Below, in pieces: positions 1-64,000 of a stretch of DNA of 64,000 nucleotides (its first letter is position 1; each line of letters opens with the position of its first letter). The stretch covers positions 1-64,000 of the forward strand of contig NZ_JAME01000022.1 in the NCBI RefSeq assembly GCF_000521865.1. The letters are read 5' to 3'. Made by a program: the position numbers and the translations under genes. Below the pieces are notes generated by a model. That model worked only from the letters and a program-made list of their open reading frames with translations, had not been told where the DNA came from and did no database searches. Source of the DNA: Roseivivax isoporae LMG 25204 (GTDB lineage: Bacteria > Pseudomonadota > Alphaproteobacteria > Rhodobacterales > Rhodobacteraceae).

Positions 1-30
1 CAGGCCCCGTTACGGCATCTCATTCTCTCG

Positions 31-800
31 TCATAGCCAGAACATGACGGTTGCGGCGAGGGCGACGGCGGAGAGGAAGACCTTCGGGCACCTGTCGTAG
101 CGCGTGGCAACCCTGCGCCAGTCCTTCAGGCGGCCGAACATGATCTCGATCCTGTTGCGGCGTTTGTAGCGGCGCTTATCGTATTTGACAGGCTTGCCGC
201 GCGACTTCCTGCCCGGGATGCAGGGCTTTATCCCCTTGTCTTTCAACGCATCTCTGAACCAGTCGGCATCATAGCCGCGGTCGGCGAGCAGCCATTCTGC
301 AGATGGCAAGCTATCCAGCAGGGCCGCAGCACCCGTGTAGTCGCTGACCTGGCCTGCGGTCATGAAGAAGCGGATCGGACGTCCATCGGCATCGGTAACG
401 GCGTGCAGTTTGGTGTTCATGCCGCCCTTGGTCCGGCCGATCAAACGACCCCTCTGATCGCTTGGCCCCCCTTTTTCGACCGCAGGCTGGTCGCCGTGCG
501 GTGCGCCTTCAGATAGGTCGCGTCGATCATCACCGTCCTCGGAACGGCCGCCTCGGAGGCCAGCCCCTCCATCATCCGGGCAAAGACACCCTTGTCGCCC
601 CATCGCTTCCAACGGTTGTAGAGGGTCTTGGGTGGACCATACTCCTTCGGTGCATCACACCACCGCAAGCCATTGCGATTGATGAAGATAATGCCGCTCA
701 GCACTCGCCGGTCATCGACACGCGGCTTGCCATGGCTCTTGGGAAAGAATGGTTCCAGACGGGCCATCTGCGCATCCGTCAGCCAGAAAAGGTTGCTCAT
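31..800 (-). CDS. IS5-family transposase, two overlapping frames (programmed frameshift)
   Basis: This is a DDE transposase made from two overlapping frames. The upstream frame (800 to 441) begins MSNLFWLTDAQMARLEPFFP, the DUF4096 DNA-binding start typical of IS5 transposases, and contains the first catalytic Asp in MIDATYLKAHRTA. The downstream frame (about 612 to 31) supplies LLADRGYDADWFRD with the second Asp and the YKRRNRIEIMFGRLKDWRRV block with the catalytic Glu. In IS427-group elements the fused protein is made by a -1 or +1 slip in the overlap (about 441-612), so the split is probably normal and not a mutation. The start ATG at 800 follows a GGAGAC-type ribosome site. Joined length would be about 250 residues, normal for the family. 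Confidence 0.88.
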
Positions 801-847
801 TGATCGGTCTCCTTGCGGAGGCTGAATCATGCCGAAAAAGGAAGATC

Positions 848-863
848 AATGGGTCCTGACCCT
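848..863 (-). repeat. Right terminal inverted repeat of the IS5-family element
   Basis: The minus strand reads AGGGTCAGGACCCATT from the outer end inward. It is matched imperfectly by the first bases of the window. It contains a short internal dyad, GGGTC/GACCC. Confidence 0.75.
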
Positions 864-1220
864 AGTGATCTGAAAAAGCATGCGGTCTGAATGGTGCCAA
901 GTGTGGCCTGAGTCATCATGCGGCGGGGCCGGCATTCTTCCTGTGTCAAGACGACGACGCCAATCGGGCTGACCCTCGAGGCTGGCACCATGGCAACTGG
1001 CGCAGTTGTCCGCATAAAGCTGTTGCCCTGCCATGACCTGGGATGCAAGCACGGGCTCTCCCAAAAACGTCAGTCCCTCGACACGCGGGTCAACCGGTTC
1101 CGATTGGGCCAGCACCACAACGCCGGTGGTCGCGAGCGCGGACACTAGGGCAGCGAGGTGCACTGACCGCCTGACCGTACACTTCGCCGATCGATCTTTC
1201 GGCCCCTTATTCATCGGCAT
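864..1220 (-). pseudogene. c-type cytochrome, 3' end removed by the IS insertion
   Basis: The N-terminus has a basic stretch and a hydrophobic signal segment (LAALVSALATTGVVVLAQ). The mature part contains one haem-binding motif, CASCH, in QLYADNCASCHGASLEGQPDW, then TGRMPAPPHDDSGHTWHHSD. The native frame ends at ...FQITR beside the IS; four foreign codons and a stop follow inside the terminal repeat. About 110 residues remain, so the C-terminal part, probably including the axial Met, is lost. Small monohaem cytochromes of this type accompany multicopper oxidase and DUF411 genes in copper clusters. ATG codons at 1220 and 1214 both overlap the end of the upstream DUF411 gene, so the two were translationally coupled. 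Confidence 0.75.
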
Positions 1221-1704
1221 AGATTGAGATTCCTTCCGGGCCAAAGGCGTAGGTCCTGAGCGTGCCTGACTTGACCGCAGCCATGCCCGGTGCGTTCGCG
1301 GGCATTCCCGGCAAGGTGATACCCGTTATCGCCGGACGGGTTTCCAGCAGCCGCTCGATGATGTCGACGGGGACGAGACCGCTGACATAGTAGCCGTCGA
1401 TCTCGGCCAAGTGGCAGCCGATGCCCTGGGCGGGCACACCGACTTCGACCGAGCGTTTGTCGAAGTCGCGGTCATCCACACGCGTTACGGTAAAGCCGTG
1501 TTCTTCGAGATAATCCCCATAGGCATCACAGCAGCCGCAGCCCGGATCGCGCCAGATGGTGATCTGCCTTTCGCTGCCCGCCAGACCGGGCGCCACATCG
1601 CCTGTCGCTTGCGCCCAGGCCGATGTGGTCAGGCCCACCATTCCGACAATGCCGCTGCCAATCAGACCAAGCGCGTTTCTTCTCTGCATCATTTTCTCCA
1701 TCAT
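1207..1704 (-). CDS. DUF411 family protein, exported, copper-associated
   Basis: A 165-residue exported protein. Residues about 1-32 form a signal peptide with two arginines (MQRRNALGLIGSGIVG...AWA). The mature part is a DUF411 domain: ITIWRDPGCGCCDAYGDYLEEHGF carries the conserved CxCC cysteine cluster, followed by GVPAQGIGCHLAEIDGYYVSGLVP with the conserved Cys-His. Members of this family sit beside copper-resistance genes and are thought to bind metal in the periplasm; direct biochemical proof is limited. Its start codon overlaps the stop of the upstream BNR gene (ATGA), and its end overlaps the cytochrome gene, so the four genes formed one minus-strand operon. Confidence 0.85.
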   Translation of the reverse strand: MMEKMMQRRNALGLIGSGIVGMVGLTTSAWAQATGDVAPGLAGSERQITIWRDPGCGCCDAYGDYLEEHGFTVTRVDDRDFDKRSVEVGVPAQGIGCHLAEIDGYYVSGLVPVDIIERLLETRPAITGITLPGMPANAPGMAAVKSGTLRTYAFGPEGISIYADE

Positions 1705-2651
1705 CGTTCTCCTGTTTCGATCCAGGTTGCGCCGCCGTCACGGCTGATTTTCAAGATGCCGCCCAACAGGGCAGCGATGTAGGTCTCGTCTCTTGGATGA
1801 ACCGCAACAGCGGTCGCAGCTTTGCTCGCCCGCTTTTGCCAGATGACTCCGCCGTCCTGCGATGCCCAGAGGCCCGAACGCAGCGCGGCATACATCACTT
1901 CCGGCGCCGAGGGGGCACTGGCCAGCGACAGGATCGGTTCACCTCCTGGCAATGGCGCTTCGGACGGTGGGGCTTCACCCGCAACCAATGCGTCCATCGC
2001 ATTGCCTGGCTGCACGTCCTGCCAGCGACAAAAGCAATCGGGCACCCGCGTTAGGCCAACCTCGGTGCCCGCATAGATCCAGATCCCGCCCATGCCGGTC
2101 TCAAGCTCGACCGAAGCCAGAGAAAGAAGTTCCCGCTCTGCGTCGTCGAGCCAGGGGCGGTCCATGGCGAGCGACCAGGTTGCACCGGCGTCTTCGCTCT
2201 TCCACAACCCGTCGCCGCGAAGCGAGGCATAGATCATGTCCGGGTTCCGCGAGGCGATAGCAACGGCAGTGATTTCTCCGTCAGGCAGCCTAGCTTCAAA
2301 GATACGCCACGAAGCGCCCCCGTCTTCGGAAATGCTGACACCGCCCTCGGCCAACCCCGCAACCACACGGCCGGGCCGGTCGCGATGGGTCGCCAGCGAC
2401 AGCACGTTCCCCAGTGTCTCTGCCGCGGTCCAAGTCTGGCCGGCATCGTCACTGACGAACAACCCTCGATCTGCCAGCAGGATGGTATCACCATCAAAGG
2501 CCAGAGCCGCTGGATCACCATCGACTGCAGCCTGCACAAGCCTTGGCAACACCGTGGCTAAGCCGCTACCGAGGACGGCAGCAAGAACCTTGCGCCGGTT
2601 TGGCCGACATCCAATCTCAATCGATTTCAATCTGCTTGCTCCTCTGCTCAT
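1701..2651 (-). CDS. BNR/sialidase-repeat (Ycf48-like) exported protein of a copper cluster
   Basis: A protein of about 316 residues with an N-terminal twin-arginine-like export signal (RRKVLAAVLGSGLATVLPRLVQA). Several Asp-box/BNR repeats follow: VSDDAGQTW, ISEDGGASW, SEDAGATWS, SQDGGVIW and SRDGGATW, the pattern of a beta-propeller related to Ycf48 and F510_1955-type proteins. An enzymatic role is unlikely because sialidase catalytic residues are not evident; a scaffold or assembly role at the cell envelope is more likely. I chose the ATG at 2651 because it overlaps the multicopper oxidase stop (ATGA) and gives the export signal. A longer open frame upstream is antisense shadow of the oxidase gene. 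Confidence 0.75.
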   Translation of the reverse strand: MSRGASRLKSIEIGCRPNRRKVLAAVLGSGLATVLPRLVQAAVDGDPAALAFDGDTILLADRGLFVSDDAGQTWTAAETLGNVLSLATHRDRPGRVVAGLAEGGVSISEDGGASWRIFEARLPDGEITAVAIASRNPDMIYASLRGDGLWKSEDAGATWSLAMDRPWLDDAERELLSLASVELETGMGGIWIYAGTEVGLTRVPDCFCRWQDVQPGNAMDALVAGEAPPSEAPLPGGEPILSLASAPSAPEVMYAALRSGLWASQDGGVIWQKRASKAATAVAVHPRDETYIAALLGGILKISRDGGATWIETGER

Positions 2652-3355
2652 GCGACGCGGATCACGCCCATCATCCCGGCCGCCTGGTGCTCGAGGATGT
2701 GGCAATGGAACATCCAGTCTCCGGGATTGTCGGCGACCAGGGCGATTTCCACTTGCTCGCGTGGCGCGATCAGCACGGTATCTTGCCATTCGCGGAAATC
2801 GGTCGGCACCCCATCGCGGCTGATGACGCGGAAGGAGTGGCCGTGCAGATGGATCGGATGGTCGAAGGCCGTGGCGTTCGTCATCTGGAGGACATGACTC
2901 GCGTCGCGCTCCAATGTCAGGAAAGGATCGAGCATGTGCCCTTCGGCCGCAACGCCATTGACGAACCACATGCCGCCGCCCACGACGCCACCCATCATTC
3001 CGCCCATCATACTGCCGGACTGGCTTAGGCCCATCTGGCGCTCGACCATTGCTCCCATCATACCCCCGGTGAACAAGATTTCGTGACGACGGGCCGCGTT
3101 CAGATCAGGTTCGGCAAGCGGATTGGCTGGAAGGGCAATTTCCCATTCCGGCGGCGCGGCACGCAAGGGCGTGTCGTCAAAGACGACATCCAGCAGGTTG
3201 AATTCATTATCGCGATAGGCGCGGTCGACGATTGGAAGCGTGGTTCCCGGGTCGGCAGGGCAATCGAGCATTATGTCGGCACGCATCGCCGGGCCCAGCT
3301 GTTTCGGCTTCATGGGGCGGTCGCCCAACTCTATAAACTGACCCCGTCTGTCCAC
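2648..3355 (-). pseudogene. Multicopper oxidase, N-terminal two thirds missing
   Basis: The C-terminal copper domain is intact. It contains DHPIHLHGHSF and MFHCHILEHQAAGMMGV, which supply the type 1 and trinuclear copper ligands, and a Met-rich segment (GSMMGGMMGGVVGGGMW). The first cupredoxin domains, with their HxH motifs, are absent: recognisable sequence begins at FIELGDRPMKPK near position 3340, and the codons before it come from unrelated DNA. Full CopA-type oxidases are about 450-600 residues, and only about 235 remain. The protein probably cannot fold into a working three-domain oxidase. It heads the remaining copper operon, whose promoter has been lost with the 5' end, so expression of the downstream genes is doubtful. 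Confidence 0.8.
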
Positions 3356-3841
3356 GGGGTGTCACGTAGCCCTTAATTGAGCAATCATGTCAAGGAAGGA
3401 TAGCCTTTCAGGTGGGTCTATTACACCAATGTCATAGCAAAAATCGACGCTGTTATTTCTCAACCGATCGATCGATGCCACCGGAAAACCCATTCGGGTA
3501 GCCGATCCCGTTCACGGTCCTCATGATTTTGACATGCGCACCGGTTATTCGTTGGAATACTGGCCCTTGTTGTATTGTGCGGTCAGATGACTGGCGAAGA
3601 TCTTGTCAATATTCCTGCAGCTGGGGATCTAGTCCGTGATCAGCATCAGGCCCAGATCCATCGAGTTTTGCACAATAAGCTTAATTGTCACCCCTTCGCA
3701 TCCGGTATCAGGACGCCCCTGACCTACCCCAAGCACCGCTTTTTAACTTTGCCGCAACCCGTGCAATAGTGCTCAGCGAACCTTTACTGCCATTTGTCTC
3801 TACTTGTGCAAAAACGCTCCTGGTGGTGCCCATTTGGTTGC
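3356..3841. other. Gene-free junction between copper and mercury modules
   Basis: No convincing gene is visible on either strand. Base composition is more AT-rich than on either side and frames are interrupted by many stops. At the left edge an ACCCCGTCTGTCCACGGGGT dyad (3343-3362) marks the point where the multicopper oxidase loses its 5' end. The region is best read as debris from insertion or deletion events. Confidence 0.5.
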
Positions 3842-4050
3842 TCACATGCGCCACAATCGATACCGCCCCTGCCCCGTCACCTCCCGGATCAGGCCTCGCG
3901 CTTGCGTCCAGGCGAGATTGCGTTGCACGGCGGCACGGCTAGCGTTGGTCAGGGCCTCGCCCATCGGGGCAGAGACAAGGGGCCATTCGGTAAGCACGGC
4001 GCGCAAGGCGCGCGTGGTCTTGCCCGAAAGTGGGGTCATTTCGCCTGCCT
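3842..4050 (-). pseudogene. DUF1612/helix-turn-helix gene, 3' fragment
   Basis: The fragment encodes EMTPLSGKTTRALRAVLTEW through VREVTGQGR-like residues ending GQGRYRLW, the C-terminal winged-helix portion of the RHE_PE00001/DUF1612 family. The complete relative lies at 7031-8101 on the same strand. The upstream two thirds of the gene is missing; the DNA diverges from the intact copy just past 4043. It lies directly after the merA stop codon region. Confidence 0.75.
3864..4043 (-). repeat. 180-bp direct repeat, copy 1 (left of mer module)
   Basis: It aligns without gaps to 7062-7241, with roughly nine of ten bases the same, and has the same orientation. Both copies code for the C-terminal end of a DUF1612/HTH protein. 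Together they bracket the mer genes. Confidence 0.85.
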
Positions 4051-4100
4051 TGCTCGTCTTAGACACGCTTGAGGGTCCAAGCTGGATAAATCTGCTCGTT

Positions 4101-5537
4101 TCATCCAGCGCAGCACGACAGCTTCGCGACATCCTTGTCGAAAGTCTGCGCGGCGAGTTTCAGCCCCTCGACCGTTGTCAGATAGGGGAAGATCGTCTCG
4201 CCGAGTGCCTTCGTCGTCATACCGATCTTAAGCGCCATGACCAGCGTCTGCACGCTGTCTGCCCCCTCCGGCGCCATGATCACGCCGCCAAGCAGACGGT
4301 CTGTCGCCCGGTCCGCGACCAGCTTGATCAGCCCGCGCGTATCGCGCGCGGCAAGCGCGCGAGGCACGTTGTCGAGGGTCAGCACGCTGGTCTTGACGTC
4401 ATGACCCGCCGCGCGCGCCTGCGCCTCAGTCAGCCCGACCCCGGCGACCTGCGGATCAGTGAACACCACCCAGGGCATCGCCGCATTGTCGTATTGTTCG
4501 GCCCCGCCCATGACGGCGTTGCGGGCGGCCAACTTGGCGCCATAGGCGGCCATATAAACGAATTGATCGCGGTCCGTGACGTCACCCGCGGCAAAGATCC
4601 CGGGCTTTGTGGTCTGCATGTCGTCGCCAACCCGGATCGCACCGCGTGCGTCGGTCTCGACGCCCATCTCCGCGAGGCCCAGCCCCTCGGTGTTGGCGGC
4701 GCGCCCCGTCGTCAGGACGAGGCGGTCGGCCGTCAGTTCGCGCTCCGCGCCATTCACCGTCACGGTCAGCACCGCACGGTCTCCGTCGCGCCGCGCGGCG
4801 TGATAGGTTGCGCCGTCAAGAACCGTGACACTCCCGGCGCGCAAGACCTCGGTGAGCGCTTGCGCCACCTCCGGCTCGGTGCGCGGCAACAGGCGCGAAC
4901 GGCAGACGATGGTAACCCGCGTGCCCATCCGCGCCATCATCTGCGCCAGCTCCACGCCGATATAGCCGCCGCCGAGGAAGATCAGGCTTTCGGGCAACTG
5001 GTCCAGATCCAGCAGCGACGTGCTGTCGAGCGTTGGTACGTCCCGGACCCCAGGGATGTCGGGCCTGGCCGGTCGACCGCCGGTGGCGACGATCACCTTG
5101 GGAGCCGTGATCCTGCGCCCGCCGACCTCGACCCCGCCGGGGACGAGACGGCCTGGACCCTCGTCGAGATAGGTCACACCCTCGTAGCCCGGCAGCAGAT
5201 CGGCGTACTTCTTCTGGCGCAGTGTAGCGACAAGATCGTCCTTGGCCGCAACCAGCGCCGACCAGTCGGCGACCTGCGCCTCTCCGCTGAGGCCCGGGAA
5301 ACGATGCGCCGACTGCGCACTGTGCAGGGCTTCCGCAGCGCGGATCATCGTCTTGGAGGGCACGCAGCCCACGTTCACGCAGGTGCCGCCGATGGTCCCA
5401 TGCCCGATCAGCGCGACGCGCTTGCCGCCCTCGGCGGCGGTGATCGCGGCGGAGAAGCCAGCCGATCCGGCGCCGATCACGGCGAGGTCGAAATCGCCCG
5501 TGGGCGCCTTGGTTTCGAATTTCATGAACTCATCCAT
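4101..5537 (-). CDS. merA: Mercuric reductase MerA (short form)
   Basis: A cytoplasmic NADPH-dependent flavoenzyme that reduces Hg(II) to volatile Hg(0). At 478 residues it lacks the N-terminal heavy-metal (HMA) domain found in some MerA proteins. The FAD-binding GAGSAGFSAA lies at residues 22-31 and the redox motif GTCVNVGCVPSK has Cys53 and Cys58. A NAD(P)-binding GGGYIGVELAQMMARMGT follows in the middle, and the C-terminal LSCCAG has the vicinal Cys475-Cys476 pair that hands Hg(II) to the active site. All catalytic cysteines are present, so the enzyme should be active. The ATG at 5537 overlaps the end of merF; a second ATG at 5525 is an alternative. It is the last gene of merTPFA. Confidence 0.95.
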   Translation of the reverse strand: MDEFMKFETKAPTGDFDLAVIGAGSAGFSAAITAAEGGKRVALIGHGTIGGTCVNVGCVPSKTMIRAAEALHSAQSAHRFPGLSGEAQVADWSALVAAKDDLVATLRQKKYADLLPGYEGVTYLDEGPGRLVPGGVEVGGRRITAPKVIVATGGRPARPDIPGVRDVPTLDSTSLLDLDQLPESLIFLGGGYIGVELAQMMARMGTRVTIVCRSRLLPRTEPEVAQALTEVLRAGSVTVLDGATYHAARRDGDRAVLTVTVNGAERELTADRLVLTTGRAANTEGLGLAEMGVETDARGAIRVGDDMQTTKPGIFAAGDVTDRDQFVYMAAYGAKLAARNAVMGGAEQYDNAAMPWVVFTDPQVAGVGLTEAQARAAGHDVKTSVLTLDNVPRALAARDTRGLIKLVADRATDRLLGGVIMAPEGADSVQTLVMALKIGMTTKALGETIFPYLTTVEGLKLAAQTFDKDVAKLSCCAG

Positions 5538-5763
5538 TTTCTTGAGATGCCCTGCGCCGCTGCCGCCGCCAGACGGCATAGATGGTTAGGCCGATTAAAA
5601 ACGCCAGCGCGGGCAGCAGCACATAGTCGAGCCAACCCAGCCAGGCCGACAGGCCCACGGCGCCGAGAAGAACGACCAGGATCGGCGTGAAGCAGCAGAG
5701 CGCTGCGATGACGGTGCCGACGACACCTGTTGCAATCAGCTTGCGGTCTGTCCGCTCGGTCAT
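5530..5763 (-). CDS. merF: Mercury transporter MerF
   Basis: A small inner-membrane mercury importer of 77 residues. Two hydrophobic helices are visible: about residues 8-29, carrying the Cys23-Cys24 pair in VIAALCCFTPILVV, and about 33-64. A basic tail (WRRQRRRASQENG) follows. MerF proteins pass Hg(II) from periplasmic MerP to MerA. The ATG at 5763 was chosen because it begins the conserved MTERTDRKLI start, five bases after the merP stop. The end overlaps the merA start, indicating coupled translation. Confidence 0.9.
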   Translation of the reverse strand: MTERTDRKLIATGVVGTVIAALCCFTPILVVLLGAVGLSAWLGWLDYVLLPALAFLIGLTIYAVWRRQRRRASQENG

Positions 5764-5767
5764 CCCG

Positions 5768-6073
5768 TCAACCCGAGACGCGCGCCGGGTAGCCTGCATT
5801 GGCCGACGCGGTGGCGATCGCCTCTGCGCTGGTCGCGGCGGTGTCGAAGACGACAGTAGCGGTGCGCGCCTCGAAGTCGATCTCGACCGCGTGCACGCCT
5901 TCGACGCCCTCCATCGCGCGCTTCACGGTGACCGGACACAGCGCACAGGTCATATTGTCCACCGCGAAGGTGAGGGTCTGCTCGGCGGCGACGGTTTGCG
6001 CGACGGCAGGGATGGCCGTGATGGGTGCTGTGGCGGTCAGGCCGAACAGAACAAGGGCAAGGATCGTCTTCAT
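5768..6073 (-). CDS. merP: Periplasmic mercury-binding protein MerP
   Basis: A 101-residue exported protein. Residues 1-26 are a signal peptide (MKTILALVLFGLTATAPITA...A) and the rest is a heavy-metal-associated domain. The metal motif is MTCALCPVTVKRAM with Cys43 and Cys46. It scavenges Hg(II) in the periplasm and delivers it to MerT or MerF. The gene lies between merT (18 bp upstream) and merF (4 bp downstream) in one operon. A clear AAGGA ribosome site precedes the ATG. Confidence 0.95.
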   Translation of the reverse strand: MKTILALVLFGLTATAPITAIPAVAQTVAAEQTLTFAVDNMTCALCPVTVKRAMEGVEGVHAVEIDFEARTATVVFDTAATSAEAIATASANAGYPARVSG

Positions 6074-6091
6074 GAGGGTGTCCTTTCGAGA

Positions 6092-6481
6092 TCAGTAGAG
6101 AAGCGGAGCCCACCAGTCGATGGTGAGTGCAGCGAGGACGAGGATCAGGGAGGTCCAGAGAGCGGACTTGGTGATGCGCGCCGAGGATGGGCGCGCGCAG
6201 TAGGAACCGGGCTCGCAGACGGTCGGTTTGCGGAAATAGACCTGCCGGAATCCCGCCCCGATGAAGCCGAGCGAAATCACGGCGAAGATCGGCTTGAAGG
6301 GCTCCAGCGCCGTCAGGTTGCTGATCCAGGCCCCCGAGATACCGAGGGTCAGCAGCACCAATGGTCCGACACAGCAGGCCGAGGCGAGAAAGGCGCCCAT
6401 CACCCCGCCCGCCGCAAGCCAGCCCTTTCGGGCGGGGCGATCCGCTGCTGAGGTGTCAGTTCTGTCGTCTGTCAGCGCCAT
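6092..6481 (-). CDS. merT: Mercuric transport protein MerT
   Basis: An inner-membrane Hg(II) importer of 129 residues with three predicted helices. Helix 1 contains Cys36-Cys37 in GAFLASACCVGPLVLL; a second pair, Cys89 and Cys95, lies in the cytoplasmic loop (KPTVCEPGSYCARP). Both pairs are typical of MerT. The start at 6481 is the first ATG after the divergent merR/merT control region and begins the conserved MALTDDRTD. First gene of merTPFA. Confidence 0.93.
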   Translation of the reverse strand: MALTDDRTDTSAADRPARKGWLAAGGVMGAFLASACCVGPLVLLTLGISGAWISNLTALEPFKPIFAVISLGFIGAGFRQVYFRKPTVCEPGSYCARPSSARITKSALWTSLILVLAALTIDWWAPLLY

Positions 6482-6512
6482 GTCGCGCACCTTTCGTCTG
6501 TGGTTGACGATG

Positions 6513-6543
6513 GGTGTAGGGTCTGTAGTAGCTACAGGCTCAA
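6513..6543 (-). promoter_or_regulatory. merT promoter with MerR operator
   Basis: On the minus strand the -35 box TTGAGC (6538-6543) and the -10 box TACACC (6513-6518) are separated by 19 bp. This over-long spacer is characteristic of MerR-family activated promoters. The spacer holds a perfect dyad, CTGTAG-CTA-CTACAG (6523-6537). merR diverges on the other side, so MerR probably also represses its own gene from this site. Confidence 0.85.
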
Positions 6544-6556
6544 GAGGAAAACCCCC

Positions 6557-6973
6557 ATGATCGATCACGAAAGCGAGAGCAGCTTAACACGCGGCGACCT
6601 GGCCCGGGCGACCGGATGCAACATCGAGACGATCCGCTATTACGAGAAAACCGGCCTGCTGCCCGACCCGCCGCGCAGCGCCGCAGGCTACCGGATATAT
6701 TCCGCCGCACACGCCACGCGCCTTCGCTTCATCCTGCGCGCCCGCGAGCTCGGGTTCTCGATGGAGGACATTCGCGGGCTGATGGGGCTCGACGATGGTG
6801 CCGCGCCGACCTGCGCCGAGGTCAAGGAGCGGACAAAACGTCACCTTGCGGACGTGCGGGCGAAGATCGCGGATCTCCGGCGGATCGAATCCGTCCTCGC
6901 TGCAACGGCATCCAGGTGTTCTGGCGCCGAAGTCCCCAACTGTCCGGTGCTCGACGCGATTTCTGGAAACTGA
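6557..6973 (+). CDS. merR: Mercury-responsive regulator MerR
   Basis: A 138-residue MerR-family activator/repressor. The N-terminal winged helix-turn-helix reads LTRGDLARATGCNIETIRYYEKTGLLP. The three cysteines that bind one Hg(II) across the dimer are present: Cys86 (TCAEVK), Cys121 and Cys129 (CSGAEVPNCP). Those residues distinguish it from the copper sensor CueR at the other end of the window, which has Ser in place of the first Cys. It is transcribed away from merTPFA over the shared operator at 6513-6543. An upstream in-frame ATG exists but would run through the promoter, so 6557 is preferred. Confidence 0.95.
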   Translation: MIDHESESSLTRGDLARATGCNIETIRYYEKTGLLPDPPRSAAGYRIYSAAHATRLRFILRARELGFSMEDIRGLMGLDDGAAPTCAEVKERTKRHLADVRAKIADLRRIESVLAATASRCSGAEVPNCPVLDAISGN

Positions 6974-7030
6974 AAACTATGACACGAACTTCCCGAACTC
7001 TTGAAGCTCCCATGCATCGAACTGGAAGAT

Positions 7031-8101
7031 TCAAGATCGTGCCGCTACCCATATCTTGAATCGCCCCTGGCCGGTCACCTCGCGGATCAGGCCTCGCGCT
7101 TCCATCCAGGCAATATTGCGTTGAACGGCGGCACGGCTAGCGTTGGTCAGGACCTCGCCCATCGGGGTAGAGACAAGGGGCCATTCGGTAAGCACAGCGC
7201 GCAAGGCGCGCGGGGTCTTGCCCGAAAGCGGTGTCATTTCGGCTTCCGCCCGCGCTGACCATGCTTCGACATCGTCTAGGTGCCGCATTGCTGTCAGACA
7301 TGCCGTCTCCATCCCCTCAAGCCAACGCGCCAAACGATCAGCGGGTGGGCCGCCAGCGCGCAGCCCCCCTGCCCCACCCATGGCCAGAGGTGCAAAGACT
7401 GCTCCCTTGCCCTCGCTGGCCGCGATCCGCGCGGCCGTGACTGCCGCTTCCATTCGATCGCCCTGCTGCCCAAGGCCCGCAAGGCTCCAGAGGTGATAAC
7501 CCGCGCAGGCACGGGTTATCGGGTGCAGCTCGGCGGCTTGCGCCATCAGGTTCAGCCAACCGCCCGCGCGATCCGCGAAAGGCTCGGCGTCATCGACCAT
7601 GTTCTCGGGATCGCGACGATCGAGGAAGGCAGAAAGGTCCACCTCTGGGCCTGGTCCCCCTGTCAGACGACGTACCGCCCAACCGACACGCGCCAGTGCT
7701 GCGGGGTCCTCTTGAACGCCTGACAGGCGCATGGATATCCAAATAGCAATGCGATCCGGGCCAATGCGGTCACCCGCGAACCAGCTGAGGTCGGCAGCCT
7801 CGATCAGGGCAAGCCTGTGCCGCCATCCTTCCGGGCTGCGCTTCAGGCGGTCGTCCAGCGCGCCGACGCGACCGGCCACACGGGCAAGACGCGCGGCATG
7901 ACCTGCCTCTGCTTTCCGCCAATCGTCGAGGACCTCGCCTTCACGCAGTTCGGCCCGTGGTCCTGGTGGCAAGTAATCCGGCTCCTCTTCCATCGGACCG
8001 GGCAGGAACCAAAGATCGTCTTCGGACGACTGTTCCACCTCCTCAGCGTCGAGGAAGAGAGCGTCCGATTCATCATGAAAGGCAGGCACTTGAGGCTTCA
8101 T
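7031..8101 (-). CDS. DUF1612/helix-turn-helix protein (RHE_PE00001 family)
   Basis: A 356-residue protein of unknown function, probably DNA-binding. The N-terminal part is acidic (DAEEVEQSSEDDLWFLPG), the middle is alpha-helical (LDDRLKRSPEGWRHRLALIE...). The C-terminal domain has a winged-helix-like segment, PMGEVLTNASRAAVQRNIAW then GLIREVTGQGRFKIW. In alphaproteobacteria this family recurs next to serine recombinases and transposons, and here it is divergent from one at 8328. A truncated second copy lies at 3842-4050. The ATG at 8101 opens straight onto the intergenic region shared with the recombinase. Confidence 0.7.
   Translation of the reverse strand: MKPQVPAFHDESDALFLDAEEVEQSSEDDLWFLPGPMEEEPDYLPPGPRAELREGEVLDDWRKAEAGHAARLARVAGRVGALDDRLKRSPEGWRHRLALIEAADLSWFAGDRIGPDRIAIWISMRLSGVQEDPAALARVGWAVRRLTGGPGPEVDLSAFLDRRDPENMVDDAEPFADRAGGWLNLMAQAAELHPITRACAGYHLWSLAGLGQQGDRMEAAVTAARIAASEGKGAVFAPLAMGGAGGLRAGGPPADRLARWLEGMETACLTAMRHLDDVEAWSARAEAEMTPLSGKTPRALRAVLTEWPLVSTPMGEVLTNASRAAVQRNIAWMEARGLIREVTGQGRFKIWVAARS
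7062..7241 (-). repeat. 180-bp direct repeat, copy 2 (right of mer module)
   Basis: Gap-free partner of 3864-4043, same orientation, inside the 3' end of the intact DUF1612 gene. The two copies are about 3.2 kb apart. Confidence 0.85.
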
Positions 8102-8272
8102 ATGTGCAAAATACTGGAATTTTGCTTTTTACCCAAGGGTTTTGTCGGAATGCGCCCGCGCTCCTTATATTGCATGCGCGCGGCACGGTCTGCCAGAACT
8201 CTCTGATCGCGCTCAGCCTATGCAAACTAAGGGATTTCTGATGAGCAGTGCCACAGAGCACGCTCTTGCATT

Positions 8273-8291
8273 CGTTTACAAACGGTCGTTT
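8273..8291. promoter_or_regulatory. Interlocked dyads upstream of the recombinase (candidate res/operator)
   Basis: The sequence CGTTT-AC-AAACG-GT-CGTTT forms two overlapping 5-bp inverted repeats, each with a 2-bp centre. A further GCAAACGG lies at 8311-8318 and a GCAAACTAA at 8222-8230. It sits between the divergent DUF1612 and recombinase genes, where resolvases normally bind their own recombination and control site. Confidence 0.45.
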
Positions 8292-8327
8292 AGTAGCCAT
8301 ACCTTAAATTGCAAACGGCCCGATTTC

Positions 8328-9209
8328 ATGCCCCTGATAGGCTATGCGCGCGTATCCACAGAGGATCAGACCCCCCTGCCCCAGTCCGAGGCGCTGCAAT
8401 CGGCGGGCTGTGCCGAGATCTTTGAAGAGCACGCCTCAGGCAGCAATCGCGCGCGTCCTGTGCTTGCGCGCGTGCTCGAACGCGTCCAGAGCGGCGACAC
8501 ATTGGTTGTCGTGCGAATTGATCGGCTTGCGCGGTCTCTGTCGCACTTGCTGGAGGTGATCGAACGTCTGGAGGCCAAGGGAGCTTTCTTCCGCTCGCTG
8601 CAGGATCCAATCGACACCGCCTCCCCTCAAGGAAAATTCACATTGCAGGTTCTGGGCGCCGCGGCCGAGTTCGAGCGCGCGCTGATACGTGAGCGCACAA
8701 AGGCCGGGCTTGCCTCTGCGCGCGCCAAGGGTCGCGTTGGTGGCAATCCTGGGCTTCGCACCAAAGACCCCGCCGCGCTGCGCAAGGTGCGGCTGGCGCG
8801 ACAGGACGGCTACATGGAGCGCCTGAACGAAACCGCGCAGGATTGGGTGCCCCACGTGCGACGCCTACGGCCGGATATGGCCTGGGAAGATGTCTTGCGA
8901 ATCATTAATGGCCCCCTGCCCCACGACCGGCACTGGACCCAAAGCCGCCTACTCCGTGCTGTGAAAGCCTATGTCCGTGACGGGTTTCTGCTAGATGAAG
9001 TGCTTGGCCGCGCCGGACGCCGCGAAACCGATGACCGCCTGCCAGCTATCGTGGCTGCCATCAAAGGCTCGGACCCGGAAATCACACTGCAGGCGATCTG
9101 CGACCGGCTGGAATCGATGCGTGAGCGCACCCCTCGAGGCCGCACTAGCTGGCAGCCGTCTTCGGTCAAAATGCTGCTTGAGCGTGCGGAAAAGTTGGGG
9201 CTCCTCTGA
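8328..9209 (+). CDS. Serine recombinase (Tn3-type resolvase/invertase)
   Basis: A protein of 293 residues. The catalytic domain begins LIGYARVSTEDQ with the nucleophile Ser10. It continues with HASGSNRARPVLARVLERVQ, the VVRIDRLARSLSHLL block and EFERALIRERTKAGLASARAKGR, all typical of the resolvase family. About 110 extra residues follow the normal helix-turn-helix position, so the protein is longer than a standard 180-200 residue resolvase. An extended C-terminus is common in recombinases linked to DUF1612 genes. No Tn3-type transposase is in the window, so the parent transposon is incomplete or the gene serves plasmid multimer resolution. An upstream in-frame start would add about 60 non-conserved residues; 8328 is preferred. 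Confidence 0.88.
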   Translation: MPLIGYARVSTEDQTPLPQSEALQSAGCAEIFEEHASGSNRARPVLARVLERVQSGDTLVVVRIDRLARSLSHLLEVIERLEAKGAFFRSLQDPIDTASPQGKFTLQVLGAAAEFERALIRERTKAGLASARAKGRVGGNPGLRTKDPAALRKVRLARQDGYMERLNETAQDWVPHVRRLRPDMAWEDVLRIINGPLPHDRHWTQSRLLRAVKAYVRDGFLLDEVLGRAGRRETDDRLPAIVAAIKGSDPEITLQAICDRLESMRERTPRGRTSWQPSSVKMLLERAEKLGLL

Positions 9210-9343
9210 ACACGACACTTGTGTTGGCCTGACGGATTGCCACTAAATCTAGAAAGTGCTTGCACGAATCTGGGTGGTCGGGCAATAGTCTCGAAAAATA
9301 ACGCGCGGTCACATAAAAAACGCGCCCACGGATCGGGGCAGAC

Positions 9344-10537
9344 ATGAGCGAAGCAGAACAGGATCTAGATATCGCCATCGGGCACTACGCGGAACTTCTC
9401 GCGTCGAACCTGCATGCTCAGCGCGCTGCACACTTCCCACCGGATGCAAAGAAGGTGATGCGCACTTTGACCAGCGGCGAAGCTGCTGAACTCCTTGGTG
9501 TCGACCATACCTATCTTCGGAAGCTTCATCGAGAAGGAAAGATCGTTGACGTCGAGACGACGGCTGGAAGTCATCGTCGCTATACGCTCGACGATATCTG
9601 GGAAATCCGTCAGACGCTTGAAGGAAATGCAAAGAAGTCTGGAACTTACGTGCCTGGACGTCGCGACGGTGACGAGCTTCAAGTCGTTTCAGTGGTGAAC
9701 TTCAAGGGCGGATCGGGCAAAACGACGACGTCTGCTCACCTCGCTCAGCGCTTGGCGCTCAAGGGGTACAGGGTTCTTGCGATCGATCTCGACCCCCAAG
9801 CATCTCTTTCGGCTCTTCACGGAATCCAGCCAGAACTCGACCTCATGGAGGGCGGAACCCTCTACGATGCCGTTCGCTATGACGATCCGGTTCCGATCGC
9901 CGAAGTGATCCGCAAAACCTACATCCGCGGCCTTGATCTTATCCCGGGCAACCTTGAACTCATGGAGTTCGAGCACGAGACGCCTGCTGCGATCCAGCGA
10001 GGCGGAGCGAAGGCGTTCTTCGCGAGAGTTCATGACGCACTCGATAGTGTTGAAGCGAACTACGACGTTGTTGTGATCGACTGTCCGCCGCAACTTGGTT
10101 TCTTGACGATGTCAGCACTTTCCGCGTCCTCGGGTGTGCTCGTGACGGTTCACCCGCAGATGCTTGACCTTATGTCGATGTCCCAATTCCTGCGAATGAC
10201 TGCGGATCTCCTTGGAGTAATCAGGGATGCAGGCGCCAATCTGCGCTTCGATTGGCTTCGCTTCTTGCCAACGCGATACAAAGTCGGCGACGCGCCACAG
10301 ACCGAAGTCATCGCCTTCATTCGCGGGCTCTTTGGGAGGTCGGTCCTGACCAATCACATGGTTGAGTCGACCGCAATTTCTGATGCCGGCTTGACCAAGC
10401 AAACGCTCTACGAAGCTGACAAGAAGGACTTCACGCGTCAGACGTTTGATCGTGCGATCGAATCTATGAACGCAGTGAACGATGAGATCGCTGAAATCAT
10501 CCAGAACACATGGGGGCGGAATGGCAAGAAAGCCTAA
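9344..10537 (+). CDS. repA: RepA, ParA-type partition ATPase of the repABC locus
   Basis: The partition ATPase and autorepressor of a repABC plasmid, 397 residues. An N-terminal helix-turn-helix (LTSGEAAELLGVDHTYLRKL, residues 42-61) precedes the ParA ATPase core. The deviant Walker A motif KGGSGKTT is at residues 121-128, and the Walker B-like VVVIDCPPQLG follows. RepA with RepB moves plasmid copies to daughter cells and represses the operon. The last 17 bases overlap the repB start, so translation is coupled. The 134-bp upstream gap should hold the operon promoter, but I could not fix the boxes. Confidence 0.93.
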   Translation: MSEAEQDLDIAIGHYAELLASNLHAQRAAHFPPDAKKVMRTLTSGEAAELLGVDHTYLRKLHREGKIVDVETTAGSHRRYTLDDIWEIRQTLEGNAKKSGTYVPGRRDGDELQVVSVVNFKGGSGKTTTSAHLAQRLALKGYRVLAIDLDPQASLSALHGIQPELDLMEGGTLYDAVRYDDPVPIAEVIRKTYIRGLDLIPGNLELMEFEHETPAAIQRGGAKAFFARVHDALDSVEANYDVVVIDCPPQLGFLTMSALSASSGVLVTVHPQMLDLMSMSQFLRMTADLLGVIRDAGANLRFDWLRFLPTRYKVGDAPQTEVIAFIRGLFGRSVLTNHMVESTAISDAGLTKQTLYEADKKDFTRQTFDRAIESMNAVNDEIAEIIQNTWGRNGKKA

Positions 10538-11450
10538 ACTTGGCCTGCCGCTGCAGACCCTTCGCAACGCTCCTGACGCTCTTGAAGGGCGCCGACTGCG
10601 TGGCGGTGTTTTTGAGATCGATCCGGCGCAGATTGTTACCGAAGGACGGTTGGATGACAGGCTTCAGATTGACGTTGAGGGCCTGAAGAACTCTATTTCC
10701 AAGAACGGTCAGCGTGTGCCTGTCTTGGTCCGCCCACTGGAAGGCGATCGCTACAACCTGATCTATGGCCGCAGACGCTTGGAAGCATGTCGCGAACTCG
10801 GTATCAAAGTTCGAGCCATCGTCACAGAGGTTGAAGGTGATCAAGCGCTTCGAGATCAGCTTCTCGAGAACCAAGAGCGTCGTGATCTGAGCTTTATTGA
10901 GCGTGCGCTCGTTGCGACGGCACTTCTGGACGGTGATCATTTGGAAGGGGCTGAGCGCACCAATCGAGGTGTCGCCGAAGTCCTTAACCTCCACGAAGCT
11001 GGGGTTTCACAACTCTTGAGTGTCGTTCGGACGGTCGGCGAGGAACTCATCCAGGCAATTGGTGCGGCTCCCGGGATTGGTCGCCCGAGATGGGAAGAGC
11101 TCAAAAAGGCTTTGGGTGCCTACGACGGTGATCGAGACCAACTGCAAGCCGTAGCTCATGCAGCCAAGTCCGAAAGTTCCGGCTCGGTCGATGAGGTTTC
11201 TGAGCGTGCGTTTCTCGCAGTTCTGGCAGCTGCGAAGAGAGCAGAGAAGAAAGCAAGCCCGTCTAGAAAGGGTGTGCCTGCTTTGGCGATCCCCGGTGTT
11301 GGAGCTGCGACGGTCAAGACCGGCCGCCAAGGCAAGCAGCTCAAACTTGATCTAACTACGGATGAACCTGATTTTATCAGCTGGTTGGAGGGCAACGCCC
11401 CAAAGCTGATTACCGAGCTTCATGAGCGCTGGAAGCGTTCAGGAGACTGA
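10521..11450 (+). CDS. repB: RepB, ParB-type partition protein of the repABC locus
   Basis: The centromere-binding partner of RepA, 309 residues. Features seen in order are a conserved RepB start (MARKPKLGLPLQTLRNAP), the ParB nuclease-like N-domain with YGRRRLEACRELG and ENQERRDLSFIERA, and the helix-turn-helix core around NRGVAEVLNLHEAGVSQLLS. The C-terminus is a dimerisation region. It should bind the palindromes found just after repC. The start at 10521 lies inside the last codons of repA. Confidence 0.93.
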   Translation: MARKPKLGLPLQTLRNAPDALEGRRLRGGVFEIDPAQIVTEGRLDDRLQIDVEGLKNSISKNGQRVPVLVRPLEGDRYNLIYGRRRLEACRELGIKVRAIVTEVEGDQALRDQLLENQERRDLSFIERALVATALLDGDHLEGAERTNRGVAEVLNLHEAGVSQLLSVVRTVGEELIQAIGAAPGIGRPRWEELKKALGAYDGDRDQLQAVAHAAKSESSGSVDEVSERAFLAVLAAAKRAEKKASPSRKGVPALAIPGVGAATVKTGRQGKQLKLDLTTDEPDFISWLEGNAPKLITELHERWKRSGD

Positions 11451-11486
11451 GGAAGAGCAACCAACAAGAAGGAGGCACGATACAGG

Positions 11487-11526
11487 CAAAAAGAAAAAGG
11501 CCCCGAGAAGCTAGCTTCACGAGACC
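11487..11526 (-). terminator. Intrinsic terminator of the counter-transcribed RNA
   Basis: The hairpin occupies 11499-11526, with arms GGTCTCGTGAAGC and GCTTCTCGGGGCC pairing with two G-U pairs and one mismatch. On the minus strand it is followed by TTTTTCTTTTT (11488-11498). Confidence 0.85.
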
Positions 11527-11579
11527 TTTGTAAGGTTTCGCACCGGGATCAGCCCGCTACAAAATCTCAGTTTTCGCAC
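11499..11579 (-). ncRNA. Counter-transcribed RNA (incA-type) between repB and repC
   Basis: An antisense RNA of about 80 nt is inferred in the repB-repC gap on the minus strand, the position where all studied repABC plasmids encode the RNA that restrains repC and determines incompatibility. Support comes from a -35/-10 pair upstream (11585-11613) and a strong intrinsic terminator at the far end. The exact 5' end is estimated from promoter spacing. Confidence 0.75.
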
Positions 11580-11584
11580 TTCTG

Positions 11585-11613
11585 AATGTAGCGTTCTGGC
11601 CCCTACCCCGCAA
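11585..11613 (-). promoter_or_regulatory. Promoter of the counter-transcribed RNA
   Basis: On the minus strand TTGCGG (11608-11613) and TACATT (11585-11590) are separated by 17 bp, a near-consensus sigma-70 arrangement. Initiation would fall near 11578. Confidence 0.6.
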
Positions 11614-11663
11614 GCGCAAAGCGATTCGCGGGCCCTAGAATTTTTGTCTTCGTGGATATTTTC

Positions 11664-12875
11664 ATGGAGTACACACCAATCTCGCCGTTTATGCGGCCGA
11701 TTTCGCAGGCCCATTTGCGCGTCATTGAGCGACCCGAGGCATCTGTTCCAGCCAGACCCGTTAACAAGTGGGAACTCCTGCGCGAGCTCTCCAAGGCGCA
11801 AGCGGCCTTTGGGGTCTCGGAACGTGATCTGACGGTTTTGCAGGGGCTCCTCAGCTTCTTTCCGGACGATGCGCTTGGCGGGAACGCCGAGATGGTCGTC
11901 TTCCCCTCGAACAAGGCGATCTGTGAGCGCCTGAATGGTATGCCCTGCTCCACGATGCGTCGTCACCTCGCGCGTCTTGTCGAGGCTGGCTTGCTCCAGC
12001 GGCGCGATAGCCCCAATGGGAAGCGTTACGTCCGCAAGCACGGCGAAGATCGCGTTGCCTTTGGCTTCGATCTTTCCCCGCTCTACAGTCAGTCCGAGGA
12101 GATAGCACGGGCCGCAGAGGCCGTACGTGAGGCTGAGGAGCGCGTCAGGCGCCTGAGAGAGGTCGTAAGCCTCATGCGACGCGACCTCGCGGCCCTCGCC
12201 GAGTTCGGAGACGAGATACAGCCCGGCCTAGGCTTCTGGGATCAGCTTCGCGACAAGGCTGCACTCACAGCCCGCGCGCTTCGCCGCAAGCTTTCAATTG
12301 AGGACCTCGCGGCCTATCGAGCCGACCTTGAAGCTCTCCTTGACCAGGCACGCAACATCATTGATGGCCCTGAAACAGAAGAAATGAACACCAATGATGC
12401 CCATTCTGAGCGTCACCATCATAATTCAAATAAAGAATCTATAGATCTTGAACCTGCTTTAGAAAAAAGCGGGGCGGCGGCGGGTGTGCCAGATGTGGAC
12501 ACGGATGAGCCTGTGGCTGACGTCGATGAACAGGACACAAGACACCTGCCAAAGATCCCGCTGCACCTAGTGATCGCGGCATGTCCCTCGCTTAAGACCT
12601 TCTACCAAGGTGAGATCCGGCATTGGCATCAGCTCTTCGATGCGGCGTGCCATGTGCGGCCAGCCATGGGAATCAGTGCGTCTGCATGGGAAGAAGCACA
12701 GCGGTTCATGGGTCCGGAGCAAGCGTCGATCGTCGTTGCTGCCATGCTGGAACGCTTCGCCGACATAAGATCGCCTGGTGGATACTTGCGAGCTCTGACT
12801 GCCAAAGCTGCGGCAGGCGAGTTTTCCTGTGGCCCAATGGTCATGGCATTGATTGGCCGGCGGAACGCGGCTTAA
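11664..12875 (+). CDS. repC: RepC, replication initiator of the repABC locus
   Basis: The replication initiator, 403 residues. The N-terminal domain has a winged helix (NKAICERLNGMPCSTMRRHL then VEAGLLQRRDSPNGKRYV) followed by a coiled region (EEIARAAEAVREAEERVRRL). The C-terminal domain ends ERFADIRSPGGYLRALTAKA, a hallmark of RepC. In studied repABC plasmids the origin lies within repC. An alternative GTG start at 11652 is in frame; the ATG at 11664 begins the usual first residues. Translation is presumably controlled by the antisense RNA just upstream. The stop codon overlaps the first palindrome. Confidence 0.93.
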   Translation: MEYTPISPFMRPISQAHLRVIERPEASVPARPVNKWELLRELSKAQAAFGVSERDLTVLQGLLSFFPDDALGGNAEMVVFPSNKAICERLNGMPCSTMRRHLARLVEAGLLQRRDSPNGKRYVRKHGEDRVAFGFDLSPLYSQSEEIARAAEAVREAEERVRRLREVVSLMRRDLAALAEFGDEIQPGLGFWDQLRDKAALTARALRRKLSIEDLAAYRADLEALLDQARNIIDGPETEEMNTNDAHSERHHHNSNKESIDLEPALEKSGAAAGVPDVDTDEPVADVDEQDTRHLPKIPLHLVIAACPSLKTFYQGEIRHWHQLFDAACHVRPAMGISASAWEEAQRFMGPEQASIVVAAMLERFADIRSPGGYLRALTAKAAAGEFSCGPMVMALIGRRNAA

Positions 12876-12885
12876 CAGCTGTTAA
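12872..12885. repeat. Candidate parS palindrome, copy 1
   Basis: A perfect 14-bp palindrome, TTAACAGCTGTTAA, overlapping the repC stop codon. Palindromes of this size with a CAGCTG centre next to repC are the partition sites of Roseobacter-group repABC plasmids (established knowledge). The flanking bases differ from those of copy 2. Confidence 0.78.
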
Positions 12886-12917
12886 ACTCCGATCTCGTGC
12901 GGCTGGCATGGCATAAC

Positions 12918-12931
12918 TTAACAGCTGTTAA
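12918..12931. repeat. Candidate parS palindrome, copy 2
   Basis: An identical TTAACAGCTGTTAA, 46 bp downstream of copy 1 (start to start). Two copies in phase after repC fit a RepB loading site. Confidence 0.78.
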
Positions 12932-14095
12932 GTAGGCTCTCGGCACACAAACGGTGTTCGAGAGAGAAAAGTTAGGGGGTTGAGGTGTGGCGGTATTTGA
13001 GATCGTGAAAGTGGCTTTCGCCTTCGTCCCGGCGAAGCTCTGATGACGAGGGCATCCCGATCATCATGGTAAAACCTCAGCTGGTGACCATCGCTGCTAG
13101 TAGCGCAAAGGCGGCTAGCGAAGAACATACAGAGCGTTGCGCTGCAGCCAACCTAGCAGTTGCGCGCCTCCGCGGCCCCTGCCCTTTTCGATGCCTGAGA
13201 TCTGATGATGAATACCCTCAACAATTGGCTCTACGCTATCCGGCGCCTGCTGACGGCGATTTGGGTCCTGGCCTCGGATATTCGCTTGGCCTTCATCGGT
13301 GCTAATGCCTGAGAGGTAGGTTGTGGATGTCTGTTGCATGATATCGTGGCTACGGGCCGTAGCGCACAAGGAGCAGACGATCGATGGTTGCCAAAACCGT
13401 TTGACCAAGGGCTCGATCCTCGAATTCCCGCGCGCGGGGAAGGGGGAGCCGGTAACTTCTCAGTCACTTCAATAATGGCGACATGGCCAACGACGCAATC
13501 GGTTCCTCAAGCGCAGCAGCTGGTTGCCAGCGGTCCGGCGTTCCGCTGATTTGGTCGTAGTGGACGACGAGGACATCGCAGAACAGCGGTTGCAACTCAA
13601 ACTCTTGATTTCATGACACCCGAACTCTTCAAAAGAGTGCATTGATGTTGGCTGCGGAATGATCTGATCCGTCAGATGGAGGAAAATGATTTAATAACAA
13701 TAGGTTATTGCGTTTTTTGGTATTCGCGATGAGAAATCATGCCCATAACAGCCTTCATCGACATGATTTCCCTTTCCAGGGTGCCGATCCGCTACATCGA
13801 CGGGAAGCCAAAGCATCAGCACGCTTTACGAAGAAGTTGGCAGTTGCGGACCGATTGAGCGGTCTGGGCTATCTCGTGAAGAAGGAACCGCCACAGGTCT
13901 AGCCGATGGGCCCTGTGGAAGTTCTGATCCCGTCGTACCAGTACAGTTCGGTGGCGGTTGGGTGTTTCATGGGTTTGGTCCACGAAAAGTAAAAGTGTTC
14001 TTCGGGTTTTGTGACTGACGGATGAGGGCCTTTGGGGTCCCTCAGATGGGTCCGGGCCGGGTTCCGGTCTGCCGTTCCTGATGAAGGGCATTCCC
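12932..14095. other. Gene-free stretch after the replication locus
   Basis: No frame in this 1.16-kb stretch has the look of a conserved protein; the longest open frames are under 100 codons and lack ribosome sites or recognisable motifs. An AT-rich patch lies near 13690-13725. It may contain decayed genes or origin-proximal structure, but nothing could be supported. Confidence 0.5.
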
Positions 14096-14566
14096 ATGCA
14101 AACAGGTGTCTTGCGCGTGCTGCGCGCAATCGCTGCCTCGTGGTGGCGACACAAGGAACTGCGCCGAACTGGCCAGCTAGAATTGGCACGGCGGCTCGAA
14201 CGCGAGACTGTCCTGCGTGATCTCGTCCATCTCAGGCAGGCGGCGACATTGCCGAATGCGCATGTGATCTGCGGCGAGGGCGGGACATTCATCCATCTCG
14301 GTTGGACCACCGTGTCGACCCTCGCGCCGATCGAGCGCTTTCCCTTGGCCACTCTTGCGGTCGCACGAGGGACCCCGTTCATCGATATCCGACCCGTCAC
14401 CGATGTCATCGCCTTCGCGAACTTGCCGCGGGTGACGCGGGACGGATCGGACGACTCTGAACCCTGGGGGCCCGGCAGGTCCGTGTCGCTGACCGACTAC
14501 ATCGATATGGTCGAAAAGCTCGGTGCCAGGATCATCAACGATCCGCGGCCCCGTCAGTCAATCTGA
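14096..14566 (+). CDS. Conserved plasmid protein of unknown function
   Basis: A 156-residue soluble protein that I do not recognise. The N-terminus is basic and helical (LRVLRAIAASWWRHKELRRTGQ...), and the middle reads GEGGTFIHLGWTTVSTL; there is no signal peptide or membrane segment. The start at 14096 was preferred because AAGGG lies 8 bp upstream, but an ATG at 14081 is possible. It is the first gene of the plus-strand accessory block, 40 bp ahead of the ArdC gene. Confidence 0.55.
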   Translation: MQTGVLRVLRAIAASWWRHKELRRTGQLELARRLERETVLRDLVHLRQAATLPNAHVICGEGGTFIHLGWTTVSTLAPIERFPLATLAVARGTPFIDIRPVTDVIAFANLPRVTRDGSDDSEPWGPGRSVSLTDYIDMVEKLGARIINDPRPRQSI

Positions 14567-14606
14567 TCACCATTCCCTCTCACCAACACACGAAAGGACG
14601 CCAGCC

Positions 14607-15545
14607 ATGGCCCGATCCCGCACGCCCAAATTCGATGCCTCTGAGGCCATCACAAACGAAATCATCCGTATCATCGAGCGCGGCGTTCTGCCTTGGCGCA
14701 AGCCCTGGACGGCTGGCGGTAGCTCCAGACCCTTGCGCGTGGGCGGTGAACCCTACCAGGGAGTGAACAACTTCCTGCTGACCATGCGAACCGTGATGGC
14801 GGGCCACAGCTCGCCCTTCTGGATGACGCTGCCGCAGGCCAATGCGTTGGACGCAAAGGTGCGCAAGGGAGAGAAATCCTCCGTCGTGGTCTACTATGGT
14901 CAAAGCCGGAAAGACGCCGGCGATGAGGATCAGCACAGGGAGAACGATGATCGTTCCGAGGAGGCCCGGATCTTCCGCTTCCAGAAATCCTACCGCGTGT
15001 TCAATGCCTGCCAGATCGAGGGTCTGCCCGACAGTTTCTACCCCGACCCGGAGCCCGTGCCTGAACATCCACCCTTCGAGCCCATCCCGCATATGCAGGC
15101 GTTTTTCGATGCCATCGACATCACGACCGTCTTCACAGGAACGGAGGCGTACTATTTGCCCCCCGTGGATAAGGTCTACATGCCGTCGATCGCGCGTTTC
15201 GAGAACCCGCGGAATTTCTACGGGGTCTGGGCCCATGAGCTGGCCCATGCCACCAAGGCGCGCCATCGGCTGAACCGCGATTTCGGGTTCTCGAAGTTTG
15301 GCAACACGTCCTATGCGCGCGAGGAGATCGTCGCGGAATTGACCTCGGTGTTCCTGGGTCAGACGCTCGGCTTCACGGCGCATACGCTCGAGATGAATGC
15401 CGCCTACCTCCACAACTGGTTGCGCGTTCTTCGGTCGGACAAGGGAGCGATCTTCAAGCACGCCGCCGATGCGCAACGTGCCTGCGACTACCTGATCGCA
15501 CGGTCGGAGGCGGGCAGGGCAGGGGGCCGCGCCGAGGCCGCCTGA
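14607..15545 (+). CDS. ardC: ArdC-like anti-restriction protein with zincin domain
   Basis: A 312-residue ArdC family protein. The N-terminal ssDNA-binding domain contains ITNEIIRIIERGVLPWRKPW and YQGVNNFLLTMRTVMAGHSS. The C-terminal metallopeptidase-like domain contains the HExxH-type motif in WAHELAHATKARHRL and a downstream SYAREEIVAELTSVFLGQ with the third ligand. ArdC proteins enter or are made early in the recipient and protect incoming plasmid DNA from restriction. A small gene of unknown function follows 23 bp downstream. All key residues of the zinc site are present. Confidence 0.85.
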   Translation: MARSRTPKFDASEAITNEIIRIIERGVLPWRKPWTAGGSSRPLRVGGEPYQGVNNFLLTMRTVMAGHSSPFWMTLPQANALDAKVRKGEKSSVVVYYGQSRKDAGDEDQHRENDDRSEEARIFRFQKSYRVFNACQIEGLPDSFYPDPEPVPEHPPFEPIPHMQAFFDAIDITTVFTGTEAYYLPPVDKVYMPSIARFENPRNFYGVWAHELAHATKARHRLNRDFGFSKFGNTSYAREEIVAELTSVFLGQTLGFTAHTLEMNAAYLHNWLRVLRSDKGAIFKHAADAQRACDYLIARSEAGRAGGRAEAA

Positions 15546-15568
15546 CCACAGCGAGAACGGAGACACCT

Positions 15569-15778
15569 ATGCCACGCAAGGAACCCAAGACGCTGCGGGT
15601 GGCCTGCTTCGCTGACGGCCGCCGCAAGATCATCGCCTTCAAGCGCAGTGCCTATTGGTGGAGCGCGTCCGAGGGTGCCTATCCACTCTCGGCAGCGCTC
15701 GAGACCATCAAGGAACAGGGCGGCTGGATCGAAACCATCCCCAACCCGAATTACCGACCCAAAGGGCTGTTAGGGTAG
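15569..15778 (+). CDS. Small conserved plasmid protein, unknown function
   Basis: A 69-residue, basic soluble protein (MPRKEPKTLRVACFADGRRK then AYWWSASEGAYPLSAALE). I have no family name for it. It follows the ArdC gene by 23 bp and has a GGAGACACC ribosome site. It is probably cotranscribed with ardC. The compact length, codon pattern and ribosome site support a real gene. Confidence 0.65.
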   Translation: MPRKEPKTLRVACFADGRRKIIAFKRSAYWWSASEGAYPLSAALETIKEQGGWIETIPNPNYRPKGLLG

Positions 15779-15864
15779 GGCGCCTTCGGCCTCGATTCAT
15801 CCGCCGTGCGGAAAAGTGGAAGCGGGCTTCGGGAAGGGTGTTTCAACTTCTCAAAGGAGATCCC

Positions 15865-16254
15865 ATGTCCATGACCGTTCAATCCCAGCCAGACCGTCCG
15901 GATCCGACCGTGATCGCGGCGCAAAACGACGCGTTTCGCAAGCTCGCGTGCCTTGGAGTGCCGCCCGCGCAGCCCACCCAGGGCCGAATGCATGTCACCC
16001 GCTCGCTTATGGAGGCCGGTGACGGCTTCATGGCCGAGGCGGTGAAGGCCACCGGTGCGTTCGATAGATTCGAGCCTGAGAATGATCCCGAGGGATGGCA
16101 CGATTTTGGCGCGGTCGAGATCCGGGGCGAGACCGTGTTCTGGAAGATCGATCTCTATGAGGCAGATTCGGATTTCCGCTACGGGGCTGAGACCCCGGAC
16201 AACCCCGCCACCACCATGCGCGTGCTGACCATCATGATGGCGCGCGACTGGTAG
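15865..16254 (+). CDS. DUF3768 family protein
   Basis: A 129-residue protein of the DUF3768 family, recognised from ALNDAFR-like IAAQNDAFRKLACLG, then ENDPEGWHDFGAVEIRGETVFWKIDLYEAD and ATTMRVLTIMMARDW. The family is found almost only on alphaproteobacterial plasmids and integrative elements; its role is unknown. AAAGGAG sits 8 bp before the ATG. An intrinsic terminator follows at 16291. Confidence 0.82.
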   Translation: MSMTVQSQPDRPDPTVIAAQNDAFRKLACLGVPPAQPTQGRMHVTRSLMEAGDGFMAEAVKATGAFDRFEPENDPEGWHDFGAVEIRGETVFWKIDLYEADSDFRYGAETPDNPATTMRVLTIMMARDW

Positions 16255-16290
16255 GGTAGGGGACTCCTCCCACTGACACCCCAGACGTTG

Positions 16291-16330
16291 AAGGCCCGCT
16301 GCCCCCAAAAAGGCAAAGCGGGCCTTTTGT
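16291..16330 (+). terminator. Intrinsic terminator after the DUF3768 gene
   Basis: Arms AAGGCCCGCT (16291-16300) and AGCGGGCCTT (16317-16326) pair perfectly across a 16-nt loop and run into TTTTG. Confidence 0.8.
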
Positions 16331-16409
16331 CGTGGTGATCCCTGAAGCCGGGGATTGGTTACGCGCGTGAAGGCGCGGGCCACACCTCACCCACCTGGAA
16401 GGATATCCC

Positions 16410-18392
16410 ATGACCACAAGCTTTGCCCCTCTCATCGCCGCCATTGGCGATCTGGTCCCGCATCCCGCCAATGTGCGCAGCAACTCGCCGGAAACCTACG
16501 ACACCGAGAACATCGCGCATCTGAAAGCCAGCATCGCCGTGCTGGGTCTCCTCCAGCCGCTCCTGGTTCAGAGGATCGACGGTAAATATGCCGTACTCGC
16601 AGGCGGTCGTCGCCATGCCGCCCTGAAGGAACTGGTCGCTGACAAGGCCGCCAAGGGGTTCACCGCGAAAACCAAGATCGACTGCCGCCTTGTGCCGGAG
16701 GATTGCGACGTGACCACAGCGCTGTCACTCGCTGAGAACATCACGCAAGCCCCGATGAATGCCATCGACGAGTTCGAGGCCTTCGCCCGGATGATGGAGG
16801 TCGACGGCCAGACGCCCGAGACGATCGCAAAGACCTTCGGCACCACGGTGGCGGCCGTGAAAGGCCGGTTGCGCTATGGCCTTATCCACCCCGACATCCG
16901 CGCCGCGGCCCGGGGCAAGGTGATCACGCTCGACACGATGAAAGCCTTCGCCGAGCACCCGAGCCAGGAGGCGCAGCGCGAGGTCTTCGAGGCGCTCACA
17001 AAAGACGGCGGCTATCTGCAGGCCTACACGGTCCGTCAGGCGCTCAAATCCCGCGGTGTGCAGGTCAGCGATGATATCGGGGCTTTCGTGCGCGCGGACT
17101 ACGAGGCCCGCGGCGGCGCCGTCGCGGCTGACCTTCTGGAAGAGCATTCCGTGCTGGAGGATGCAGCGCTGGTCGAAACCATCCTGCTCGAGAAGCTCGG
17201 TGCCGCCGCCGAAGAGGCCCGCATAAAGCTGGGCTTTGCCTGGGCCGATGCGATGGTCCGCTATGATTACGCGACCATGGCCGACTACGGCCGCGTTTAT
17301 CCCGGCCCGATCGAGCCTGATGAGGCTGCGCAAAAGCGCATCGATGAGATCACCGCCGAACTCGAGAAACTGCAACTCGAGATGGAGGATGAGGGGCTCG
17401 AGGACGGTGCCTACAACGCGCTTTACGAGCGCGTGGACGCCTTGGAAGAGGAAGCCCGCGACCTGCAGGAGGCCTACAGCGCCGAGGACCTAGCGCGGTC
17501 TGGGGTAATCGCGTCGTGGCAGGGTGGGCAGATCACGCTCCATGTTGGTCTCGTCCGCCCCGAGGACACCGTCAAAGAGGAGGGCGCGCGCGGCTCCTCG
17601 GCTAGCCCGACCGGGGAGGAGGCCCCGGACGCCGGCGAAATCACCTATCCAGCCTCACTGGCTGAGGACCTCAAGACCGAGCGAGCCATGGCGCTTGGGG
17701 CCGCGATGGCGTTGCATCCTGAGGCCACGCTCGATCTCACGCTCTTCAAGCTGGTCAGTGACGTTCTGGCCAGCGGCATCAGTGTCACGCAGGCGATCAA
17801 GATCGATGCCCGCAAGGAATACCGCAGCCATGCCAAGATGGACGAGATCGACGAGACCTCGCTCGAGCAGGTGGCGGCGGCGCATGATGCGCTTGATCTG
17901 TCCTGGCTCGATGAGGCCCGCGCGCCCGCCGATCAGTTTGCGGCGTTTCGCGCGCTGAAGGCCGGCGAGAAGGCCAAGCTCGTCGCCTATGCCACGGCCA
18001 GCACCACGCAGTCCTGCTTCGCGCGGGATCGATCGCGCGACAGCCTGATGCATGCGTTCGAGATCGAGATCATGCCCGATATCCGCGCCCACTGGACGCC
18101 GAACGCGGCGCTCTTCAACCGCTTCAAGAAGGCCTGGCTCCTGAAGATCCTCGGCGAAGATCTGGGTCTTGCCCAGGAGGCGGTGACGCTCGCCTCATCG
18201 AGCAAGAAGGAGATCGTCGCCTTCTGCGACAAGCTCTTCGCTGAACCCTTCGCCACACTGACGGACGCGCAGCGCGCTGCAGTAGCCGCCTGGTGCCCGC
18301 CGATGATGCAGACCGCCGGTATCGCCTTTGATGAGGCGGAGCCCGCTGCGGAAACCCCCGAGCCTGACAGCGAGGTCTCGCACGCGGCCTGA
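16410..18392 (+). CDS. ParB-like nuclease-domain protein, accessory (not the partition gene)
   Basis: A 660-residue protein. The N-terminal ParB/sulfiredoxin domain shows PHPANVRSNSPE, LKASIAVLGLLQPLLVQRID and VLAGGRRHAALKEL, and is followed by a ParB helix-turn-helix region (SLAENITQAPMNAIDEFEAF and TIAKTFGTTVAAVKGRLRYG). The large C-terminal region is alpha-helical with a coiled coil near residues 310-350 (EKLQLEMEDEGLEDG...). Such long ParB-like proteins are frequent in leading regions of conjugative plasmids and are distinct from RepB, which handles partition here. DNA binding is likely; nuclease activity is not assured. Confidence 0.85.
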   Translation: MTTSFAPLIAAIGDLVPHPANVRSNSPETYDTENIAHLKASIAVLGLLQPLLVQRIDGKYAVLAGGRRHAALKELVADKAAKGFTAKTKIDCRLVPEDCDVTTALSLAENITQAPMNAIDEFEAFARMMEVDGQTPETIAKTFGTTVAAVKGRLRYGLIHPDIRAAARGKVITLDTMKAFAEHPSQEAQREVFEALTKDGGYLQAYTVRQALKSRGVQVSDDIGAFVRADYEARGGAVAADLLEEHSVLEDAALVETILLEKLGAAAEEARIKLGFAWADAMVRYDYATMADYGRVYPGPIEPDEAAQKRIDEITAELEKLQLEMEDEGLEDGAYNALYERVDALEEEARDLQEAYSAEDLARSGVIASWQGGQITLHVGLVRPEDTVKEEGARGSSASPTGEEAPDAGEITYPASLAEDLKTERAMALGAAMALHPEATLDLTLFKLVSDVLASGISVTQAIKIDARKEYRSHAKMDEIDETSLEQVAAAHDALDLSWLDEARAPADQFAAFRALKAGEKAKLVAYATASTTQSCFARDRSRDSLMHAFEIEIMPDIRAHWTPNAALFNRFKKAWLLKILGEDLGLAQEAVTLASSSKKEIVAFCDKLFAEPFATLTDAQRAAVAAWCPPMMQTAGIAFDEAEPAAETPEPDSEVSHAA

Positions 18393-18401
18393 GTCCTCAC
18401 G

Positions 18402-18433
18402 CGACCCGCGCGAGGCATTCCCTGCGCGGGTCG
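18402..18433. terminator. Hairpin between ParB-like and DUF3085 genes
   Basis: CGACCCGCGC (18402-18411) and GCGCGGGTCG (18424-18433) form a perfect 10-bp stem with a 12-nt loop. There is no T-run on either side, so a role other than intrinsic termination is possible. Confidence 0.5.
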
Positions 18434-18464
18434 ACCCTCCCACACCCAACGAAAAGACATCCCC

Positions 18465-19058
18465 ATGGCTATTCTCAAGTTCTCTGCCTCCGCTGTCGCA
18501 GCGCAGATCGCCCACGCGCGTGCCTGCAAAACCTTCCTGCCCAACTGGAACGGGCCCGTTGACAGGCCCGCCCTGATCCTCATCGTCGGCAACGGCGTGC
18601 ATCTGCGCTCGAACGGCATCGACGGCACAACCACCCGCATCGTCACCACCGAACAGGCCGATCCGTCCTTCGCCTTTGCCGACGGCATGAACCCGTTTCG
18701 CGACACCGATTGGATGGCGCAGCGCCGCATGGCGTTTCGCGATCTGACCGGCCAGTTCTACACCGACATCCTGGACGATGTGCAGGTGCTCATCGACCGA
18801 GGGCAGGGGGCGATCCGGCTCGCCACCGATGGCCACAGTATCCGCGTCTTCGTGCGCCGGGCCTCGGACTATCTCATCGGCGGGACCTACGAGGTGCCCT
18901 CGGGCCTCGGCGGCACCTTCCGGGTCATCCTCAAAGATGCCTGCGACACCTTCGCGATCGTGCAGAACTGCGGCAATTGCGAGGATTTCGACGCAATGCA
19001 GCCCTACCGCGTGCCGCTCGATGCGCTGATGGAAATCGATGACCGGAGGGCGGCGTAA
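18465..19058 (+). CDS. DUF3085 family protein
   Basis: A 197-residue soluble protein whose C-terminal half matches DUF3085: IRLATDGHSIRVFVRRASDY, LIGGTYEVPSGLGGTFRVIL and ILKDACDTFAIVQNCG. The N-terminal half (MAILKFSASAVAAQIAHARA) is shared by plasmid relatives. The function is unknown. It lies between two hairpins and reads in the same direction as its neighbours. Confidence 0.78.
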   Translation: MAILKFSASAVAAQIAHARACKTFLPNWNGPVDRPALILIVGNGVHLRSNGIDGTTTRIVTTEQADPSFAFADGMNPFRDTDWMAQRRMAFRDLTGQFYTDILDDVQVLIDRGQGAIRLATDGHSIRVFVRRASDYLIGGTYEVPSGLGGTFRVILKDACDTFAIVQNCGNCEDFDAMQPYRVPLDALMEIDDRRAA

Positions 19059-19080
19059 CGCGCCCTTTCTCAAAAAAGCA

Positions 19081-19126
19081 TCGCCAATACCCTGCCGGGC
19101 CTGCGGCCCTCTCGGGACATTGGCGA
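19081..19126. terminator. Hairpin between DUF3085 and DUF6927 genes
   Basis: TCGCCAAT (19081-19088) pairs with ATTGGCGA (19119-19126), and the GC-rich interior can extend the structure. There is no T-run. Confidence 0.45.
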
Positions 19127-19161
19127 CAACAATTTTCCCAAACGAGAGAAAGGACTCTGAG

Positions 19162-19818
19162 ATGGGATGGCTTTTCTACACCGACGGCCGCGTCCAGACC
19201 TACGCGGATGAGAAAGCGGAGATTGCTCGGCTGTGCACCTTCGAGGGCGAAAGGCGCAAGACGGAACTGGTCAAAGCCTGCAAGGTGGGTTCGACTTGGT
19301 ACGCGGCGGCAAGGGTCACCAATCTCGACGGCACCGCTGTCGAAGACGCGACCTATGTCACCGATGCGGATGGCTCCATCACGTTCGGGGCTGTCTTCCT
19401 CACCCGATACGATGACGGCTGCTGGGGCTACAAGGACATGGAGGAAAGTGCTGGCCCGAACGAGTCTCGTGCTCCGCTTGGGCTGATCGAGCTCCTCTCC
19501 GACCTGAAAGACCCGGACAGCTACGCCCAGGACTGGCGACAGCGCTGCCGGGATTGGGCTGCGATCCCGGACTACGAGGAAGGCGACAAGATCAGGCTCG
19601 CCACGCCCGTGACGCTCACCGATGGCAGTACATGCCAGATCGTCACCGCGACGCACTACAAGCGGGGGCGGCAAAAACGCCGCTGCTACCGCATCGAGGA
19701 AACCGGTGGGCTCGTGCGCCTGTCGAAAGCGACGCTGGCGGGCTCGGAGCTACTCAGCTCCGCGAAAGGTGCTGCCAGCCCGGTGCTGGCGGAGTTCCTG
19801 GCGAGGCAGGGTGGTTGA
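19162..19818 (+). CDS. DUF6927-like conserved plasmid protein
   Basis: A 218-residue soluble protein beginning MGWLFYTDGRVQTYADEKAE, which fits the DUF6927 group. A beta-rich middle (STWYAAARVTNLDGTAVEDA) and a conserved GCWGYKDMEESAGPNE segment follow. The function is unknown. AGAAAGGA precedes the ATG. The family is typical of alphaproteobacterial conjugative plasmids, in the same block as DUF3085, DUF6878 and DUF6915 genes. Confidence 0.72.
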   Translation: MGWLFYTDGRVQTYADEKAEIARLCTFEGERRKTELVKACKVGSTWYAAARVTNLDGTAVEDATYVTDADGSITFGAVFLTRYDDGCWGYKDMEESAGPNESRAPLGLIELLSDLKDPDSYAQDWRQRCRDWAAIPDYEEGDKIRLATPVTLTDGSTCQIVTATHYKRGRQKRRCYRIEETGGLVRLSKATLAGSELLSSAKGAASPVLAEFLARQGG

Positions 19819-19868
19819 GTTTCTCGCTGAGACAACACCACGGAACCACGCGCGCACATAATGCCGAC

Positions 19869-19897
19869 TTGAAATCGTATCTCAAATGAGATACATC
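19869..19897 (+). promoter_or_regulatory. Promoter/operator of the toxin-antitoxin pair
   Basis: TTGAAA (19869-19874) and TACATC (19892-19897) are 17 bp apart. The spacer carries a perfect dyad GTATCTCA-AA-TGAGATAC (19877-19894), the expected binding site for autorepression by the antitoxin. Confidence 0.7.
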
Positions 19898-19922
19898 ACT
19901 CCCATCAACTGGAGGACCATCC

Positions 19923-20222
19923 ATGCCTGCCCAAACATCCATGCTTCATGTTCGTGTTGACGATCAGCTGAAAGCACAGGCTTCGGACGCACTTGCGGGC
20001 GTCGGTCTGACGCTCTCCGATGCGGTGCGTATTCTTCTGACCCGCGTGGCCGCAGAAGGCGGATTGCCTGCCGGATTGACCGCTGATCCGGATGCCTATG
20101 ACGCCTGGTTCAGGGCGAAGGTACAGGAAGCGCTGGACGATCCAAGGCCCACAACGCCCCATGCCAAGGCGATGCAAGACGCCCAGGCATTGATTGACGG
20201 GAAGCGCCTTGCCAAATCTTGA
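19923..20222 (+). CDS. RelB/DinJ-family antitoxin
   Basis: A 99-residue ribbon-helix-helix antitoxin. The N-terminal MLHVRVDDQLKAQASDALAG and LTLSDAVRILLTRVAAEGGL form the RHH DNA-binding fold of RelB/DinJ proteins. The C-terminus (DAWFRAKVQEALDD then KAMQDAQALIDGK) would neutralise the toxin. It overlaps the toxin gene by 29 bp, the usual antitoxin-first order. The operator dyad lies 28 bp upstream of the start. Confidence 0.88.
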   Translation: MPAQTSMLHVRVDDQLKAQASDALAGVGLTLSDAVRILLTRVAAEGGLPAGLTADPDAYDAWFRAKVQEALDDPRPTTPHAKAMQDAQALIDGKRLAKS

Positions 20223-20484
20223 ATGGAAAGCCACGGCCATAGCCGACTTGCTGGCAATCATTGACTACATCTCTGACGACAACCCGGATGCCGCCCAAGT
20301 TCTCAAAGACGAGATTGAACACAAAACGTCCCTCCTTCCAGAACGCCCTCAGATGTACCGCGCGGGCCGTGTGGACGGGACTAGGGAGATGGTTGTTCGG
20401 CCGAACTACATCGTGGTTTATGCTGAAAGCCCTGAGATGGTGACCATTTTGCGCGTTCTTCATGCTGCGCAGCAGTGGCCATGA
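20194..20484 (+). CDS. RelE/ParE-family toxin
   Basis: A 96-residue toxin of the RelE/ParE superfamily: LEWKATAIADLLAIIDYISDDNPDAA, ERPQMYRAGRVDGTREMVV and RPNYIVVYAESPEMVTILRVLHAAQQWP match the ParE-like fold. The GTREMVV-NYIVVY pattern suggests a ParE-type gyrase poison or a RelE-type mRNase; sequence alone does not decide. The ATG at 20194 overlaps the antitoxin gene; a TTG at 20212 is an alternative. A strong terminator follows. Confidence 0.88.
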   Translation: MTGSALPNLEWKATAIADLLAIIDYISDDNPDAAQVLKDEIEHKTSLLPERPQMYRAGRVDGTREMVVRPNYIVVYAESPEMVTILRVLHAAQQWP

Positions 20485-20513
20485 TCGGGGTGCCGGCCCC
20501 CCGCTAAGAAATT

Positions 20514-20551
20514 GCCCGCTCTACGCCTTCAAAGTGTAGAGCGGGCTTTTT
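20514..20551 (+). terminator. Intrinsic terminator of the toxin-antitoxin operon
   Basis: GCCCGCTCTAC (20514-20524) pairs perfectly with GTAGAGCGGGC (20536-20546) and is followed by TTTTT. Confidence 0.9.
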
Positions 20552-20590
20552 GTCCTTTGGAACTCAGACCCTGATCCAAAGGAAACCCCC

Positions 20591-23500
20591 ATGTCCAAGC
20601 CCAAACCGGCAAATCCGGCTCTCTCAATCTCCGACACTGACCTCGCCTCTGCCCTCGTGCAGATCGGTGCGGAGGTCGACCACCAACCCCTGCGCAGTTC
20701 AGCGCTGGCGCGCATCATGCGCGAGACGTTTCTTGGCAGCGATGCCGGCGGTGCCTGGGACTGGCGCATGGCATATGACCTGATGCAGGCCGCGGCTGTC
20801 CAGGTGCTGCTGCGTGGGAACGGCGTGGCAGGTGACATCGCCGCTGCAAAGCTGCTTGCCTCGCGGCTGCTGACGGAAACCCGCCGGTCAGAGCAGCAGA
20901 TCCGGCTGCAGCAGTTTTCCACGCCGTTGCCTTTCGCGACCATGGCGGTGCGGGCGGCAGCCGTTCGCAAGGGCGAGACCGTGCTGGAGCCCTCGGCTGG
21001 CACCGGTGCCCTGGCTGCTTTCGCCGCCCGGGCCGGTGCCACGCTTCTGCTCAACGAGATCGACCCCTTTCGCCAGCGCCTCCTACGGGCCCTCTTCGGC
21101 GGCGAGGTGACGGGCCATGACGGCGAGCATATCGATGATCTGCTGCAGACGCCGGTTCTACCCGACGTCGTGGTGATGAATCCGCCCTTCGCCTCCTCGG
21201 TCGATCGGTCGCGGGACAAGCACATCGCCGCCAAACATCTCATCGCGGCTGCAAAGCGTCTCGCGCCCGGTGGGCGGCTGGTGGCGATCATGCCGCCGGG
21301 GTTCACGCCCGAACGCGATGCCGCGCATTGGTCACGCGCCTGCGGTCTCCTGACGCTGCGCTTGGCGTTGACGATGCCGGGGCAGGTCTACCGCAAGCTT
21401 GGCACCTCTGTCGAAACCCAACTCATGGTCTTCGACAAGGTGCAGGAGGACGGCGAGATGATCCGCGCCAGTGTGCGGGATCTGGATGAAGCCCTTCCTT
21501 TTGTCGACGCCGTGGCCGCGACCCGGCCCGAGATGCGCCCCGTACAACAGGCAGCGGCGATCCCTCATGCTCAGCCGACCGTTCCATCATCTACTCCGCG
21601 CAAGGCCGCCGCTGCGCCTGTCGCCGCCTCCAAACCCCTGGCCAATGCCGTCTGTCCGCTCAGCTTCACAAGCTTTGAGACCCCTCGCGACAACACGCCC
21701 ATCTCGGACATCTATGCGCGCTACCGTCCTCAGCGGATCGAGATTGCGGGTGCGCAGGAACATCCCACGCCGCTCGTTGAAAGCATCGCCATGGCCTCTG
21801 TGGCCCCGCCCATGCCCTCAAACACGGGCAGTGATGACTTGCGGCTGCCCGCACGGTTGATCGGGGAGGGACATCTCTCCGAGGCGCAGCTGGAAACCAT
21901 CATCATGGCGCATGATGCCCATGGGCGCGATCTGCCCGGTCGGTTTACCATCGATGACGACCAGACCAAGCTGACGCGCGCCGATGATGACCCTAATGCA
22001 CGGGCCTATCGCCTCGGCTATTTCCTTGGCGACGGCACCGGTTGCGGCAAGGGGCGCGAATGCGCAGGGCTCATTCTCGTGAACTGGCTGGCCGGACGCA
22101 GAAAGGCGATCTGGGTCTCCAAATCCGCCACGCTCATCGAGGACGCCATCCGCGACTGGACCGATCTCGGCGGCTCGCCCGCCGACATCCAGCCGCTCTC
22201 CAAATGGAAACCGGACCAGCCGATCCCGATGGGCGACGGGATCCTTTTTGTCACCTACGCCACGCTGCGGTCCGCGGGCAAATGCGGCACCACGCGACTG
22301 AGCCAGATCCTCGCTTGGATGGGTGAAGACTTTGACGGCGTTCTTGCCTTCGATGAGGCCCATGCCATGCAGAACGCGGCCGGGTCCGAGCAGGGCAGGG
22401 GGGTCAAACCTTCCCAGCAGGGCCTTGCTGGCCTGCGGCTGCAACTGGCAGCACCCCGCGCCCGCGTCTTCTACATCTCGGCCACGGGGGCCACGAGCGT
22501 GCACAACCTGGCCTATGCCGCGCGGCTGGGGCTCTGGGGGCAGGGGCCGGAATACCCCTTCCCGAGCCGCGAGAGTTTCGTCTCGGCGATGGAAGCCGGC
22601 GGTGTCGCCGCCATGGAGGTGGTGGCGCGCGATCTCAAGACGCTCGGGCTCTACACGGCGCGTGCCCTCAGCTTTGATGGGGTGGAATATGACGTGCTCG
22701 AACACGCGCTCACCCCGGCCCAGATCGAGATCTACGACGCCTATGCGGGCGCGTTTCGGACGATCCACCACAATCTCGAGGCGGCGTTGACTGCGACCGG
22801 CGTCAACGACGCCTCGGGGGAAACTAATGCGTCGGCCGCACGCGCCTCGGCCAAGTCCCGCTTCGAGAGCACGAAGCAGCGCTTCTTCAACCATCTCCTA
22901 ATGGGCATGAAGGCTCCAAGCATCATCCACGCCATCAAGGACGATCTGGCGGCGGGCAAGGCTTGCGTCATCCAGGTAGTCTCGACGGGTGAGAGCCTGC
23001 TGAAACGCCGACTTGAGACAATGGACCCGGAGGATGAACTCGTCGAGGGTGCCTTGACGCCGCGCGATTATGTTCTGGGATACCTCGAACAGGCCTTCCC
23101 GATTCATGCGCAAAAGCTGGTCGAGATCGACGGCAACATGGTGGCGGAACCTTTGCGGGATGAGACCGGCGCGCTCGTTGTTTCGCGCGAGGCGCTCGCC
23201 CTGCGCGATGCGGCCATGATGGAGTTGATGACGCTTGCCCCGATCCCCTCGGCGCTGGATCAGATCCTCTGGGCCTTTGGCGATGAGGCCGTGGCAGAAG
23301 TCACGGGGCGGTCGATCCGGCCCCTCAAGGCCGAGGATGGTCATCTCTTCATCGAGAAGCGCGCCGCCAGCAGCAATTCATCCGAAACCCAAGCCTTCAT
23401 GGACGGCGAAAAGGATATCCTGATCTTCTCCGATGCGGGCGGTACGGGCCGGTCCTACCATGCGGCGCAAACGGCGAAGAACCAGAAACGGCGGCGGCAC

Positions 23501-24853
23501 TATCTACTGGAGCCCGGCTGGCGCGCCGATGCGGCCATCCAGGGGCTCGGCCGCACGCATCGCTCTGCCCAGGTCAGCGCGCCTTTCTTCCGGGTCTGCA
23601 CCTCGGATGTGCATGGCGAAAAGCGTTTCACCTCGACTATAGCCAAGCGCCTCGACCAGCTGGGGGCCTTGACCAAGGGCCAGCGCGAGACCGGCTCGCA
23701 AGGCATGTTCCGCGAGGAGGATAATCTCGAAAGCCCGATCGCGCGGGCGGCGCTGCGTGGGTATTTCGCCGATCTTGCCGCCGGGCGCGCTGAGGCGATG
23801 AGCTACGAGAACTTCACGGACTGGACAGCCCTGCGGCTGATCGACAAGGACGGGGTGCTCCTTGAGGAGCTTCCCCCGATCCAGCGCTTTCTCAACCGGG
23901 TTCTGGCCCTGCCGATCCACATGCAGAACGCGCTCTTTGCGGAATTCATGAGGCGGATTGCCGATCAGTCTGAGCGGGCGCGCGCGGCGGGCATGCTCGA
24001 TCTCGGCGTCGAAACCCTGCGTGGCGAAAAGATCGAACAGGTCTCCACGGAGGATCTCTGGACCTGCCCGAAATCCGGCGCCGTGACGCGGATCATCGGA
24101 CTTGAGGTGACGGACCCGGTCCACGTGCTGTCAGCGGATGAAGCCCTGTCGCGCAACCCCGACAAGCTGCCGATGGTCAATCGCGCCTCCGGTCGCGCGG
24201 CGCTCATCTCGGCACGCCCGATGCAGATGTATGACGAAGACATCGTCACGCTGATGCGCAAGGTTGTGCGGCCAAACGGGTCGAGCTACCTGGAGGAGAC
24301 GCGGTTCGAGTCCTCGGCCTGGGAAGACATCGGCAAGCCTGAGTTCTCACGGCTTTGGGATGCCGAGGCAGCGTCCCTGCCAAAAACCACCACAACCAAG
24401 CTCTACCTGCTGACCGGGCTCTTGTTGCCGATCTGGAAGGACATTCCGATATCCAATGAGCGCATCTACCGGGTCACGCCCGATGGGGCGACCGCCATGA
24501 TCGGGCGCACGCTGAGCGAGGAAGGGGCGGCCGCGCTGCGCGCCAGCTTCCTCGTGTCCAACCCGCAAGCACCGCAGGAGATGTTGACCGCCGCCCTCGG
24601 CACCACCGCGCCTGTCGATCTGGGCCGGGGTCTGACCCTGACCCGTCGCCGTGTCGCAGGCGAGATGCGCCTCGAGCTGGGCGGCGCGGATCGGAGCATG
24701 ATTGATGGCCTCAAGGCGCTCGGCTGCTTCACCGAGATCATCGCCTTCCAGCTGCGGGTGTTCCTGCCGCATGGGGACGGGATCGACACGGGAAGCATTC
24801 TGGCCCGGATCGTGGGGCAGGAAGCCGCCATGACGTCAGAACAAGCCGCCTGA
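20591..24853 (+). CDS. Strawberry-notch-like helicase with N-terminal methyltransferase domain
   Basis: A giant 1420-residue protein. Residues about 110-260 form a class I methyltransferase fold: EPSAGTGALAAF at 133-144 and the catalytic-type NPPF at 197-200, as in N6-adenine or glutamine methylases. From about residue 400 a superfamily-2 helicase of the strawberry-notch type follows, with GDGTGCGKGRECAGL near 480-493 (Walker A variant), FDEAHAMQNA near 586-595 (DEAH box) and a C-terminal helicase half with GGTGRSYHA and QGLGRTHRSAQ. Such proteins are conserved in alphaproteobacterial conjugative plasmids; a role in protecting or modifying incoming DNA is inferred. Length and domain order are normal for the family. 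Confidence 0.85.
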   Translation: MSKPKPANPALSISDTDLASALVQIGAEVDHQPLRSSALARIMRETFLGSDAGGAWDWRMAYDLMQAAAVQVLLRGNGVAGDIAAAKLLASRLLTETRRSEQQIRLQQFSTPLPFATMAVRAAAVRKGETVLEPSAGTGALAAFAARAGATLLLNEIDPFRQRLLRALFGGEVTGHDGEHIDDLLQTPVLPDVVVMNPPFASSVDRSRDKHIAAKHLIAAAKRLAPGGRLVAIMPPGFTPERDAAHWSRACGLLTLRLALTMPGQVYRKLGTSVETQLMVFDKVQEDGEMIRASVRDLDEALPFVDAVAATRPEMRPVQQAAAIPHAQPTVPSSTPRKAAAAPVAASKPLANAVCPLSFTSFETPRDNTPISDIYARYRPQRIEIAGAQEHPTPLVESIAMASVAPPMPSNTGSDDLRLPARLIGEGHLSEAQLETIIMAHDAHGRDLPGRFTIDDDQTKLTRADDDPNARAYRLGYFLGDGTGCGKGRECAGLILVNWLAGRRKAIWVSKSATLIEDAIRDWTDLGGSPADIQPLSKWKPDQPIPMGDGILFVTYATLRSAGKCGTTRLSQILAWMGEDFDGVLAFDEAHAMQNAAGSEQGRGVKPSQQGLAGLRLQLAAPRARVFYISATGATSVHNLAYAARLGLWGQGPEYPFPSRESFVSAMEAGGVAAMEVVARDLKTLGLYTARALSFDGVEYDVLEHALTPAQIEIYDAYAGAFRTIHHNLEAALTATGVNDASGETNASAARASAKSRFESTKQRFFNHLLMGMKAPSIIHAIKDDLAAGKACVIQVVSTGESLLKRRLETMDPEDELVEGALTPRDYVLGYLEQAFPIHAQKLVEIDGNMVAEPLRDETGALVVSREALALRDAAMMELMTLAPIPSALDQILWAFGDEAVAEVTGRSIRPLKAEDGHLFIEKRAASSNSSETQAFMDGEKDILIFSDAGGTGRSYHAAQTAKNQKRRRHYLLEPGWRADAAIQGLGRTHRSAQVSAPFFRVCTSDVHGEKRFTSTIAKRLDQLGALTKGQRETGSQGMFREEDNLESPIARAALRGYFADLAAGRAEAMSYENFTDWTALRLIDKDGVLLEELPPIQRFLNRVLALPIHMQNALFAEFMRRIADQSERARAAGMLDLGVETLRGEKIEQVSTEDLWTCPKSGAVTRIIGLEVTDPVHVLSADEALSRNPDKLPMVNRASGRAALISARPMQMYDEDIVTLMRKVVRPNGSSYLEETRFESSAWEDIGKPEFSRLWDAEAASLPKTTTTKLYLLTGLLLPIWKDIPISNERIYRVTPDGATAMIGRTLSEEGAAALRASFLVSNPQAPQEMLTAALGTTAPVDLGRGLTLTRRRVAGEMRLELGGADRSMIDGLKALGCFTEIIAFQLRVFLPHGDGIDTGSILARIVGQEAAMTSEQAA

Positions 24854-24975
24854 AAAGTCAAAGCGAGCTTTCGGTCGGGCGTCGCGGATCGGGGTTTGCC
24901 CGGGCTGCGCTTTCCGGGCGCGCGCTGACCAATGCCAGGCCCGGCCCCCCCAAATTCAGATAAGAGGACAGACCC

Positions 24976-25362
24976 ATGACCAATCCCCAGATCGACTATG
25001 CCGCAATGGCGGCTCAGTGGCGTGTAGAGCGCGAAACCACCTTGAAGGCATCCAGAGTGGAGCTGCTCGCGCAACTACGTGCGCTTGGCATCAGCGAGGT
25101 CGCTGTCGATTACGAAGGCTATGGCGACTCCGGCAGTGTCGAGGATGTGACGGTGCAGCCTGCAGAGGTCAACCTGCCGGAGCCGCTTGTCACAGAAGTT
25201 GGCGATTTCGCCTGGTCGCTCGCCTATCACCATCACCCGGGGTTCGAAAACAACGAGGGCGGCTACGGCACGCTGTCCTGGGACATCACCGCCGACAGTA
25301 TCACCTTGGATCATGCCGACCGCTATGTCGAATGCTCGCACAGCTATGTCGAGGGTCTTTGA
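24976..25362 (+). CDS. DUF6878-like conserved plasmid protein
   Basis: A 128-residue acidic protein (VAVDYEGYGDSGSVEDVTVQ, HHHPGFENNEGGYGTLSWDI) that fits the DUF6878 family. The function is unknown. It ends one base before the ATG of the DUF6915 gene, so the two are almost certainly cotranscribed. A GAGGACAG ribosome site precedes the start. Confidence 0.75.
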   Translation: MTNPQIDYAAMAAQWRVERETTLKASRVELLAQLRALGISEVAVDYEGYGDSGSVEDVTVQPAEVNLPEPLVTEVGDFAWSLAYHHHPGFENNEGGYGTLSWDITADSITLDHADRYVECSHSYVEGL

Positions 25363-25363
25363 G

Positions 25364-25825
25364 ATGGCCCATCCGCTTCATCATGCCGAAAGCTCTGCCC
25401 GGAAATTCGGCGGGGTGCCGTCTGACTATCAGGCTGTGCACGATTGGTTCGATGCCTCGAAAGAGCATCTCGCGCTCTTCACGCACCGAGCCATGCGCCA
25501 CCACGCTCAAGGCCTGTTCGAGGCCGAACGTGTCTTCGGCCTGACCCTGACCAATAGCGCTGGTCGAGAAATCCCCGTGCGCTGGATCGGCGAGCAGCAT
25601 GTCCGCGAAGACTGTCAGGGCCGCATTCCGAGCATGGCGGACTGGCTGCGACGGATCCAGCCTGAGCCATGGATGGCCAATGGCCATATCGACCGGCATT
25701 CTGGCGATGAGCCCTGCGGCGACCCAAGGGTTGCCTGGGCCTCCGAGGTCGCCGCCGGAAGAACGGTTCTTGGCCTGAAGGATTGGATGGCGGCACGCGC
25801 GACGCAAGCCGCGCAAGGTGCCTGA
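25364..25825 (+). CDS. DUF6915-like conserved plasmid protein
   Basis: A 153-residue soluble protein beginning MAHPLHHAESSARKFGGVPS and containing AVHDWFDASKEHLALFTHRA and PVRWIGEQHVREDCQGRIPS, signatures of DUF6915. Several conserved histidines hint at metal binding, but no known activity is recorded. It starts directly after the DUF6878 stop and ends before a hairpin terminator at 25861. Confidence 0.75.
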   Translation: MAHPLHHAESSARKFGGVPSDYQAVHDWFDASKEHLALFTHRAMRHHAQGLFEAERVFGLTLTNSAGREIPVRWIGEQHVREDCQGRIPSMADWLRRIQPEPWMANGHIDRHSGDEPCGDPRVAWASEVAAGRTVLGLKDWMAARATQAAQGA

Positions 25826-25860
25826 CAGATCTCGGTCGTTTGCCAAACGAATGCTGCATG

Positions 25861-25888
25861 GAAGCCCGGTTGGACGATCGGGCTTCTT
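25861..25888 (+). terminator. Hairpin after the DUF6915 gene
   Basis: GAAGCCCG (25861-25868) pairs with CGGGCTTC (25879-25886), followed by TT. The T-tract is weak. Confidence 0.55.
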
Positions 25889-25925
25889 GCGTCGTTTCCC
25901 CACCATTCTTCGTAAGGAGGACGCC

Positions 25926-26228
25926 ATGACACTCGATGACATCAAGGCGGCCGTCGATGCCGGCCAGACAGTGCATTGGGCCAATACCGGCTACATTGTC
26001 CACAAGGACCGGCTTGGTCAGTACCTCATCACCTATGTGCCGAATGGTAGCTGCATCGGTCTGACCGACCGGGGCGGGCACCGGTTGAACGGAAAAGAGG
26101 CGGAGTTCTTCATCGCGCGATTGGAGGACGGCGCGGAAAATCCGGGCAGCCAATCAAGACCAGACGGCCAGGGGTGGGGCGTAGCACCCGGAGGCGTGGG
26201 TGCATTCCCACTCGGACGGCAGATCTGA
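25926..26228 (+). CDS. Small conserved plasmid protein, unknown function
   Basis: A 100-residue protein. The first 65 residues look conserved (MTLDDIKAAVDAGQTVHWAN then LITYVPNGSCIGLTDRGGHR), while the tail is Gly/Pro-rich and probably disordered. An excellent AAGGAGG ribosome site lies 6 bp before the ATG, which fixes the start. The function is unknown. Confidence 0.7.
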   Translation: MTLDDIKAAVDAGQTVHWANTGYIVHKDRLGQYLITYVPNGSCIGLTDRGGHRLNGKEAEFFIARLEDGAENPGSQSRPDGQGWGVAPGGVGAFPLGRQI

Positions 26229-26352
26229 CCCGTGGGCGGGGCTGAAAGTAAAGCAGGCTTTCTGATTTGTGATCCCTCAAGGGGTCGAGAAAGCAATCCC
26301 GGATGCGTTGGCAAGAACGTCAGGCACCGGCCAATCCAAAAGGAACCATCCC

Positions 26353-27081
26353 ATGTTCGCAGGAACCCTCACCCGCAATGTCGAGACCGCAGCCGTTCAG
26401 TACACCGGCATGATCCACTCGACGCGCTTTGACATCGCCATCCAGTTGGAGGCGCGGGCCAAGATGTCTGAACGCAGCCCGGATTTTGACGTGACGGCAG
26501 TCAACAAATCAGGCCGCAAAGTGCGCATCGGCACGGCCTGGAACGAGACCGGCAATACCAGCGGCAACCCCTACATCTCGATGCAGATCGATGTCGGCTT
26601 GGGTCCGTTCCGGGTCAACGCGGTGCAGACGAAAGAAGCGCGCGCGGCCCAGAGCGGCGAGTTTGAGATCATCCCGCTGGTCTCGAACGGCCTGATGAAA
26701 TCCGGCTCGATCTCGGGGGAGCTCACCGCCATGGACGCCGACAACGCCTTCACCGGCTACATCGCCAACATGATGTTCGATCTGGAGTTCATGCTGATCG
26801 AGAACAGCTACAAATCCGAGGAAACCCACCCCGATTACCGTGTCGAGGTCAGCTCGCCCCGGGGCACGCCGATCCGCGTCGGCTCGGCGTGGATGGCGAA
26901 AAGCAGCCGCACGGGCAACGACTACCTGTCGCTGCTGATCAGCACGCCTGATGGCGACCTGCGCGTCAACGCCGTGCAGAACGAAGAACAGCGCGGCGGG
27001 CAGACCTTCTCGATCATCCCGTTCATCGACAGCGGTGAGCAGCCGCAGGACGCAGGCGCGGGGCTGTCGCTGGTCGCATGA
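26353..27081 (+). CDS. DUF736 protein with two tandem DUF736-like halves
   Basis: A 242-residue protein. DUF736 proteins are usually about 100 residues with one domain. Here the pattern occurs twice: PDFDVTAVNKSGRKVRIGTA...NPYISMQIDVGLGPFRVNAV at about residues 43-93, and PDYRVEVSSPRGTPIRVGSA...YLSLLISTPDGDLRVNAV at about 161-212. A connecting segment (FTGYIANMMFDLEFMLIE) separates them. The family is plasmid-borne and widespread in Alphaproteobacteria, with no known activity; a single-strand DNA or nucleoprotein role in the leading region has been suggested only by context. A strong terminator follows. Confidence 0.8.
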   Translation: MFAGTLTRNVETAAVQYTGMIHSTRFDIAIQLEARAKMSERSPDFDVTAVNKSGRKVRIGTAWNETGNTSGNPYISMQIDVGLGPFRVNAVQTKEARAAQSGEFEIIPLVSNGLMKSGSISGELTAMDADNAFTGYIANMMFDLEFMLIENSYKSEETHPDYRVEVSSPRGTPIRVGSAWMAKSSRTGNDYLSLLISTPDGDLRVNAVQNEEQRGGQTFSIIPFIDSGEQPQDAGAGLSLVA

Positions 27082-27111
27082 TCAGCGCGCGAGACTAGAC
27101 GATTTGCACTG

Positions 27112-27146
27112 AAAGGGGAACCGTGGGATCACGGTTCCCCTTTTTC
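27112..27146. terminator. Strong intrinsic terminator after the DUF736 gene
   Basis: A perfect 14-bp stem, AAAGGGGAACCGTG (27112-27125) with CACGGTTCCCCTTT (27130-27143), a GGAT loop, and a trailing T-run on the plus strand. Confidence 0.9.
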
Positions 27147-27200
27147 CATGTCCGTTGGCGTGAAGGACGCCACCCGCTTGCGATCTGCTGAATATGATAT

Positions 27201-27216
27201 ACGATAATATATTATT
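27201..27216 (+). promoter_or_regulatory. AT-rich plasmid motif, single half-site (ACGATA-TATA type)
   Basis: ACGATAATATATTATT stands 20 bp before the ATG at 27237. It matches half-sites of the 37-bp inverted repeats at 35692-35728 and 56834-56870. It could supply the -10 region and a regulator site for the gene that follows. Confidence 0.5.
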
Positions 27217-27236
27217 GAATGGACGAGGGTAGGCGC

Positions 27237-27773
27237 ATGGTGGTGAGACTGGGAAAAGCTCCGTGGTTCGAGAGCTTTGATGTAGAAGCAGAGGTTGCAG
27301 AGCTTCTTGCTCATATCGAGCGCTGCACCGGATTCGCGCTACCCGCCCGAAAGCGTGAAGTCATCTTGACCCATGCAAGAGCAAAGCTCGACAGGACAAG
27401 GCAGGCATATCTGGAGGCCAAGGCGGCGGGAAAGCCGGTGTCCACATCGCGGCGTGCGTATCTGACCGACCTGCAGGACACGATCTTCATGGCGATCCCG
27501 GAAGAGAACCTTGCGCTGATGCCGCTAAACGAACAGGTCCTGAACGACCCGTCATTTTACGCGGACGCCATGCACCGCGCCGCTGCGATTAGCGAGGATG
27601 AGCTTTTCATGGCGTTGTCCTCATCGCTGAACGATATGACGGTCCAAGACGCTCGGGCGTTTGTCGCGAAGCTGTGGCACAGCACGATCGATGACAATTC
27701 CCGCAAGTATGCCGAAGCCCTGAAGCGCCCCGAGCGTGAACCGCAGCCCTTTCGCCCGGGGAACACCGTGTAA
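27237..27773 (+). CDS. Plasmid protein of unknown function
   Basis: A 178-residue helical soluble protein ([59 protein letters not shown]). I do not recognise a family. The ATG at 27237 was chosen over 27219 because GAGGG lies 7-11 bp upstream of it and the earlier ATG falls within the AT-rich motif. The presence of that motif links it to the transfer genes. No signal peptide or membrane span is present. Confidence 0.65.
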
Positions 27774-27850
27774 CATCGGAGCCATTCTCTTGGCTTGAGC
27801 CGTACCGAGGTTGGCCGCCTCAAACCCCCCTTTCCTGGAGGTGGCATCCT

Positions 27851-28504
27851 GTGCAGCGCGCGAAAGCCGTTGAAGGTGCTGTGGTGACGTCTACTGTCGC
27901 CAACATGATGAACCGGGATCACATGCGCGCCTTCTTGCGGCGCGCCGCGGCGCTTGCCGCTTTTGTCGCACTGCTCTGGGCGGTCCAAGTCGTCAATTGG
28001 ATCACCGGCTACGGCTTGAACCCGGCCTTCGGCCTGATCCCCCGGCACGTCAGCGGATTGGATGGTGTCATCACCATGCCCCTCCTGCATGGAAGCTTCG
28101 CGCACCTTATGGCCAATACCCCGCCGCTCTTGGTGATGGGTGGGCTGCTGGTGGCCACGACCACGAGGGCCTTGCTGTCGGTGAACGCAGTGGTGATCGG
28201 CCTCGGCGGCGGACTCGTCTGGCTGTTCGGAAGCTCCGCCATCCATATCGGTGCGTCAGGGTTGGTCTTCGGCTGGTTTGGCTTCCTCGTCGCGCGCGGC
28301 TTCGTGGATCGCTCATTGATCACGCTGGGCGCGGCACTGGTGGTCGGTGTCCTCTATAGCTCCATTCTCTGGGGCGTTCTTCCGGGCCAACCCGGCGTCT
28401 CGTGGGAGGCGCATCTCTTCGGCGCCATCGCGGGCGCGGCCGCTGCAGCCCTTGTCCGGACGCATGTCCATGCGCCGCGCCTCGGCGGTGTCGATCTGGA
28501 CTGA
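27851..28504 (+). CDS. Rhomboid-family intramembrane serine protease
   Basis: A 217-residue membrane protein with about six hydrophobic segments. Rhomboid signatures are present: [19 protein letters not shown] (the HxxxHLxxN motif in transmembrane helix 2), the catalytic Ser in [15 protein letters not shown] (GASG), and the catalytic His in [15 protein letters not shown]. All catalytic residues are intact. Rhomboids cleave transmembrane substrates; on a plasmid the substrate is unknown. The GTG at 27851 was chosen because CTGGAGGTGG lies directly upstream. It precedes the defence genes by about 240 bp and is probably a separate unit. Confidence 0.88.
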
Positions 28505-28746
28505 AGCGCTACACCTGCCCAAAGCTGCCGCTCAATGAGAGGTCCAATACTGCGACGCAACGATATTAAATATCTAATTTTTCTATTTCAGTTGCGAATT
28601 GACCGAGGCTTCCTGCGATCGTTGCAATTCTGGTGTTTGCGACCCATTCTCCGCGTAATGTTAACCAGGTTAGGAATATCCATTAACATTCACCGCATCG
28701 ATGTCCTCTGGGCAATACTCGACCCCGAACAGAATGACTGATCACT
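28505..28746. other. AT-rich spacer before the HamA/HamB genes
   Basis: An intergenic segment of about 240 bp, richer in A and T than its surroundings. It should hold the promoter of the defence operon. ACGATATTAAATATCT near 28560 loosely resembles the AT-rich plasmid motif but is too weak to count. No small gene is convincing. Confidence 0.4.
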
Positions 28747-29556
28747 ATGGTAATTGCGCTGACACCGATCCGAGAGGGCGATCTATGGTCCGGGTCTACA
28801 TGGACGGTCGAAGACGAAAATGCGTTGGCCGGGCTGCTTGCTCGCGTGGCCATCGGCCAAGCCAGAGTTGCCGAGCGCATTCTGCACGAGGACGGTTTGG
28901 TTGACATCAACTACCCAATGGGCGGCTATGAAAGTGCGCGGAACCTACTCAAGCTTGGCACAAGTGGTGATCCGGCCCATCGTGATGGTTGGATGTTCCA
29001 AGTGATCTCGTGGATTGCCGCGCACCGCGCAGGGAGGCCGGGCATGATCCGGTCGCCACACATGCGACATGCGGACAAGGGCCTCGATGGGCTCTTGGTT
29101 GAGTTCGAAGACACGGAGATCGCGCGAGTAGTGATCTCTGAGGAGAAGGCAACGGGGAATGCTCGAACTATGGTCCGGGATCGGGTTTGGCCCGAGTTTC
29201 AAGACTTTGAGACGGGCAGACGGGATGCCGAACTCGTCGATGGTGTCTCAACGTTGCTTGCGGGTGCCGGGCATCCTAATCCCGATGCCGTGGTTGCCGC
29301 CATCTTGTGGACGGAGAAGCGGGCCTACCGGGTTGCGGTAACGATCGACGACACGCACGCTTCGGAGAAAGGCCTCAAGGCTCTCTACAAGGGCTACGAG
29401 GCAGCAGTCTCCGGCGCGATCGACCGTCGCCGGGCGGAGGCCTTCCAAGTTCAGAATCTCCGGCCCTGGTTCGAAAATATCGCCGTCAGGGCAACCGCCA
29501 TCATCGATGCCGAGGAGGCCGCCATTCAATGTATGACGAGAGAACGGCCGATCTGA
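28747..29556 (+). CDS. hamA: HamA-like DUF1837 protein, nuclease partner of a Hachiman-type defence system
   Basis: A 269-residue protein that fits DUF1837/HamA. The putative nuclease core shows Asp114 in KGLDGLLVEFEDTE and the ExK signature in VVISEEKATGNARTMVRDRV (Glu132, Lys134), the arrangement of a PD-(D/E)xK-type active site. No membrane span is present. In Hachiman and AbpAB systems HamA is held in check by the HamB helicase and degrades DNA on phage attack (established for characterised members). The ATG of the helicase gene lies 28 bp inside the end of this gene, supporting a fixed protein pair. Assignment rests on motif spacing and gene pairing. Confidence 0.7.
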   Translation: MVIALTPIREGDLWSGSTWTVEDENALAGLLARVAIGQARVAERILHEDGLVDINYPMGGYESARNLLKLGTSGDPAHRDGWMFQVISWIAAHRAGRPGMIRSPHMRHADKGLDGLLVEFEDTEIARVVISEEKATGNARTMVRDRVWPEFQDFETGRRDAELVDGVSTLLAGAGHPNPDAVVAAILWTEKRAYRVAVTIDDTHASEKGLKALYKGYEAAVSGAIDRRRAEAFQVQNLRPWFENIAVRATAIIDAEEAAIQCMTRERPI

Positions 29557-32500
29557 TCCGATCCGCCCCAGACCTTCCCGGCCTCGATCGAAATCGGTTG
29601 CCGGAACAACTGTCGCAAGCGTTTGCTGAGATCGTGTCTGCCCGCATCGCATTGCGCGATACCGAGACCCCTGCGGGCGACATCAGCGAGACCATCGCGT
29701 TCGCGCGTAGGCTTGCCGCGACCAATGAGGTGTTGGTTACGACGAGTCCTGAGCGCGAAAACCGTCGCGCTGCAAGCTTCGTGGCAGCGTCCGCGCATCA
29801 ACTTGTTCATCAGGCCGAAGCTCTTCTCGGCTTGGCTTCGAGGACTACTACATTCACAGCGGACGCGATCAGTTCCGACGTCTCCGCAATGCTGCTTTTT
29901 TTGATCGCAGGCTCGTCTGCCGACGCCACCGAGGTCGCGCGGGCGCTTCGGTCACCGGCGGAAGATCGGCTTCAGCACGAACTCGTACTGAACCTCGGCT
30001 GGTTAGCGCGCGGAATGATTGGGACAATCCTCAACCAGGAGCGACGTCCGGTCACCGAGCTGGTCGCTGGCGAAGGCGTCGATGGCACGCGAGCCGCGAA
30101 TGCGTTGTACCATCGACTTCTCGAAGGCGTCCGTGCCCTCGCGGCTGTTTTGGGAGGCATTTCGGACGCGGATCGGGACCGACCTGCCGCGATCTTTCGT
30201 GGCGTCGCCAGGTCAGCGAGACCAGACGATGCCATTGCAATCGAAGGCTCGCCGCCGATGCCGATCGCCTCGTTTCCAGGTCCGTTCCACCTGGCGCGGC
30301 TTCTCGAAACGGCGACTTCGGCACTTCTCGAGGCGGCAGTCATCAATATCAACCCGCCGGACGGTGTGCCTGCGGATCGCTGGCATCATTCGATGGCACG
30401 AATCGCGAAGAAGAGGCCATACCTCTGGACTAACCATCTTGCCGCAATCAGGGGAGGCTATCTCGAACCGGGTACATCCTGTGCTGTTGGCTTTCCGACA
30501 GGCGCAGGTAAATCGACTACCGCTCAACTGAAGATCCACGCAGCTCTCCTGCGAAACCTGAAGGTGGTTTTCCTCGCGCCGACCCATGCGCTGGTCGATC
30601 AGACGGCCCGGGATCTGCGGGCCGCCTTCCCGAACACCAACGTTAAGGGACAGCGCGCAGAGGAGTTTGAGGAAGGCACGCTGCTCGAAGAGTTGCCTGA
30701 CATACTCGTCATGACCCCGGAGGCATGCCTCTACGCGAGTCACATTGAGCCTGATAGCTTCGCGGATGTCGGATTGCTGATCTTCGACGAATGCCATTTG
30801 ATTCATCCGAAGACTGACGGGGATCGGCGAGCCATCGACGCGATGCTCTGCCTAATTCGCTTCACGCGAATCGCCCCGGAGGCTGACCTCGTCCTCCTAT
30901 CGGCGATGATGAAGAACACGGCAGAAATCGCTGAATGGCTTGGGGAGCTGACTGGGGGAGAACTGAAAGGGCGTCGATCAATCCCCCTTGACGACGTTTG
31001 GAAACCAACCCGGCAGTTGCGGGGCTGCGTCGTCTATCAGGCAAACGAAATCGAACATCTGAACCAGAAAATTGGGGAGGCGTGGAGGAGTAAGACGACA
31101 AAATTTCCGCCTGTAGGGCTCAAGAGGGATCTACACGCGTCCCCATTAGGACTGTTCAGTCTGAAACAGACATGGGCCTCGATGAAACGCGACGATTACG
31201 CCCTGCTCTCGCTCTTGGATCATCAGGTTCTGCTGACGGCGAACAACTACTGGAGCCTAACCCCAAACTCAGGCGAGCTTGCGTCGCACATCGCGGCATC
31301 GGCATCAAAGGCTGGACTCCGGACCCTCGTCTTCTCCCAGTCAATCCCGAACGCATGGTCGATCGCCAAAAAGGCATCGGCGCTCATCGGCGCTCCACCG
31401 ACCGAACTCACTACAGCCGAAAAGGACCTATACGAAACGGCAGTCGATGAAATGGGCGACGCGGGCGATGTATATCTCGCCGTCGAGGACGGTCTTCTGC
31501 AAAGCGCTGCCACGGCGCATCACGGCCTTTTGCTTCCCTACGAAAGAGATTTGGCGGAGAGGCTTTACGGTAGGGACGACGGCCTGCGGGTACTCGCAGC
31601 GACCCCGACCTTGGCGCAGGGGATGAATCTTCCTGCCGATTTGGTGATCATCGCTGAAGACAGCCGCTTTGATCGTGAAACGAACCGTCGCGATCTTCTC
31701 GATGCCGCTGCGTTGCTGAATGCCGCTGGGCGGGCAGGACGCGCGGGTCAAAGCGCGTCGGGTATCGTGCTGATTGTTCCTGGAAAGGTTGTTCCCCTGT
31801 CAGATGAAGAGGGAACGATTGGTGAGCAATGGACGCAGCTCCGGGAGGTCTTCAGCCAGTCCGATCAGTGCTTGGTGCTCGAGGATCCATTCGAAGCCGT
31901 CATGGACCGTGTCCATCACAAGGCGGAGGACGCCGGAGATCTGGAACGGTATGTCGTCAGCCGTCTAATGGAAACGCCCTCAGATGGCGAAGATGGAGGC
32001 TCGCCTCGGGTCGATCTGTCCCGGAGCCTCACGGCGTTCCTAAAGCGTAAGGCGGGTGACGAACAGTGGGTCGCGAGCCGTACGGAGGCAGCCCTGTCTG
32101 TCATGTCCGGCGCCGATGAAGATGCTGTCGTGCTGGATCAGAGATACCGAGACCTCGCCTCCATGGTGGGTCTCCCAGAGGACGTGCTCAAAGCTTTGTC
32201 TGACGCGCTTGCCGACGCCCAAGATGACATGGCAAGCACGGTGGCCGGGATCTGCGAGTGGATGTTCTCATGGATGGAGGCCAATCCGGGTCACCTTTTC
32301 CGAATGATTAAGCCCTCGACCTTCGAAGATCTCTTTGGGAAGACCTATGGAGACTTGGCATCGGATGAAGAGAAAGCGAGGTACGCGGTTCCCAAGCTTG
32401 AGGCGACTCTGCGACAATGGATGGACGGCGCGCCACTGAAAGAAATCCAGCAGACGATATCGCCGAATGGGGCTTCGGCGGAGTTCTCGCCTGACGCACG

Positions 32501-32876
32501 CAAGTTTGTCATTCGCATGATCCCCGACCTGGCGCACGTGATGGGTTTGCCTTCTCGTATGATGCAGATATTCACGCCAGGAGGATCTGAGCCGAATACG
32601 GTGGAGGGTGCGGGCCCCCTCCTCCTCGCTCATGTCTGCGTTCGACGAGGGCTTCGAGATGCAGAGATGGCAGCATTTTCGATGTCGGGGGGAGCCTTGC
32701 CTCGAAGGGCGACCCATCGGGCGTTCGATGAGGTACGCCCGCATGTGGCTGCAGCAGAAAGCGGCGAGACGCTCGAAAATCTCAAGGAAAGGGTTCGCGC
32801 GGGCAAGGACCTCAAGCAGGCAATAGAGGCGTTCTCGAATATTGACCTGGGTCCGTTCGACAGCACCCAGTTGTGA
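29529..32876 (+). CDS. hamB: HamB-like DEAD/DEAH helicase of a Hachiman-type defence system
   Basis: A 1115-residue superfamily-2 helicase. Residues 1-310 are a helical N-terminal region without clear motifs. Motif I, GFPTGAGKST, is near residues 321-330; motif II, FDECH, at 419-423; motif III, LLSAMM; and motif VI, AAGRAGRAG, near 733-741 is of the Ski2-like type. A long helical C-terminal region follows. The upstream gene is HamA-like and overlaps it by 28 bp. In characterised Hachiman systems HamB senses damaged or unusual DNA and releases HamA. The ATG at 29529 was chosen because the longer open frame upstream is a shadow of hamA. Confidence 0.75.
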   Translation: MYDERTADLIRSAPDLPGLDRNRLPEQLSQAFAEIVSARIALRDTETPAGDISETIAFARRLAATNEVLVTTSPERENRRAASFVAASAHQLVHQAEALLGLASRTTTFTADAISSDVSAMLLFLIAGSSADATEVARALRSPAEDRLQHELVLNLGWLARGMIGTILNQERRPVTELVAGEGVDGTRAANALYHRLLEGVRALAAVLGGISDADRDRPAAIFRGVARSARPDDAIAIEGSPPMPIASFPGPFHLARLLETATSALLEAAVININPPDGVPADRWHHSMARIAKKRPYLWTNHLAAIRGGYLEPGTSCAVGFPTGAGKSTTAQLKIHAALLRNLKVVFLAPTHALVDQTARDLRAAFPNTNVKGQRAEEFEEGTLLEELPDILVMTPEACLYASHIEPDSFADVGLLIFDECHLIHPKTDGDRRAIDAMLCLIRFTRIAPEADLVLLSAMMKNTAEIAEWLGELTGGELKGRRSIPLDDVWKPTRQLRGCVVYQANEIEHLNQKIGEAWRSKTTKFPPVGLKRDLHASPLGLFSLKQTWASMKRDDYALLSLLDHQVLLTANNYWSLTPNSGELASHIAASASKAGLRTLVFSQSIPNAWSIAKKASALIGAPPTELTTAEKDLYETAVDEMGDAGDVYLAVEDGLLQSAATAHHGLLLPYERDLAERLYGRDDGLRVLAATPTLAQGMNLPADLVIIAEDSRFDRETNRRDLLDAAALLNAAGRAGRAGQSASGIVLIVPGKVVPLSDEEGTIGEQWTQLREVFSQSDQCLVLEDPFEAVMDRVHHKAEDAGDLERYVVSRLMETPSDGEDGGSPRVDLSRSLTAFLKRKAGDEQWVASRTEAALSVMSGADEDAVVLDQRYRDLASMVGLPEDVLKALSDALADAQDDMASTVAGICEWMFSWMEANPGHLFRMIKPSTFEDLFGKTYGDLASDEEKARYAVPKLEATLRQWMDGAPLKEIQQTISPNGASAEFSPDARKFVIRMIPDLAHVMGLPSRMMQIFTPGGSEPNTVEGAGPLLLAHVCVRRGLRDAEMAAFSMSGGALPRRATHRAFDEVRPHVAAAESGETLENLKERVRAGKDLKQAIEAFSNIDLGPFDSTQL

Positions 32877-33546
32877 CAGAAGGGTACAGTGAGCGTCGAG
32901 CAGGCACATCGAAAGTCCGCTTTCCTGCCCATCATGTCGCATGCTGGAGTAGGTACTTTGTATAGCTGGCGGCGTGGTCGCCTGCACTTCAACCTTGGCT
33001 TAAGCCTTGCGGCCTCCCCAGCTCGGCTTCGCGTGTCGCAGGGGAGAACGGCCCTTCGGTCCGTCGCGCATTCGGCCATGCGGCCTCACCGCGGCGTTGC
33101 GCCTGGCATCCCGGTTTGCCCGCCTCGCGAGCACGTCCCTCCCCGGCCGCTCCGCCGGATTGCGCTCCGGTCTGTTTTGGCCCGAGGCCAAAACGATCCT
33201 GCCGCTCCATCCGTCTTCCGCGTCCGGTCGGGCCGTTTGCCTGCTCGGGTCGGGCAAACCTACCGTCAAAACACACACACATGAGCGTGGAAGCATATCC
33301 TCCGGATGGCCCCCAAATCAGCCCGCGTCAAGGATCGCAAAACTTTTCGGCGAGGGCGGTGCCCGTGGCGCGGGGCGGACCCGTGCGTGAGGGCGCGCAT
33401 GTGTCGGGTGTTGCGCACGGAAAACTTTTGCGCCCGGCAAGCCGGCGGCTACGCCGTCCCTGACCCGGGCAGATTCGGAAACCAGGCATTCGGCCATGCC
33501 CCCACACTCACGTGGTGGCCTAGGAACCGAATACTGGAGACCAAAC
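32877..33546. other. GC-rich gene-free region with hairpins
   Basis: No convincing coding frame is present in about 670 bp. Composition changes abruptly to very GC-rich after 33000. A perfect 9-bp hairpin, GTTTTGGCC-CGA-GGCCAAAAC, lies at 33174-33194, and a run of ACACACACAC at 33272-33281. It may contain a transfer-related or single-strand structure, or be a recombination junction next to the defence genes. Confidence 0.5.
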
Positions 33547-34476
33547 ATGGCTTACGACACCGCAAACACCTACGAGACCATCGAGCTTTTCGGACTGACC
33601 GAGAAGGACGCGCAGCTGCCGATCCCGGAAGATCACATCCTGACCGACCACATCATCCGCGAGAGCTTCGAGGCTTTGCTCGGGCAGCTGCGCGGGACCG
33701 GGCTTGAAGCAGAAATCGAACCGCTGGCCCATGGGCTCGCGACGATCCTGCAGCGCCGCAAGGTGGCGCTTGGCAAGGAGGTCGACCGCACCGCTGACAA
33801 GATCGGCGCGCTGGCAAAATCCCACGACGGATCGGAGATTGCCGAGACGGCGCTTGAAGAGGCGCAGGCGCGCTTTCTGCACCTGCGCGAGATTGTCAGC
33901 GCCATCGAGGTGATGAGCGAGGCGGCGGCGGAATGCTACGAGATCGAGACCGGTCACGCCTTCATCCCGGCAGCCGGCTCGCGCGCAAGCGTCCGGGCGC
34001 AAGAGACCGGGGCGGTCTTCGAGGCGCGGCAGCTCCTGGAGCAGCACGACCGCGAGACTGCCGAGAAATCGAAAGTCGAGGGGGTGCCCCTGATCGTCTC
34101 AGGAGCCACCGACTGGACAGATGTCGATGTGATCTTCAACACACTCGACAAGGTTCGCGAACGGATCAAACAGAACCGCAATCAGGAGATCTTCCTCTGC
34201 CACAAGGGTGGCAAGCACGGGGCGGAGATGATTGCGGCTCGGTGGGCTCGGGCACGCGGGGTCGCACAAGCGCGCTTCGATCCGCGCTGGTCCGCGCATG
34301 GGCGGGCGGCGCCGTTCAAGTGCAACGACGAAATGCTGGACGACAAGTTCGCGGCGACGGGGGTTGTACTCTTCGGCGGCAACGGGGTCGCGCTGAACCT
34401 CGGGCAGAAGGCGGAAGCGAAAGGCCTGACGGTCATGCGGGTTGCTGACCCGGCTAAGAAGACTGCACAGGATTGA
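33547..34476 (+). CDS. DUF2493 (YspA/SLOG-type) plasmid protein
   Basis: A 309-residue protein. The N-terminal 170 residues are helical. The C-terminal part is a DUF2493 domain related to the SLOG nucleotide-binding fold: GVPLIVSGATDWTDVDVIFN, then FLCHKGGKHGAEMIAARWAR and VVLFGGNGVALNLGQKAEAK. SLOG proteins bind nucleotide-derived ligands; the plasmid DUF2493 proteins have no assigned function. It is a common companion of DUF736 and ParB-like genes in alphaproteobacterial conjugative plasmids. The ATG at 33547 begins the conserved MAYDTANTYE start. Confidence 0.82.
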   Translation: MAYDTANTYETIELFGLTEKDAQLPIPEDHILTDHIIRESFEALLGQLRGTGLEAEIEPLAHGLATILQRRKVALGKEVDRTADKIGALAKSHDGSEIAETALEEAQARFLHLREIVSAIEVMSEAAAECYEIETGHAFIPAAGSRASVRAQETGAVFEARQLLEQHDRETAEKSKVEGVPLIVSGATDWTDVDVIFNTLDKVRERIKQNRNQEIFLCHKGGKHGAEMIAARWARARGVAQARFDPRWSAHGRAAPFKCNDEMLDDKFAATGVVLFGGNGVALNLGQKAEAKGLTVMRVADPAKKTAQD

Positions 34477-35014
34477 AGAGAGGGGGTCGCGCTTGGCGCG
34501 GCCCTTTCGTCATGTCTCATGGCGCGTGCGGTCGGTCACGTGTGATCGGCAGCTCGCAGCAGCCAGCACCGTCATCCCTCTACCCGGTCCGTCAGAGTGC
34601 GGCCCATCCGCATCGGTATGGGCTGGGGATGGTACGCACCTCACGCACATCGTCAGCAGCGCAAGACGCGAGGGGTCGAGACGTCGCATATGAGGCTGAA
34701 CACCTGCACGTCCCTCGGGGCGTGTTTCGGAACATCGCATCCACGCGGGCGGGCTCCGTCAGCACCCCGGCCAGGCTCGGCGGGACGCGGACGCGGATGG
34801 TGGCGGCTGCGTGATGGCAAAGGTCATCCGGATCACTCCTTTTTGCTCATAGATGTGGATCGCACGGGGTCGGCCCAATCGTGCCCTCAGCTCACGCTTC
34901 GGCAAGCACAAATACGGCTTCCACGGCTGGCCGCGGACCCTCCGCATTTGCGCTTGCGACCGGGCCTCTTGCCCCCGTGCCGGGTGATCCCCATCGCAAC
35001 AAGGAGTAACCCAA
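34477..35014. other. Gene-free region
   Basis: No coding frame with a ribosome site or family signature is seen in about 540 bp. A GGGTCGCGC-TTG-GCGCGGCCC near-perfect hairpin follows the DUF2493 stop (about 34485-34505), likely marking transcription end. Confidence 0.45.
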
Positions 35015-35221
35015 ATGACCAACCACTACGTCGCCACCGTCCCCGTCAAGTTCACCGATACCGATGGCCAGGAGCGCACCCGCTTCCAACGCGTCGGCGC
35101 GATGTTCCGCAACACCCGCAACGGGGACGACTCGGAGTTCTTCAGCCTCAAGCTCGACTTCCCGGTCGCGGTCTCGGAGCTGGTGATGTTCCCACCGAGC
35201 GCGAAAGATCCCCAGGACTAA
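35015..35221 (+). CDS. Small conserved plasmid protein, unknown function
   Basis: A 68-residue protein, beta-rich by eye (MTNHYVATVPVKFTDTDGQE, RFQRVGAMFRNTRNG, FFSLKLDFPVAVSELVMFPP). The pattern recalls the small DUF736-type proteins of these plasmids but I cannot name the family. AAGGAG lies 9 bp ahead of the ATG. A perfect 11-bp hairpin follows the stop codon. Confidence 0.7.
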   Translation: MTNHYVATVPVKFTDTDGQERTRFQRVGAMFRNTRNGDDSEFFSLKLDFPVAVSELVMFPPSAKDPQD

Positions 35222-35237
35222 ATCCTCTGACGAGGAT

Positions 35238-35268
35238 GGGCCGCCCCAGGACGATCTTGGGGCGGCCC
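35238..35268. terminator. Hairpin after the small conserved gene
   Basis: GGGCCGCCCCA (35238-35248) pairs perfectly with TGGGGCGGCCC (35258-35268). It has no T-run, so termination would be Rho-assisted or the hairpin acts as DNA structure. Confidence 0.5.
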
Positions 35269-35691
35269 TGTCCCTGTTCCAGGGATGCCGTCACCGGCGC
35301 GGGTGATCGCCGACAGCGACCTCCCCCTGGTGCCGGGCGCCGTGCGCTCAAAGGACGATCGCCGCTCGCATTAGTCTGGCCGCGACAGACCGGCCAGTCA
35401 GCCTCAAGGGGGCCATCCACAAAAACCTATCGGCCAGGGCCTCCCGGTTTTTGCGGCAGAGATTTGGGGACCCAAATCTGGCCCTCCTTGACCCTGACTG
35501 TCCGCCCTGTCGGTGGGGTTTGCGCCCGCCCGCGGTTCCGTCCGAACACGTGGTGTTCGGCCAGATCCTCGGGCGGGGCTGGTGGACGGGACCCCTAGGA
35601 CAGGTCGGTCGCCCGGTGGTGAAGGCGGCAGAGCCGCGTCCCTGCGGGCCGCGGGGGAAGCGGACACCAAGGCTGCCTGAGCCTGAATGCG
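35269..35691. other. Probable oriT-containing region
   Basis: A gene-free segment directly upstream of the mobC/relaxase operon, where oriT normally lies in MOBP plasmids. It contains two perfect hairpins: AGATTTGGG-GA-CCCAAATCT (35460-35479) and CCGAACAC-GTG-GTGTTCGG (35542-35560). No nic sequence could be assigned by eye. Confidence 0.5.
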
Positions 35692-35728
35692 ACGTAAGTA
35701 TATAATTGACAGCATGATATATTATCGT
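35692..35728. promoter_or_regulatory. 37-bp AT-rich inverted repeat upstream of mobC
   Basis: Left half ACGTAAGTATATAATT (35692-35707), centre GACAGC, right half ATGATATATTATCGT (35714-35728). The same arrangement, with a 6-bp centre, lies at 56834-56870 before the VirB operon. TATAAT (35701-35706) and TTGACA (35706-35711) occur inside, so a bound regulator would overlap promoter elements of the mobC operon. Confidence 0.65.
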
Positions 35729-35783
35729 AAGGTAGGGGCAGCCTTGGTGGAAGGTGGCAGGAAATAGGGGGTCTTTCTTCCGC

Positions 35784-36365
35784 ATGTCCCGAACAAAACG
35801 CCTGACAGAGATCGAGAAGATGCAGATCGTCCGCGAGGCCGCGGAGGGTGTGTCGACGTCCGAGCTGGCCGAGCGTTTCGAGGTCACATCGCGGGCCGTG
35901 CGCTACGTCCTGAAAGCCGATGCCGAGCGCCAGACGGATGCCGCAATTCCGGTCTCAGCGGTCAGTGTGAAGGTGACGGCCGCGGAGCTTGAAGCCTTCG
36001 ACGCGGTGTTGGCGAAGGCGGGGATCGAGAGCCGGGCCGAGGGGCTGCGGCGGCTCATTCAGGCGGCGGGTGGGGTGTTCGTTCCGGACGCGCAGATGGC
36101 TGCTGAGATGGCGCGCTACCGCGCCTCGCTGCACAAGGTCGGCAATGGAGTCGCGCAGATTGCCAAGCAGATGACGCAGGCCAACCGGCAGGGGCAGAGG
36201 GCTGGCTCGGAGTTCACCGAATTGCGCCTCGCGCAGATGCGCGGGCTGGCGCGGTTCATCCTGGATTCTGCTGACGAGATCGACCTGCTCCTGCGCCGCC
36301 GTCGGGACGCAATGCAGCTGCAGGCCACGGCCGCGCTGAGGGAGTTTGCCCATGCGGCTGAATGA
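35784..36365 (+). CDS. mobC: MobC-like relaxosome accessory protein
   Basis: A 193-residue protein. An N-terminal helix-turn-helix (EAAEGVSTSELAERFEVTSR then AVRYVLKAD, about residues 19-47) is followed by a MobC/ribbon-helix-helix-like middle (VKVTAAELEAFDAVLAKAG, SRAEGLRRLIQAAGG) and a helical C-terminus (YRASLHKVGNGVAQIAKQMTQA), the typical MobC signature. It should bind oriT and help the relaxase. The gene overlaps the relaxase start by 14 bp. An alternative GTG start at 35754 would add ten residues. Confidence 0.82.
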   Translation: MSRTKRLTEIEKMQIVREAAEGVSTSELAERFEVTSRAVRYVLKADAERQTDAAIPVSAVSVKVTAAELEAFDAVLAKAGIESRAEGLRRLIQAAGGVFVPDAQMAAEMARYRASLHKVGNGVAQIAKQMTQANRQGQRAGSEFTELRLAQMRGLARFILDSADEIDLLLRRRRDAMQLQATAALREFAHAAE

Positions 36366-38685
36366 TGCCGTCCATGCCGTCACGGGCGAGGTCTTTCGGG
36401 ATGGCTGGAGCCGCGTCCGGGGCTCAATGCAGGGGCTGCACGTGGCCAAGCAGACCCAGCTTGCGCGCGCGGCAGCAGGCCACCGGCCAGCGGTCTTCAA
36501 GGCGATCAGAGGCGGGGGTACGCATACCAAATCGCAGCTCGCAAACCAGCTCGAGTACCTCACAACCAAGTCCACACATATCGTGGACAGTAGCGGGTTC
36601 CTGGATGGCAAAGCGAAGCTCGAGGCGGGTGACATCAAGGACCTGACCGAGCGCTTTGCCAAACGGTGGGATGCGGGCTTCAAGCCCAAGCTCGGACAGA
36701 CCACCCATATGCTCATGTCCTTCCCCATCGGCACGCGCGGCGAGGATGTGCGCGACATCGCGACGGACGTGGCCGAGCGGTTCTTCCAGACCGACGCGGG
36801 GCATTTCGACTACATCATCGCGGTGCATGAGGACCGCGATCACCCGCATGCGCATCTGGTGCTGAACCGCCGCTCGCAGGAAGGCGAGTTCTTCTTTCTG
36901 GGGCGCAACCACCGCTTCAACTATGACGACTTCCGCCTCGCCATGGTCGAGGAGGCGGAGAAGTATGGTGTGCGCCTGGAGGCCACGCGCCGGGTGGATC
37001 GCGGGGTTGTGCATTACCCAGCCCGCACCAGCGAGGTTTATGCGGCGAAAGAAGAGGGTCGCGCGCCTGTTGAGCGGGAGCGTGTGGGGCAGGACCTGAC
37101 CCGGACGCTGGCGGAGATCGCCAACACCAGAACTGTCTACCATTCGCTTGCTGCGGAAGCCTCCAGAGAGGCCCGCGAGGATATTGCCGCGGCACTCTTC
37201 CGCGCGGGCGAGGTGCTCGCGCATGGCGGACAGATGGACCGAACAGGAGATGTGTATATGGCCGAGGAACAAAGCTTCGAGGATCTGAGAAGCCTCTATG
37301 CGGAGAAGCTCGCGCGGGTGCAGGGCATGATCGCCGAGAAGTCTGACGCGGAACGTCCCGTGCTGGAAAAACGCCTCATCGAGATCCAGACGCAGGTCCA
37401 GCACATGCAGCCTCTCGGTTTGCGATCATCCACGCTGTCAGAGACCCCCTCGGAGGGCGGGATCTATTCCGAAGCCAATATTGACGCCAGCCAGCGCGAG
37501 CGACTGGCCGAGCCCGACCTGAGATCGCGCATTGACGCGGCACTACGGGGCACCGGGATCAGCACATCGGAAGTGGTGGCCCGGATCGAGACGGGCGCCT
37601 CAAATGCAGCGCTCGAGCATCAATGGATCGCCAATGATCTCTCCAAGGTGGCGGAGGCGCGGGATCTGAACCTCGAACGCCGCGCCGATCTGGAACAGGC
37701 GCGCGACATTCTCAACGATGTGCACGTCGAACTTGGCACGCTGTTGGAGCGCGAGAACGTGCTGCGCCGGGATGGCGTCATGGAAGCGGAACCGGTCAGC
37801 GAGCGGTTCCATTATCACCGGGACGCGGTCCGGGAGGTGGAAGGGACAATCCGTCAGGAGATGCGCGCAGAGGGCCTGACCACACAGCAGATCGAGGACC
37901 GGGACTGGGAGGTTGTCTCAAGGGCGGAGCGCCGAATCGAGACCGAGCAGCGCGCATATCTCGCGGCACACCCGGACTTGCTCGCACGTCCCGGCGATGT
38001 GATCGACCGGTCTGAGCCCTACAGGGAGACCATCACCGATGCGGCCCGCGCCAGCGAGATCACCCGCGAGGTCGACCGGATCATGGAGGCACGCGACGTC
38101 CGCATGCCCGTTGCAGATGCAGTCACGGATGACTTGCGCGCGCGCTATCCGGACATGCCGTCCCACCTCGCTCGCGGGCTCGGTGCGACCTACGCTGCCG
38201 TCGTCGAGATACGCGACACGGAGGCCATCAATCAGGTCCGCCGCGAAACCGAGATGCGCGACGGGCTCGGGTCTGGCTCGCGCGACGCACTCCTCGCAGC
38301 CCGCGGTGAAACTGCGCCGCAGTCTGCCCGTACCGACCGCCTCGCAGACGAGATTGCGCGTGTTCTGGACCATGAGCGGGCGGGGGAGTTGTCCGCGCCC
38401 TTCGAGACCGAGGCGGAGCGGGACGCCTTCCGTGGCGAGATCGCGCGGGTGCTGGACGTTCGCCAACTCGACCGGCTCACATCTGGCGATGCCGATGCGC
38501 TGGACAAGGTTCTCGAGGACCGCCTCGACCGGCTCTATGTCGCCAAGGTCTACCTGCAATCGAATGCAGCGACGGCCAACACGGAGGCCTTGCGCCAGGT
38601 GGTCGATGATCTTGCCGACACCGAATACGAAAAACACCGCACCACAGACGTGGATGGCGAGACCGAGCGGGGACAGGTCCATTGA
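36352..38685 (+). CDS. Relaxase (VirD2-like, MOBP type)
   Basis: The DNA-nicking relaxase, 777 residues. The N-terminal catalytic domain carries the histidine motif HEDRDHPHAHL (His159 to Leu169) that binds the metal. A candidate nucleophile is Tyr69 in QLEYLTTK, and the FDYIIAVH strand precedes the metal site. The C-terminal two thirds is long, charged and coiled-coil-like (EKLARVQGMIAEKSDAERPV and later), as in VirD2-type plasmid relaxases that carry a secretion signal at the end. The ATG at 36352 has GGGAG 8 bp upstream and lies inside the mobC end. Its stop overlaps or abuts the VirD4 start, so mobC, relaxase and virD4 form one operon. Confidence 0.9.
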   Translation: MRLNDAVHAVTGEVFRDGWSRVRGSMQGLHVAKQTQLARAAAGHRPAVFKAIRGGGTHTKSQLANQLEYLTTKSTHIVDSSGFLDGKAKLEAGDIKDLTERFAKRWDAGFKPKLGQTTHMLMSFPIGTRGEDVRDIATDVAERFFQTDAGHFDYIIAVHEDRDHPHAHLVLNRRSQEGEFFFLGRNHRFNYDDFRLAMVEEAEKYGVRLEATRRVDRGVVHYPARTSEVYAAKEEGRAPVERERVGQDLTRTLAEIANTRTVYHSLAAEASREAREDIAAALFRAGEVLAHGGQMDRTGDVYMAEEQSFEDLRSLYAEKLARVQGMIAEKSDAERPVLEKRLIEIQTQVQHMQPLGLRSSTLSETPSEGGIYSEANIDASQRERLAEPDLRSRIDAALRGTGISTSEVVARIETGASNAALEHQWIANDLSKVAEARDLNLERRADLEQARDILNDVHVELGTLLERENVLRRDGVMEAEPVSERFHYHRDAVREVEGTIRQEMRAEGLTTQQIEDRDWEVVSRAERRIETEQRAYLAAHPDLLARPGDVIDRSEPYRETITDAARASEITREVDRIMEARDVRMPVADAVTDDLRARYPDMPSHLARGLGATYAAVVEIRDTEAINQVRRETEMRDGLGSGSRDALLAARGETAPQSARTDRLADEIARVLDHERAGELSAPFETEAERDAFRGEIARVLDVRQLDRLTSGDADALDKVLEDRLDRLYVAKVYLQSNAATANTEALRQVVDDLADTEYEKHRTTDVDGETERGQVH

Positions 38686-38693
38686 GCGCCGCC

Positions 38694-40694
38694 ATGGGAA
38701 AGGCGCGGATCGCCACGGGCGTCCTGCTGGTGACGCTTGTGACCGGGGCCATGGGCTATACCATCGCCTCGGCGGTGCTGACCTACCAGGATCTCGGGTT
38801 CGGGGCCGAGATCGACTTTGCTTATATCGCGCAGAACTACATGGCGATCCTCGATCGCCGCTCGGAGGACGCGCAACTTATTCACCTGATCATCGGCAGC
38901 TTCGCCGCCGCCGGCCTGATGCTGAGCCTCGCCCTCTCGGGGTCCGCCCTGACACGGTTTGGCCAGACCCATTGGCAGACCCCGCGCGAGATGAAGGCCA
39001 ATGGCTTCTTCGGGGCGCCGGGCACCGGGTTCATCCTCGGCAAGCTGGGGCCGCCGGGCTCCCGCGCCAACTACATCTGCTCCAAGGTCTTCCCCCATGC
39101 GCTGATCGTGGCCCCCACGGGCCGCGGCAAGACCACGGGCTTTGTCATTCCGAACCTGCTGACCTGGCAAGGCTCCGCCGTGACGCTCGATGTGAAGGGC
39201 GAGTGTTTCGAGGCCACGGCCCGGCATCGCGCTGCCCAAGGCGACAAGGTCTATCGCTTTGCCCCCACCGATTGGGAGGGCAAGCGCACGCATCGTTACA
39301 ACCCGCTCCTGCGCATTTTTGAGCTGAAAGATCCCGCGCGCCAGCAGATGGAATTGCAGCTCTTGGCGACGCTGTTCCTGCAAAGCGACAACGACCGGGT
39401 GCAGGGCCTCCTCAAGGGCGGAATCGATCTCTTCGTGGCGGCAGGGCTCTTGGCCTTCCAGCGCAAGCGTCCGACCTTGGGCGAGATCTACCGCATCGCC
39501 GCCTCGGGCGGGAACAAGCAGAAGGAGTATTTCGCGCGGGGCCATGAGGTGGACAACAGGGCCGCCAAGCTGATCTTCACGCGGCTGGCCTCGACCAACA
39601 ACGACACGCTGACCTCCTATGTCTCGCTCCTGATGACATCGGGGCTCGATCAATGGCAGAACCCGGCCATCGATGAGGCGACGGCAGTCTCGGACTTTGA
39701 TTTCCGGACGATCCGCAAGAAGCCCTTTTCGGTCTATCTCGTGGTCCAGCCGCTAATGGTCAAACCCCTCGCGCCGCTGATCCGACTCTTCTTCTCCGAT
39801 CTGCTCTCCGCCATGCAGGAAAAGGATCCCGGGCCAGACGAGCCGTGGCCCGTGATGATCATGCTCGACGAGTTCAATCGCCTCGGCAAGATGCCCATCG
39901 TGGTCGAGAGCATCGAGACGCTGCGGACCTATCGTGGTCACCTCGCTGTGGTCACCCAAACCATCCCCGCCCTCGATGAAATCTATGGCGAGAACACCCG
40001 CCGTGCGCTGCAGGGCAACGCGGGCGTGAAACTTTACCTCACACCCTCCGATGAAAAGACCGTCGAGGAGCTGAGCAAGGCGGTCGGCAAGACCACGAAA
40101 ACCGTCGTTACGCGGTCTCAATCCATCGGCAAGAACCCCTTTGAGGGCCGTAGCCAGTCCACACGGACCGAAGAAAGTTCTCTGCTCCCTGAAGATGAGG
40201 CGCGCCGCCTGCCGCTCGACGAGATCGTCATGGTGATCGATGCCCAGATGCCGGTCCGGGCAAAGCGGATCCAATATTTTGACGATCGGCTGTTCAAGGC
40301 GATCCACGCGGCGCAATCAGGCGAGTTGCCGTTTCCGAAGCCGGGGGGAGGGGGGGAGCAGGGCAATCTGCCGTTGAGTATGCGCGCCATGCCGATGACA
40401 CCGCCGTCAAGCGGGCCCCGTGATTCTGAAGCTGATGTGGAGCGGGCACGCGAGGCTGTTGAAGGTCGACCGTCTGGCCAACCCGACGTCGTCTCAAAGA
40501 AGACCGCGCCCGTCGTTCAAGCTGTCATTGCAGAGGAACAGCGGCAAATGGAGATGGTTTTTGAGGGCCCGGTCGCGGATGCCGAGACAATGGGCGTGGA
40601 AGATGAGGCGCAGATGCGTTCCGCCGTCGATGGCTTGGACGACATGGAAGCGATGTTGCGAGAGGATGGAGGTCAAAAGCTAGTTGCTCGATAG
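38694..40694 (+). CDS. virD4: Type IV coupling protein VirD4/TraG
   Basis: The inner-membrane ATPase that hands the relaxase-DNA complex to the secretion channel, 666 residues. Two transmembrane helices are at the N-terminus (ATGVLLVTLVTGAMGYTIAS and IIGSFAAAGLMLSLALS). Walker A is APTGRGKTTG near residues 138-147, Walker B is MIMLDEFNRLGK near 385-396, and VTQTIPALDEIYGEN is the usual coupling-protein motif. The C-terminal 120 residues are acidic and low-complexity. An in-frame TTG at 38682, overlapping the relaxase stop, is an alternative start. Confidence 0.92.
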   Translation: MGKARIATGVLLVTLVTGAMGYTIASAVLTYQDLGFGAEIDFAYIAQNYMAILDRRSEDAQLIHLIIGSFAAAGLMLSLALSGSALTRFGQTHWQTPREMKANGFFGAPGTGFILGKLGPPGSRANYICSKVFPHALIVAPTGRGKTTGFVIPNLLTWQGSAVTLDVKGECFEATARHRAAQGDKVYRFAPTDWEGKRTHRYNPLLRIFELKDPARQQMELQLLATLFLQSDNDRVQGLLKGGIDLFVAAGLLAFQRKRPTLGEIYRIAASGGNKQKEYFARGHEVDNRAAKLIFTRLASTNNDTLTSYVSLLMTSGLDQWQNPAIDEATAVSDFDFRTIRKKPFSVYLVVQPLMVKPLAPLIRLFFSDLLSAMQEKDPGPDEPWPVMIMLDEFNRLGKMPIVVESIETLRTYRGHLAVVTQTIPALDEIYGENTRRALQGNAGVKLYLTPSDEKTVEELSKAVGKTTKTVVTRSQSIGKNPFEGRSQSTRTEESSLLPEDEARRLPLDEIVMVIDAQMPVRAKRIQYFDDRLFKAIHAAQSGELPFPKPGGGGEQGNLPLSMRAMPMTPPSSGPRDSEADVERAREAVEGRPSGQPDVVSKKTAPVVQAVIAEEQRQMEMVFEGPVADAETMGVEDEAQMRSAVDGLDDMEAMLREDGGQKLVAR

Positions 40695-40755
40695 GATGGC
40701 GGGCGCGTTCAGGATGTTTGCAGCCGCATATTTAGGTCTGACGTGTCGCATTCGC

Positions 40756-41478
40756 TCAGTGTTCTAAGCACAGCGACAGAATTTTTTCGGCATAGACCTG
40801 AGACGCGTGTTCTACCGAGCTCTTCGTCACCAAAAAAACCCACATCAAAAGTCCAATAATTGCGACTCCGCAAAGCAGTGCTCCGAGAACGAACGCAGTC
40901 GACCCGATCTCTAGATCATATAAGAAATATGCACTGCCAAGAGCCACCGTGGTGGTGATTGCAATGCCCAATGGTTTCAACCCGAGCAAATTGCGCGCGA
41001 ACCCATACGCAATGTTCTCATTCAACAAGAGGCTTGCTTCTGTTTGCGGACGGGTGTGCTCAAGCAACCAACGTATTGCTAGCAAGCGGTCATCCTGAGC
41101 GTTCTTTGGGTCCTGGGTCTCATCAACCAAACTCGGCAAGATAATTTTGCTATGTTTCTCAATGTATGAGCGACACCTCGTCTTCATGGTCTTGGGTAAA
41201 CGATCATCGGAAAGGGAAAGCAAAGACGCAGTATGGAGACGTCCAACTCGGCTGCCCAGTTTGCGCTCAACATTTTGACCAGACTTACGCGCCAACCGCG
41301 TCAACGCGAACAGGACCCCGCAAGTGATGACAAATGCAGCTATGGCACCCAATTGGGTCCAAACAGCTGGGAACCAAACAAAGACAAAAAGGAGCGCGGG
41401 CAACAGCGTCAAAAGCGCCGGATTGAGACGGGCAATCCTATCGTAGCGGTCCATACCGAACATCTTATCCATCTGCAT
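40756..41478 (-). CDS. Four-helix membrane protein, third gene of the E2-E1-JAB operon
   Basis: A 240-residue protein I cannot assign to a named family. Hydrophobic segments lie at about residues 21-40 (ALLTLLPALLFVFVWFPAVW), 42-61 (QLGAIAAFVITCGVLFALTR), 169-188 (PLGIAITTTVALGSAYFLYD) and 193-217. The cytoplasmic or periplasmic middle (residues 62-168) is charged and helical. The two-helix, soluble domain, two-helix layout recalls membrane effectors such as S-4TM proteins in bacterial conflict systems, but that is inference from layout only. It begins 17 bp after the stop of the E2-E1-JAB gene, so it is the last gene of a three-gene operon. Its DNA is more AT-rich than the flanking transfer genes. 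Confidence 0.75.
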   Translation of the reverse strand: MQMDKMFGMDRYDRIARLNPALLTLLPALLFVFVWFPAVWTQLGAIAAFVITCGVLFALTRLARKSGQNVERKLGSRVGRLHTASLLSLSDDRLPKTMKTRCRSYIEKHSKIILPSLVDETQDPKNAQDDRLLAIRWLLEHTRPQTEASLLLNENIAYGFARNLLGLKPLGIAITTTVALGSAYFLYDLEIGSTAFVLGALLCGVAIIGLLMWVFLVTKSSVEHASQVYAEKILSLCLEH

Positions 41479-41495
41479 GACCTTCTCGATGAAGA

Positions 41496-43814
41496 TTAGG
41501 CATTTTCGTTTCCTCCGTGTTCGGAGGACAAGCCCACCGCCTCTGCGATAAGCTGACGATACCCAGTTGGGGTTCTAATAATCATCAGAACGGGAAACAG
41601 CTGTCCAATCGCGAGCTTGGCTGCTGTACTGAAATCAATTGCAGAGGGACCAGTGGACGCAAGGTGATTGTGCCACGTTCCTAGCGCGTAGAGAGTGTTT
41701 CCCGAAAATTTGGACAATTGTGCGAGCTGCTCACTCAAACCTTCGGTACCCAGAACAAACTCCGTTTTGGAAAATCTGCTATCGGGCGGAGCTGGAATCG
41801 TATCTACGACTTGGAAGACGTTACCGATGGCCGAGAAGCGCCCGACCAAAACACCGCCGGTTTCAGATCCCGGCTTGCGCGCAATTTCAGCGTCAATCTC
41901 TGTCGTAACCCGGCGGGCAAGCCGCGTTTCAAGCCCATCCATCTTGGGTCCTTTTACGATGGTATAGGGTTCGACGCTGTGGCTTTCCCAATTCTGGGAA
42001 AGCCCATCGGCCTGTAGGTGCCCAATGTTGAATTGCCCACTTTCATCTACATACCTCCCGGAAAGTACGTCGCTTGTTAGCGTCGCGAGCGGAGCCGCCA
42101 ACATAGAAAGCCGAGCGTCTGAGGCGATCATCGAGAAGCTCGAGCATCCTTGACCAATGATGATCTCGTCTGCGCTTTGGCCCATCACTTTAGATCGGAG
42201 AGCGTCGTCGCTACGTAAATGGTGATAGAACTCGGTCATCAGGTCGCTGCTACTGGGGTTGGCGCGCTGGCCTGACACCGAGAAGAAACCAATGTCACTA
42301 TCACCCATCAGGCTTGCTTCCATCACCCGTGGTGTCTTGCCCTGCGCCCAATCTGTAGAGCTCAGGGTTTCCCGCAGAACCGCAGAGGCGGTAGTGTTCA
42401 ATATTGCTTTGGATTTTTCGAGCTTCAGCTTTCTGCGAAACTCTTTGGTACGCAGCACAGTGTTGGCATCAATCCGATACCCATCCGTCTCCTGCGCAAG
42501 TTTGCTGACGTCATGTGCAAATTCCCCAGCCTTGGAAGAGTAGAACATCGAATCCAAATCAGCAGAATACGGCAAGCAGGAATGTCGCGCGTAGTTGTGC
42601 GGTTCCATGGTGTCGTTGTCTATGACCGATATCGGGGCACGGCCTGACCGCGCGAGATGCATCGCAATTTTCGAACCTAAGCTTCCACAACCTAGCATGG
42701 ACCATGAAAGCCATTGCGAGCTGGGATCACCATGCGAGGTTCTTCTTAAGACATCGATCGAGATCGAATCTCTGTGGCCCGCCAAACGGACAATCGCATT
42801 TGATGTCGGCTTGAGATCATCCACAGATTTGAATTCTATCACATATGGGCAGATTTCAAGAGGTGAGGCTTGGCCAATGAGATTGAACGGCCGGCGGGCG
42901 ATCAATATCACTGTGACTGGCAACGCCTTTTTGATGGTATAGCCGTCGAGCTTCGAACGCAGCCACTTCATCCTCTCTGCCAGCATCTTGCCGCAGCCGT
43001 AGAGTTCAGCGCGTTCGTATAACTCCGCAACATTGCCTACTGTCTCTGGGAGATAGCGGTCACAGATGATTGGCTTACCGTTTGGATGCTTGCCGGGCCA
43101 CACAATCAGTCCAAGGCTATATCCCGTCCATTCGTTGTCACTTTTCGGGACCTGTCCAAGGGATTTAAGTGTCTTTTCATCAATTTTGACCTGCTCATCG
43201 CCCTTTAGACAGATTCGATAGTAGGGGTCGGACTGACCCATCTGGGCAAAAACCCAAGTACGGTGCCAAGTCCCGCCGGACCTACGTTTGACCACACTGC
43301 GGATCTGCGAGGCATCTCCAACAATAAGGTCGTTCAAGTGGTCACGCCGAACAAATTCCCAACCATGTTTTGGATCATTTAGTTTCAGCATCGCTGCTCG
43401 ATCGAGCCAATCCAGAAGTTGCTGGAGAAGCGCAAGAATACCGCCCCCGGACTGAATTAGCTCACGTGGAGATCCGAAAACGAGGCAGGGTTCGGGCGCT
43501 GAACCGGCTGCATTTGGCTGTAAGTGAGGATGGGACCGGTCAAAGTCTTCCCGTAAACTCGGGCGCGGTGCAAACAGAGGGTAGGAGACAGGAAACGATA
43601 GTTTGACGGGTTCAACACGTCGTACTCCCGACGGGCTTTCGCCTCGAAACCGAGATGGAAGTTCTGATTTGATTTGCAGAGTCACATCCACCGGACTTTC
43701 GTCATCAGCCCGCGACGCAATAGCTATGCCGATTACTTGAGGGTGCCTGTCCAGTGTGCGAATGGCACGGGCAATGGCTACGGGAACGGCTAGAAGATCA
43801 TCGACGGTTACCAT
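41496..43814 (-). CDS. E2-like/E1-like (ThiF)/JAB triple-domain protein
   Basis: A 772-residue fusion of three ubiquitin-pathway activities. Residues 1-160 fit a prokaryotic E2 (UBC) fold: FPVSYPLFAPRP, then PEPCLVFGSP with candidate catalytic Cys110, then GGGILALLQQLLDWLDRAAM. Residues 366-560 are a ThiF/E1 adenylation domain with the nucleotide loop GCGSLGS (375-381) and VIDNDTMEPHNYARH (conserved Asp and Arg/Asn). Residues 650-772 are a JAB/MPN protease: TGGVLVGR, then TWHNHLASTGPSAIDF with JAMM ligands His715, His717, Ser724 and Asp727. In CBASS and Bil-type systems these roles are split over two or more genes. No ubiquitin-like gene or CD-NTase is nearby. The gene starts 9 bp after the metallo-hydrolase gene. 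Confidence 0.85.
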   Translation of the reverse strand: MVTVDDLLAVPVAIARAIRTLDRHPQVIGIAIASRADDESPVDVTLQIKSELPSRFRGESPSGVRRVEPVKLSFPVSYPLFAPRPSLREDFDRSHPHLQPNAAGSAPEPCLVFGSPRELIQSGGGILALLQQLLDWLDRAAMLKLNDPKHGWEFVRRDHLNDLIVGDASQIRSVVKRRSGGTWHRTWVFAQMGQSDPYYRICLKGDEQVKIDEKTLKSLGQVPKSDNEWTGYSLGLIVWPGKHPNGKPIICDRYLPETVGNVAELYERAELYGCGKMLAERMKWLRSKLDGYTIKKALPVTVILIARRPFNLIGQASPLEICPYVIEFKSVDDLKPTSNAIVRLAGHRDSISIDVLRRTSHGDPSSQWLSWSMLGCGSLGSKIAMHLARSGRAPISVIDNDTMEPHNYARHSCLPYSADLDSMFYSSKAGEFAHDVSKLAQETDGYRIDANTVLRTKEFRRKLKLEKSKAILNTTASAVLRETLSSTDWAQGKTPRVMEASLMGDSDIGFFSVSGQRANPSSSDLMTEFYHHLRSDDALRSKVMGQSADEIIIGQGCSSFSMIASDARLSMLAAPLATLTSDVLSGRYVDESGQFNIGHLQADGLSQNWESHSVEPYTIVKGPKMDGLETRLARRVTTEIDAEIARKPGSETGGVLVGRFSAIGNVFQVVDTIPAPPDSRFSKTEFVLGTEGLSEQLAQLSKFSGNTLYALGTWHNHLASTGPSAIDFSTAAKLAIGQLFPVLMIIRTPTGYRQLIAEAVGLSSEHGGNENA

Positions 43815-43823
43815 GCAGCTGAC

Positions 43824-44996
43824 TCATGCCAAGTCTGACCCACAACCATGAGCATGTGCCTCGACTCCAAGAGCGGACGATGAAGAGATAGCGGCTGCCA
43901 TTTTCAGGGAGGCAACTTTTGGACCATGTTCGGTGATTTCCATCTTCAGCGGCTTGTCACCTTTTTCGTCCTCTAAACACCGGAACTCCCCATTGATATC
44001 CGCTTCGCTCAGAATGGCTTCATATTCCTCCTTTGCGCGGATACAGGGCGGGTCGTTGTCGTCGTCGACGATACTCTTACTGCTCGCGAGGATTATTGCA
44101 CCGCCGTTTGCTTGCGAAAGAGCTGATCGGGCATCTTCAGAAACTACCGCATCTTTTCCCTTTTTGGACCAGCTGTCGTGCGACAGTGACCGCCAAGAAC
44201 AATGATGGGGCGCGATCAATACATCATATGCAAGAACCTCGGGAGTTTCAGAATATTCCGCCCAAATTTTCTCCCAAATCGCCACTTCGGCGTCACCACC
44301 AAACAGGTACTGTGCGGCGTTTTCGGTATCATCTTTCGCAAGCGTAAACTGAGTGATGACACTAGAGTTATTCTTGCTGAGTAACTCCTCTTCGTCTTCA
44401 TCGTCCGTGACCGGCAGCGGAGCCAACAAGACCGCCTTGAAACTGTCATCTGCTACGCCGCAAATCTCGGAAAATGTCTCGCCTGTCTTGATCAGAATTT
44501 CAGCCAAATCATCCGTCTTACCGTCCGCATCCTCGCTCAGGATCAAAATTCTGCTTCCGTCTTCTATATCTTTGTCCTGGCGGAACATTTCAACGCGTCG
44601 ACGCGCTTCTGTCGCCCAAGCCTTTGCGTCAGCGCAAAGTTTGTTGGTACTGCTGGCACGTCTAAAAACAATTGGGGAAGACCACATCTCGCGAATTACG
44701 ATCTTGTCGTCTTCGGGCGACCAATCCTCAATTTTGCCGAGATGAAAATGGTTCTGCAGTCCAGAGCAGTGATCCATGTCCGGATGCGTCAGCAAGAATG
44801 CATCGACAAACAGACGTCCGTCGCTGTCACGGTCAAGCGCTTTGCGAAGCTGTGCTCCAACATCAGGCGCAACCTCATCTTTATCATCAGCAGCGGCAGT
44901 AATATTTATGTCCACGAGAATATAACGGCCACTCTGTGTTTTGATTAGGCTCATGTCACCATTGGCGACTTTGAAATGCGAAGTTTCGACGCTCAT
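43824..44996 (-). CDS. Metallo-beta-lactamase-fold hydrolase (ComEC-like), first gene of the E2-E1-JAB operon
   Basis: A 390-residue soluble protein with the metal-binding motif LLTHPDMDHCSG (His71, Asp73, Asp75, His76), the ComEC-type variant of the metallo-beta-lactamase HxHxDH motif. A distal IAPHHCSWRSLSHDSW and FGGDAEVAIWEK supply further ligands. The N-terminus GDMSLIKTQSGRYILVDINI is the usual first beta-sheet of the fold. The C-terminal tail (SSSALGVEAHAHGCGSDLA) is flexible and unusual. Metallo-hydrolases of this kind are reported in prokaryotic ubiquitin-like operons with E1, E2 and JAB partners (established), but their substrate is unknown. It heads the three-gene operon; a promoter is seen at 45071-45099. 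Confidence 0.82.
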   Translation of the reverse strand: MSVETSHFKVANGDMSLIKTQSGRYILVDINITAAADDKDEVAPDVGAQLRKALDRDSDGRLFVDAFLLTHPDMDHCSGLQNHFHLGKIEDWSPEDDKIVIREMWSSPIVFRRASSTNKLCADAKAWATEARRRVEMFRQDKDIEDGSRILILSEDADGKTDDLAEILIKTGETFSEICGVADDSFKAVLLAPLPVTDDEDEEELLSKNNSSVITQFTLAKDDTENAAQYLFGGDAEVAIWEKIWAEYSETPEVLAYDVLIAPHHCSWRSLSHDSWSKKGKDAVVSEDARSALSQANGGAIILASSKSIVDDDNDPPCIRAKEEYEAILSEADINGEFRCLEDEKGDKPLKMEITEHGPKVASLKMAAAISSSSALGVEAHAHGCGSDLA

Positions 44997-45070
44997 CAGT
45001 ACTGCTCCTTAGCTTGAAAACCTGAGTGACGCGCCTCCCACCGAATCGAACAAGTTTATGCTTTGTTCTT

Positions 45071-45110
45071 ACCATAGTTGATCGAGGATAACCTTTCAAC
45101 AACATGTTGT
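45071..45110 (-). promoter_or_regulatory. Promoter and 12-bp palindrome before the E2-E1-JAB operon
   Basis: On the minus strand TTGAAA (45094-45099) and TATGGT (45071-45076) are 17 bp apart. A perfect palindrome ACAACATGTTGT (45099-45110) abuts the -35 box and could be an operator. The first start codon is at 44996. Confidence 0.55.
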
Positions 45111-45217
45111 GTCTCGCAATAGGCATCATCAAAATTTTAGTACTGACAAAGGTCTGTTTTTAGAACCTGCGCCGCCGCGTTGATGGGATGCGCAGATGTC
45201 CACTTCGTTTCGGGCCA

Positions 45218-46297
45218 TCACCGCTTGCCAAGGCGTCCCAACCTTGAAAGCTGCGCCAGCATTCGGGCTCCTGTGCCGGTCCCGTCGCTGGGAGGAGCAG
45301 CGGTTGGCCCTCCCGCAGTATTGGGTCGGGTAGGCAACGCTTGTACACCGAAGAATTGGCGCGCACGCAAGGCTGCATACTCCGCCCCCGTTGCACCTCC
45401 GATGGCGTATCGGTTGTAAACCTGTTGGCTACCTGCAAGCCCTCTGGCGAATGCATAGCTGCCGCCGAACCCGGCCGAGAGAGCTGGCATCATGATGTTG
45501 CCGGAGATCGCCCGAACCAGGAAGGGCGTGGCTATGATGAAGCCCTTTGCCATGAGCACCATCATGAAGAAGGGAATGAGCGCGCCGATGTTGGAAGCGC
45601 CTTCCGGGTCGCCCAACTCAGCAAGAAGTGCACGCGAGACACCAGTGATGGTCGCGAACACGCCGGCTACGACGATGGGGTATATCGCAAAAGAAATCAG
45701 CGCCGAAAGCCAGCGCGCGAAATAGTCCTTGGTCACTTCAAAAAGGGTCAGGAAGATCATGACCGGAGCAATCCCGATCAGAAGCGCGATCATGAGCCGT
45801 GACGCAACGACGATGAACGCCGCCAAGCCACCGAGGATCGAGAGCAGCAAAACCCCAAGGGTGTCCAACAGGGCACCGGCCATCCAGTTCAGTTCAGACC
45901 CCGCGGCATTCAAATAGTCCCCGAGCGCCGCGATCAGGTCGTCGAACTCCTCTGCGAAGGTGCCGGACGGGCCGGGTGATCCGCCGCCAACCGAGGCTAC
46001 AAGCGATCCAGCAATACTGTCGATCCCATTCAAGATCGCCGCGGAAACGATGTTGAACTGAACCCAGTTGGTTGCAAAGACACCTATCAGCCCGACTTTC
46101 ACGGCGAGCCAAAAGGCCGCGCGCCCGTCCATGGCGCGATACTGGTAGATCGTGTTAATGAAAACCAGAATGACAACGAGGGTGGTGCCGAGTACGAGCA
46201 TCGTTCCGACTGTTGCTGCGACTGCGCCAAATTGCGTCTCGGCAGCGGTATTGAGATAGCCTTCAGCCGTTTCCACGAAGTAGGTGACGACGCTCAT
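45218..46297 (-). CDS. virB6: VirB6, polytopic inner-membrane component of the type IV secretion system
   Basis: A 359-residue protein with about six to seven hydrophobic helices (VGTMLVLGTTLVVILVFINT, FWLAVKVGLIGVFATNW, LLDTLGVLLLSILGGLAAFI, LMIALLIGIAPVMIFLTLFE and others). The LIGIAPVMIFLTLFEVTKDYFARWLSALISF block is the conserved VirB6/TrbL core. The C-terminus is Pro/Gly-rich (PTRPNTAGGPTAAPPSDG). VirB6 forms part of the inner-membrane channel. It is the last gene of the operon on the minus strand, 6 bp after the small secreted-protein gene. Confidence 0.9.
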   Translation of the reverse strand: MSVVTYFVETAEGYLNTAAETQFGAVAATVGTMLVLGTTLVVILVFINTIYQYRAMDGRAAFWLAVKVGLIGVFATNWVQFNIVSAAILNGIDSIAGSLVASVGGGSPGPSGTFAEEFDDLIAALGDYLNAAGSELNWMAGALLDTLGVLLLSILGGLAAFIVVASRLMIALLIGIAPVMIFLTLFEVTKDYFARWLSALISFAIYPIVVAGVFATITGVSRALLAELGDPEGASNIGALIPFFMMVLMAKGFIIATPFLVRAISGNIMMPALSAGFGGSYAFARGLAGSQQVYNRYAIGGATGAEYAALRARQFFGVQALPTRPNTAGGPTAAPPSDGTGTGARMLAQLSRLGRLGKR

Positions 46298-46303
46298 GAA
46301 ACC

Positions 46304-46708
46304 CTACCAATTTCCAGCAGCTTCGCAGATTGGCATGGCTTCGCGCCGAAGATCATTTGCCTGCCGTCGGTATTCTGACGTCGCTTCCACGATGTCCCAG
46401 TATTCAGATGCGGCGAAATTCTCGACGAAGACGCCTTCAGCTGCCTCCCAGGGCGGATACCGCGTGGGACATTCACAGCTTTGGGCTTCAACAATGCGTT
46501 GCATGCTCTGCGCACGATAAATTTGTTGAATCAGGAGCCGTTTGTGGGACTCGCGCACATCTATGCCTTGCATCCACTGTGGCTCTGGAGGCTGGTCAGG
46601 ACAGACATCTGGCGGGTTGTCGAGCGTCGGGATCAGGTTCCGTTCAGCGACGCCAGCGGTCGCGCCGAAAACGACGAGAAAGCCTGCCGTCGCAACGACC
46701 CGCATCAT
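46304..46708 (-). CDS. Small secreted protein within the virB operon
   Basis: A 134-residue protein with a signal peptide (MRVVATAGFLVVFGATAGVA). The mature part has four cysteines (DVCPDQPP, SCECPTRYPPW, MPICEAAGNW) and a helical middle. No named family is recognised; it occupies the position between virB11 and virB6 and may be a periplasmic assembly factor. It overlaps the DUF4177 gene by 4 bp. Confidence 0.7.
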   Translation of the reverse strand: MMRVVATAGFLVVFGATAGVAERNLIPTLDNPPDVCPDQPPEPQWMQGIDVRESHKRLLIQQIYRAQSMQRIVEAQSCECPTRYPPWEAAEGVFVENFAASEYWDIVEATSEYRRQANDLRREAMPICEAAGNW

Positions 46709-46893
46709 TCTGAAGCCACCTTCGTCGCCAAAGATTCACGCTTCCAGAACGTGGTATAGCCGTAGTCACCGGCTTCAGCTGTAATGAATTCCCATCCCTC
46801 TGTGCCGCGCTCATTCAAGGCGCTTCGCATCGCGTCGTAGTCCTTTTGTTTCTTCACCTGGAAGAACAGAATGTCGTACTCAAAGGTCTTCAT
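46705..46893 (-). CDS. DUF4177-like small protein
   Basis: A 62-residue protein (MKTFEYDILFFQVKKQKDYD then LNERGTEGWEFITAEAGDYG) with the EGWE signature of DUF4177. The function is unknown. It overlaps both virB11 (4 bp) and the following secreted-protein gene (4 bp), so it is translated with them. Confidence 0.72.
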   Translation of the reverse strand: MKTFEYDILFFQVKKQKDYDAMRSALNERGTEGWEFITAEAGDYGYTTFWKRESLATKVASE

Positions 46894-47876
46894 TGGGAAG
46901 CTCCGATCTGGGTTGCGCTTGGAAGATAGAATTCAGTGATGCCGCGTCGGCCGTCATGGCGCCCGGCCTGGATGATCACGTCGATGGAGTTCTCGATGTA
47001 CTGGATCATGTCGGCATAGGTCATCGGGATTTCGGTCTTGAGTGCTGCGATCGCGAGCCGCTGCACGGCCAATTGCGGGGTTTCGGCATGCAGCGTGGTC
47101 ATGGACCCGCCATGGCCGGTGTTGATGGCTTCCAGAAAGGTCATGGCCTCCTTGCCGCGCACCTCGCCCAGGATGATCCGGTCGGGGCGCATGCGCAGCG
47201 TGGCGGTGAGAAGCACATCGGCGGTCTGGAATTCCGCGTCACGATTGGCGATGAGGGTCACGGCATTTGGCTGGGTCGGTAAAAGCTCGGCCGCTTCTTC
47301 GATGGTCACGATGCGTTCCTCGGCCGGTACGTGAGAGAGGATCTTGCGCGCGGCGACGGTCTTGCCGGTGGAGGTGCCACCCGAGACGATCATGTTGAGT
47401 TTGTTCTCGACGCAGAAGGCCAGCGCATCATCGATCAAACCCGCGGCCACCACTGCGCGCAAGGCGCGCTTTTTTTCGACGCGCAGGTCTTCGAGCTTGC
47501 GCTCTTTTCCGTAGAGGAAATCGAGCGCAATGCCCTCGAGTGGCAGGCTTGAGAAGAACCGCAGGCTGATCGACATGGCCGAGAGCACTGCGGGCGGGGT
47601 GATGACCTGTGCGCGGATTGGGCGCCCCTTGTAGGTGATCGAGACCGAGACGATGGGGCGGTCCTTGCTCATCGTGGTATTTGCCGATGAGGCGATCTGG
47701 TTGCCGAGGTCCCTGACCTGAACGCCCGTCAGCCTCTGGTCCAGCGCGCGCATGAAGTGATCGCCCTGGAATTCGCCCCAGCAGGTTCCGTCTGGGTTGA
47801 TGCAAATCTCGATGACATCGTCGCGGGCGGCGGCGTCGATCCGGTCGAGCGAGGTTTCGAGATAGCTTAGTGACAT
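46890..47876 (-). CDS. virB11: VirB11 traffic ATPase
   Basis: A 328-residue hexameric secretion ATPase at the cytoplasmic face of the channel. Walker A is GGTSTGKTVAARKIL, the Asp box VTIEEAAELL follows, the Walker B-type RPDRIILGEVRGKEA comes next, and the His box is GHGGSMTTLHAETP. The N-terminal domain begins MSLSYLETSLDRIDAAARDD. The start at 47876 was chosen because it lies 4 bp after the virB10 stop and gives the conserved start; a longer frame upstream overlaps virB10 and lacks similarity. Confidence 0.93.
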   Translation of the reverse strand: MSLSYLETSLDRIDAAARDDVIEICINPDGTCWGEFQGDHFMRALDQRLTGVQVRDLGNQIASSANTTMSKDRPIVSVSITYKGRPIRAQVITPPAVLSAMSISLRFFSSLPLEGIALDFLYGKERKLEDLRVEKKRALRAVVAAGLIDDALAFCVENKLNMIVSGGTSTGKTVAARKILSHVPAEERIVTIEEAAELLPTQPNAVTLIANRDAEFQTADVLLTATLRMRPDRIILGEVRGKEAMTFLEAINTGHGGSMTTLHAETPQLAVQRLAIAALKTEIPMTYADMIQYIENSIDVIIQAGRHDGRRGITEFYLPSATQIGASQ

Positions 47877-47880
47877 AGGC

Positions 47881-49260
47881 TCAGAATATCTCCAGATCGC
47901 GGTCGACCATGACCGTGACGCGGGCGCCCTGGTCGACATAGATGACGGGGCCGATGGAGAGGTAATCGCCAATGACGCTGTCCGTCGCATCCGCCAGATC
48001 ATCGCCCACGTCTTCGAGAGCGTCGGCGGCAGTCTCATCCTGGACTTCGGAGGCGGCGGCACTGGGTGCTGCGGAGATCAGTGAGATCAGGGCGGCCGAC
48101 CCGAAACGCTCGGCGAAGCGTGTGTCCACGAAGCCGGTGACGCCAGAACGGCCCAGTTCATCACCTCCGAAGGAGCTGATCTGGACGGTTTGGCCCGCGG
48201 GCAGGATGATCCGGTCCCAGGCGATCGTGACGCGGCGCTGCGCGATATCGACGCTAGCGCGGTAGCGCCCGACGAGACGGGATCCGCGGGGGATCAAGAG
48301 GCGCACGCCATCGACGCTGTAGACATCCTCGGACACCACGGCACGGGTCTGGCCGGGCAGGGAGCTGTCGAGGGCGGTTTCCATGACGGCCTGGATCATG
48401 GTGCCCTGTAGAATCGTGTTGGAGGGATTGGCAATCACTTCGGCCTGCGTCACCGTCGAGGGCAGCGCCCCGTTCAGCACGAAATCCGTCACCTCGCCAA
48501 AAGTGCGTTCGGTCAGAGCCGTTTCATTCGCTCCGGATGTGCCGCCAAAGGCGATGGTGGGCGAGGCGATGCGCCGCTCCTGGAAGGCGCGTTCCTCCGC
48601 GGCGCGGCGCTCCAGTTCGGCCATGCGCCGGGCTTCTTCCTCGCGGCGCAGTCGCTCTTGCTCGCGTGCGCGCAGCTCATCTTCCGTGGGGCCCACTGGC
48701 GCGGGTTGCGGTCGGCTGGCCTCGAGTTGGGCCAGTTCCAGATCCATGCGGAGTTGCTCAAGGCTGCGATCCCGCGCCGTCAGTTCATCCTGAAATCGTT
48801 GCTGTGCTGCTTCCGAGGCGGCTTGTAGCGCCGCGATCTGAGCGGTCAGCGCGTCGATCGCCTCTGCGGCGGCGGTGTCTTCCTCGACGACCGGTTCGGG
48901 GGCGTTGCGCAATTCCTCGATCTGAGCCTGCAGCGCGGTGATCTGCGCCAGAAGCTCCGCGTTGGGCTCGACTGGATCGGGTCCGACAAACACAACCTCG
49001 GGCTCCGGCGGGGGCAAGGTCTCGATAGCGCCAAAGCCGTCGCCTTCGTTTTGGAAGACGTCCGGGGTGGCCGTCGGCAAGGCTTCCTCTTCGTCGGGCT
49101 GTGAGAGGAGATAAAGCAGGGCACCACCTGCGCCGATGACGAGGACCACGATCAGCGCGAGAAGGGGCGACCGGCGCTGCGCCGCCGTGGGGGCGCGGGC
49201 ACTGCCTTTCTCAAGGGCGGCGAGGCGCCTTTCCAGCTCGGTGTTCTCGGTATCGCTCAT
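47881..49260 (-). CDS. virB10: VirB10, envelope-spanning core component
   Basis: A 459-residue bitopic protein. It has a short cytoplasmic N-terminus, a transmembrane helix at about residues 27-47 (LLALIVVLVIGAGGALLYLL), and a Pro/Glu-rich and coiled-coil periplasmic stretch (residues 60-215). The C-terminal TrbI/VirB10 beta-barrel has RTFGEVTDFVLNGALPSTVT, PSNTILQGTMIQAVMETALD, LIPRGSRLVGRYRASVDIAQ and GVTGFVDTRFAERFGSAALI. Together with VirB7 and VirB9 it forms the core complex. The ATG at 49260 overlaps the virB9 stop. Confidence 0.93.
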   Translation of the reverse strand: MSDTENTELERRLAALEKGSARAPTAAQRRSPLLALIVVLVIGAGGALLYLLSQPDEEEALPTATPDVFQNEGDGFGAIETLPPPEPEVVFVGPDPVEPNAELLAQITALQAQIEELRNAPEPVVEEDTAAAEAIDALTAQIAALQAASEAAQQRFQDELTARDRSLEQLRMDLELAQLEASRPQPAPVGPTEDELRAREQERLRREEEARRMAELERRAAEERAFQERRIASPTIAFGGTSGANETALTERTFGEVTDFVLNGALPSTVTQAEVIANPSNTILQGTMIQAVMETALDSSLPGQTRAVVSEDVYSVDGVRLLIPRGSRLVGRYRASVDIAQRRVTIAWDRIILPAGQTVQISSFGGDELGRSGVTGFVDTRFAERFGSAALISLISAAPSAAASEVQDETAADALEDVGDDLADATDSVIGDYLSIGPVIYVDQGARVTVMVDRDLEIF

Positions 49261-49952
49261 GAGGCGGCCTCCGCGGGCGGGATCGCCTCGATGCAGACCA
49301 CCTCTTCGCCAAGTCGCAGGACCCATTGGCGGTTTACGCCGCTGACGCGGATCACACCGTCCTCAGGGGTTTGCGTGTTGACCGTGCGTTCACGGCCGCC
49401 CGCGTAGCGGAAGATCGCGGGCACAGGTGCGTTTCTTGGAAACGCGAAATACGTGAACGTCCCGTCATCCCAGATGCGCGTTGGCGTGAACTCGGTCCGC
49501 GCGCTGGCGCCGTAGTTGTAGTTCGGCGCTTGGGCGGCGATGGCCCGGGTCGGGCGCGCATCGTCCTCCGGATAGCGGAACTGCACCACATAGAAGGTTG
49601 GGCTGCGGACCTCCTCGACGTTGAAATAGTAGCTGCGCCTGTTCGTGTAGACGGTCACATTGGTATGGACGCCGCGCGCCACAGGCTTGATCGCGAAGGC
49701 CTGACCACCTGGCACACCATCGATCTCAAACCCTTCCGTGTCGCCCGCGATAATCGAGCGGATGCTTTCACCCTCACCAAACTCGATGGTGGTGACATGG
49801 GTGAGCGAGACGCTGAGGCGGTAGACCTGACCCTCCTGGTAGGTGGCCAAGCGCACCCGGCTGTCGTTGGGACCGCCACGCGGGATGGCTTCGGCAGAGG
49901 CGAAGCCGGGCAACAGGGCAATGACAAAAATAAGCGATCTTATAAACAACAA
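49257..49952 (-). CDS. virB9: VirB9, periplasmic/outer-membrane core component
   Basis: A 231-residue exported protein. The signal peptide is MLFIRSLIFVIALLPGFASA. The N-terminal beta-sandwich has DSRVRLATYQEGQVYRLSVS and the C-terminal domain has FTPTRIWDDGTFTYFAFPRN, the CagX/VirB9 hallmark. VirB9 binds VirB7 and VirB10 at the outer membrane. It overlaps virB10 by 4 bp and follows virB8 after 2 bp. Confidence 0.93.
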   Translation of the reverse strand: MLFIRSLIFVIALLPGFASAEAIPRGGPNDSRVRLATYQEGQVYRLSVSLTHVTTIEFGEGESIRSIIAGDTEGFEIDGVPGGQAFAIKPVARGVHTNVTVYTNRRSYYFNVEEVRSPTFYVVQFRYPEDDARPTRAIAAQAPNYNYGASARTEFTPTRIWDDGTFTYFAFPRNAPVPAIFRYAGGRERTVNTQTPEDGVIRVSGVNRQWVLRLGEEVVCIEAIPPAEAAS

Positions 49953-49954
49953 CG

Positions 49955-50611
49955 TCAGTTCTCCAATCTGTCGGAGCGGATGGAATATTCGAGGACGGTG
50001 AAGCCGAATGGATTGGTCCAGACCTCATCGATGGAGCGGCGGGTCTCCGGGCGGAACTCGAAGAGAAGCGTCGCAGTGAAGAGGCCGGTCTGGGTGCCGT
50101 TAATGGACGTCAGGCGCTTGCGCAGGCGGACCGTCGCGCGGTTGGTTCCGATCCGGTTGATGCTGAGGATTTCCACGTCGAGCCGAGCATTGGGGCCATA
50201 GACCGTCGGCGGATAATTCTCGTTGGCGCTGTTCCAAATCTGGCGCAGCCCGCTCTCGGCAGCTCCGTCCGAGCGGCGCAGGACGCCGCGGATGCGCAGA
50301 TCGTTGTCGAGCTGGTTATAGACCTCCCGGTCGGCCACATAGCGGAACACCTCCGCCTCGATGATCGCCTGGTTGGCGGTCACCGAGGAGGCGCCCACCG
50401 AGGCTTCGGGGAGTGCAAAGCCGGTGGCGGGATCATAGGGGACAACGACGGGGGGCGGGTCGACATCGAGGATCGAGACAGCCGCGGCACTCAGGCAGCC
50501 GATGATACCGAAGACAAGGCCCATCAGGCCAAGGCGTTGCCAGAGCCGTTCGCGGCGCAGGGCACCGTAGACCAGTTCTTCCTCGATGATTTCTTGTTCA
50601 GTCGCCACCAT
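49955..50611 (-). CDS. virB8: VirB8, inner-membrane assembly factor
   Basis: A 218-residue bitopic protein: a short cytoplasmic N-terminus (MVATEQEIIEEELVYGALRR), one transmembrane helix at about residues 26-47 (LGLMGLVFGIIGCLSAAAVSI), then the periplasmic NTF2-like VirB8 domain (NQAIIEAEVFRYVADREVYN, RLDVEILSINRIGTNRATVR, TLLFEFRPETRRSIDEVWTN PFGF). A GGGGGC ribosome site precedes the ATG. The 111-bp gap upstream separates it from virB5 and holds a large inverted repeat. Confidence 0.92.
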   Translation of the reverse strand: MVATEQEIIEEELVYGALRRERLWQRLGLMGLVFGIIGCLSAAAVSILDVDPPPVVVPYDPATGFALPEASVGASSVTANQAIIEAEVFRYVADREVYNQLDNDLRIRGVLRRSDGAAESGLRQIWNSANENYPPTVYGPNARLDVEILSINRIGTNRATVRLRKRLTSINGTQTGLFTATLLFEFRPETRRSIDEVWTNPFGFTVLEYSIRSDRLEN

Positions 50612-50625
50612 TCATGCCCCCGCTC

Positions 50626-50722
50626 GGCGTTTCGAAATGAGTTGAAGCGGTTCTTCGCTGCCTCTCGCTGCGCTCGAACGCGAAAACCGATATTTGTTTT
50701 GGGGGATCAATTTCGAAACGCC
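50626..50722. repeat. Inverted repeat filling the virB5-virB8 gap
   Basis: GGCGTTTCGAAAT (50626-50638) and ATTTCGAAACGCC (50710-50722) are perfect 13-bp inverted repeats 71 bp apart, each with an inner TTTCGAAA palindrome. The right arm ends directly beside the virB5 stop codon. It may be a small palindromic element or an mRNA structure that tunes virB8 onward expression. Confidence 0.65.
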
Positions 50723-51535
50723 TTAGTCTGCCCGGAGGTCCGGCAAGGTGAAATCCATGAAGCGCTGTTCTTCGGCGATGGTGGCGGCATCGATCACGCC
50801 GCCGGTGCCATCGCCCACGGTCTGGATGGCTTCGAGTTGCCACATGGCGACCAGTGCAATGGCGAGCTCCGCAGTCACGCGCGTGTTGAGATCGATACTT
50901 TCCTTGAGTTCGTCCATGTCGTCGATGAGCCCGACAAGGCGGTCTACCCGCTCGAGCGATTGGCCGGCGTCCTCATAGCTGTTCTGGGCCGCCGCCGAGA
51001 CAAGGGCACCGGTTGTTGCCTGCGTCGCCACGCGGTTGGCCCCGGGATTGCCGCTCGTGGCCATGTCCGAGAGGGTGTCTTCATCGAAGCCGAGATCGGC
51101 CAGCACCCGGTCCATCTGGGTTTCGATCTCGCCTGCGCCGGAGCCCGAGAGGCCCGAGAAATCCCCAGTCTTGATCGCCTCAATCGTGGCGAGGATGTCC
51201 CCGAACTCTTGGTCGAGCAGACCGTTCAACTCGTCTTCCATTTCCGTCCGGATGATTTCTGGAAGCTCGGCGAGGCGGGTGAGGGCCTCGTAGGTTCTTT
51301 GCAGCTCCGCGAGTTGGTCCGTGAGCGTGGCAAGCTGTTCGCGGAGCTGCGTCAGCTGCTCGTTTTGCAGAATCTCGTCCTCGATCATCTGCCGGAGCTG
51401 CTGGATGTTTTGCGCGATGTTCTGGGTATCGACGACGGGCACGCCTTGTGCTGCGACAGGGGGTAGGGCGCTGAACTGCAAGCCAATGCCAAGCGTTGTG
51501 ACCAAAGCTGTTCTCAAGAGCAGATGTCCCATCAT
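50723..51535 (-). CDS. virB5: VirB5-like pilus-tip component
   Basis: A 270-residue exported protein: a signal peptide (LLRTALVTTLGIGLQFSALPPVAA), then a long alpha-helical stretch (IAQNIQQLRQMIEDEILQNE and beyond) and a C-terminal helix ending DFTLPDLRAD. This layout is typical of VirB5/TrbJ proteins, which form the pilus tip. The start overlaps the end of the transglycosylase gene. Its C-terminal segment resembles the C-terminus of that upstream gene product. Confidence 0.82.
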   Translation of the reverse strand: MMGHLLLRTALVTTLGIGLQFSALPPVAAQGVPVVDTQNIAQNIQQLRQMIEDEILQNEQLTQLREQLATLTDQLAELQRTYEALTRLAELPEIIRTEMEDELNGLLDQEFGDILATIEAIKTGDFSGLSGSGAGEIETQMDRVLADLGFDEDTLSDMATSGNPGANRVATQATTGALVSAAAQNSYEDAGQSLERVDRLVGLIDDMDELKESIDLNTRVTAELAIALVAMWQLEAIQTVGDGTGGVIDAATIAEEQRFMDFTLPDLRAD

Positions 51536-52686
51536 TCAATCTCCCTGATCGTAAAATCCATGAACGCGCCTTCGGCCATGCGGGCGCTGGCCTGGGCCAG
51601 CTCCTCGGCAGAGAGGACTCGGGTGCGTGCAGCCTGAAGCCGGATGCGTGCAGCGACGAGGCGCACGAGTTCGGCGCGGGCATAGGTGTTGAGCGCGACG
51701 CTCTCCTGCACGTCCTCGGTTTCGGAAATCCGTTCGACGATATCGCGGATGCGCAGGGCGGCTTGGTGGATCGCGGCTGGTGAGTTGTTGCCATAGAAGG
51801 CAGCGCCGTGTCCGGTGATTGAGAGGTTAGCATTGGCCAGAAGCGCGGGGTCGATCGTGCCAAGCGCTTCGATCCCGCCGATACGGGTCAAATAGAGGTT
51901 ATAGCGTTCGGGGATCACCTGGACGTAGTGCTGGGTCTCGCGGAAGGGTGGGACCCCGCCATACTCGAAAACCCGGCCTGGTCCGGCGTTATAGGCCGCG
52001 AGCGCGTTGATGATATTGCCATCGAATGTGTTGAGCTGGGTCGCGAGATAGCGCGCGCCGCCATGCACCTGCAGGTAAGGGCTGTTGTAATATTCCGGGT
52101 TAATGCCCAGATCGCTGGCGGTGCCCGGCATGATCTGGGTGAGACCATAGGCACCGACGGGAGACTGTGCCCCAATGGTGAAACGGCTTTCCTGCCAGAT
52201 GAGCGCTTGCAGCAACGCACGCCACTGGACGGGTGAGAGCCCTGCGCGGCCAACTCCCGCAAAGCCGCTGGTTTCCTGGGCGACGCGGATGATGAGCTGC
52301 TCGATGTTCTCGGCGGCGTCGCCGAACATCTGCGCACCGCCGGGATTGGGGTCGATGTCGGCATTGCCATAGACCGCCTCGACTGACCGGGCCGGATCCC
52401 CGCTGCCGCTTTCCAGCCCCGAGACCATAGCCGGCAAGCCCTGACCGCCGAAGCTGGTCTGGGCATCGAGGATGCGTTGCAGGGTTTCCAGCTGCTCCCG
52501 TTCGATCTCGGCAATGAGTTCGCGCGCAGCAAGCTTGTCCGCCTGAACGGCCAAGTCGGCCTCGCGATCGCCTGTCTCGACGATGTCACGCGCGGTCAGC
52601 CCGCTGTCATCGGTCGGCACGCCTTGGGCGATGCCGAGACCGGGCAGCAGGCAAAACGCCAGGATATGAGGCAGGCTAGACTTCAA
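51532..52686 (-). CDS. Lytic transglycosylase with VirB5-like C-terminus
   Basis: A 384-residue exported protein. The signal peptide is LPHILAFCLLPGLGIAQ. Residues about 75-150 are a linker and the SLT domain follows: IWQESRFTIGAQSPVGAYGL with the catalytic Glu, GLTQIMPGTASDLGI and ALAAYNAGPGRVFEYGG. The C-terminal 80 residues (RISETEDVQESVALNTYARA through FMDFTIREIE) resemble the end of the next gene product, VirB5. I chose the TTG at 52686 because GGAGGG lies 5-10 bp upstream and it yields the signal peptide; the only upstream ATG in frame lies inside the virB7 gene. A second such enzyme is encoded by virB1. Confidence 0.85.
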   Translation of the reverse strand: MKSSLPHILAFCLLPGLGIAQGVPTDDSGLTARDIVETGDREADLAVQADKLAARELIAEIEREQLETLQRILDAQTSFGGQGLPAMVSGLESGSGDPARSVEAVYGNADIDPNPGGAQMFGDAAENIEQLIIRVAQETSGFAGVGRAGLSPVQWRALLQALIWQESRFTIGAQSPVGAYGLTQIMPGTASDLGINPEYYNSPYLQVHGGARYLATQLNTFDGNIINALAAYNAGPGRVFEYGGVPPFRETQHYVQVIPERYNLYLTRIGGIEALGTIDPALLANANLSITGHGAAFYGNNSPAAIHQAALRIRDIVERISETEDVQESVALNTYARAELVRLVAARIRLQAARTRVLSAEELAQASARMAEGAFMDFTIREIE

Positions 52687-52843
52687 TGTCGCCCTCCGGG
52701 GTACCCAGGGGCGTGAAGTGGCAATCAGGCGCGACGGGTGCAGTGGACGCAAGGAATGTGAAGCAGTTCGCCTGCGGCTCCCGGTACTGGGTGCAGGAGG
52801 CCAGCGCGCCGAGCGCAGCCAAAGCGATAAGAATACGGATCAT
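52676..52843 (-). CDS. virB7: VirB7-like lipoprotein
   Basis: A 55-residue protein, short enough to be missed by usual ORF length cut-offs. The lipoprotein signal is MIRILIALAALGALASC, with lipobox LASC and Cys17 as the acylated residue; a Cys-containing mature part (ANCFTFLAS, APDCHFTPLG) follows. It lies between virB4, whose stop overlaps its ATG (ATGA), and the transglycosylase, whose start it overlaps by 11 bp. GGAGG sits 7 bp ahead of the start. VirB7 lipoproteins anchor VirB9 in the outer membrane. Confidence 0.82.
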   Translation of the reverse strand: MIRILIALAALGALASCTQYREPQANCFTFLASTAPVAPDCHFTPLGTPEGDIEV

Positions 52844-55203
52844 GAAAGCCTCCAGAAGTCGGGGCGGTCGCGGTAATCGGCGCCGACGAGCGCCTCGCCT
52901 TTCTCCATGCCGCCGAGGATGGTGAGATTGGGCCCAAGCGCGCTCAGATCGGCATCGATGACGATTGAGCCCTGATCGTCGCGGATCAGCGCGAGGCGGC
53001 TGTTGCTGCCCGTGTTGAGAAGGACGTCGAGCTCCTTCTCCGTGAGGTTCAGCATGGCGTAGTCCGCAGGCTGTGCGCGGATATTGGGCAGCAGGATCTG
53101 CGTCGGAACGGCTTCGACGATGGTCTTGCCGGTCCGGGTGCGCTCAAGCTGGCTGGCATATTGCGTCATCATCACCGCGACGGTGTTCTGCTTGCGCGCA
53201 GTCACGAGCCAGTTCGACAACCGTTCGGCGAAATATGCGTTGTCGAGCGCCTTCCAGGCCTCGTCGATCACGATGATGGTGGGGCGGCGGTCCTCGATCT
53301 CGCGCTCGACCCGGCGGAAAAGATAGGACAGGACCGCCATCCGTTCCTTGTCGGCCTCGCTGTCGAGAATGCCGGTCAGATCGAAGCCCACGACATCGCC
53401 CTTGAGCGAGAACGTGTCCTCGAGGCTCTGCCCGAAGATCCAGCCGTAGCGGCCGTCTTCGGTCCACTCGAGCAGGCGCTGGTGCAGATCGCCGCCGTCA
53501 TCCGTAGACACAAAAAGCGATGCGAAATCCCGCCAGTTCCGCAGGGCCGGATTGGAGGCCTGGGCATTCTGGCGCACGACTTCCTGGATGCGGTTGGTCT
53601 GCGCCGGGGTCAGCGGCTTGTCAGCGCGGTAAAGAAGCGTGGCAAGCCAGTCCGAGAGCCAGGCGGTGCCGCGCGCATCGGTCTCGGTCCAGAGTGGGTT
53701 GAGGCCCGTGGGCTGACCGGCGTTCAGGGAGGCGTAGCGCCCGCCATTCGCGCGGACCGCCATCTCCATCCCGAGGCGGTAGTCGAAAACGATGATCCGG
53801 GCGCCCGCGCGACGGGCCTGGGTCATCAGGAAGGCCGAGAGCACCGATTTGCCCGACCCGGGCCGCCCCATGATCAGGGTGTGCCCGCTGGTCGGTTCTT
53901 TGTCGGGCGATCCCTGCTCGTGATAGGAAAACCGGTAAGCGCTCTGCTCCGGCGTGGGCAAATATGTGACGACCCGGCCCCAGGGGGTAAGTGCTGCAGG
54001 TTTGCCGAGCTGTGTCCGGTGGAAGGCCGCAAAATCCGCGAAGTTGCGGTTGGTGACGGCGCTGGCGCGGACGCGCTTGGGCTGGTTGCCGGGATGCTGG
54101 CTGAGGTAATGGGCCTTTGCGGCGACCCGCTCGCCGATCATCTTCACGCCTTCGGTTGCGGCGGCGTTCACGATCTCCGCGCTGAGGGTTTGCAGTTCTT
54201 CGAGCGTGTCGCAAAAGAGCGTCACGACCATGTGATGCTCGCCGAAGCTTTGGCGCTTGGCCTCGAGATCATCGGCGGCGATGTCGAGGGCTTCCAGGAG
54301 GGAGAGGGCCGCATCCTGGCTGGCCTGCATCTGGCGCTTTTGCCGCTTGATGCGGCCCGCCATGAGGTTCGAATTGATCGGCGTGAAGGAGTGCGTCACG
54401 ATCATGTCGACCGGCAGGTTCAGCATGTCGAACATGGTGCAGGAGGTGCCTTCCGAGTATTCCCCGATGGTGAAACTCTTGCCGTAGCGGTGGCCCACGA
54501 CGCCCTCGGAAAGCTCGAAATGGTCGCCGTGAAACGTCACGCGGGTATTGGCGACGTTGACGGACAAAAAGCCGTAGGTGTTGGCCGGGTAGAGCGGCAG
54601 CTCGGTGCCCGTGTTGAGCGCGCCCAGAAACCCCACTAATTCCCCCGATGCAGCCGACAGCAGGCGCGGCTTGAGCTCGGTGAGGCCCGAGAGGAAGACG
54701 TTCACGGCTTCACCGAGGCGCTGCTGGCGTTTGCGGGTCTCTTCCTTCAGCCGGTCCGGCGCGCTGCGGCTGAGGAACGGCAGGAGGCTTTTCGGAGGCG
54801 GGCGGTGAATGACGGTGAGCGTCAGTGTTTTGTCGCGGAGCCCGCTGGTCTCGAGTTTCGCGCGCCAGCGCCGGTCAACCTCGCCTGCGAAGCTGTCCTC
54901 ACGGATCGGGTCGAGATCAGGTTTGATGGCCTTGGAGACCTTGTGGACGTAATAGCTGAATTCCGGACCGAGCTGCGCGACGATGCGGGCAAAAAGCGCC
55001 GTCACCTTGTCGAGATAGGCGTCGTCCGTCGTATAGCTGTTGATCCCCTCGAGCCGGATGCAGCGGAAGAGTTCGTTCACCCGGGTCCGCACGGTCTGGT
55101 CGTCGACGAGGCTCACATAGGGCAGCATATGCGCGAGGCGGGTCTCGCGCGCATACCAGTCTGGCGTCATTGTGCGGGCATCGAGCGCAGCATCACGGGG
55201 CAT
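52840..55203 (-). CDS. virB4: VirB4 secretion ATPase
   Basis: A 787-residue ATPase that energises pilus assembly. The N-terminal CagE/TrbE domain (RLAHMLPYVSLVDDQTVRTR, LNTGTELPLYPANTYGFLSV) precedes the ATPase with Walker A GRPGSGKSVLSAFLMTQARR near residues 442-461, Walker B IIVIDEAWKALDN and the MTQYASQLERTRTGKTIVEA block. The ATG at 55203 follows GGGGACAG; an ATG at 55218 is also in frame but lacks a ribosome site. The start overlaps virB3. Confidence 0.93.
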   Translation of the reverse strand: MPRDAALDARTMTPDWYARETRLAHMLPYVSLVDDQTVRTRVNELFRCIRLEGINSYTTDDAYLDKVTALFARIVAQLGPEFSYYVHKVSKAIKPDLDPIREDSFAGEVDRRWRAKLETSGLRDKTLTLTVIHRPPPKSLLPFLSRSAPDRLKEETRKRQQRLGEAVNVFLSGLTELKPRLLSAASGELVGFLGALNTGTELPLYPANTYGFLSVNVANTRVTFHGDHFELSEGVVGHRYGKSFTIGEYSEGTSCTMFDMLNLPVDMIVTHSFTPINSNLMAGRIKRQKRQMQASQDAALSLLEALDIAADDLEAKRQSFGEHHMVVTLFCDTLEELQTLSAEIVNAAATEGVKMIGERVAAKAHYLSQHPGNQPKRVRASAVTNRNFADFAAFHRTQLGKPAALTPWGRVVTYLPTPEQSAYRFSYHEQGSPDKEPTSGHTLIMGRPGSGKSVLSAFLMTQARRAGARIIVFDYRLGMEMAVRANGGRYASLNAGQPTGLNPLWTETDARGTAWLSDWLATLLYRADKPLTPAQTNRIQEVVRQNAQASNPALRNWRDFASLFVSTDDGGDLHQRLLEWTEDGRYGWIFGQSLEDTFSLKGDVVGFDLTGILDSEADKERMAVLSYLFRRVEREIEDRRPTIIVIDEAWKALDNAYFAERLSNWLVTARKQNTVAVMMTQYASQLERTRTGKTIVEAVPTQILLPNIRAQPADYAMLNLTEKELDVLLNTGSNSRLALIRDDQGSIVIDADLSALGPNLTILGGMEKGEALVGADYRDRPDFWRLS

Positions 55204-55471
55204 AACTGTCCCCGCCATGAATTGAGCGGTTCCGCGTGGGCGGTGTCTCCTGCAAGGCTGTCATCATCACGTCGATGAAGCGCGGATCCCAATCGGCAGC
55301 TTTCCAGAGAACCGGGTAGAGTAGGGCGGCCACGCCCAGCACCCCGATGTGCTGGACCCAGACGAACAAGAGCACCGAACCGAAGAGCCAGACCATCGCG
55401 TACATGATGGGCAGGCCCAGAAGCTTCGGCGGGCGCACGAGGCCGAGAAAGAGAGGCGCGCGCTCAGCCAC
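55193..55471 (-). CDS. virB3: VirB3 inner-membrane component
   Basis: A 92-residue protein with one or two hydrophobic helices (MYAMVWLFGSVLLFVWVQHI, GVLGVAALLYPVLWKAADWD) after the conserved VirB3 start AERAPLFLGLVRPPKLLGLP. The GTG at 55471 overlaps the virB2 stop. VirB3 works with VirB4 and VirB6. A longer open frame upstream is a shadow of virB2. Confidence 0.88.
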   Translation of the reverse strand: MAERAPLFLGLVRPPKLLGLPIMYAMVWLFGSVLLFVWVQHIGVLGVAALLYPVLWKAADWDPRFIDVMMTALQETPPTRNRSIHGGDSYAP

Positions 55472-55757
55472 CGGCAAAGACCGCGGCAACGATGGTGGGG
55501 GCGGCGGCAACACCAGCGATGCCCACGAGGACCCAGAGCGCCTGGCGCAGATCGATGATGTTGAAGAACCAACTGAGAAAGACCCCGAGAACGGCAAGCG
55601 TCGCGATGACAACGCCAAGTGGGCCGGTCAGCGCATCGACGATGCCCTGCAACAGGCTCTGGATCGGGGAGAGATCAATGCTCTGGGCGAGGGCGGGTTC
55701 GGCAATCAGCAGGAATAGCGCCAGCGAGGCGACCAAGAGGTTTGAAATCTGTTTCAT
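55464..55757 (-). CDS. virB2: VirB2 pilin
   Basis: A 97-residue major pilin precursor. The signal sequence is ISNLLVASLALFLLIAEPALAQ; two hydrophobic helices follow (LTGPLGVVIATLAVLGVFLS and LWVLVGIAGVAAAPTIVAAV) joined by FNIIDLRQA. This is the standard VirB2/TrbC layout. It overlaps virB1 by 4 bp and virB3 by 8 bp. Confidence 0.92.
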   Translation of the reverse strand: MKQISNLLVASLALFLLIAEPALAQSIDLSPIQSLLQGIVDALTGPLGVVIATLAVLGVFLSWFFNIIDLRQALWVLVGIAGVAAAPTIVAAVFAGG

Positions 55758-56428
55758 GAATTCGATCCTTCCAATCGGGCCACGACAGCCATGACGCGGG
55801 CCACGTGGTTCTGGGTTTCTCGGTAAGGGGGAATGCCACCGTGTTGGCGCACGGCGTCGGGACCGGCGTTGTAGGCCGCCAGCGCCAGATGCGGATCGCC
55901 GAAGCGCTCCAGCATCATCGCGAGGTAGCGGGCAGAGCCGTCGAGGTTCTGTTGAGGGTCACGCGGGTCAACGCCGAGGTCGCGCGCGGTGTCGGGCATC
56001 AGCTGACCAAGGCCAATGGCGCCCGCATGTGAGATCGCATCCTGCCGATAGGCGCTCTCAACCTCGATATTGGCCCGGTAGAGAGCCAGCCAATCCGTGA
56101 CGGACAGTCTCGCGCGGCGCAAACCGGGATGGCCGGCATAACGCAGGGCTGTTGCCTCGATGCCCAAGAGAACGTCTGCGCGGGGCAGGGGTGCTGGCTG
56201 AGCGAGTGCCGCAAACCTCAGCGCGTCAGGTTTGGGCGCTGCTTCCGTCTCACCAAGGATAGCCAAACCATCGGACGCCGATCCCTGACCAACGCCGTCA
56301 TTGTAGTTCTGGGCAAAACCGCTCTGAGACCGGGATGGGGTCAGGGAGCCGTCGCTCTCCATGACCAGGACCATTTGAGCTGAGGCAGGTGCTGCGACCA
56401 GCCAGAGACAGACGAGGTTAGCTGCCAG
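55754..56428 (-). CDS. virB1: VirB1-like lytic transglycosylase
   Basis: An exported lytic transglycosylase of about 224 residues. The signal peptide is AANLVCLWLVAAPASAQ. The SLT domain shows YRANIEVESAYRQDAISHAG with the catalytic Glu, GAIGLGQLMPDTARDLGVDP and ALAAYNAGPDAVRQHGGIPP. It opens the peptidoglycan for channel assembly. No ATG gives a signal peptide; a CTG at 56428, next to the upstream stop codon, is the nearest plausible start, so the 5' end is uncertain. A longer open frame upstream overlaps the preceding gene and is probably not translated. Confidence 0.8.
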   Translation of the reverse strand: MAANLVCLWLVAAPASAQMVLVMESDGSLTPSRSQSGFAQNYNDGVGQGSASDGLAILGETEAAPKPDALRFAALAQPAPLPRADVLLGIEATALRYAGHPGLRRARLSVTDWLALYRANIEVESAYRQDAISHAGAIGLGQLMPDTARDLGVDPRDPQQNLDGSARYLAMMLERFGDPHLALAAYNAGPDAVRQHGGIPPYRETQNHVARVMAVVARLEGSNS

Positions 56429-56783
56429 CGTCCTTGTCTGATTGGGCGAGCTTGTGGCTCCGGCTTGTCCCCGCTTCAAGCGGCAGGTCGACATGCGCAA
56501 AGCCAAGGCCAATGAAGAATGACACCACGCCGGAGATCGTCTTGAACTCGCGGATCTTGATATCGTTGTAGGTCGTCCGCGTGCGGGCGGTGACGAGGAG
56601 CTTTTCCACCCCGTCATCAGAGACAACGCGCATGATCCAGACCCCGTAATAGCTGGGGCCTTTCTTATGTGCCGACTCCTGGCACAGGATTTCTGCGCTA
56701 TAGCCGCTTTCCACGAGCTCGCGGAACCTGGCTTCCGTAACCACATTTGGTGCTTCGATGTCCCAGTTCATGGCCCGGCTCAC
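56418..56783 (-). CDS. Conserved protein at the head of the virB operon, unknown function
   Basis: A 121-residue soluble protein (NWDIEAPNVVTEARFRELVE, YYGVWIMRVVSDDGVEKLLV TARTRT). I recognise no named family; similar proteins precede T4SS operons in related plasmids by inference only. The GTG at 56783 has GGAGA 5-9 bp upstream; an ATG at 56771 is an alternative. Its start lies about 50 bp from the 37-bp inverted repeat. Confidence 0.65.
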   Translation of the reverse strand: MSRAMNWDIEAPNVVTEARFRELVESGYSAEILCQESAHKKGPSYYGVWIMRVVSDDGVEKLLVTARTRTTYNDIKIREFKTISGVVSFFIGLGFAHVDLPLEAGTSRSHKLAQSDKDAGS

Positions 56784-56833
56784 GCTTTCTCCAATGGCGC
56801 GACCCCAGGCATTCCCACTTGAAGCCCAGAGTT

Positions 56834-56870
56834 ACGATAGTATACTATTAGCCGCAAGATATAATATCGT
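56834..56870. promoter_or_regulatory. 37-bp AT-rich inverted repeat between the virB operon and divergent genes
   Basis: Left half ACGATAGTATACTATT (56834-56849), centre AGCCGC, right half AAGATATAATATCGT (56856-56870). The layout equals that at 35692-35728. The right half contains TATAAT (56860-56865) reading plus and the left half TATACT reading minus, so each half could be the -10 region of one of the two divergent transcripts. Confidence 0.65.
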
Positions 56871-56939
56871 GCTTTAGCTGTAGTTTGGTCACGCAAACAC
56901 TAGTCACGGCCTACGCTTGCGATCAAGGAGATAACAGGT

Positions 56940-57233
56940 TTGAGAAACCCAAGGTTGCAAAGTCTGATTCCACTACAAGCTATGGTCCTTCTGGCCTGCG
57001 TTCCTAGACCGGTTTTGGCGGAATCCTGCTTCGCGCCACCCCGTCCTTTTCTGCCAAGCGATTCGCAGGCCGCGCGGAACTATGCGGATATTATCCGTGG
57101 TGATTTCGAAGACTATATTCAGGATATCCAGAGCTACTTCCGCTGCCTCGACAGTGAACGGGCTCGTGCGTTCGAAGAAGCGCGCGAAGTCAGTGAAGAC
57201 TATGGTCGATTTCTGCAATTGGTAGGGGATTGA
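56940..57233 (+). CDS. Small exported protein divergent from the virB operon
   Basis: A 97-residue protein with a signal peptide (LQSLIPLQAMVLLACVPRPVLA) and a mature helical part with two cysteines (ESCFAPPRPFLPSDSQAARN, YFRCLDSERARAFEEAREVS). The TTG at 56940 was chosen because AAGGAG lies 9 bp upstream. I do not recognise a family. Control by the inverted repeat suggests a role in transfer, perhaps in entry exclusion or pilus function (inference). Confidence 0.65.
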   Translation: MRNPRLQSLIPLQAMVLLACVPRPVLAESCFAPPRPFLPSDSQAARNYADIIRGDFEDYIQDIQSYFRCLDSERARAFEEAREVSEDYGRFLQLVGD

Positions 57234-57357
57234 TGGGTCGCGTGGGTAGCACGAGATTGGCAACTCACGAAAATACGATGTCGACAACATCCGTAAGTAT
57301 CCATTTTTTAGATAACAGATTTCATCCGCTAGCGACGTCACAAAAGGTATGTGACGC

Positions 57358-57615
57358 GTGGCAAAGACAATCAGAAGCACAGGACAGGTGGCACTCTGCC
57401 AAGCATTGGTCGACGCCCGCATCAAGGCGGGACTCGGTCAGGAAGACTTGGCGATCAAGCTCAAGTGCCATCAATCCCTCGTGGCGCGCATTGAAAGCGG
57501 CCAGCGCCGGGTCGACGTCGTCGAGCTGGTCGTCCTTGCGCGCGCCATCGGCTTTGACCCTTTCGAGGTTTTGGCGACCGTCGAAGCCGCGACGGAGCCC
57601 GACCACCGGATTTGA
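57358..57615 (+). CDS. Xre/Cro-type helix-turn-helix regulator
   Basis: An 85-residue DNA-binding protein made almost entirely of one HTH_3 domain: LCQALVDARIKAGLGQEDLA, then IKLKCHQSLVARIESGQRRV. The GTG start at 57358 gives the complete domain. No ligand-binding region is present. As the only free-standing small repressor near the transfer genes, it is a candidate for binding the 37-bp inverted repeats (inference). Confidence 0.85.
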   Translation: MAKTIRSTGQVALCQALVDARIKAGLGQEDLAIKLKCHQSLVARIESGQRRVDVVELVVLARAIGFDPFEVLATVEAATEPDHRI

Positions 57616-57782
57616 GCAATTTCATCAATCGAGAACACGGGAGCTGACTTCTCCCGGTGTGAATTCGTTACCGCGAGGACAAACAGTAACCGATTTTAAC
57701 GAGGCCCGGCATACGGTTGCAGCAAACGCTCTGGGATCTGAGCTGCTATCCGCAACGCCAAATAGCAGGAAGTCAGTAAACA

Positions 57783-58007
57783 GTGAACGAAGATAAGATC
57801 GAAGGCGTCGCGATTGCCAATTTGATTGCAGCCGATGAAGAAACCATTGTCGGCTGGATTTATCGCTGGAACACAGGTGCTCTGGCAATCCGGTGGGACA
57901 TGCATGGCCCGCAGCGCGTCTCAAAGATTTTCCCGGATCTCTGCGATGCGGATAAAGCTGAAATCGACTTCGCGTCTCTCACGCAGCTGCCCTGTCGCAA
58001 CGACTGA
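57783..58007 (+). CDS. Small protein of unknown function
   Basis: A 74-residue acidic protein (EDKIEGVAIANLIAADEETI, VGWIYRWNTGALAIRWDMHG) starting at a GTG. No family is recognised and no transmembrane span is seen. The preceding 165 bp have no clear terminator. Support is moderate: codon pattern and a GGAAG ribosome-like site. Confidence 0.5.
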   Translation: MNEDKIEGVAIANLIAADEETIVGWIYRWNTGALAIRWDMHGPQRVSKIFPDLCDADKAEIDFASLTQLPCRND

Positions 58008-58110
58008 CACGGTAGAATATGGCCTCTATGGCCCTCGATTGTGTGAGTATGCCTGCGTTGCAGGTTTGATTTCGTACAGGACTCTGCGCGACATCGCTGC
58101 GGCTCAACAG

Positions 58111-58866
58111 TCAGTAATTGACCTGCTCGAAGCCGTAATTCCCGCTATAGTCACGCCACTCAACGAAGACTGATCTGTGATAAATGCTCGGGCAGTGCTC
58201 GCCCCACCGCTCGAGACCGGCGTGCGCAGCAGGAAGCGCTGCGGGAGACGACGACCTCCAGGAAAAATCGCCCTGGATCCCGTAGGTGCCGAGGACAACG
58301 ACGGCGCTGCGGTTGCAGACGCCATCTCGCCCGGATTCGTGCTGGCGGGCATAACGAACGTCAAAGACGCGGATGGAACGCACGAAGTTGAATTCCGGCC
58401 CGCTGATATCGATGTCGGCGCGGTCTTCTACGAGCTGGAGGGCATAATCAGCACTTACGAGGCTGTCCCAGGCCGCGTTTGAGCCTTTGAACTCGAGCAT
58501 GCCGCCTGCTGTGGCGGCCTGATCAAAGAGCGAGGCTGAAGAGTTTGATGGGGTTCCTGCACCACCATATAGGGCATCGAAGATCCGGTCTGTTGGGCGC
58601 GACCTGGTAGGCCCATCGTAAGACGCACCCATGGGGCAGCGCCAAATCTGCAGCGGCGGCTCCACCGGCCAAGGTGTGATGCGCCGGATGAACTCGGCCC
58701 GAGCGCGAGCGCATGGCACGGAAGCCGGCCACCCACCGGACAAACACAGCAGGATGGCGCAATCGATCTGATAGGTTTGGGCGCGGGCTTGCGTCGGAAC
58801 TGTTGGCCCAGTCAAGGCGAGAGCTAAAAGGGCCGCCAGAGGGAGGTTTTTGAATTCGAAACGCAT
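58111..58866 (-). CDS. Exported protein of unknown function, transfer-associated
   Basis: A 251-residue secreted protein. The signal peptide is FEFKNLPLAALLALALTGPT...ARA. The mature part has several cysteines (YQIDCAILLCLSGGWPASVPCARARAEF is the first cluster; GVCNRSAVVV, GEHCPSIYHR later), suggesting disulfides. No named family is recognised. The ATG at 58866 has AAGGG 9-13 bp upstream. A half-site of the AT-rich plasmid motif lies 37 bp upstream, linking it to the mob and virB operons. Confidence 0.72.
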   Translation of the reverse strand: MRFEFKNLPLAALLALALTGPTVPTQARAQTYQIDCAILLCLSGGWPASVPCARARAEFIRRITPWPVEPPLQIWRCPMGASYDGPTRSRPTDRIFDALYGGAGTPSNSSASLFDQAATAGGMLEFKGSNAAWDSLVSADYALQLVEDRADIDISGPEFNFVRSIRVFDVRYARQHESGRDGVCNRSAVVVLGTYGIQGDFSWRSSSPAALPAAHAGLERWGEHCPSIYHRSVFVEWRDYSGNYGFEQVNY

Positions 58867-58902
58867 GGCAAGAACCCTTGACAATCTTCATCCAGCATAC
58901 AT

Positions 58903-58918
58903 ACGAAAATATACTATT
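58903..58918 (+). promoter_or_regulatory. AT-rich plasmid motif, single half-site
   Basis: ACGAAAATATACTATT matches the half-site of the 37-bp inverted repeats at 14 of 16 positions compared with 27201-27216. It lies 37 bp upstream of the exported-protein gene on the minus strand. Confidence 0.45.
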
Positions 58919-58987
58919 GCAACATTGATGATGCGTGTTGCGGTTGCGGCGGTCAGCAAGATCGCGAGGTGACCGAGCCGCCCGTCG

Positions 58988-59467
58988 TCATCCGCCACGT
59001 TGCGCGCGGCGCCAGTCCCACGGCATGTCAAAGCGTCCGGACCAGATATTGCGCCGTGCGGAACTGGCCTCGTTCTCATCGCGGATATAGTCGCGGCTGT
59101 ATTGGCGATAAGCGACCGCCCACCCTTCACGCACGAGCCAGCCGTTCAGATCGGAGCCGTCTTGATGACAGACCGCAATGAAGCGGCCATAGCGGTCGAT
59201 ATCGCGCACGGTGCAGCTGACCTGCCGGCGACCGATCCTGTCGGCGAGAGACAGTGCCGCTTGTTGTCCGCACCGCCAGCGCTGACCCTCAGCCGTGGCG
59301 CAAAGCTGCCGGCTTTCCGGAGCATCGATCCCATGCAACCGGATGCGCTGCCCACGAATTTCCAGTGTGTCGCCGTCGATCACGCTGGCAACGCCGGTCA
59401 AGCGATCAGCATGGGCCTGCGGGGCGGCAACAAACGAGAACAGAAGGAGGGCGAGTAGAAAGCGCAT
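58988..59467 (-). CDS. Secreted staphylococcal-nuclease-like protein
   Basis: A 159-residue exported nuclease. The signal peptide is MRFLLALLLFSFVAAPQAHA. The SNase domain follows: GVASVIDGDTLEIRGQRIRL, HGIDAPESRQLC and DIDRYGRFIAVCHQDGSDLN, with the catalytic Asp/Arg/Glu positions present (IDGDT, PES, RYGR). Such thermonuclease-like proteins are frequent on plasmids next to conjugation genes and may clear extracellular DNA. The ATG at 59467 was chosen for the signal peptide; an upstream frame lacks one. Confidence 0.85.
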   Translation of the reverse strand: MRFLLALLLFSFVAAPQAHADRLTGVASVIDGDTLEIRGQRIRLHGIDAPESRQLCATAEGQRWRCGQQAALSLADRIGRRQVSCTVRDIDRYGRFIAVCHQDGSDLNGWLVREGWAVAYRQYSRDYIRDENEASSARRNIWSGRFDMPWDWRRAQRGG

Positions 59468-59608
59468 AGAGCAGACCTGTTTTGAGCAGAGGTGACGAGA
59501 CATAAACGGATGATCCCGTACGGAAGACCTAAGCCCTGTGAAGTCGCCCGTGGGCCACCGCATCACGTCACGGATGATTTGCGGGCGGGGCTGTGTAGGG
59601 CAAGGTTG

Positions 59609-60196
59609 CTATTCGCCGGGCTGGACGCCCAGTGCTTCCAGGGTTGCGCGATCGGCTGCGCCGGTGATGGGCAGGCCGCTTTGTTTTTGGAACGCCCGCA
59701 TCGCGTTGCGTGATCCATTGCCCCAAACGCCGTCCGGGGTGCCTGCGTTAAACCCGCCCGCGTTCAGGAGAGTCTGGATCGCGCGGTAGTCGTCTGGCGA
59801 GAGATCTAGCGTCGACCACCCGCAGGCGCCAGCCACTGCCTCAATCGCTTCCTCGATTCCAGCGAGATCAAATTCTGCATCGTAGCGTCGGCCATTGCCG
59901 TCCGTGAGCCGGATGAAAAAACTCTCGGCATCATAGAGGCCGCGCAGGAACCCCTCCGAGCCAGAGCCAAAGAGCCCGGCACCCTTGTTATTGGTCAACT
60001 CGTTCCAGCGCGTCGATTGCGCAGGATTGCTGTCGATTCGGTAGGTGATGTCGAACGAATCCCGGCGTATGGCACTCATCAAGAAGTCGTCCTGGACGAA
60101 TACCACAGACGTTTCGCCCTCACGGCATTGCGCGAGTAGGGCTGTAGGACCCCCAAAGCTGCGCGCGTCATGGGCAGAGTAGTTGACGGCCACCAC
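59609..60196 (-). CDS. Peptidoglycan-binding-domain protein, probably missing its N-terminus
   Basis: A 195-residue protein. The C-terminal 70 residues form a peptidoglycan-binding (PG_binding_1) domain: YRAIQTLLNAGGFNAGTPDG then VWGNGSRNAMRAFQKQSGLP. The N-terminal part (VVFVQDDFLMSAIRRDSFDI, TYRIDSNPAQSTRWNELTNN) resembles the VasI-type domain of envelope proteins. Neither a signal peptide nor a clear ribosome site is found at 60196, so the 5' end may be truncated at the junction with the copper genes near 60200. Confidence 0.6.
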   Translation of the reverse strand: MVAVNYSAHDARSFGGPTALLAQCREGETSVVFVQDDFLMSAIRRDSFDITYRIDSNPAQSTRWNELTNNKGAGLFGSGSEGFLRGLYDAESFFIRLTDGNGRRYDAEFDLAGIEEAIEAVAGACGWSTLDLSPDDYRAIQTLLNAGGFNAGTPDGVWGNGSRNAMRAFQKQSGLPITGAADRATLEALGVQPGE

Positions 60197-60377
60197 CGAC
60201 GGGCTGTCGTCAAACGCTTACAGCGCGGGAAGGTTTGGCACAATCTAGCGAGGCAGGCGAATTCTCGCTGCGAGCGCTCAAAACTGTTGCGCAATAGATA
60301 CATAGCAACGTTCACCAGTCAGACAGAAGACGCGAAAATGGTAGTGAGTACTTCAGTATTGACTGGAATTGCCGGGA

Positions 60378-60578
60378 CTAAGTCAGTCTTTCCGATCCGT
60401 AGCCCGCATCATGAATCGCTGCCTTCAGAGCGCTTTCATCCAATGCGCTATCTACCTCGACGGAACGCGCAGTCAGGTCAAAGGTGACAGTCGCGTGTGG
60501 GTCTATCGTCACAATGGCCTTCTCTATCGACGCGCTGCAATGTCCGCAGTTCATGTCCGGCACGCTTAACCTGATCAT
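60378..60578 (-). CDS. copZ: Copper chaperone CopZ (heavy-metal-associated domain)
   Basis: A 66-residue cytoplasmic copper chaperone. The metal motif is MNCGHCSASIEK with two cysteines, in the usual beta-alpha-beta-beta-alpha-beta fold. It hands Cu(I) to the CopA ATPase. The ATG at 60578 has AAGGAG 6-12 bp upstream; a GTG directly before it is an alternative. It diverges from copA and is preceded by its own CueR-type promoter. Confidence 0.9.
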   Translation of the reverse strand: MIRLSVPDMNCGHCSASIEKAIVTIDPHATVTFDLTARSVEVDSALDESALKAAIHDAGYGSERLT

Positions 60579-60601
60579 CACGATCTCCTTCTTGCTGCTG
60601 C

Positions 60602-60632
60602 CATCTAGGCCGCTGCCCTATGGGAAGGTCAA
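60602..60632 (-). promoter_or_regulatory. CueR-type promoter of copZ
   Basis: On the minus strand TTGACC (60627-60632) and TAGATG (60602-60607) are 19 bp apart. The spacer starts TTCCC, giving ACCTTCCC, the left half of the CueR box; the right half (GGGCAG) is imperfect. Confidence 0.65.
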
Positions 60633-60660
60633 TGCCCGAAAAAATTCCTCGATGCACCTG

Positions 60661-60691
60661 TTGACCTTCCAGTGAATGGAACCCTTATGTG
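60661..60691 (+). promoter_or_regulatory. CueR-type promoter of copA
   Basis: TTGACC (60661-60666) and TATGTG (60686-60691) are 19 bp apart, with the dyad TTCCA-GTGAA-TGGAA (60667-60681) in the spacer. This is the classic arrangement for activation by CueR. Confidence 0.85.
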
Positions 60692-60718
60692 AGGGAGGAT
60701 CAGAATCAGGAGTTTTCC

Positions 60719-63226
<2,508 letters not shown>

Positions 63227-63244
63227 AACAAGGAGAAAACGATC

Positions 63245-63664
63245 ATGAATATCGGAGACGTGGCCGACCTGTCCGGCCTTCCTGCGAAGACCATCCGCTA
63301 CTACGAGGACATCGGGCTGGTCGAGCCGCTGCGCAGCGCGAACGGTTATCGCAGCTTTCGGCAGAGCGACGTCCACAAGTTGGCGTTTCTCGGGCGAGCG
63401 CGTGCGCTTGGCTTCACCATCGAGGACTGCCGGAGCCTGCTGAAACTCTATGCCGATACCGACCGCGCCAGCGCGGAGGTCAAGCAGATCGCCGAGGAAC
63501 ACCTCGACCGGATCGACCGGAAAATCGCAGAACTGACCGAGATGCGCGCGACGTTGTCGCACCTTGTCGATGCCTGCGCTGGCGATCACAGGCCTGATTG
63601 TCCGATTCTCGCAGATCTGGCGATGGAAGAGGATAAGACCCGGACCGCCAGGGCAGCGGATTAA
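63245..63664 (+). CDS. cueR: Copper-responsive regulator CueR
   Basis: A 139-residue MerR-family Cu(I) sensor. The winged helix-turn-helix reads MNIGDVADLSGLPAKTIRYY. The metal loop CAGDHRPDC (Cys111 and Cys119) matches the CueR signature, and Ser76 replaces the Cys that Hg/Zn-type members have at this position. It should activate the twin promoters at 60602-60691. AAGGAG precedes the ATG. It is cotranscribed with copA. Confidence 0.95.
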   Translation: MNIGDVADLSGLPAKTIRYYEDIGLVEPLRSANGYRSFRQSDVHKLAFLGRARALGFTIEDCRSLLKLYADTDRASAEVKQIAEEHLDRIDRKIAELTEMRATLSHLVDACAGDHRPDCPILADLAMEEDKTRTARAAD

Positions 63665-63796
63665 GCGGGCTTAGATACGTCCCGCAGCGGGCAGCGCCAC
63701 CCATAAGGTGCGACTGGCTGCAGCTATTTCGGAACATTCCAGCGCGGGAAAGTTGTTCCACCTTTAGACTTCACGATTTCGAGAGAGGACAACTTC

Positions 63797-64000
63797 ATGT
63801 CATATGGCCGCTTTTTCGCGATGATCGCCACATCTACCGTCGTCATGTTCGGTCTGATGTATCTCAATACCTACCTCTGGACGCATGTGTTCTGGTCGGA
63901 AACGCGGGCCTACATGGCTCTCCTGATGGGAGCCACCATGGCGATCATCATGCTGGGCTTCATGCTGTCGATGTATTCCAGCAAAATGGCTAACGCCGCC
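63797..64000 (+). CDS. DUF305-type membrane protein, N-terminal part only
   Basis: An open frame of 68 codons that runs off the window. It contains two hydrophobic helices (FFAMIATSTVVMFGLMYLNT and YMALLMGATMAIIMLGFMLS), the usual start of copper-cluster proteins that end in a DUF305 domain. The DUF305 part itself would lie outside the window. AGAGGA lies ahead of the ATG. The 132-bp gap after cueR suggests it may have its own promoter. Confidence 0.7.
   Translation, partial: MSYGRFFAMIATSTVVMFGLMYLNTYLWTHVFWSETRAYMALLMGATMAIIMLGFMLSMYSSKMANAA

What the first reader, a model, noticed from the sequence alone, without database searches (positions are those of the whole stretch)
40756..44996. 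Three-gene operon: metallo-hydrolase, E2-E1-JAB fusion and four-helix membrane protein
One protein joins E2-like (Cys110), ThiF/E1-like (GCGSLGS) and JAB/JAMM (His715, His717, Ser724, Asp727) domains, flanked by a ComEC-type metallo-hydrolase and a membrane protein, all within 9-17 bp of each other. Ubiquitin-like operons with E1, E2, JAB and metallo-hydrolase genes have been described, and CBASS uses E1-E2 and JAB partners, but this all-in-one fusion tied to a 2+2-helix membrane protein, with no CD-NTase, matches no named defence system I know. AT-rich composition and its place between virD4 and the VirB operon mark it as acquired cargo. I infer a defence or regulated-membrane-attack system.
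Basis: partly seen in the sequence, partly recalled or inferred. Interest (0 to 1): 0.88.

Follow-up and report, generated by a model that had tools for sequence, protein, structure and literature searches.

The report
Ubiquitin-style phage defence with membrane partner
A plasmid of a marine bacterium carries a three-gene set that looks like an antiviral alarm, in which a metal-dependent enzyme is probably attached to other proteins the way ubiquitin is in our cells, and works together with a membrane protein that may do the damage.

Summary
In detail: three same-strand genes encode a ComEC-type MBL hydrolase, an E2-E1-JAB fusion with all catalytic residues, and a 2+2-helix membrane protein. 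It is not unnamed: two genes match NCBIfam's 'anti-phage 6A-MBL system' far above cut-off, and Iyer et al. 2006 described them as a usually two-gene operon. Two things go beyond that. (1) The third gene is a conserved partner. Of 60 clusters of this membrane family, 56 go with an MBL: 18 with E2-E1-JAB between, 38 without (MBLs mostly of PADLOC candidate PDC-M48B). Pfam, PADLOC and NCBIfam hold no model for it. Twenty of 23 6A loci found through their enzymes carry it or another small membrane protein. (2) 6A MBLs end in a disordered tail with a near-terminal HG, RAG or YG (33 of 34 clusters); E-less MBLs do not (0 of 44). The same pattern marks CD-NTases conjugated by Cap2 in type II CBASS. 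Best reading: MBL and membrane protein are the core; E2-E1 joins the MBL by its glycine to targets; JAB trims and reverses this; the membrane protein is the effector. Conjugation and killing are inferred; an unseen 6A-MBL report may cover them.

The parts
43824..44996 (-). MBL-fold metallo-hydrolase (6A-MBL enzyme), 390 aa; predicted nuclease/phosphodiesterase-class enzyme and predicted conjugated protein
   Evidence: NF058524 416 bits, cut-off 220; AF2 model pLDDT 85, nearest solved fold ComEC MBL domain 9ic4, E 6e-12; H71, D75, H76, D235, H264, H265 invariant in 27 aligned rows
43827..43904 (-). disordered C-terminal tail of the MBL (residues 365-390)
   Evidence: pLDDT < 50 over 365-390; outside the part aligned with E-less MBLs, which ends at residue 357, and outside the NCBIfam match, residues 7-358
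43845..43850 (-). conserved His-Gly (residues 383-384), followed here by six residues CGSDLA that may be trimmed
   Evidence: HG/RAG/YG in the last 8 residues in 33 of 34 clusters with E2-E1-JAB and 0 of 44 without; all four Gly codons used
41496..43814 (-). E2-E1-JAB triple fusion (6A-MBL cap2_3), 772 aa
   Evidence: NF058523 577 bits, cut-off 320; alignment A5
43299..43772 (-). E2-like domain (residues 15-172), active-site Cys110
   Evidence: Pfam Prok-E2_A 1.3e-23; C110 conserved in at least 90% of rows
42135..42701 (-). E1-like (ThiF) domain (about residues 372-560), GCGSLGS, D399, N407, R410, K428, Cys557
   Evidence: Pfam ThiF 7.4e-8; nearest solved relative Cap2, 1.4e-19; C557 invariant
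41577..41930 (-). JAB/JAMM peptidase domain (residues 629-746), E651, H715, H717, S724, D727
   Evidence: PADLOC JAB 3.3e-16; conservation
40756..41478 (-). 2+2-helix membrane protein, 240 aa; partner of defence MBLs, predicted effector
   Evidence: AF2 pLDDT 94.7; no match above cut-off for this protein and no library family matched by more than 4 of 63 members of its family; with an MBL in 56 of 60 clusters
45099..45110 (.). perfect palindrome ACAACATGTTGT upstream of the MBL gene, possible operator
   Evidence: present in 8 of 8 close upstream regions compared, the window included; function untested

Best explanation
This is a 6A-MBL anti-phage system carried as plasmid cargo, and it works on the plan of type II CBASS with an MBL hydrolase in the place of the CD-NTase. 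Shown by sequence comparison: the MBL and the membrane protein are a conserved pair that also occurs without E2-E1-JAB; E2-E1-JAB goes with one MBL clade, and the MBLs of that clade carry a flexible tail with a conserved near-terminal glycine. Inferred: E1 adenylates the MBL's C-terminal glycine, E2 transfers the MBL to lysines of target proteins (perhaps at the membrane), and JAB trims residues beyond the glycine (here CGSDLA) and removes the MBL again. Inferred with less certainty: conjugation primes or places the MBL. On infection the MBL acts on a nucleic acid or nucleotide signal, and the membrane protein responds by permeabilising the inner membrane, stopping phage growth at the cost of the cell.
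For: Both enzymes exceed the NCBIfam cut-offs for 6A-MBL; complete E2, E1 and JAB active sites; E1 nearest to Cap2. Tail: 33 of 34 clusters with E against 0 of 44 without, and last residue Gly 21 of 34 against 1 of 44; tail disordered in the window's MBL; all Gly codons used, so the constraint is on protein; kept while MBLs diverge to about 23% identity with the window's. Jenson et al. 2023 (PMC10097602, passages) report the same with/without-Cap2 contrast for cGAS and show conjugation through its C-terminal Gly. The type II CBASS CD-NTase at the same site in one sister plasmid has the same kind of tail ending in Gly. Pairing: 56 of 60 membrane-protein clusters go with an MBL, against 6 further MBL hits in 613 kb of flanks, one of which (L138) belongs to a 6A operon. 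The third-gene slot is filled in other loci by different small membrane proteins; of four scanned against PADLOC (L047, L048, L014, L044), one matched a CBASS '2TM effector' model and two Csx27, at E 0.0008-0.004, and one nothing. dN/dS 0-0.33 in the three genes.
Against: No conjugation, phage or toxicity experiment was seen. The 6A MBLs are one clade, so the tail contrast amounts to about two changes on the tree, not 78 independent cases; motif classes HG/RAG/YG were chosen after looking. Exceptions: L081 ends PAGFA and L150 ends GFGQVLSER. The window's MBL ends in Ala, six residues past HG; Cap2 also accepts Ala, so trimming may not be needed. Three of 23 6A loci lack a small membrane protein next to them (L049; L149 and L150). 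The membrane protein has no fold match, so pore formation is a guess. dN/dS counts are small, down to 0-4 changes for L059.
Confidence: 0.6

Rival explanations
1. The MBL is the killing effector (a nuclease) and the membrane protein is its anchor, inhibitor or infection sensor. E2-E1-JAB modulates the MBL. The pair would then work like a toxin with a membrane-bound guard.
For: The MBL fold is nearest to the ComEC MBL domain, then PNGM-1 and, weakly, RNase Z. PADLOC MBL models of DRT and LmuA match 25 and 30 of 44 E-less homologues. The pair is conserved whatever else is present. Invariant residues of the membrane protein appear to lie at its cytosolic side (inferred).
Against: In some 6A loci the third-gene slot is filled by different membrane families while the MBL stays, as expected of exchangeable effectors rather than of a dedicated inhibitor.
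Confidence: 0.25
2. E2-E1 conjugates some other protein (a host or phage protein, or an unlinked ubiquitin-like protein), and the MBL tail serves another purpose, such as docking onto E1 or onto the membrane protein.
For: No conjugation was shown here. In 13 of 33 clusters the tail runs on past the glycine. The contrast rests on one clade.
Against: No ubiquitin-like domain was found in the three proteins. Near-terminal Gly kept while the residues after it vary. Same pattern as Cap2 substrates.
Confidence: 0.15
3. The operon serves conjugation (entry exclusion or transfer), since it lies between transfer genes.
For: Position at 40756-44996 between transfer genes.
Against: Four sister plasmids fetched carry unrelated cargo at the same place: type II CBASS, CapV CBASS, ABC-three-component genes, a LysR gene. 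Homologous operons lie in other plasmids and contigs in other surroundings.
Confidence: 0.03

Closest known systems
6A-MBL anti-phage system (NCBIfam NF058523 + NF058524; Iyer et al. 2006, PMC1779556, Table 1 row 6a, passages read)
   Same: Both enzymes, their adjacency and the E2-E1-JAB order, both far above curated cut-offs
   Different: Described as usually two genes; the membrane protein has no model in Pfam, PADLOC or NCBIfam, and the MBL tail lies outside the NCBIfam match
Type II CBASS (CD-NTase, Cap2 E1-E2, Cap3 JAB, effector)
   Same: E1-E2 and JAB chemistry, tail with terminal or near-terminal Gly on the partner enzyme, a varying effector-like gene, same plasmid site in a sister plasmid
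   Different: No CD-NTase among the three genes; MBL instead; E2, E1 and JAB in one chain
PDC-M48 (PADLOC phage-defence candidate, MBL = PDC-M48B)
   Same: MBL beside the same membrane-protein family
   Different: No E2-E1-JAB and no glycine tail; PADLOC's PDC-M48A is a 125-position model that none of 63 membrane proteins matched
BIL/ISG15-like and Bub systems (recalled, apart from BubCD listed)
   Same: Bacterial E1/E2/JAB-type conjugation in defence (recalled)
   Different: These use a ubiquitin-fold modifier (recalled); none was found in the three proteins

Membership tests
6A-MBL anti-phage system | MBL enzyme over NF058524 cut-off (220 bits) | tested here: met
   416.4 bits
6A-MBL anti-phage system | cap2_3 protein over NF058523 cut-off (320 bits) | tested here: met
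   577.2 bits
6A-MBL anti-phage system | the two genes adjacent on one strand | tested here: met
   9 bp apart, same strand
6A-MBL anti-phage system | protects against phage | not testable with these tools
   no experiment; the name in NCBIfam is an annotation
Iyer 2006 operon type 6a | triple module E2-E1-JAB in that order, next to an MBL | tested here: met
Iyer 2006 operon type 6a | usually two genes | tested here: not met
   third gene 17 bp downstream, conserved elsewhere. The paper says 'usually', so this is not a strict defining feature and membership stands.
Type II CBASS | CD-NTase gene | tested here: not met
   none among the three proteins; the rest of the genome was not searched for one
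Type II CBASS | Cap2-like E1-E2 and Cap3-like JAB with intact active sites | tested here: met
Type II CBASS | partner enzyme ends in a tail with Gly/Ala that is conjugated | tested here: inconclusive
   tail found; conjugation not testable
PDC-M48 (PADLOC) | MBL of type PDC-M48B | tested here: not met
   window MBL only 35 bits, against 192-442 bits for three E-less MBLs
BIL/ISG15-like system | ubiquitin-fold modifier gene (recalled) | tested here: not met
   none among the three proteins in Pfam, PADLOC or NCBIfam

The most novel reading that the evidence does not exclude
A metallo-hydrolase is itself the ubiquitin-like modifier, a second enzyme class after CD-NTases to be conjugated by its own C-terminal glycine, made in part as a precursor that the fused JAB domain trims. 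It is the upgraded form of a broader, so far only candidate, two-gene defence core (MBL + 4TM membrane effector), in the same relation as type II to type I CBASS.
Probability: 0.5. Interest if true: 0.82.

Novelty: new variant of a known kind. Interest (0 to 1): 0.68.

Why it matters
It supplies a likely output component for 6A-MBL and a concrete, testable substrate for its E2-E1-JAB enzyme. If right, conjugation of an immune enzyme by its own tail is an upgrade that was attached to unrelated enzymes (CD-NTases and MBLs) in separate systems, which bears on how ubiquitin-like signalling in immunity arose. It also ties PADLOC's PDC-M48B MBLs to a named system through one membrane-protein family found in several phyla.

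Tried and rejected
Rejected: 'no named system'. Transfer or exclusion function. Translational coupling as the cause of the HG codons: all four Gly and both His codons are used, and E-less MBLs that overlap the next gene have no HG. PDC-M48A as the membrane protein: 125-position model, no match among 63. A known fold for the membrane protein: best PDB hits are MotA-type stators at E 0.27 and TM-score about 0.25, not meaningful; viral library E 0.31 at best.

Weak or open: the link of the alternative third genes to Csx27 or CBASS 2TM effectors rests on single weak matches (L047 2TM effector 0.00096; L014 0.0036 and L044 0.00084 Csx27; L048 none; L013, L046 and L152 not scanned). Profile comparison with the main family gave 25% probability for L014, 12% for L044 and less than 1% for L047, L048 and L013. 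L152's relative scored 17.6 bits with the main profile. In library scans of 63 family members the best matches were chance-like: tryptophan permease model 3.9e-5 (4 members), DUF6030 3.9e-4 (1 member); PHROGs was not searched. A first viral-contig scan with P0003 alone found no relative. NF058523 does not discriminate below its cut-off: 387 of 398 genomes rang, mostly over the ThiF part, 6 over the cut-off. NF058524 also rings in 14 of 44 E-less MBLs at E up to 1e-5, best 1.4e-63, member not named by the tool. The CBASS CD-NTase of L140 was meant as a no-Cap2 control but ends FFGD with a small unknown gene beside it, so I do not use it.

Papers: the ten searches found no paper using the name 6A-MBL (0 papers) or PDC-M48 (0 papers), and in their listings I saw none on conjugation of an MBL. 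The library lacks most subscription journals, so a report naming 6A-MBL must be assumed to exist unseen.

Full report
WHAT IS THERE. The window's minus strand holds three genes at 43824-44996, 41496-43814 and 40756-41478, 9 and 17 bp apart. Their GC is 51.7% against 61.8% for the rest of the window. The first product matches NCBIfam NF058524 '6A-MBL_enzyme' with 416 bits (cut-off 220). The second matches NF058523 '6A-MBL_cap2_3' with 577 bits (cut-off 320). The third matches nothing above a cut-off in Pfam or NCBIfam and nothing in PADLOC. In the second protein Pfam finds Prok-E2_A (residues 15-172) and ThiF (372-413), and PADLOC finds JAB (629-746). In 24 aligned rows the E2 Cys110, the E1 GxGxxGS, D399, N407, R410, K428 and Cys557, and the JAB E651, H715, H717, S724 and D727 are invariant or at least 90% conserved. 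A profile of these proteins finds CBASS Cap2 first among solved structures (1.4e-19), and over its JAB part a chain named 'Peptidase' (9ild, 9.8e-11).

THE NAMED PART. Iyer et al. 2006 (PMC1779556; passages read) described operon type 6a: a triple-module E2-E1-JAB protein, in most operons next to a metallo-beta-lactamase, 'usually with two genes'. NCBIfam's name '6A-MBL' evidently derives from that row (my inference). No paper using '6A-MBL' is in the library, so I could not see what has been shown for it.

THE THIRD GENE. An alignment of seven relatives of the membrane protein (A2) was used to scan genome contigs (80 of 94 loci returned) and viral contigs (4 loci). In the 84 loci, 60 clusters at 80% identity were sorted by neighbours found with local profiles. 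Eighteen are MBL-E-membrane operons (2 of them with a second MBL). Thirty-eight have an MBL next to the membrane gene and no E2-E1-JAB adjacent (3 of them with one elsewhere in the locus; one of the 38 is the relic L112). Four have no MBL within 300 bp: L088 lies at a contig edge, L138 is MBL-broken E-membrane gene, and L093 and L130 have an E-MBL pair on the other strand. Six further MBL hits fell in 613 kb of flanks, one of them L138's own. Record titles place the family in Alphaproteobacteria, Beta- and Gammaproteobacteria, Cyanobacteria, a Flavobacteriaceae and a Rhodothermia bin, Coraliomargarita, Holophagales and a Nealsonbacteria bin, and in Staphylococcus, Rhodococcus and Emticicia plasmids. 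The sample was drawn with the membrane protein as bait, so it says that the membrane gene needs an MBL, not the reverse.

The reverse was tallied on loci found by the enzymes. The 31 plasmid records that cover at least 80% of the E2-E1-JAB query fall, by organism and near-identical scores, into 14 groups. I fetched one member of 13; the fourteenth (M. extorquens) is read from the listings. Nine have the same membrane family (in Acinetobacter, L005, as a neighbour on the other strand behind a WYL gene). Four have another small membrane protein (L046, L047, L048; and L044, which is convergent). One has none (L049). Of 9 genomic loci with E2-E1-JAB, four have the same family (window, L010, L012, L153), three another one (L154, L155, L152), two none (L149, L150). 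Together 20 of 23. L015 (under the cut-off, with a split E) and L151 (no E on its short contig) were left out. The other membrane proteins fall in two groups by BLAST: L046/L047/L048/L154, and L155/L152 with L044 joined only weakly (7e-4). In the first group L047 matched PADLOC's CBASS '2TM' effector weakly and L048 matched nothing; in the second, L014 (the same gene as L155's) and L044 matched Csx27 weakly. A changing membrane protein beside constant enzymes is what an effector slot looks like.

The membrane protein itself is predicted with high confidence (pLDDT 94.7, pTM 0.88): two helical hairpins with about 100 residues between them. Invariant residues Y12, A16, P20, G67, Y158, G159, F160, N163 and G166 in 63 sequences lie in sequence near the membrane ends that face the basic, presumably cytosolic, middle part (charge counts; coordinates were not examined). 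No solved or viral fold matches.

THE TAIL. For MBLs in all loci then held I compared C-termini. MBLs under 240 aa, those cut at contig ends and the duplicate loci L001 and L011 were dropped. With E2-E1-JAB downstream, 34 clusters: 33 have HG, RAG or YG within the last eight residues and 21 end in Gly. Without it, 44 clusters: 0 and 1. The motif classes were chosen after looking. The tail is rich in Ala, Ser, Gly and Thr (mean 54% of the last 30 residues against 31%), disordered in the model of the window's MBL (residues 365-390), outside the NCBIfam match, and does not align with E-less MBLs (profile comparison 99.8% over residues 1-357 only). In 13 of the 33, one to six residues follow the glycine and vary; in the window these are CGSDLA. 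Gly is coded by GGT, GGC, GGA and GGG (13, 11, 5, 4), so the constraint is on the protein. Later loci add L149 (HG), L152 (RAG) and one poor case, L150 (GFGQVLSER). A tree of 78 MBL bodies puts the 6A MBLs in one clade that includes L112, which has lost E2-E1-JAB and the tail by what looks like a deletion, since its C-terminus reads like the end of the JAB domain. The contrast is thus about two changes on the tree; the stronger point is that the glycine is kept through a clade whose members fall to about 23% identity with the window's MBL. Motif class goes with E2-E1-JAB type: the four RAG rows have WHSHP, and the HG rows in which the motif is in view have WHNHL or WHSHL, in the JAB motif.

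Jenson et al. 2023 (PMC10097602; passages) found a conserved terminal Gly or Ala on cGAS only in operons with full Cap2 and Cap3, and showed thioester and lysine conjugation through it. A B. cereus CBASS cyclase is conjugated by its C-terminal Ala to PspA (PMC11153139; passages). The Phaeobacter inhibens type II CBASS at the same plasmid site as our operon has a CD-NTase with an Ala-rich tail ending PKGFG.

THE PLACE. An 11-kb query across the operon and its flanks matches 185 plasmid records; one (Sagittula sp. MA-2) covers at least 80%. Of the others I fetched this stretch from four, which carry in the same gap: type II CBASS, CapV CBASS with an XRE regulator, a three-component ABC system, and a LysR gene with a hypothetical gene. 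merA is listed for Phaeobacter gallaeciensis records (listing only). Between the window and four close relatives dN/dS is 0-0.33 for the three genes, on small counts.

E-LESS RELATIVES. The 44 E-less MBLs match PADLOC PDC-M48B models (29, 16, 8, 7 and 5 members for five models), and also LmuA (30) and RTasMBL of DRT (25) at E up to 1e-10; 14 of the 44 also match NF058524 at E up to 1e-5. All 27 rows of the 6A alignment (one of them L112) match NF058524.

CONCLUSION. The operon is a 6A-MBL system in its fuller form. The parts list and comparative data support a core of MBL and membrane protein, with E2-E1-JAB as a conjugation and deconjugation module whose likely substrate is the MBL. What the MBL hydrolyses, what triggers it and what the membrane protein does are inferred.

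Noticed in passing
window 45099-45110: Perfect palindrome ACAACATGTTGT about 100 bp upstream of the MBL start, kept in 8 of 8 close upstream regions; possible operator, no regulator gene next to the operon.
   Followed up: partly
window 40695-45217 and plasmids L139-L142: The gap between the two transfer-gene blocks is a cargo site: sister plasmids carry two kinds of CBASS, a three-component ABC system, a LysR gene and, by listing only, mercury resistance.
   Followed up: partly
L081 and L117, about 7184-10720: MBL of 6A type with what appear to be E1-E2 and JAB as two separate genes and (L081) an MBL tail ending PAGFA; lies beside an MBL-membrane protein pair.
   Followed up: no
L098, L106, L107, L082, L084: An E-MBL module without its own membrane gene lies beside an MBL-membrane pair; the two may share one membrane protein.
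   Followed up: partly
L112 738-2733: 6A-type MBL whose C-terminus reads like the end of the JAB domain: an apparent deletion of E2-E1-JAB with loss of the tail, membrane gene kept.
   Followed up: partly
L067, L070, L078, L115: A second MBL follows the membrane gene; such downstream MBLs fall in a second E-less group (fork 93/86, not strongly supported).
   Followed up: partly
window 20591-24853: 1420-aa protein with Strawberry notch-type helicase domains (Pfam AAA_34 and Helicase_C_4).
   Followed up: no
window 9344-12875: ParA-type and RepC genes (RepABC-type replicon by recall), so the window is plasmid-type DNA.
   Followed up: no
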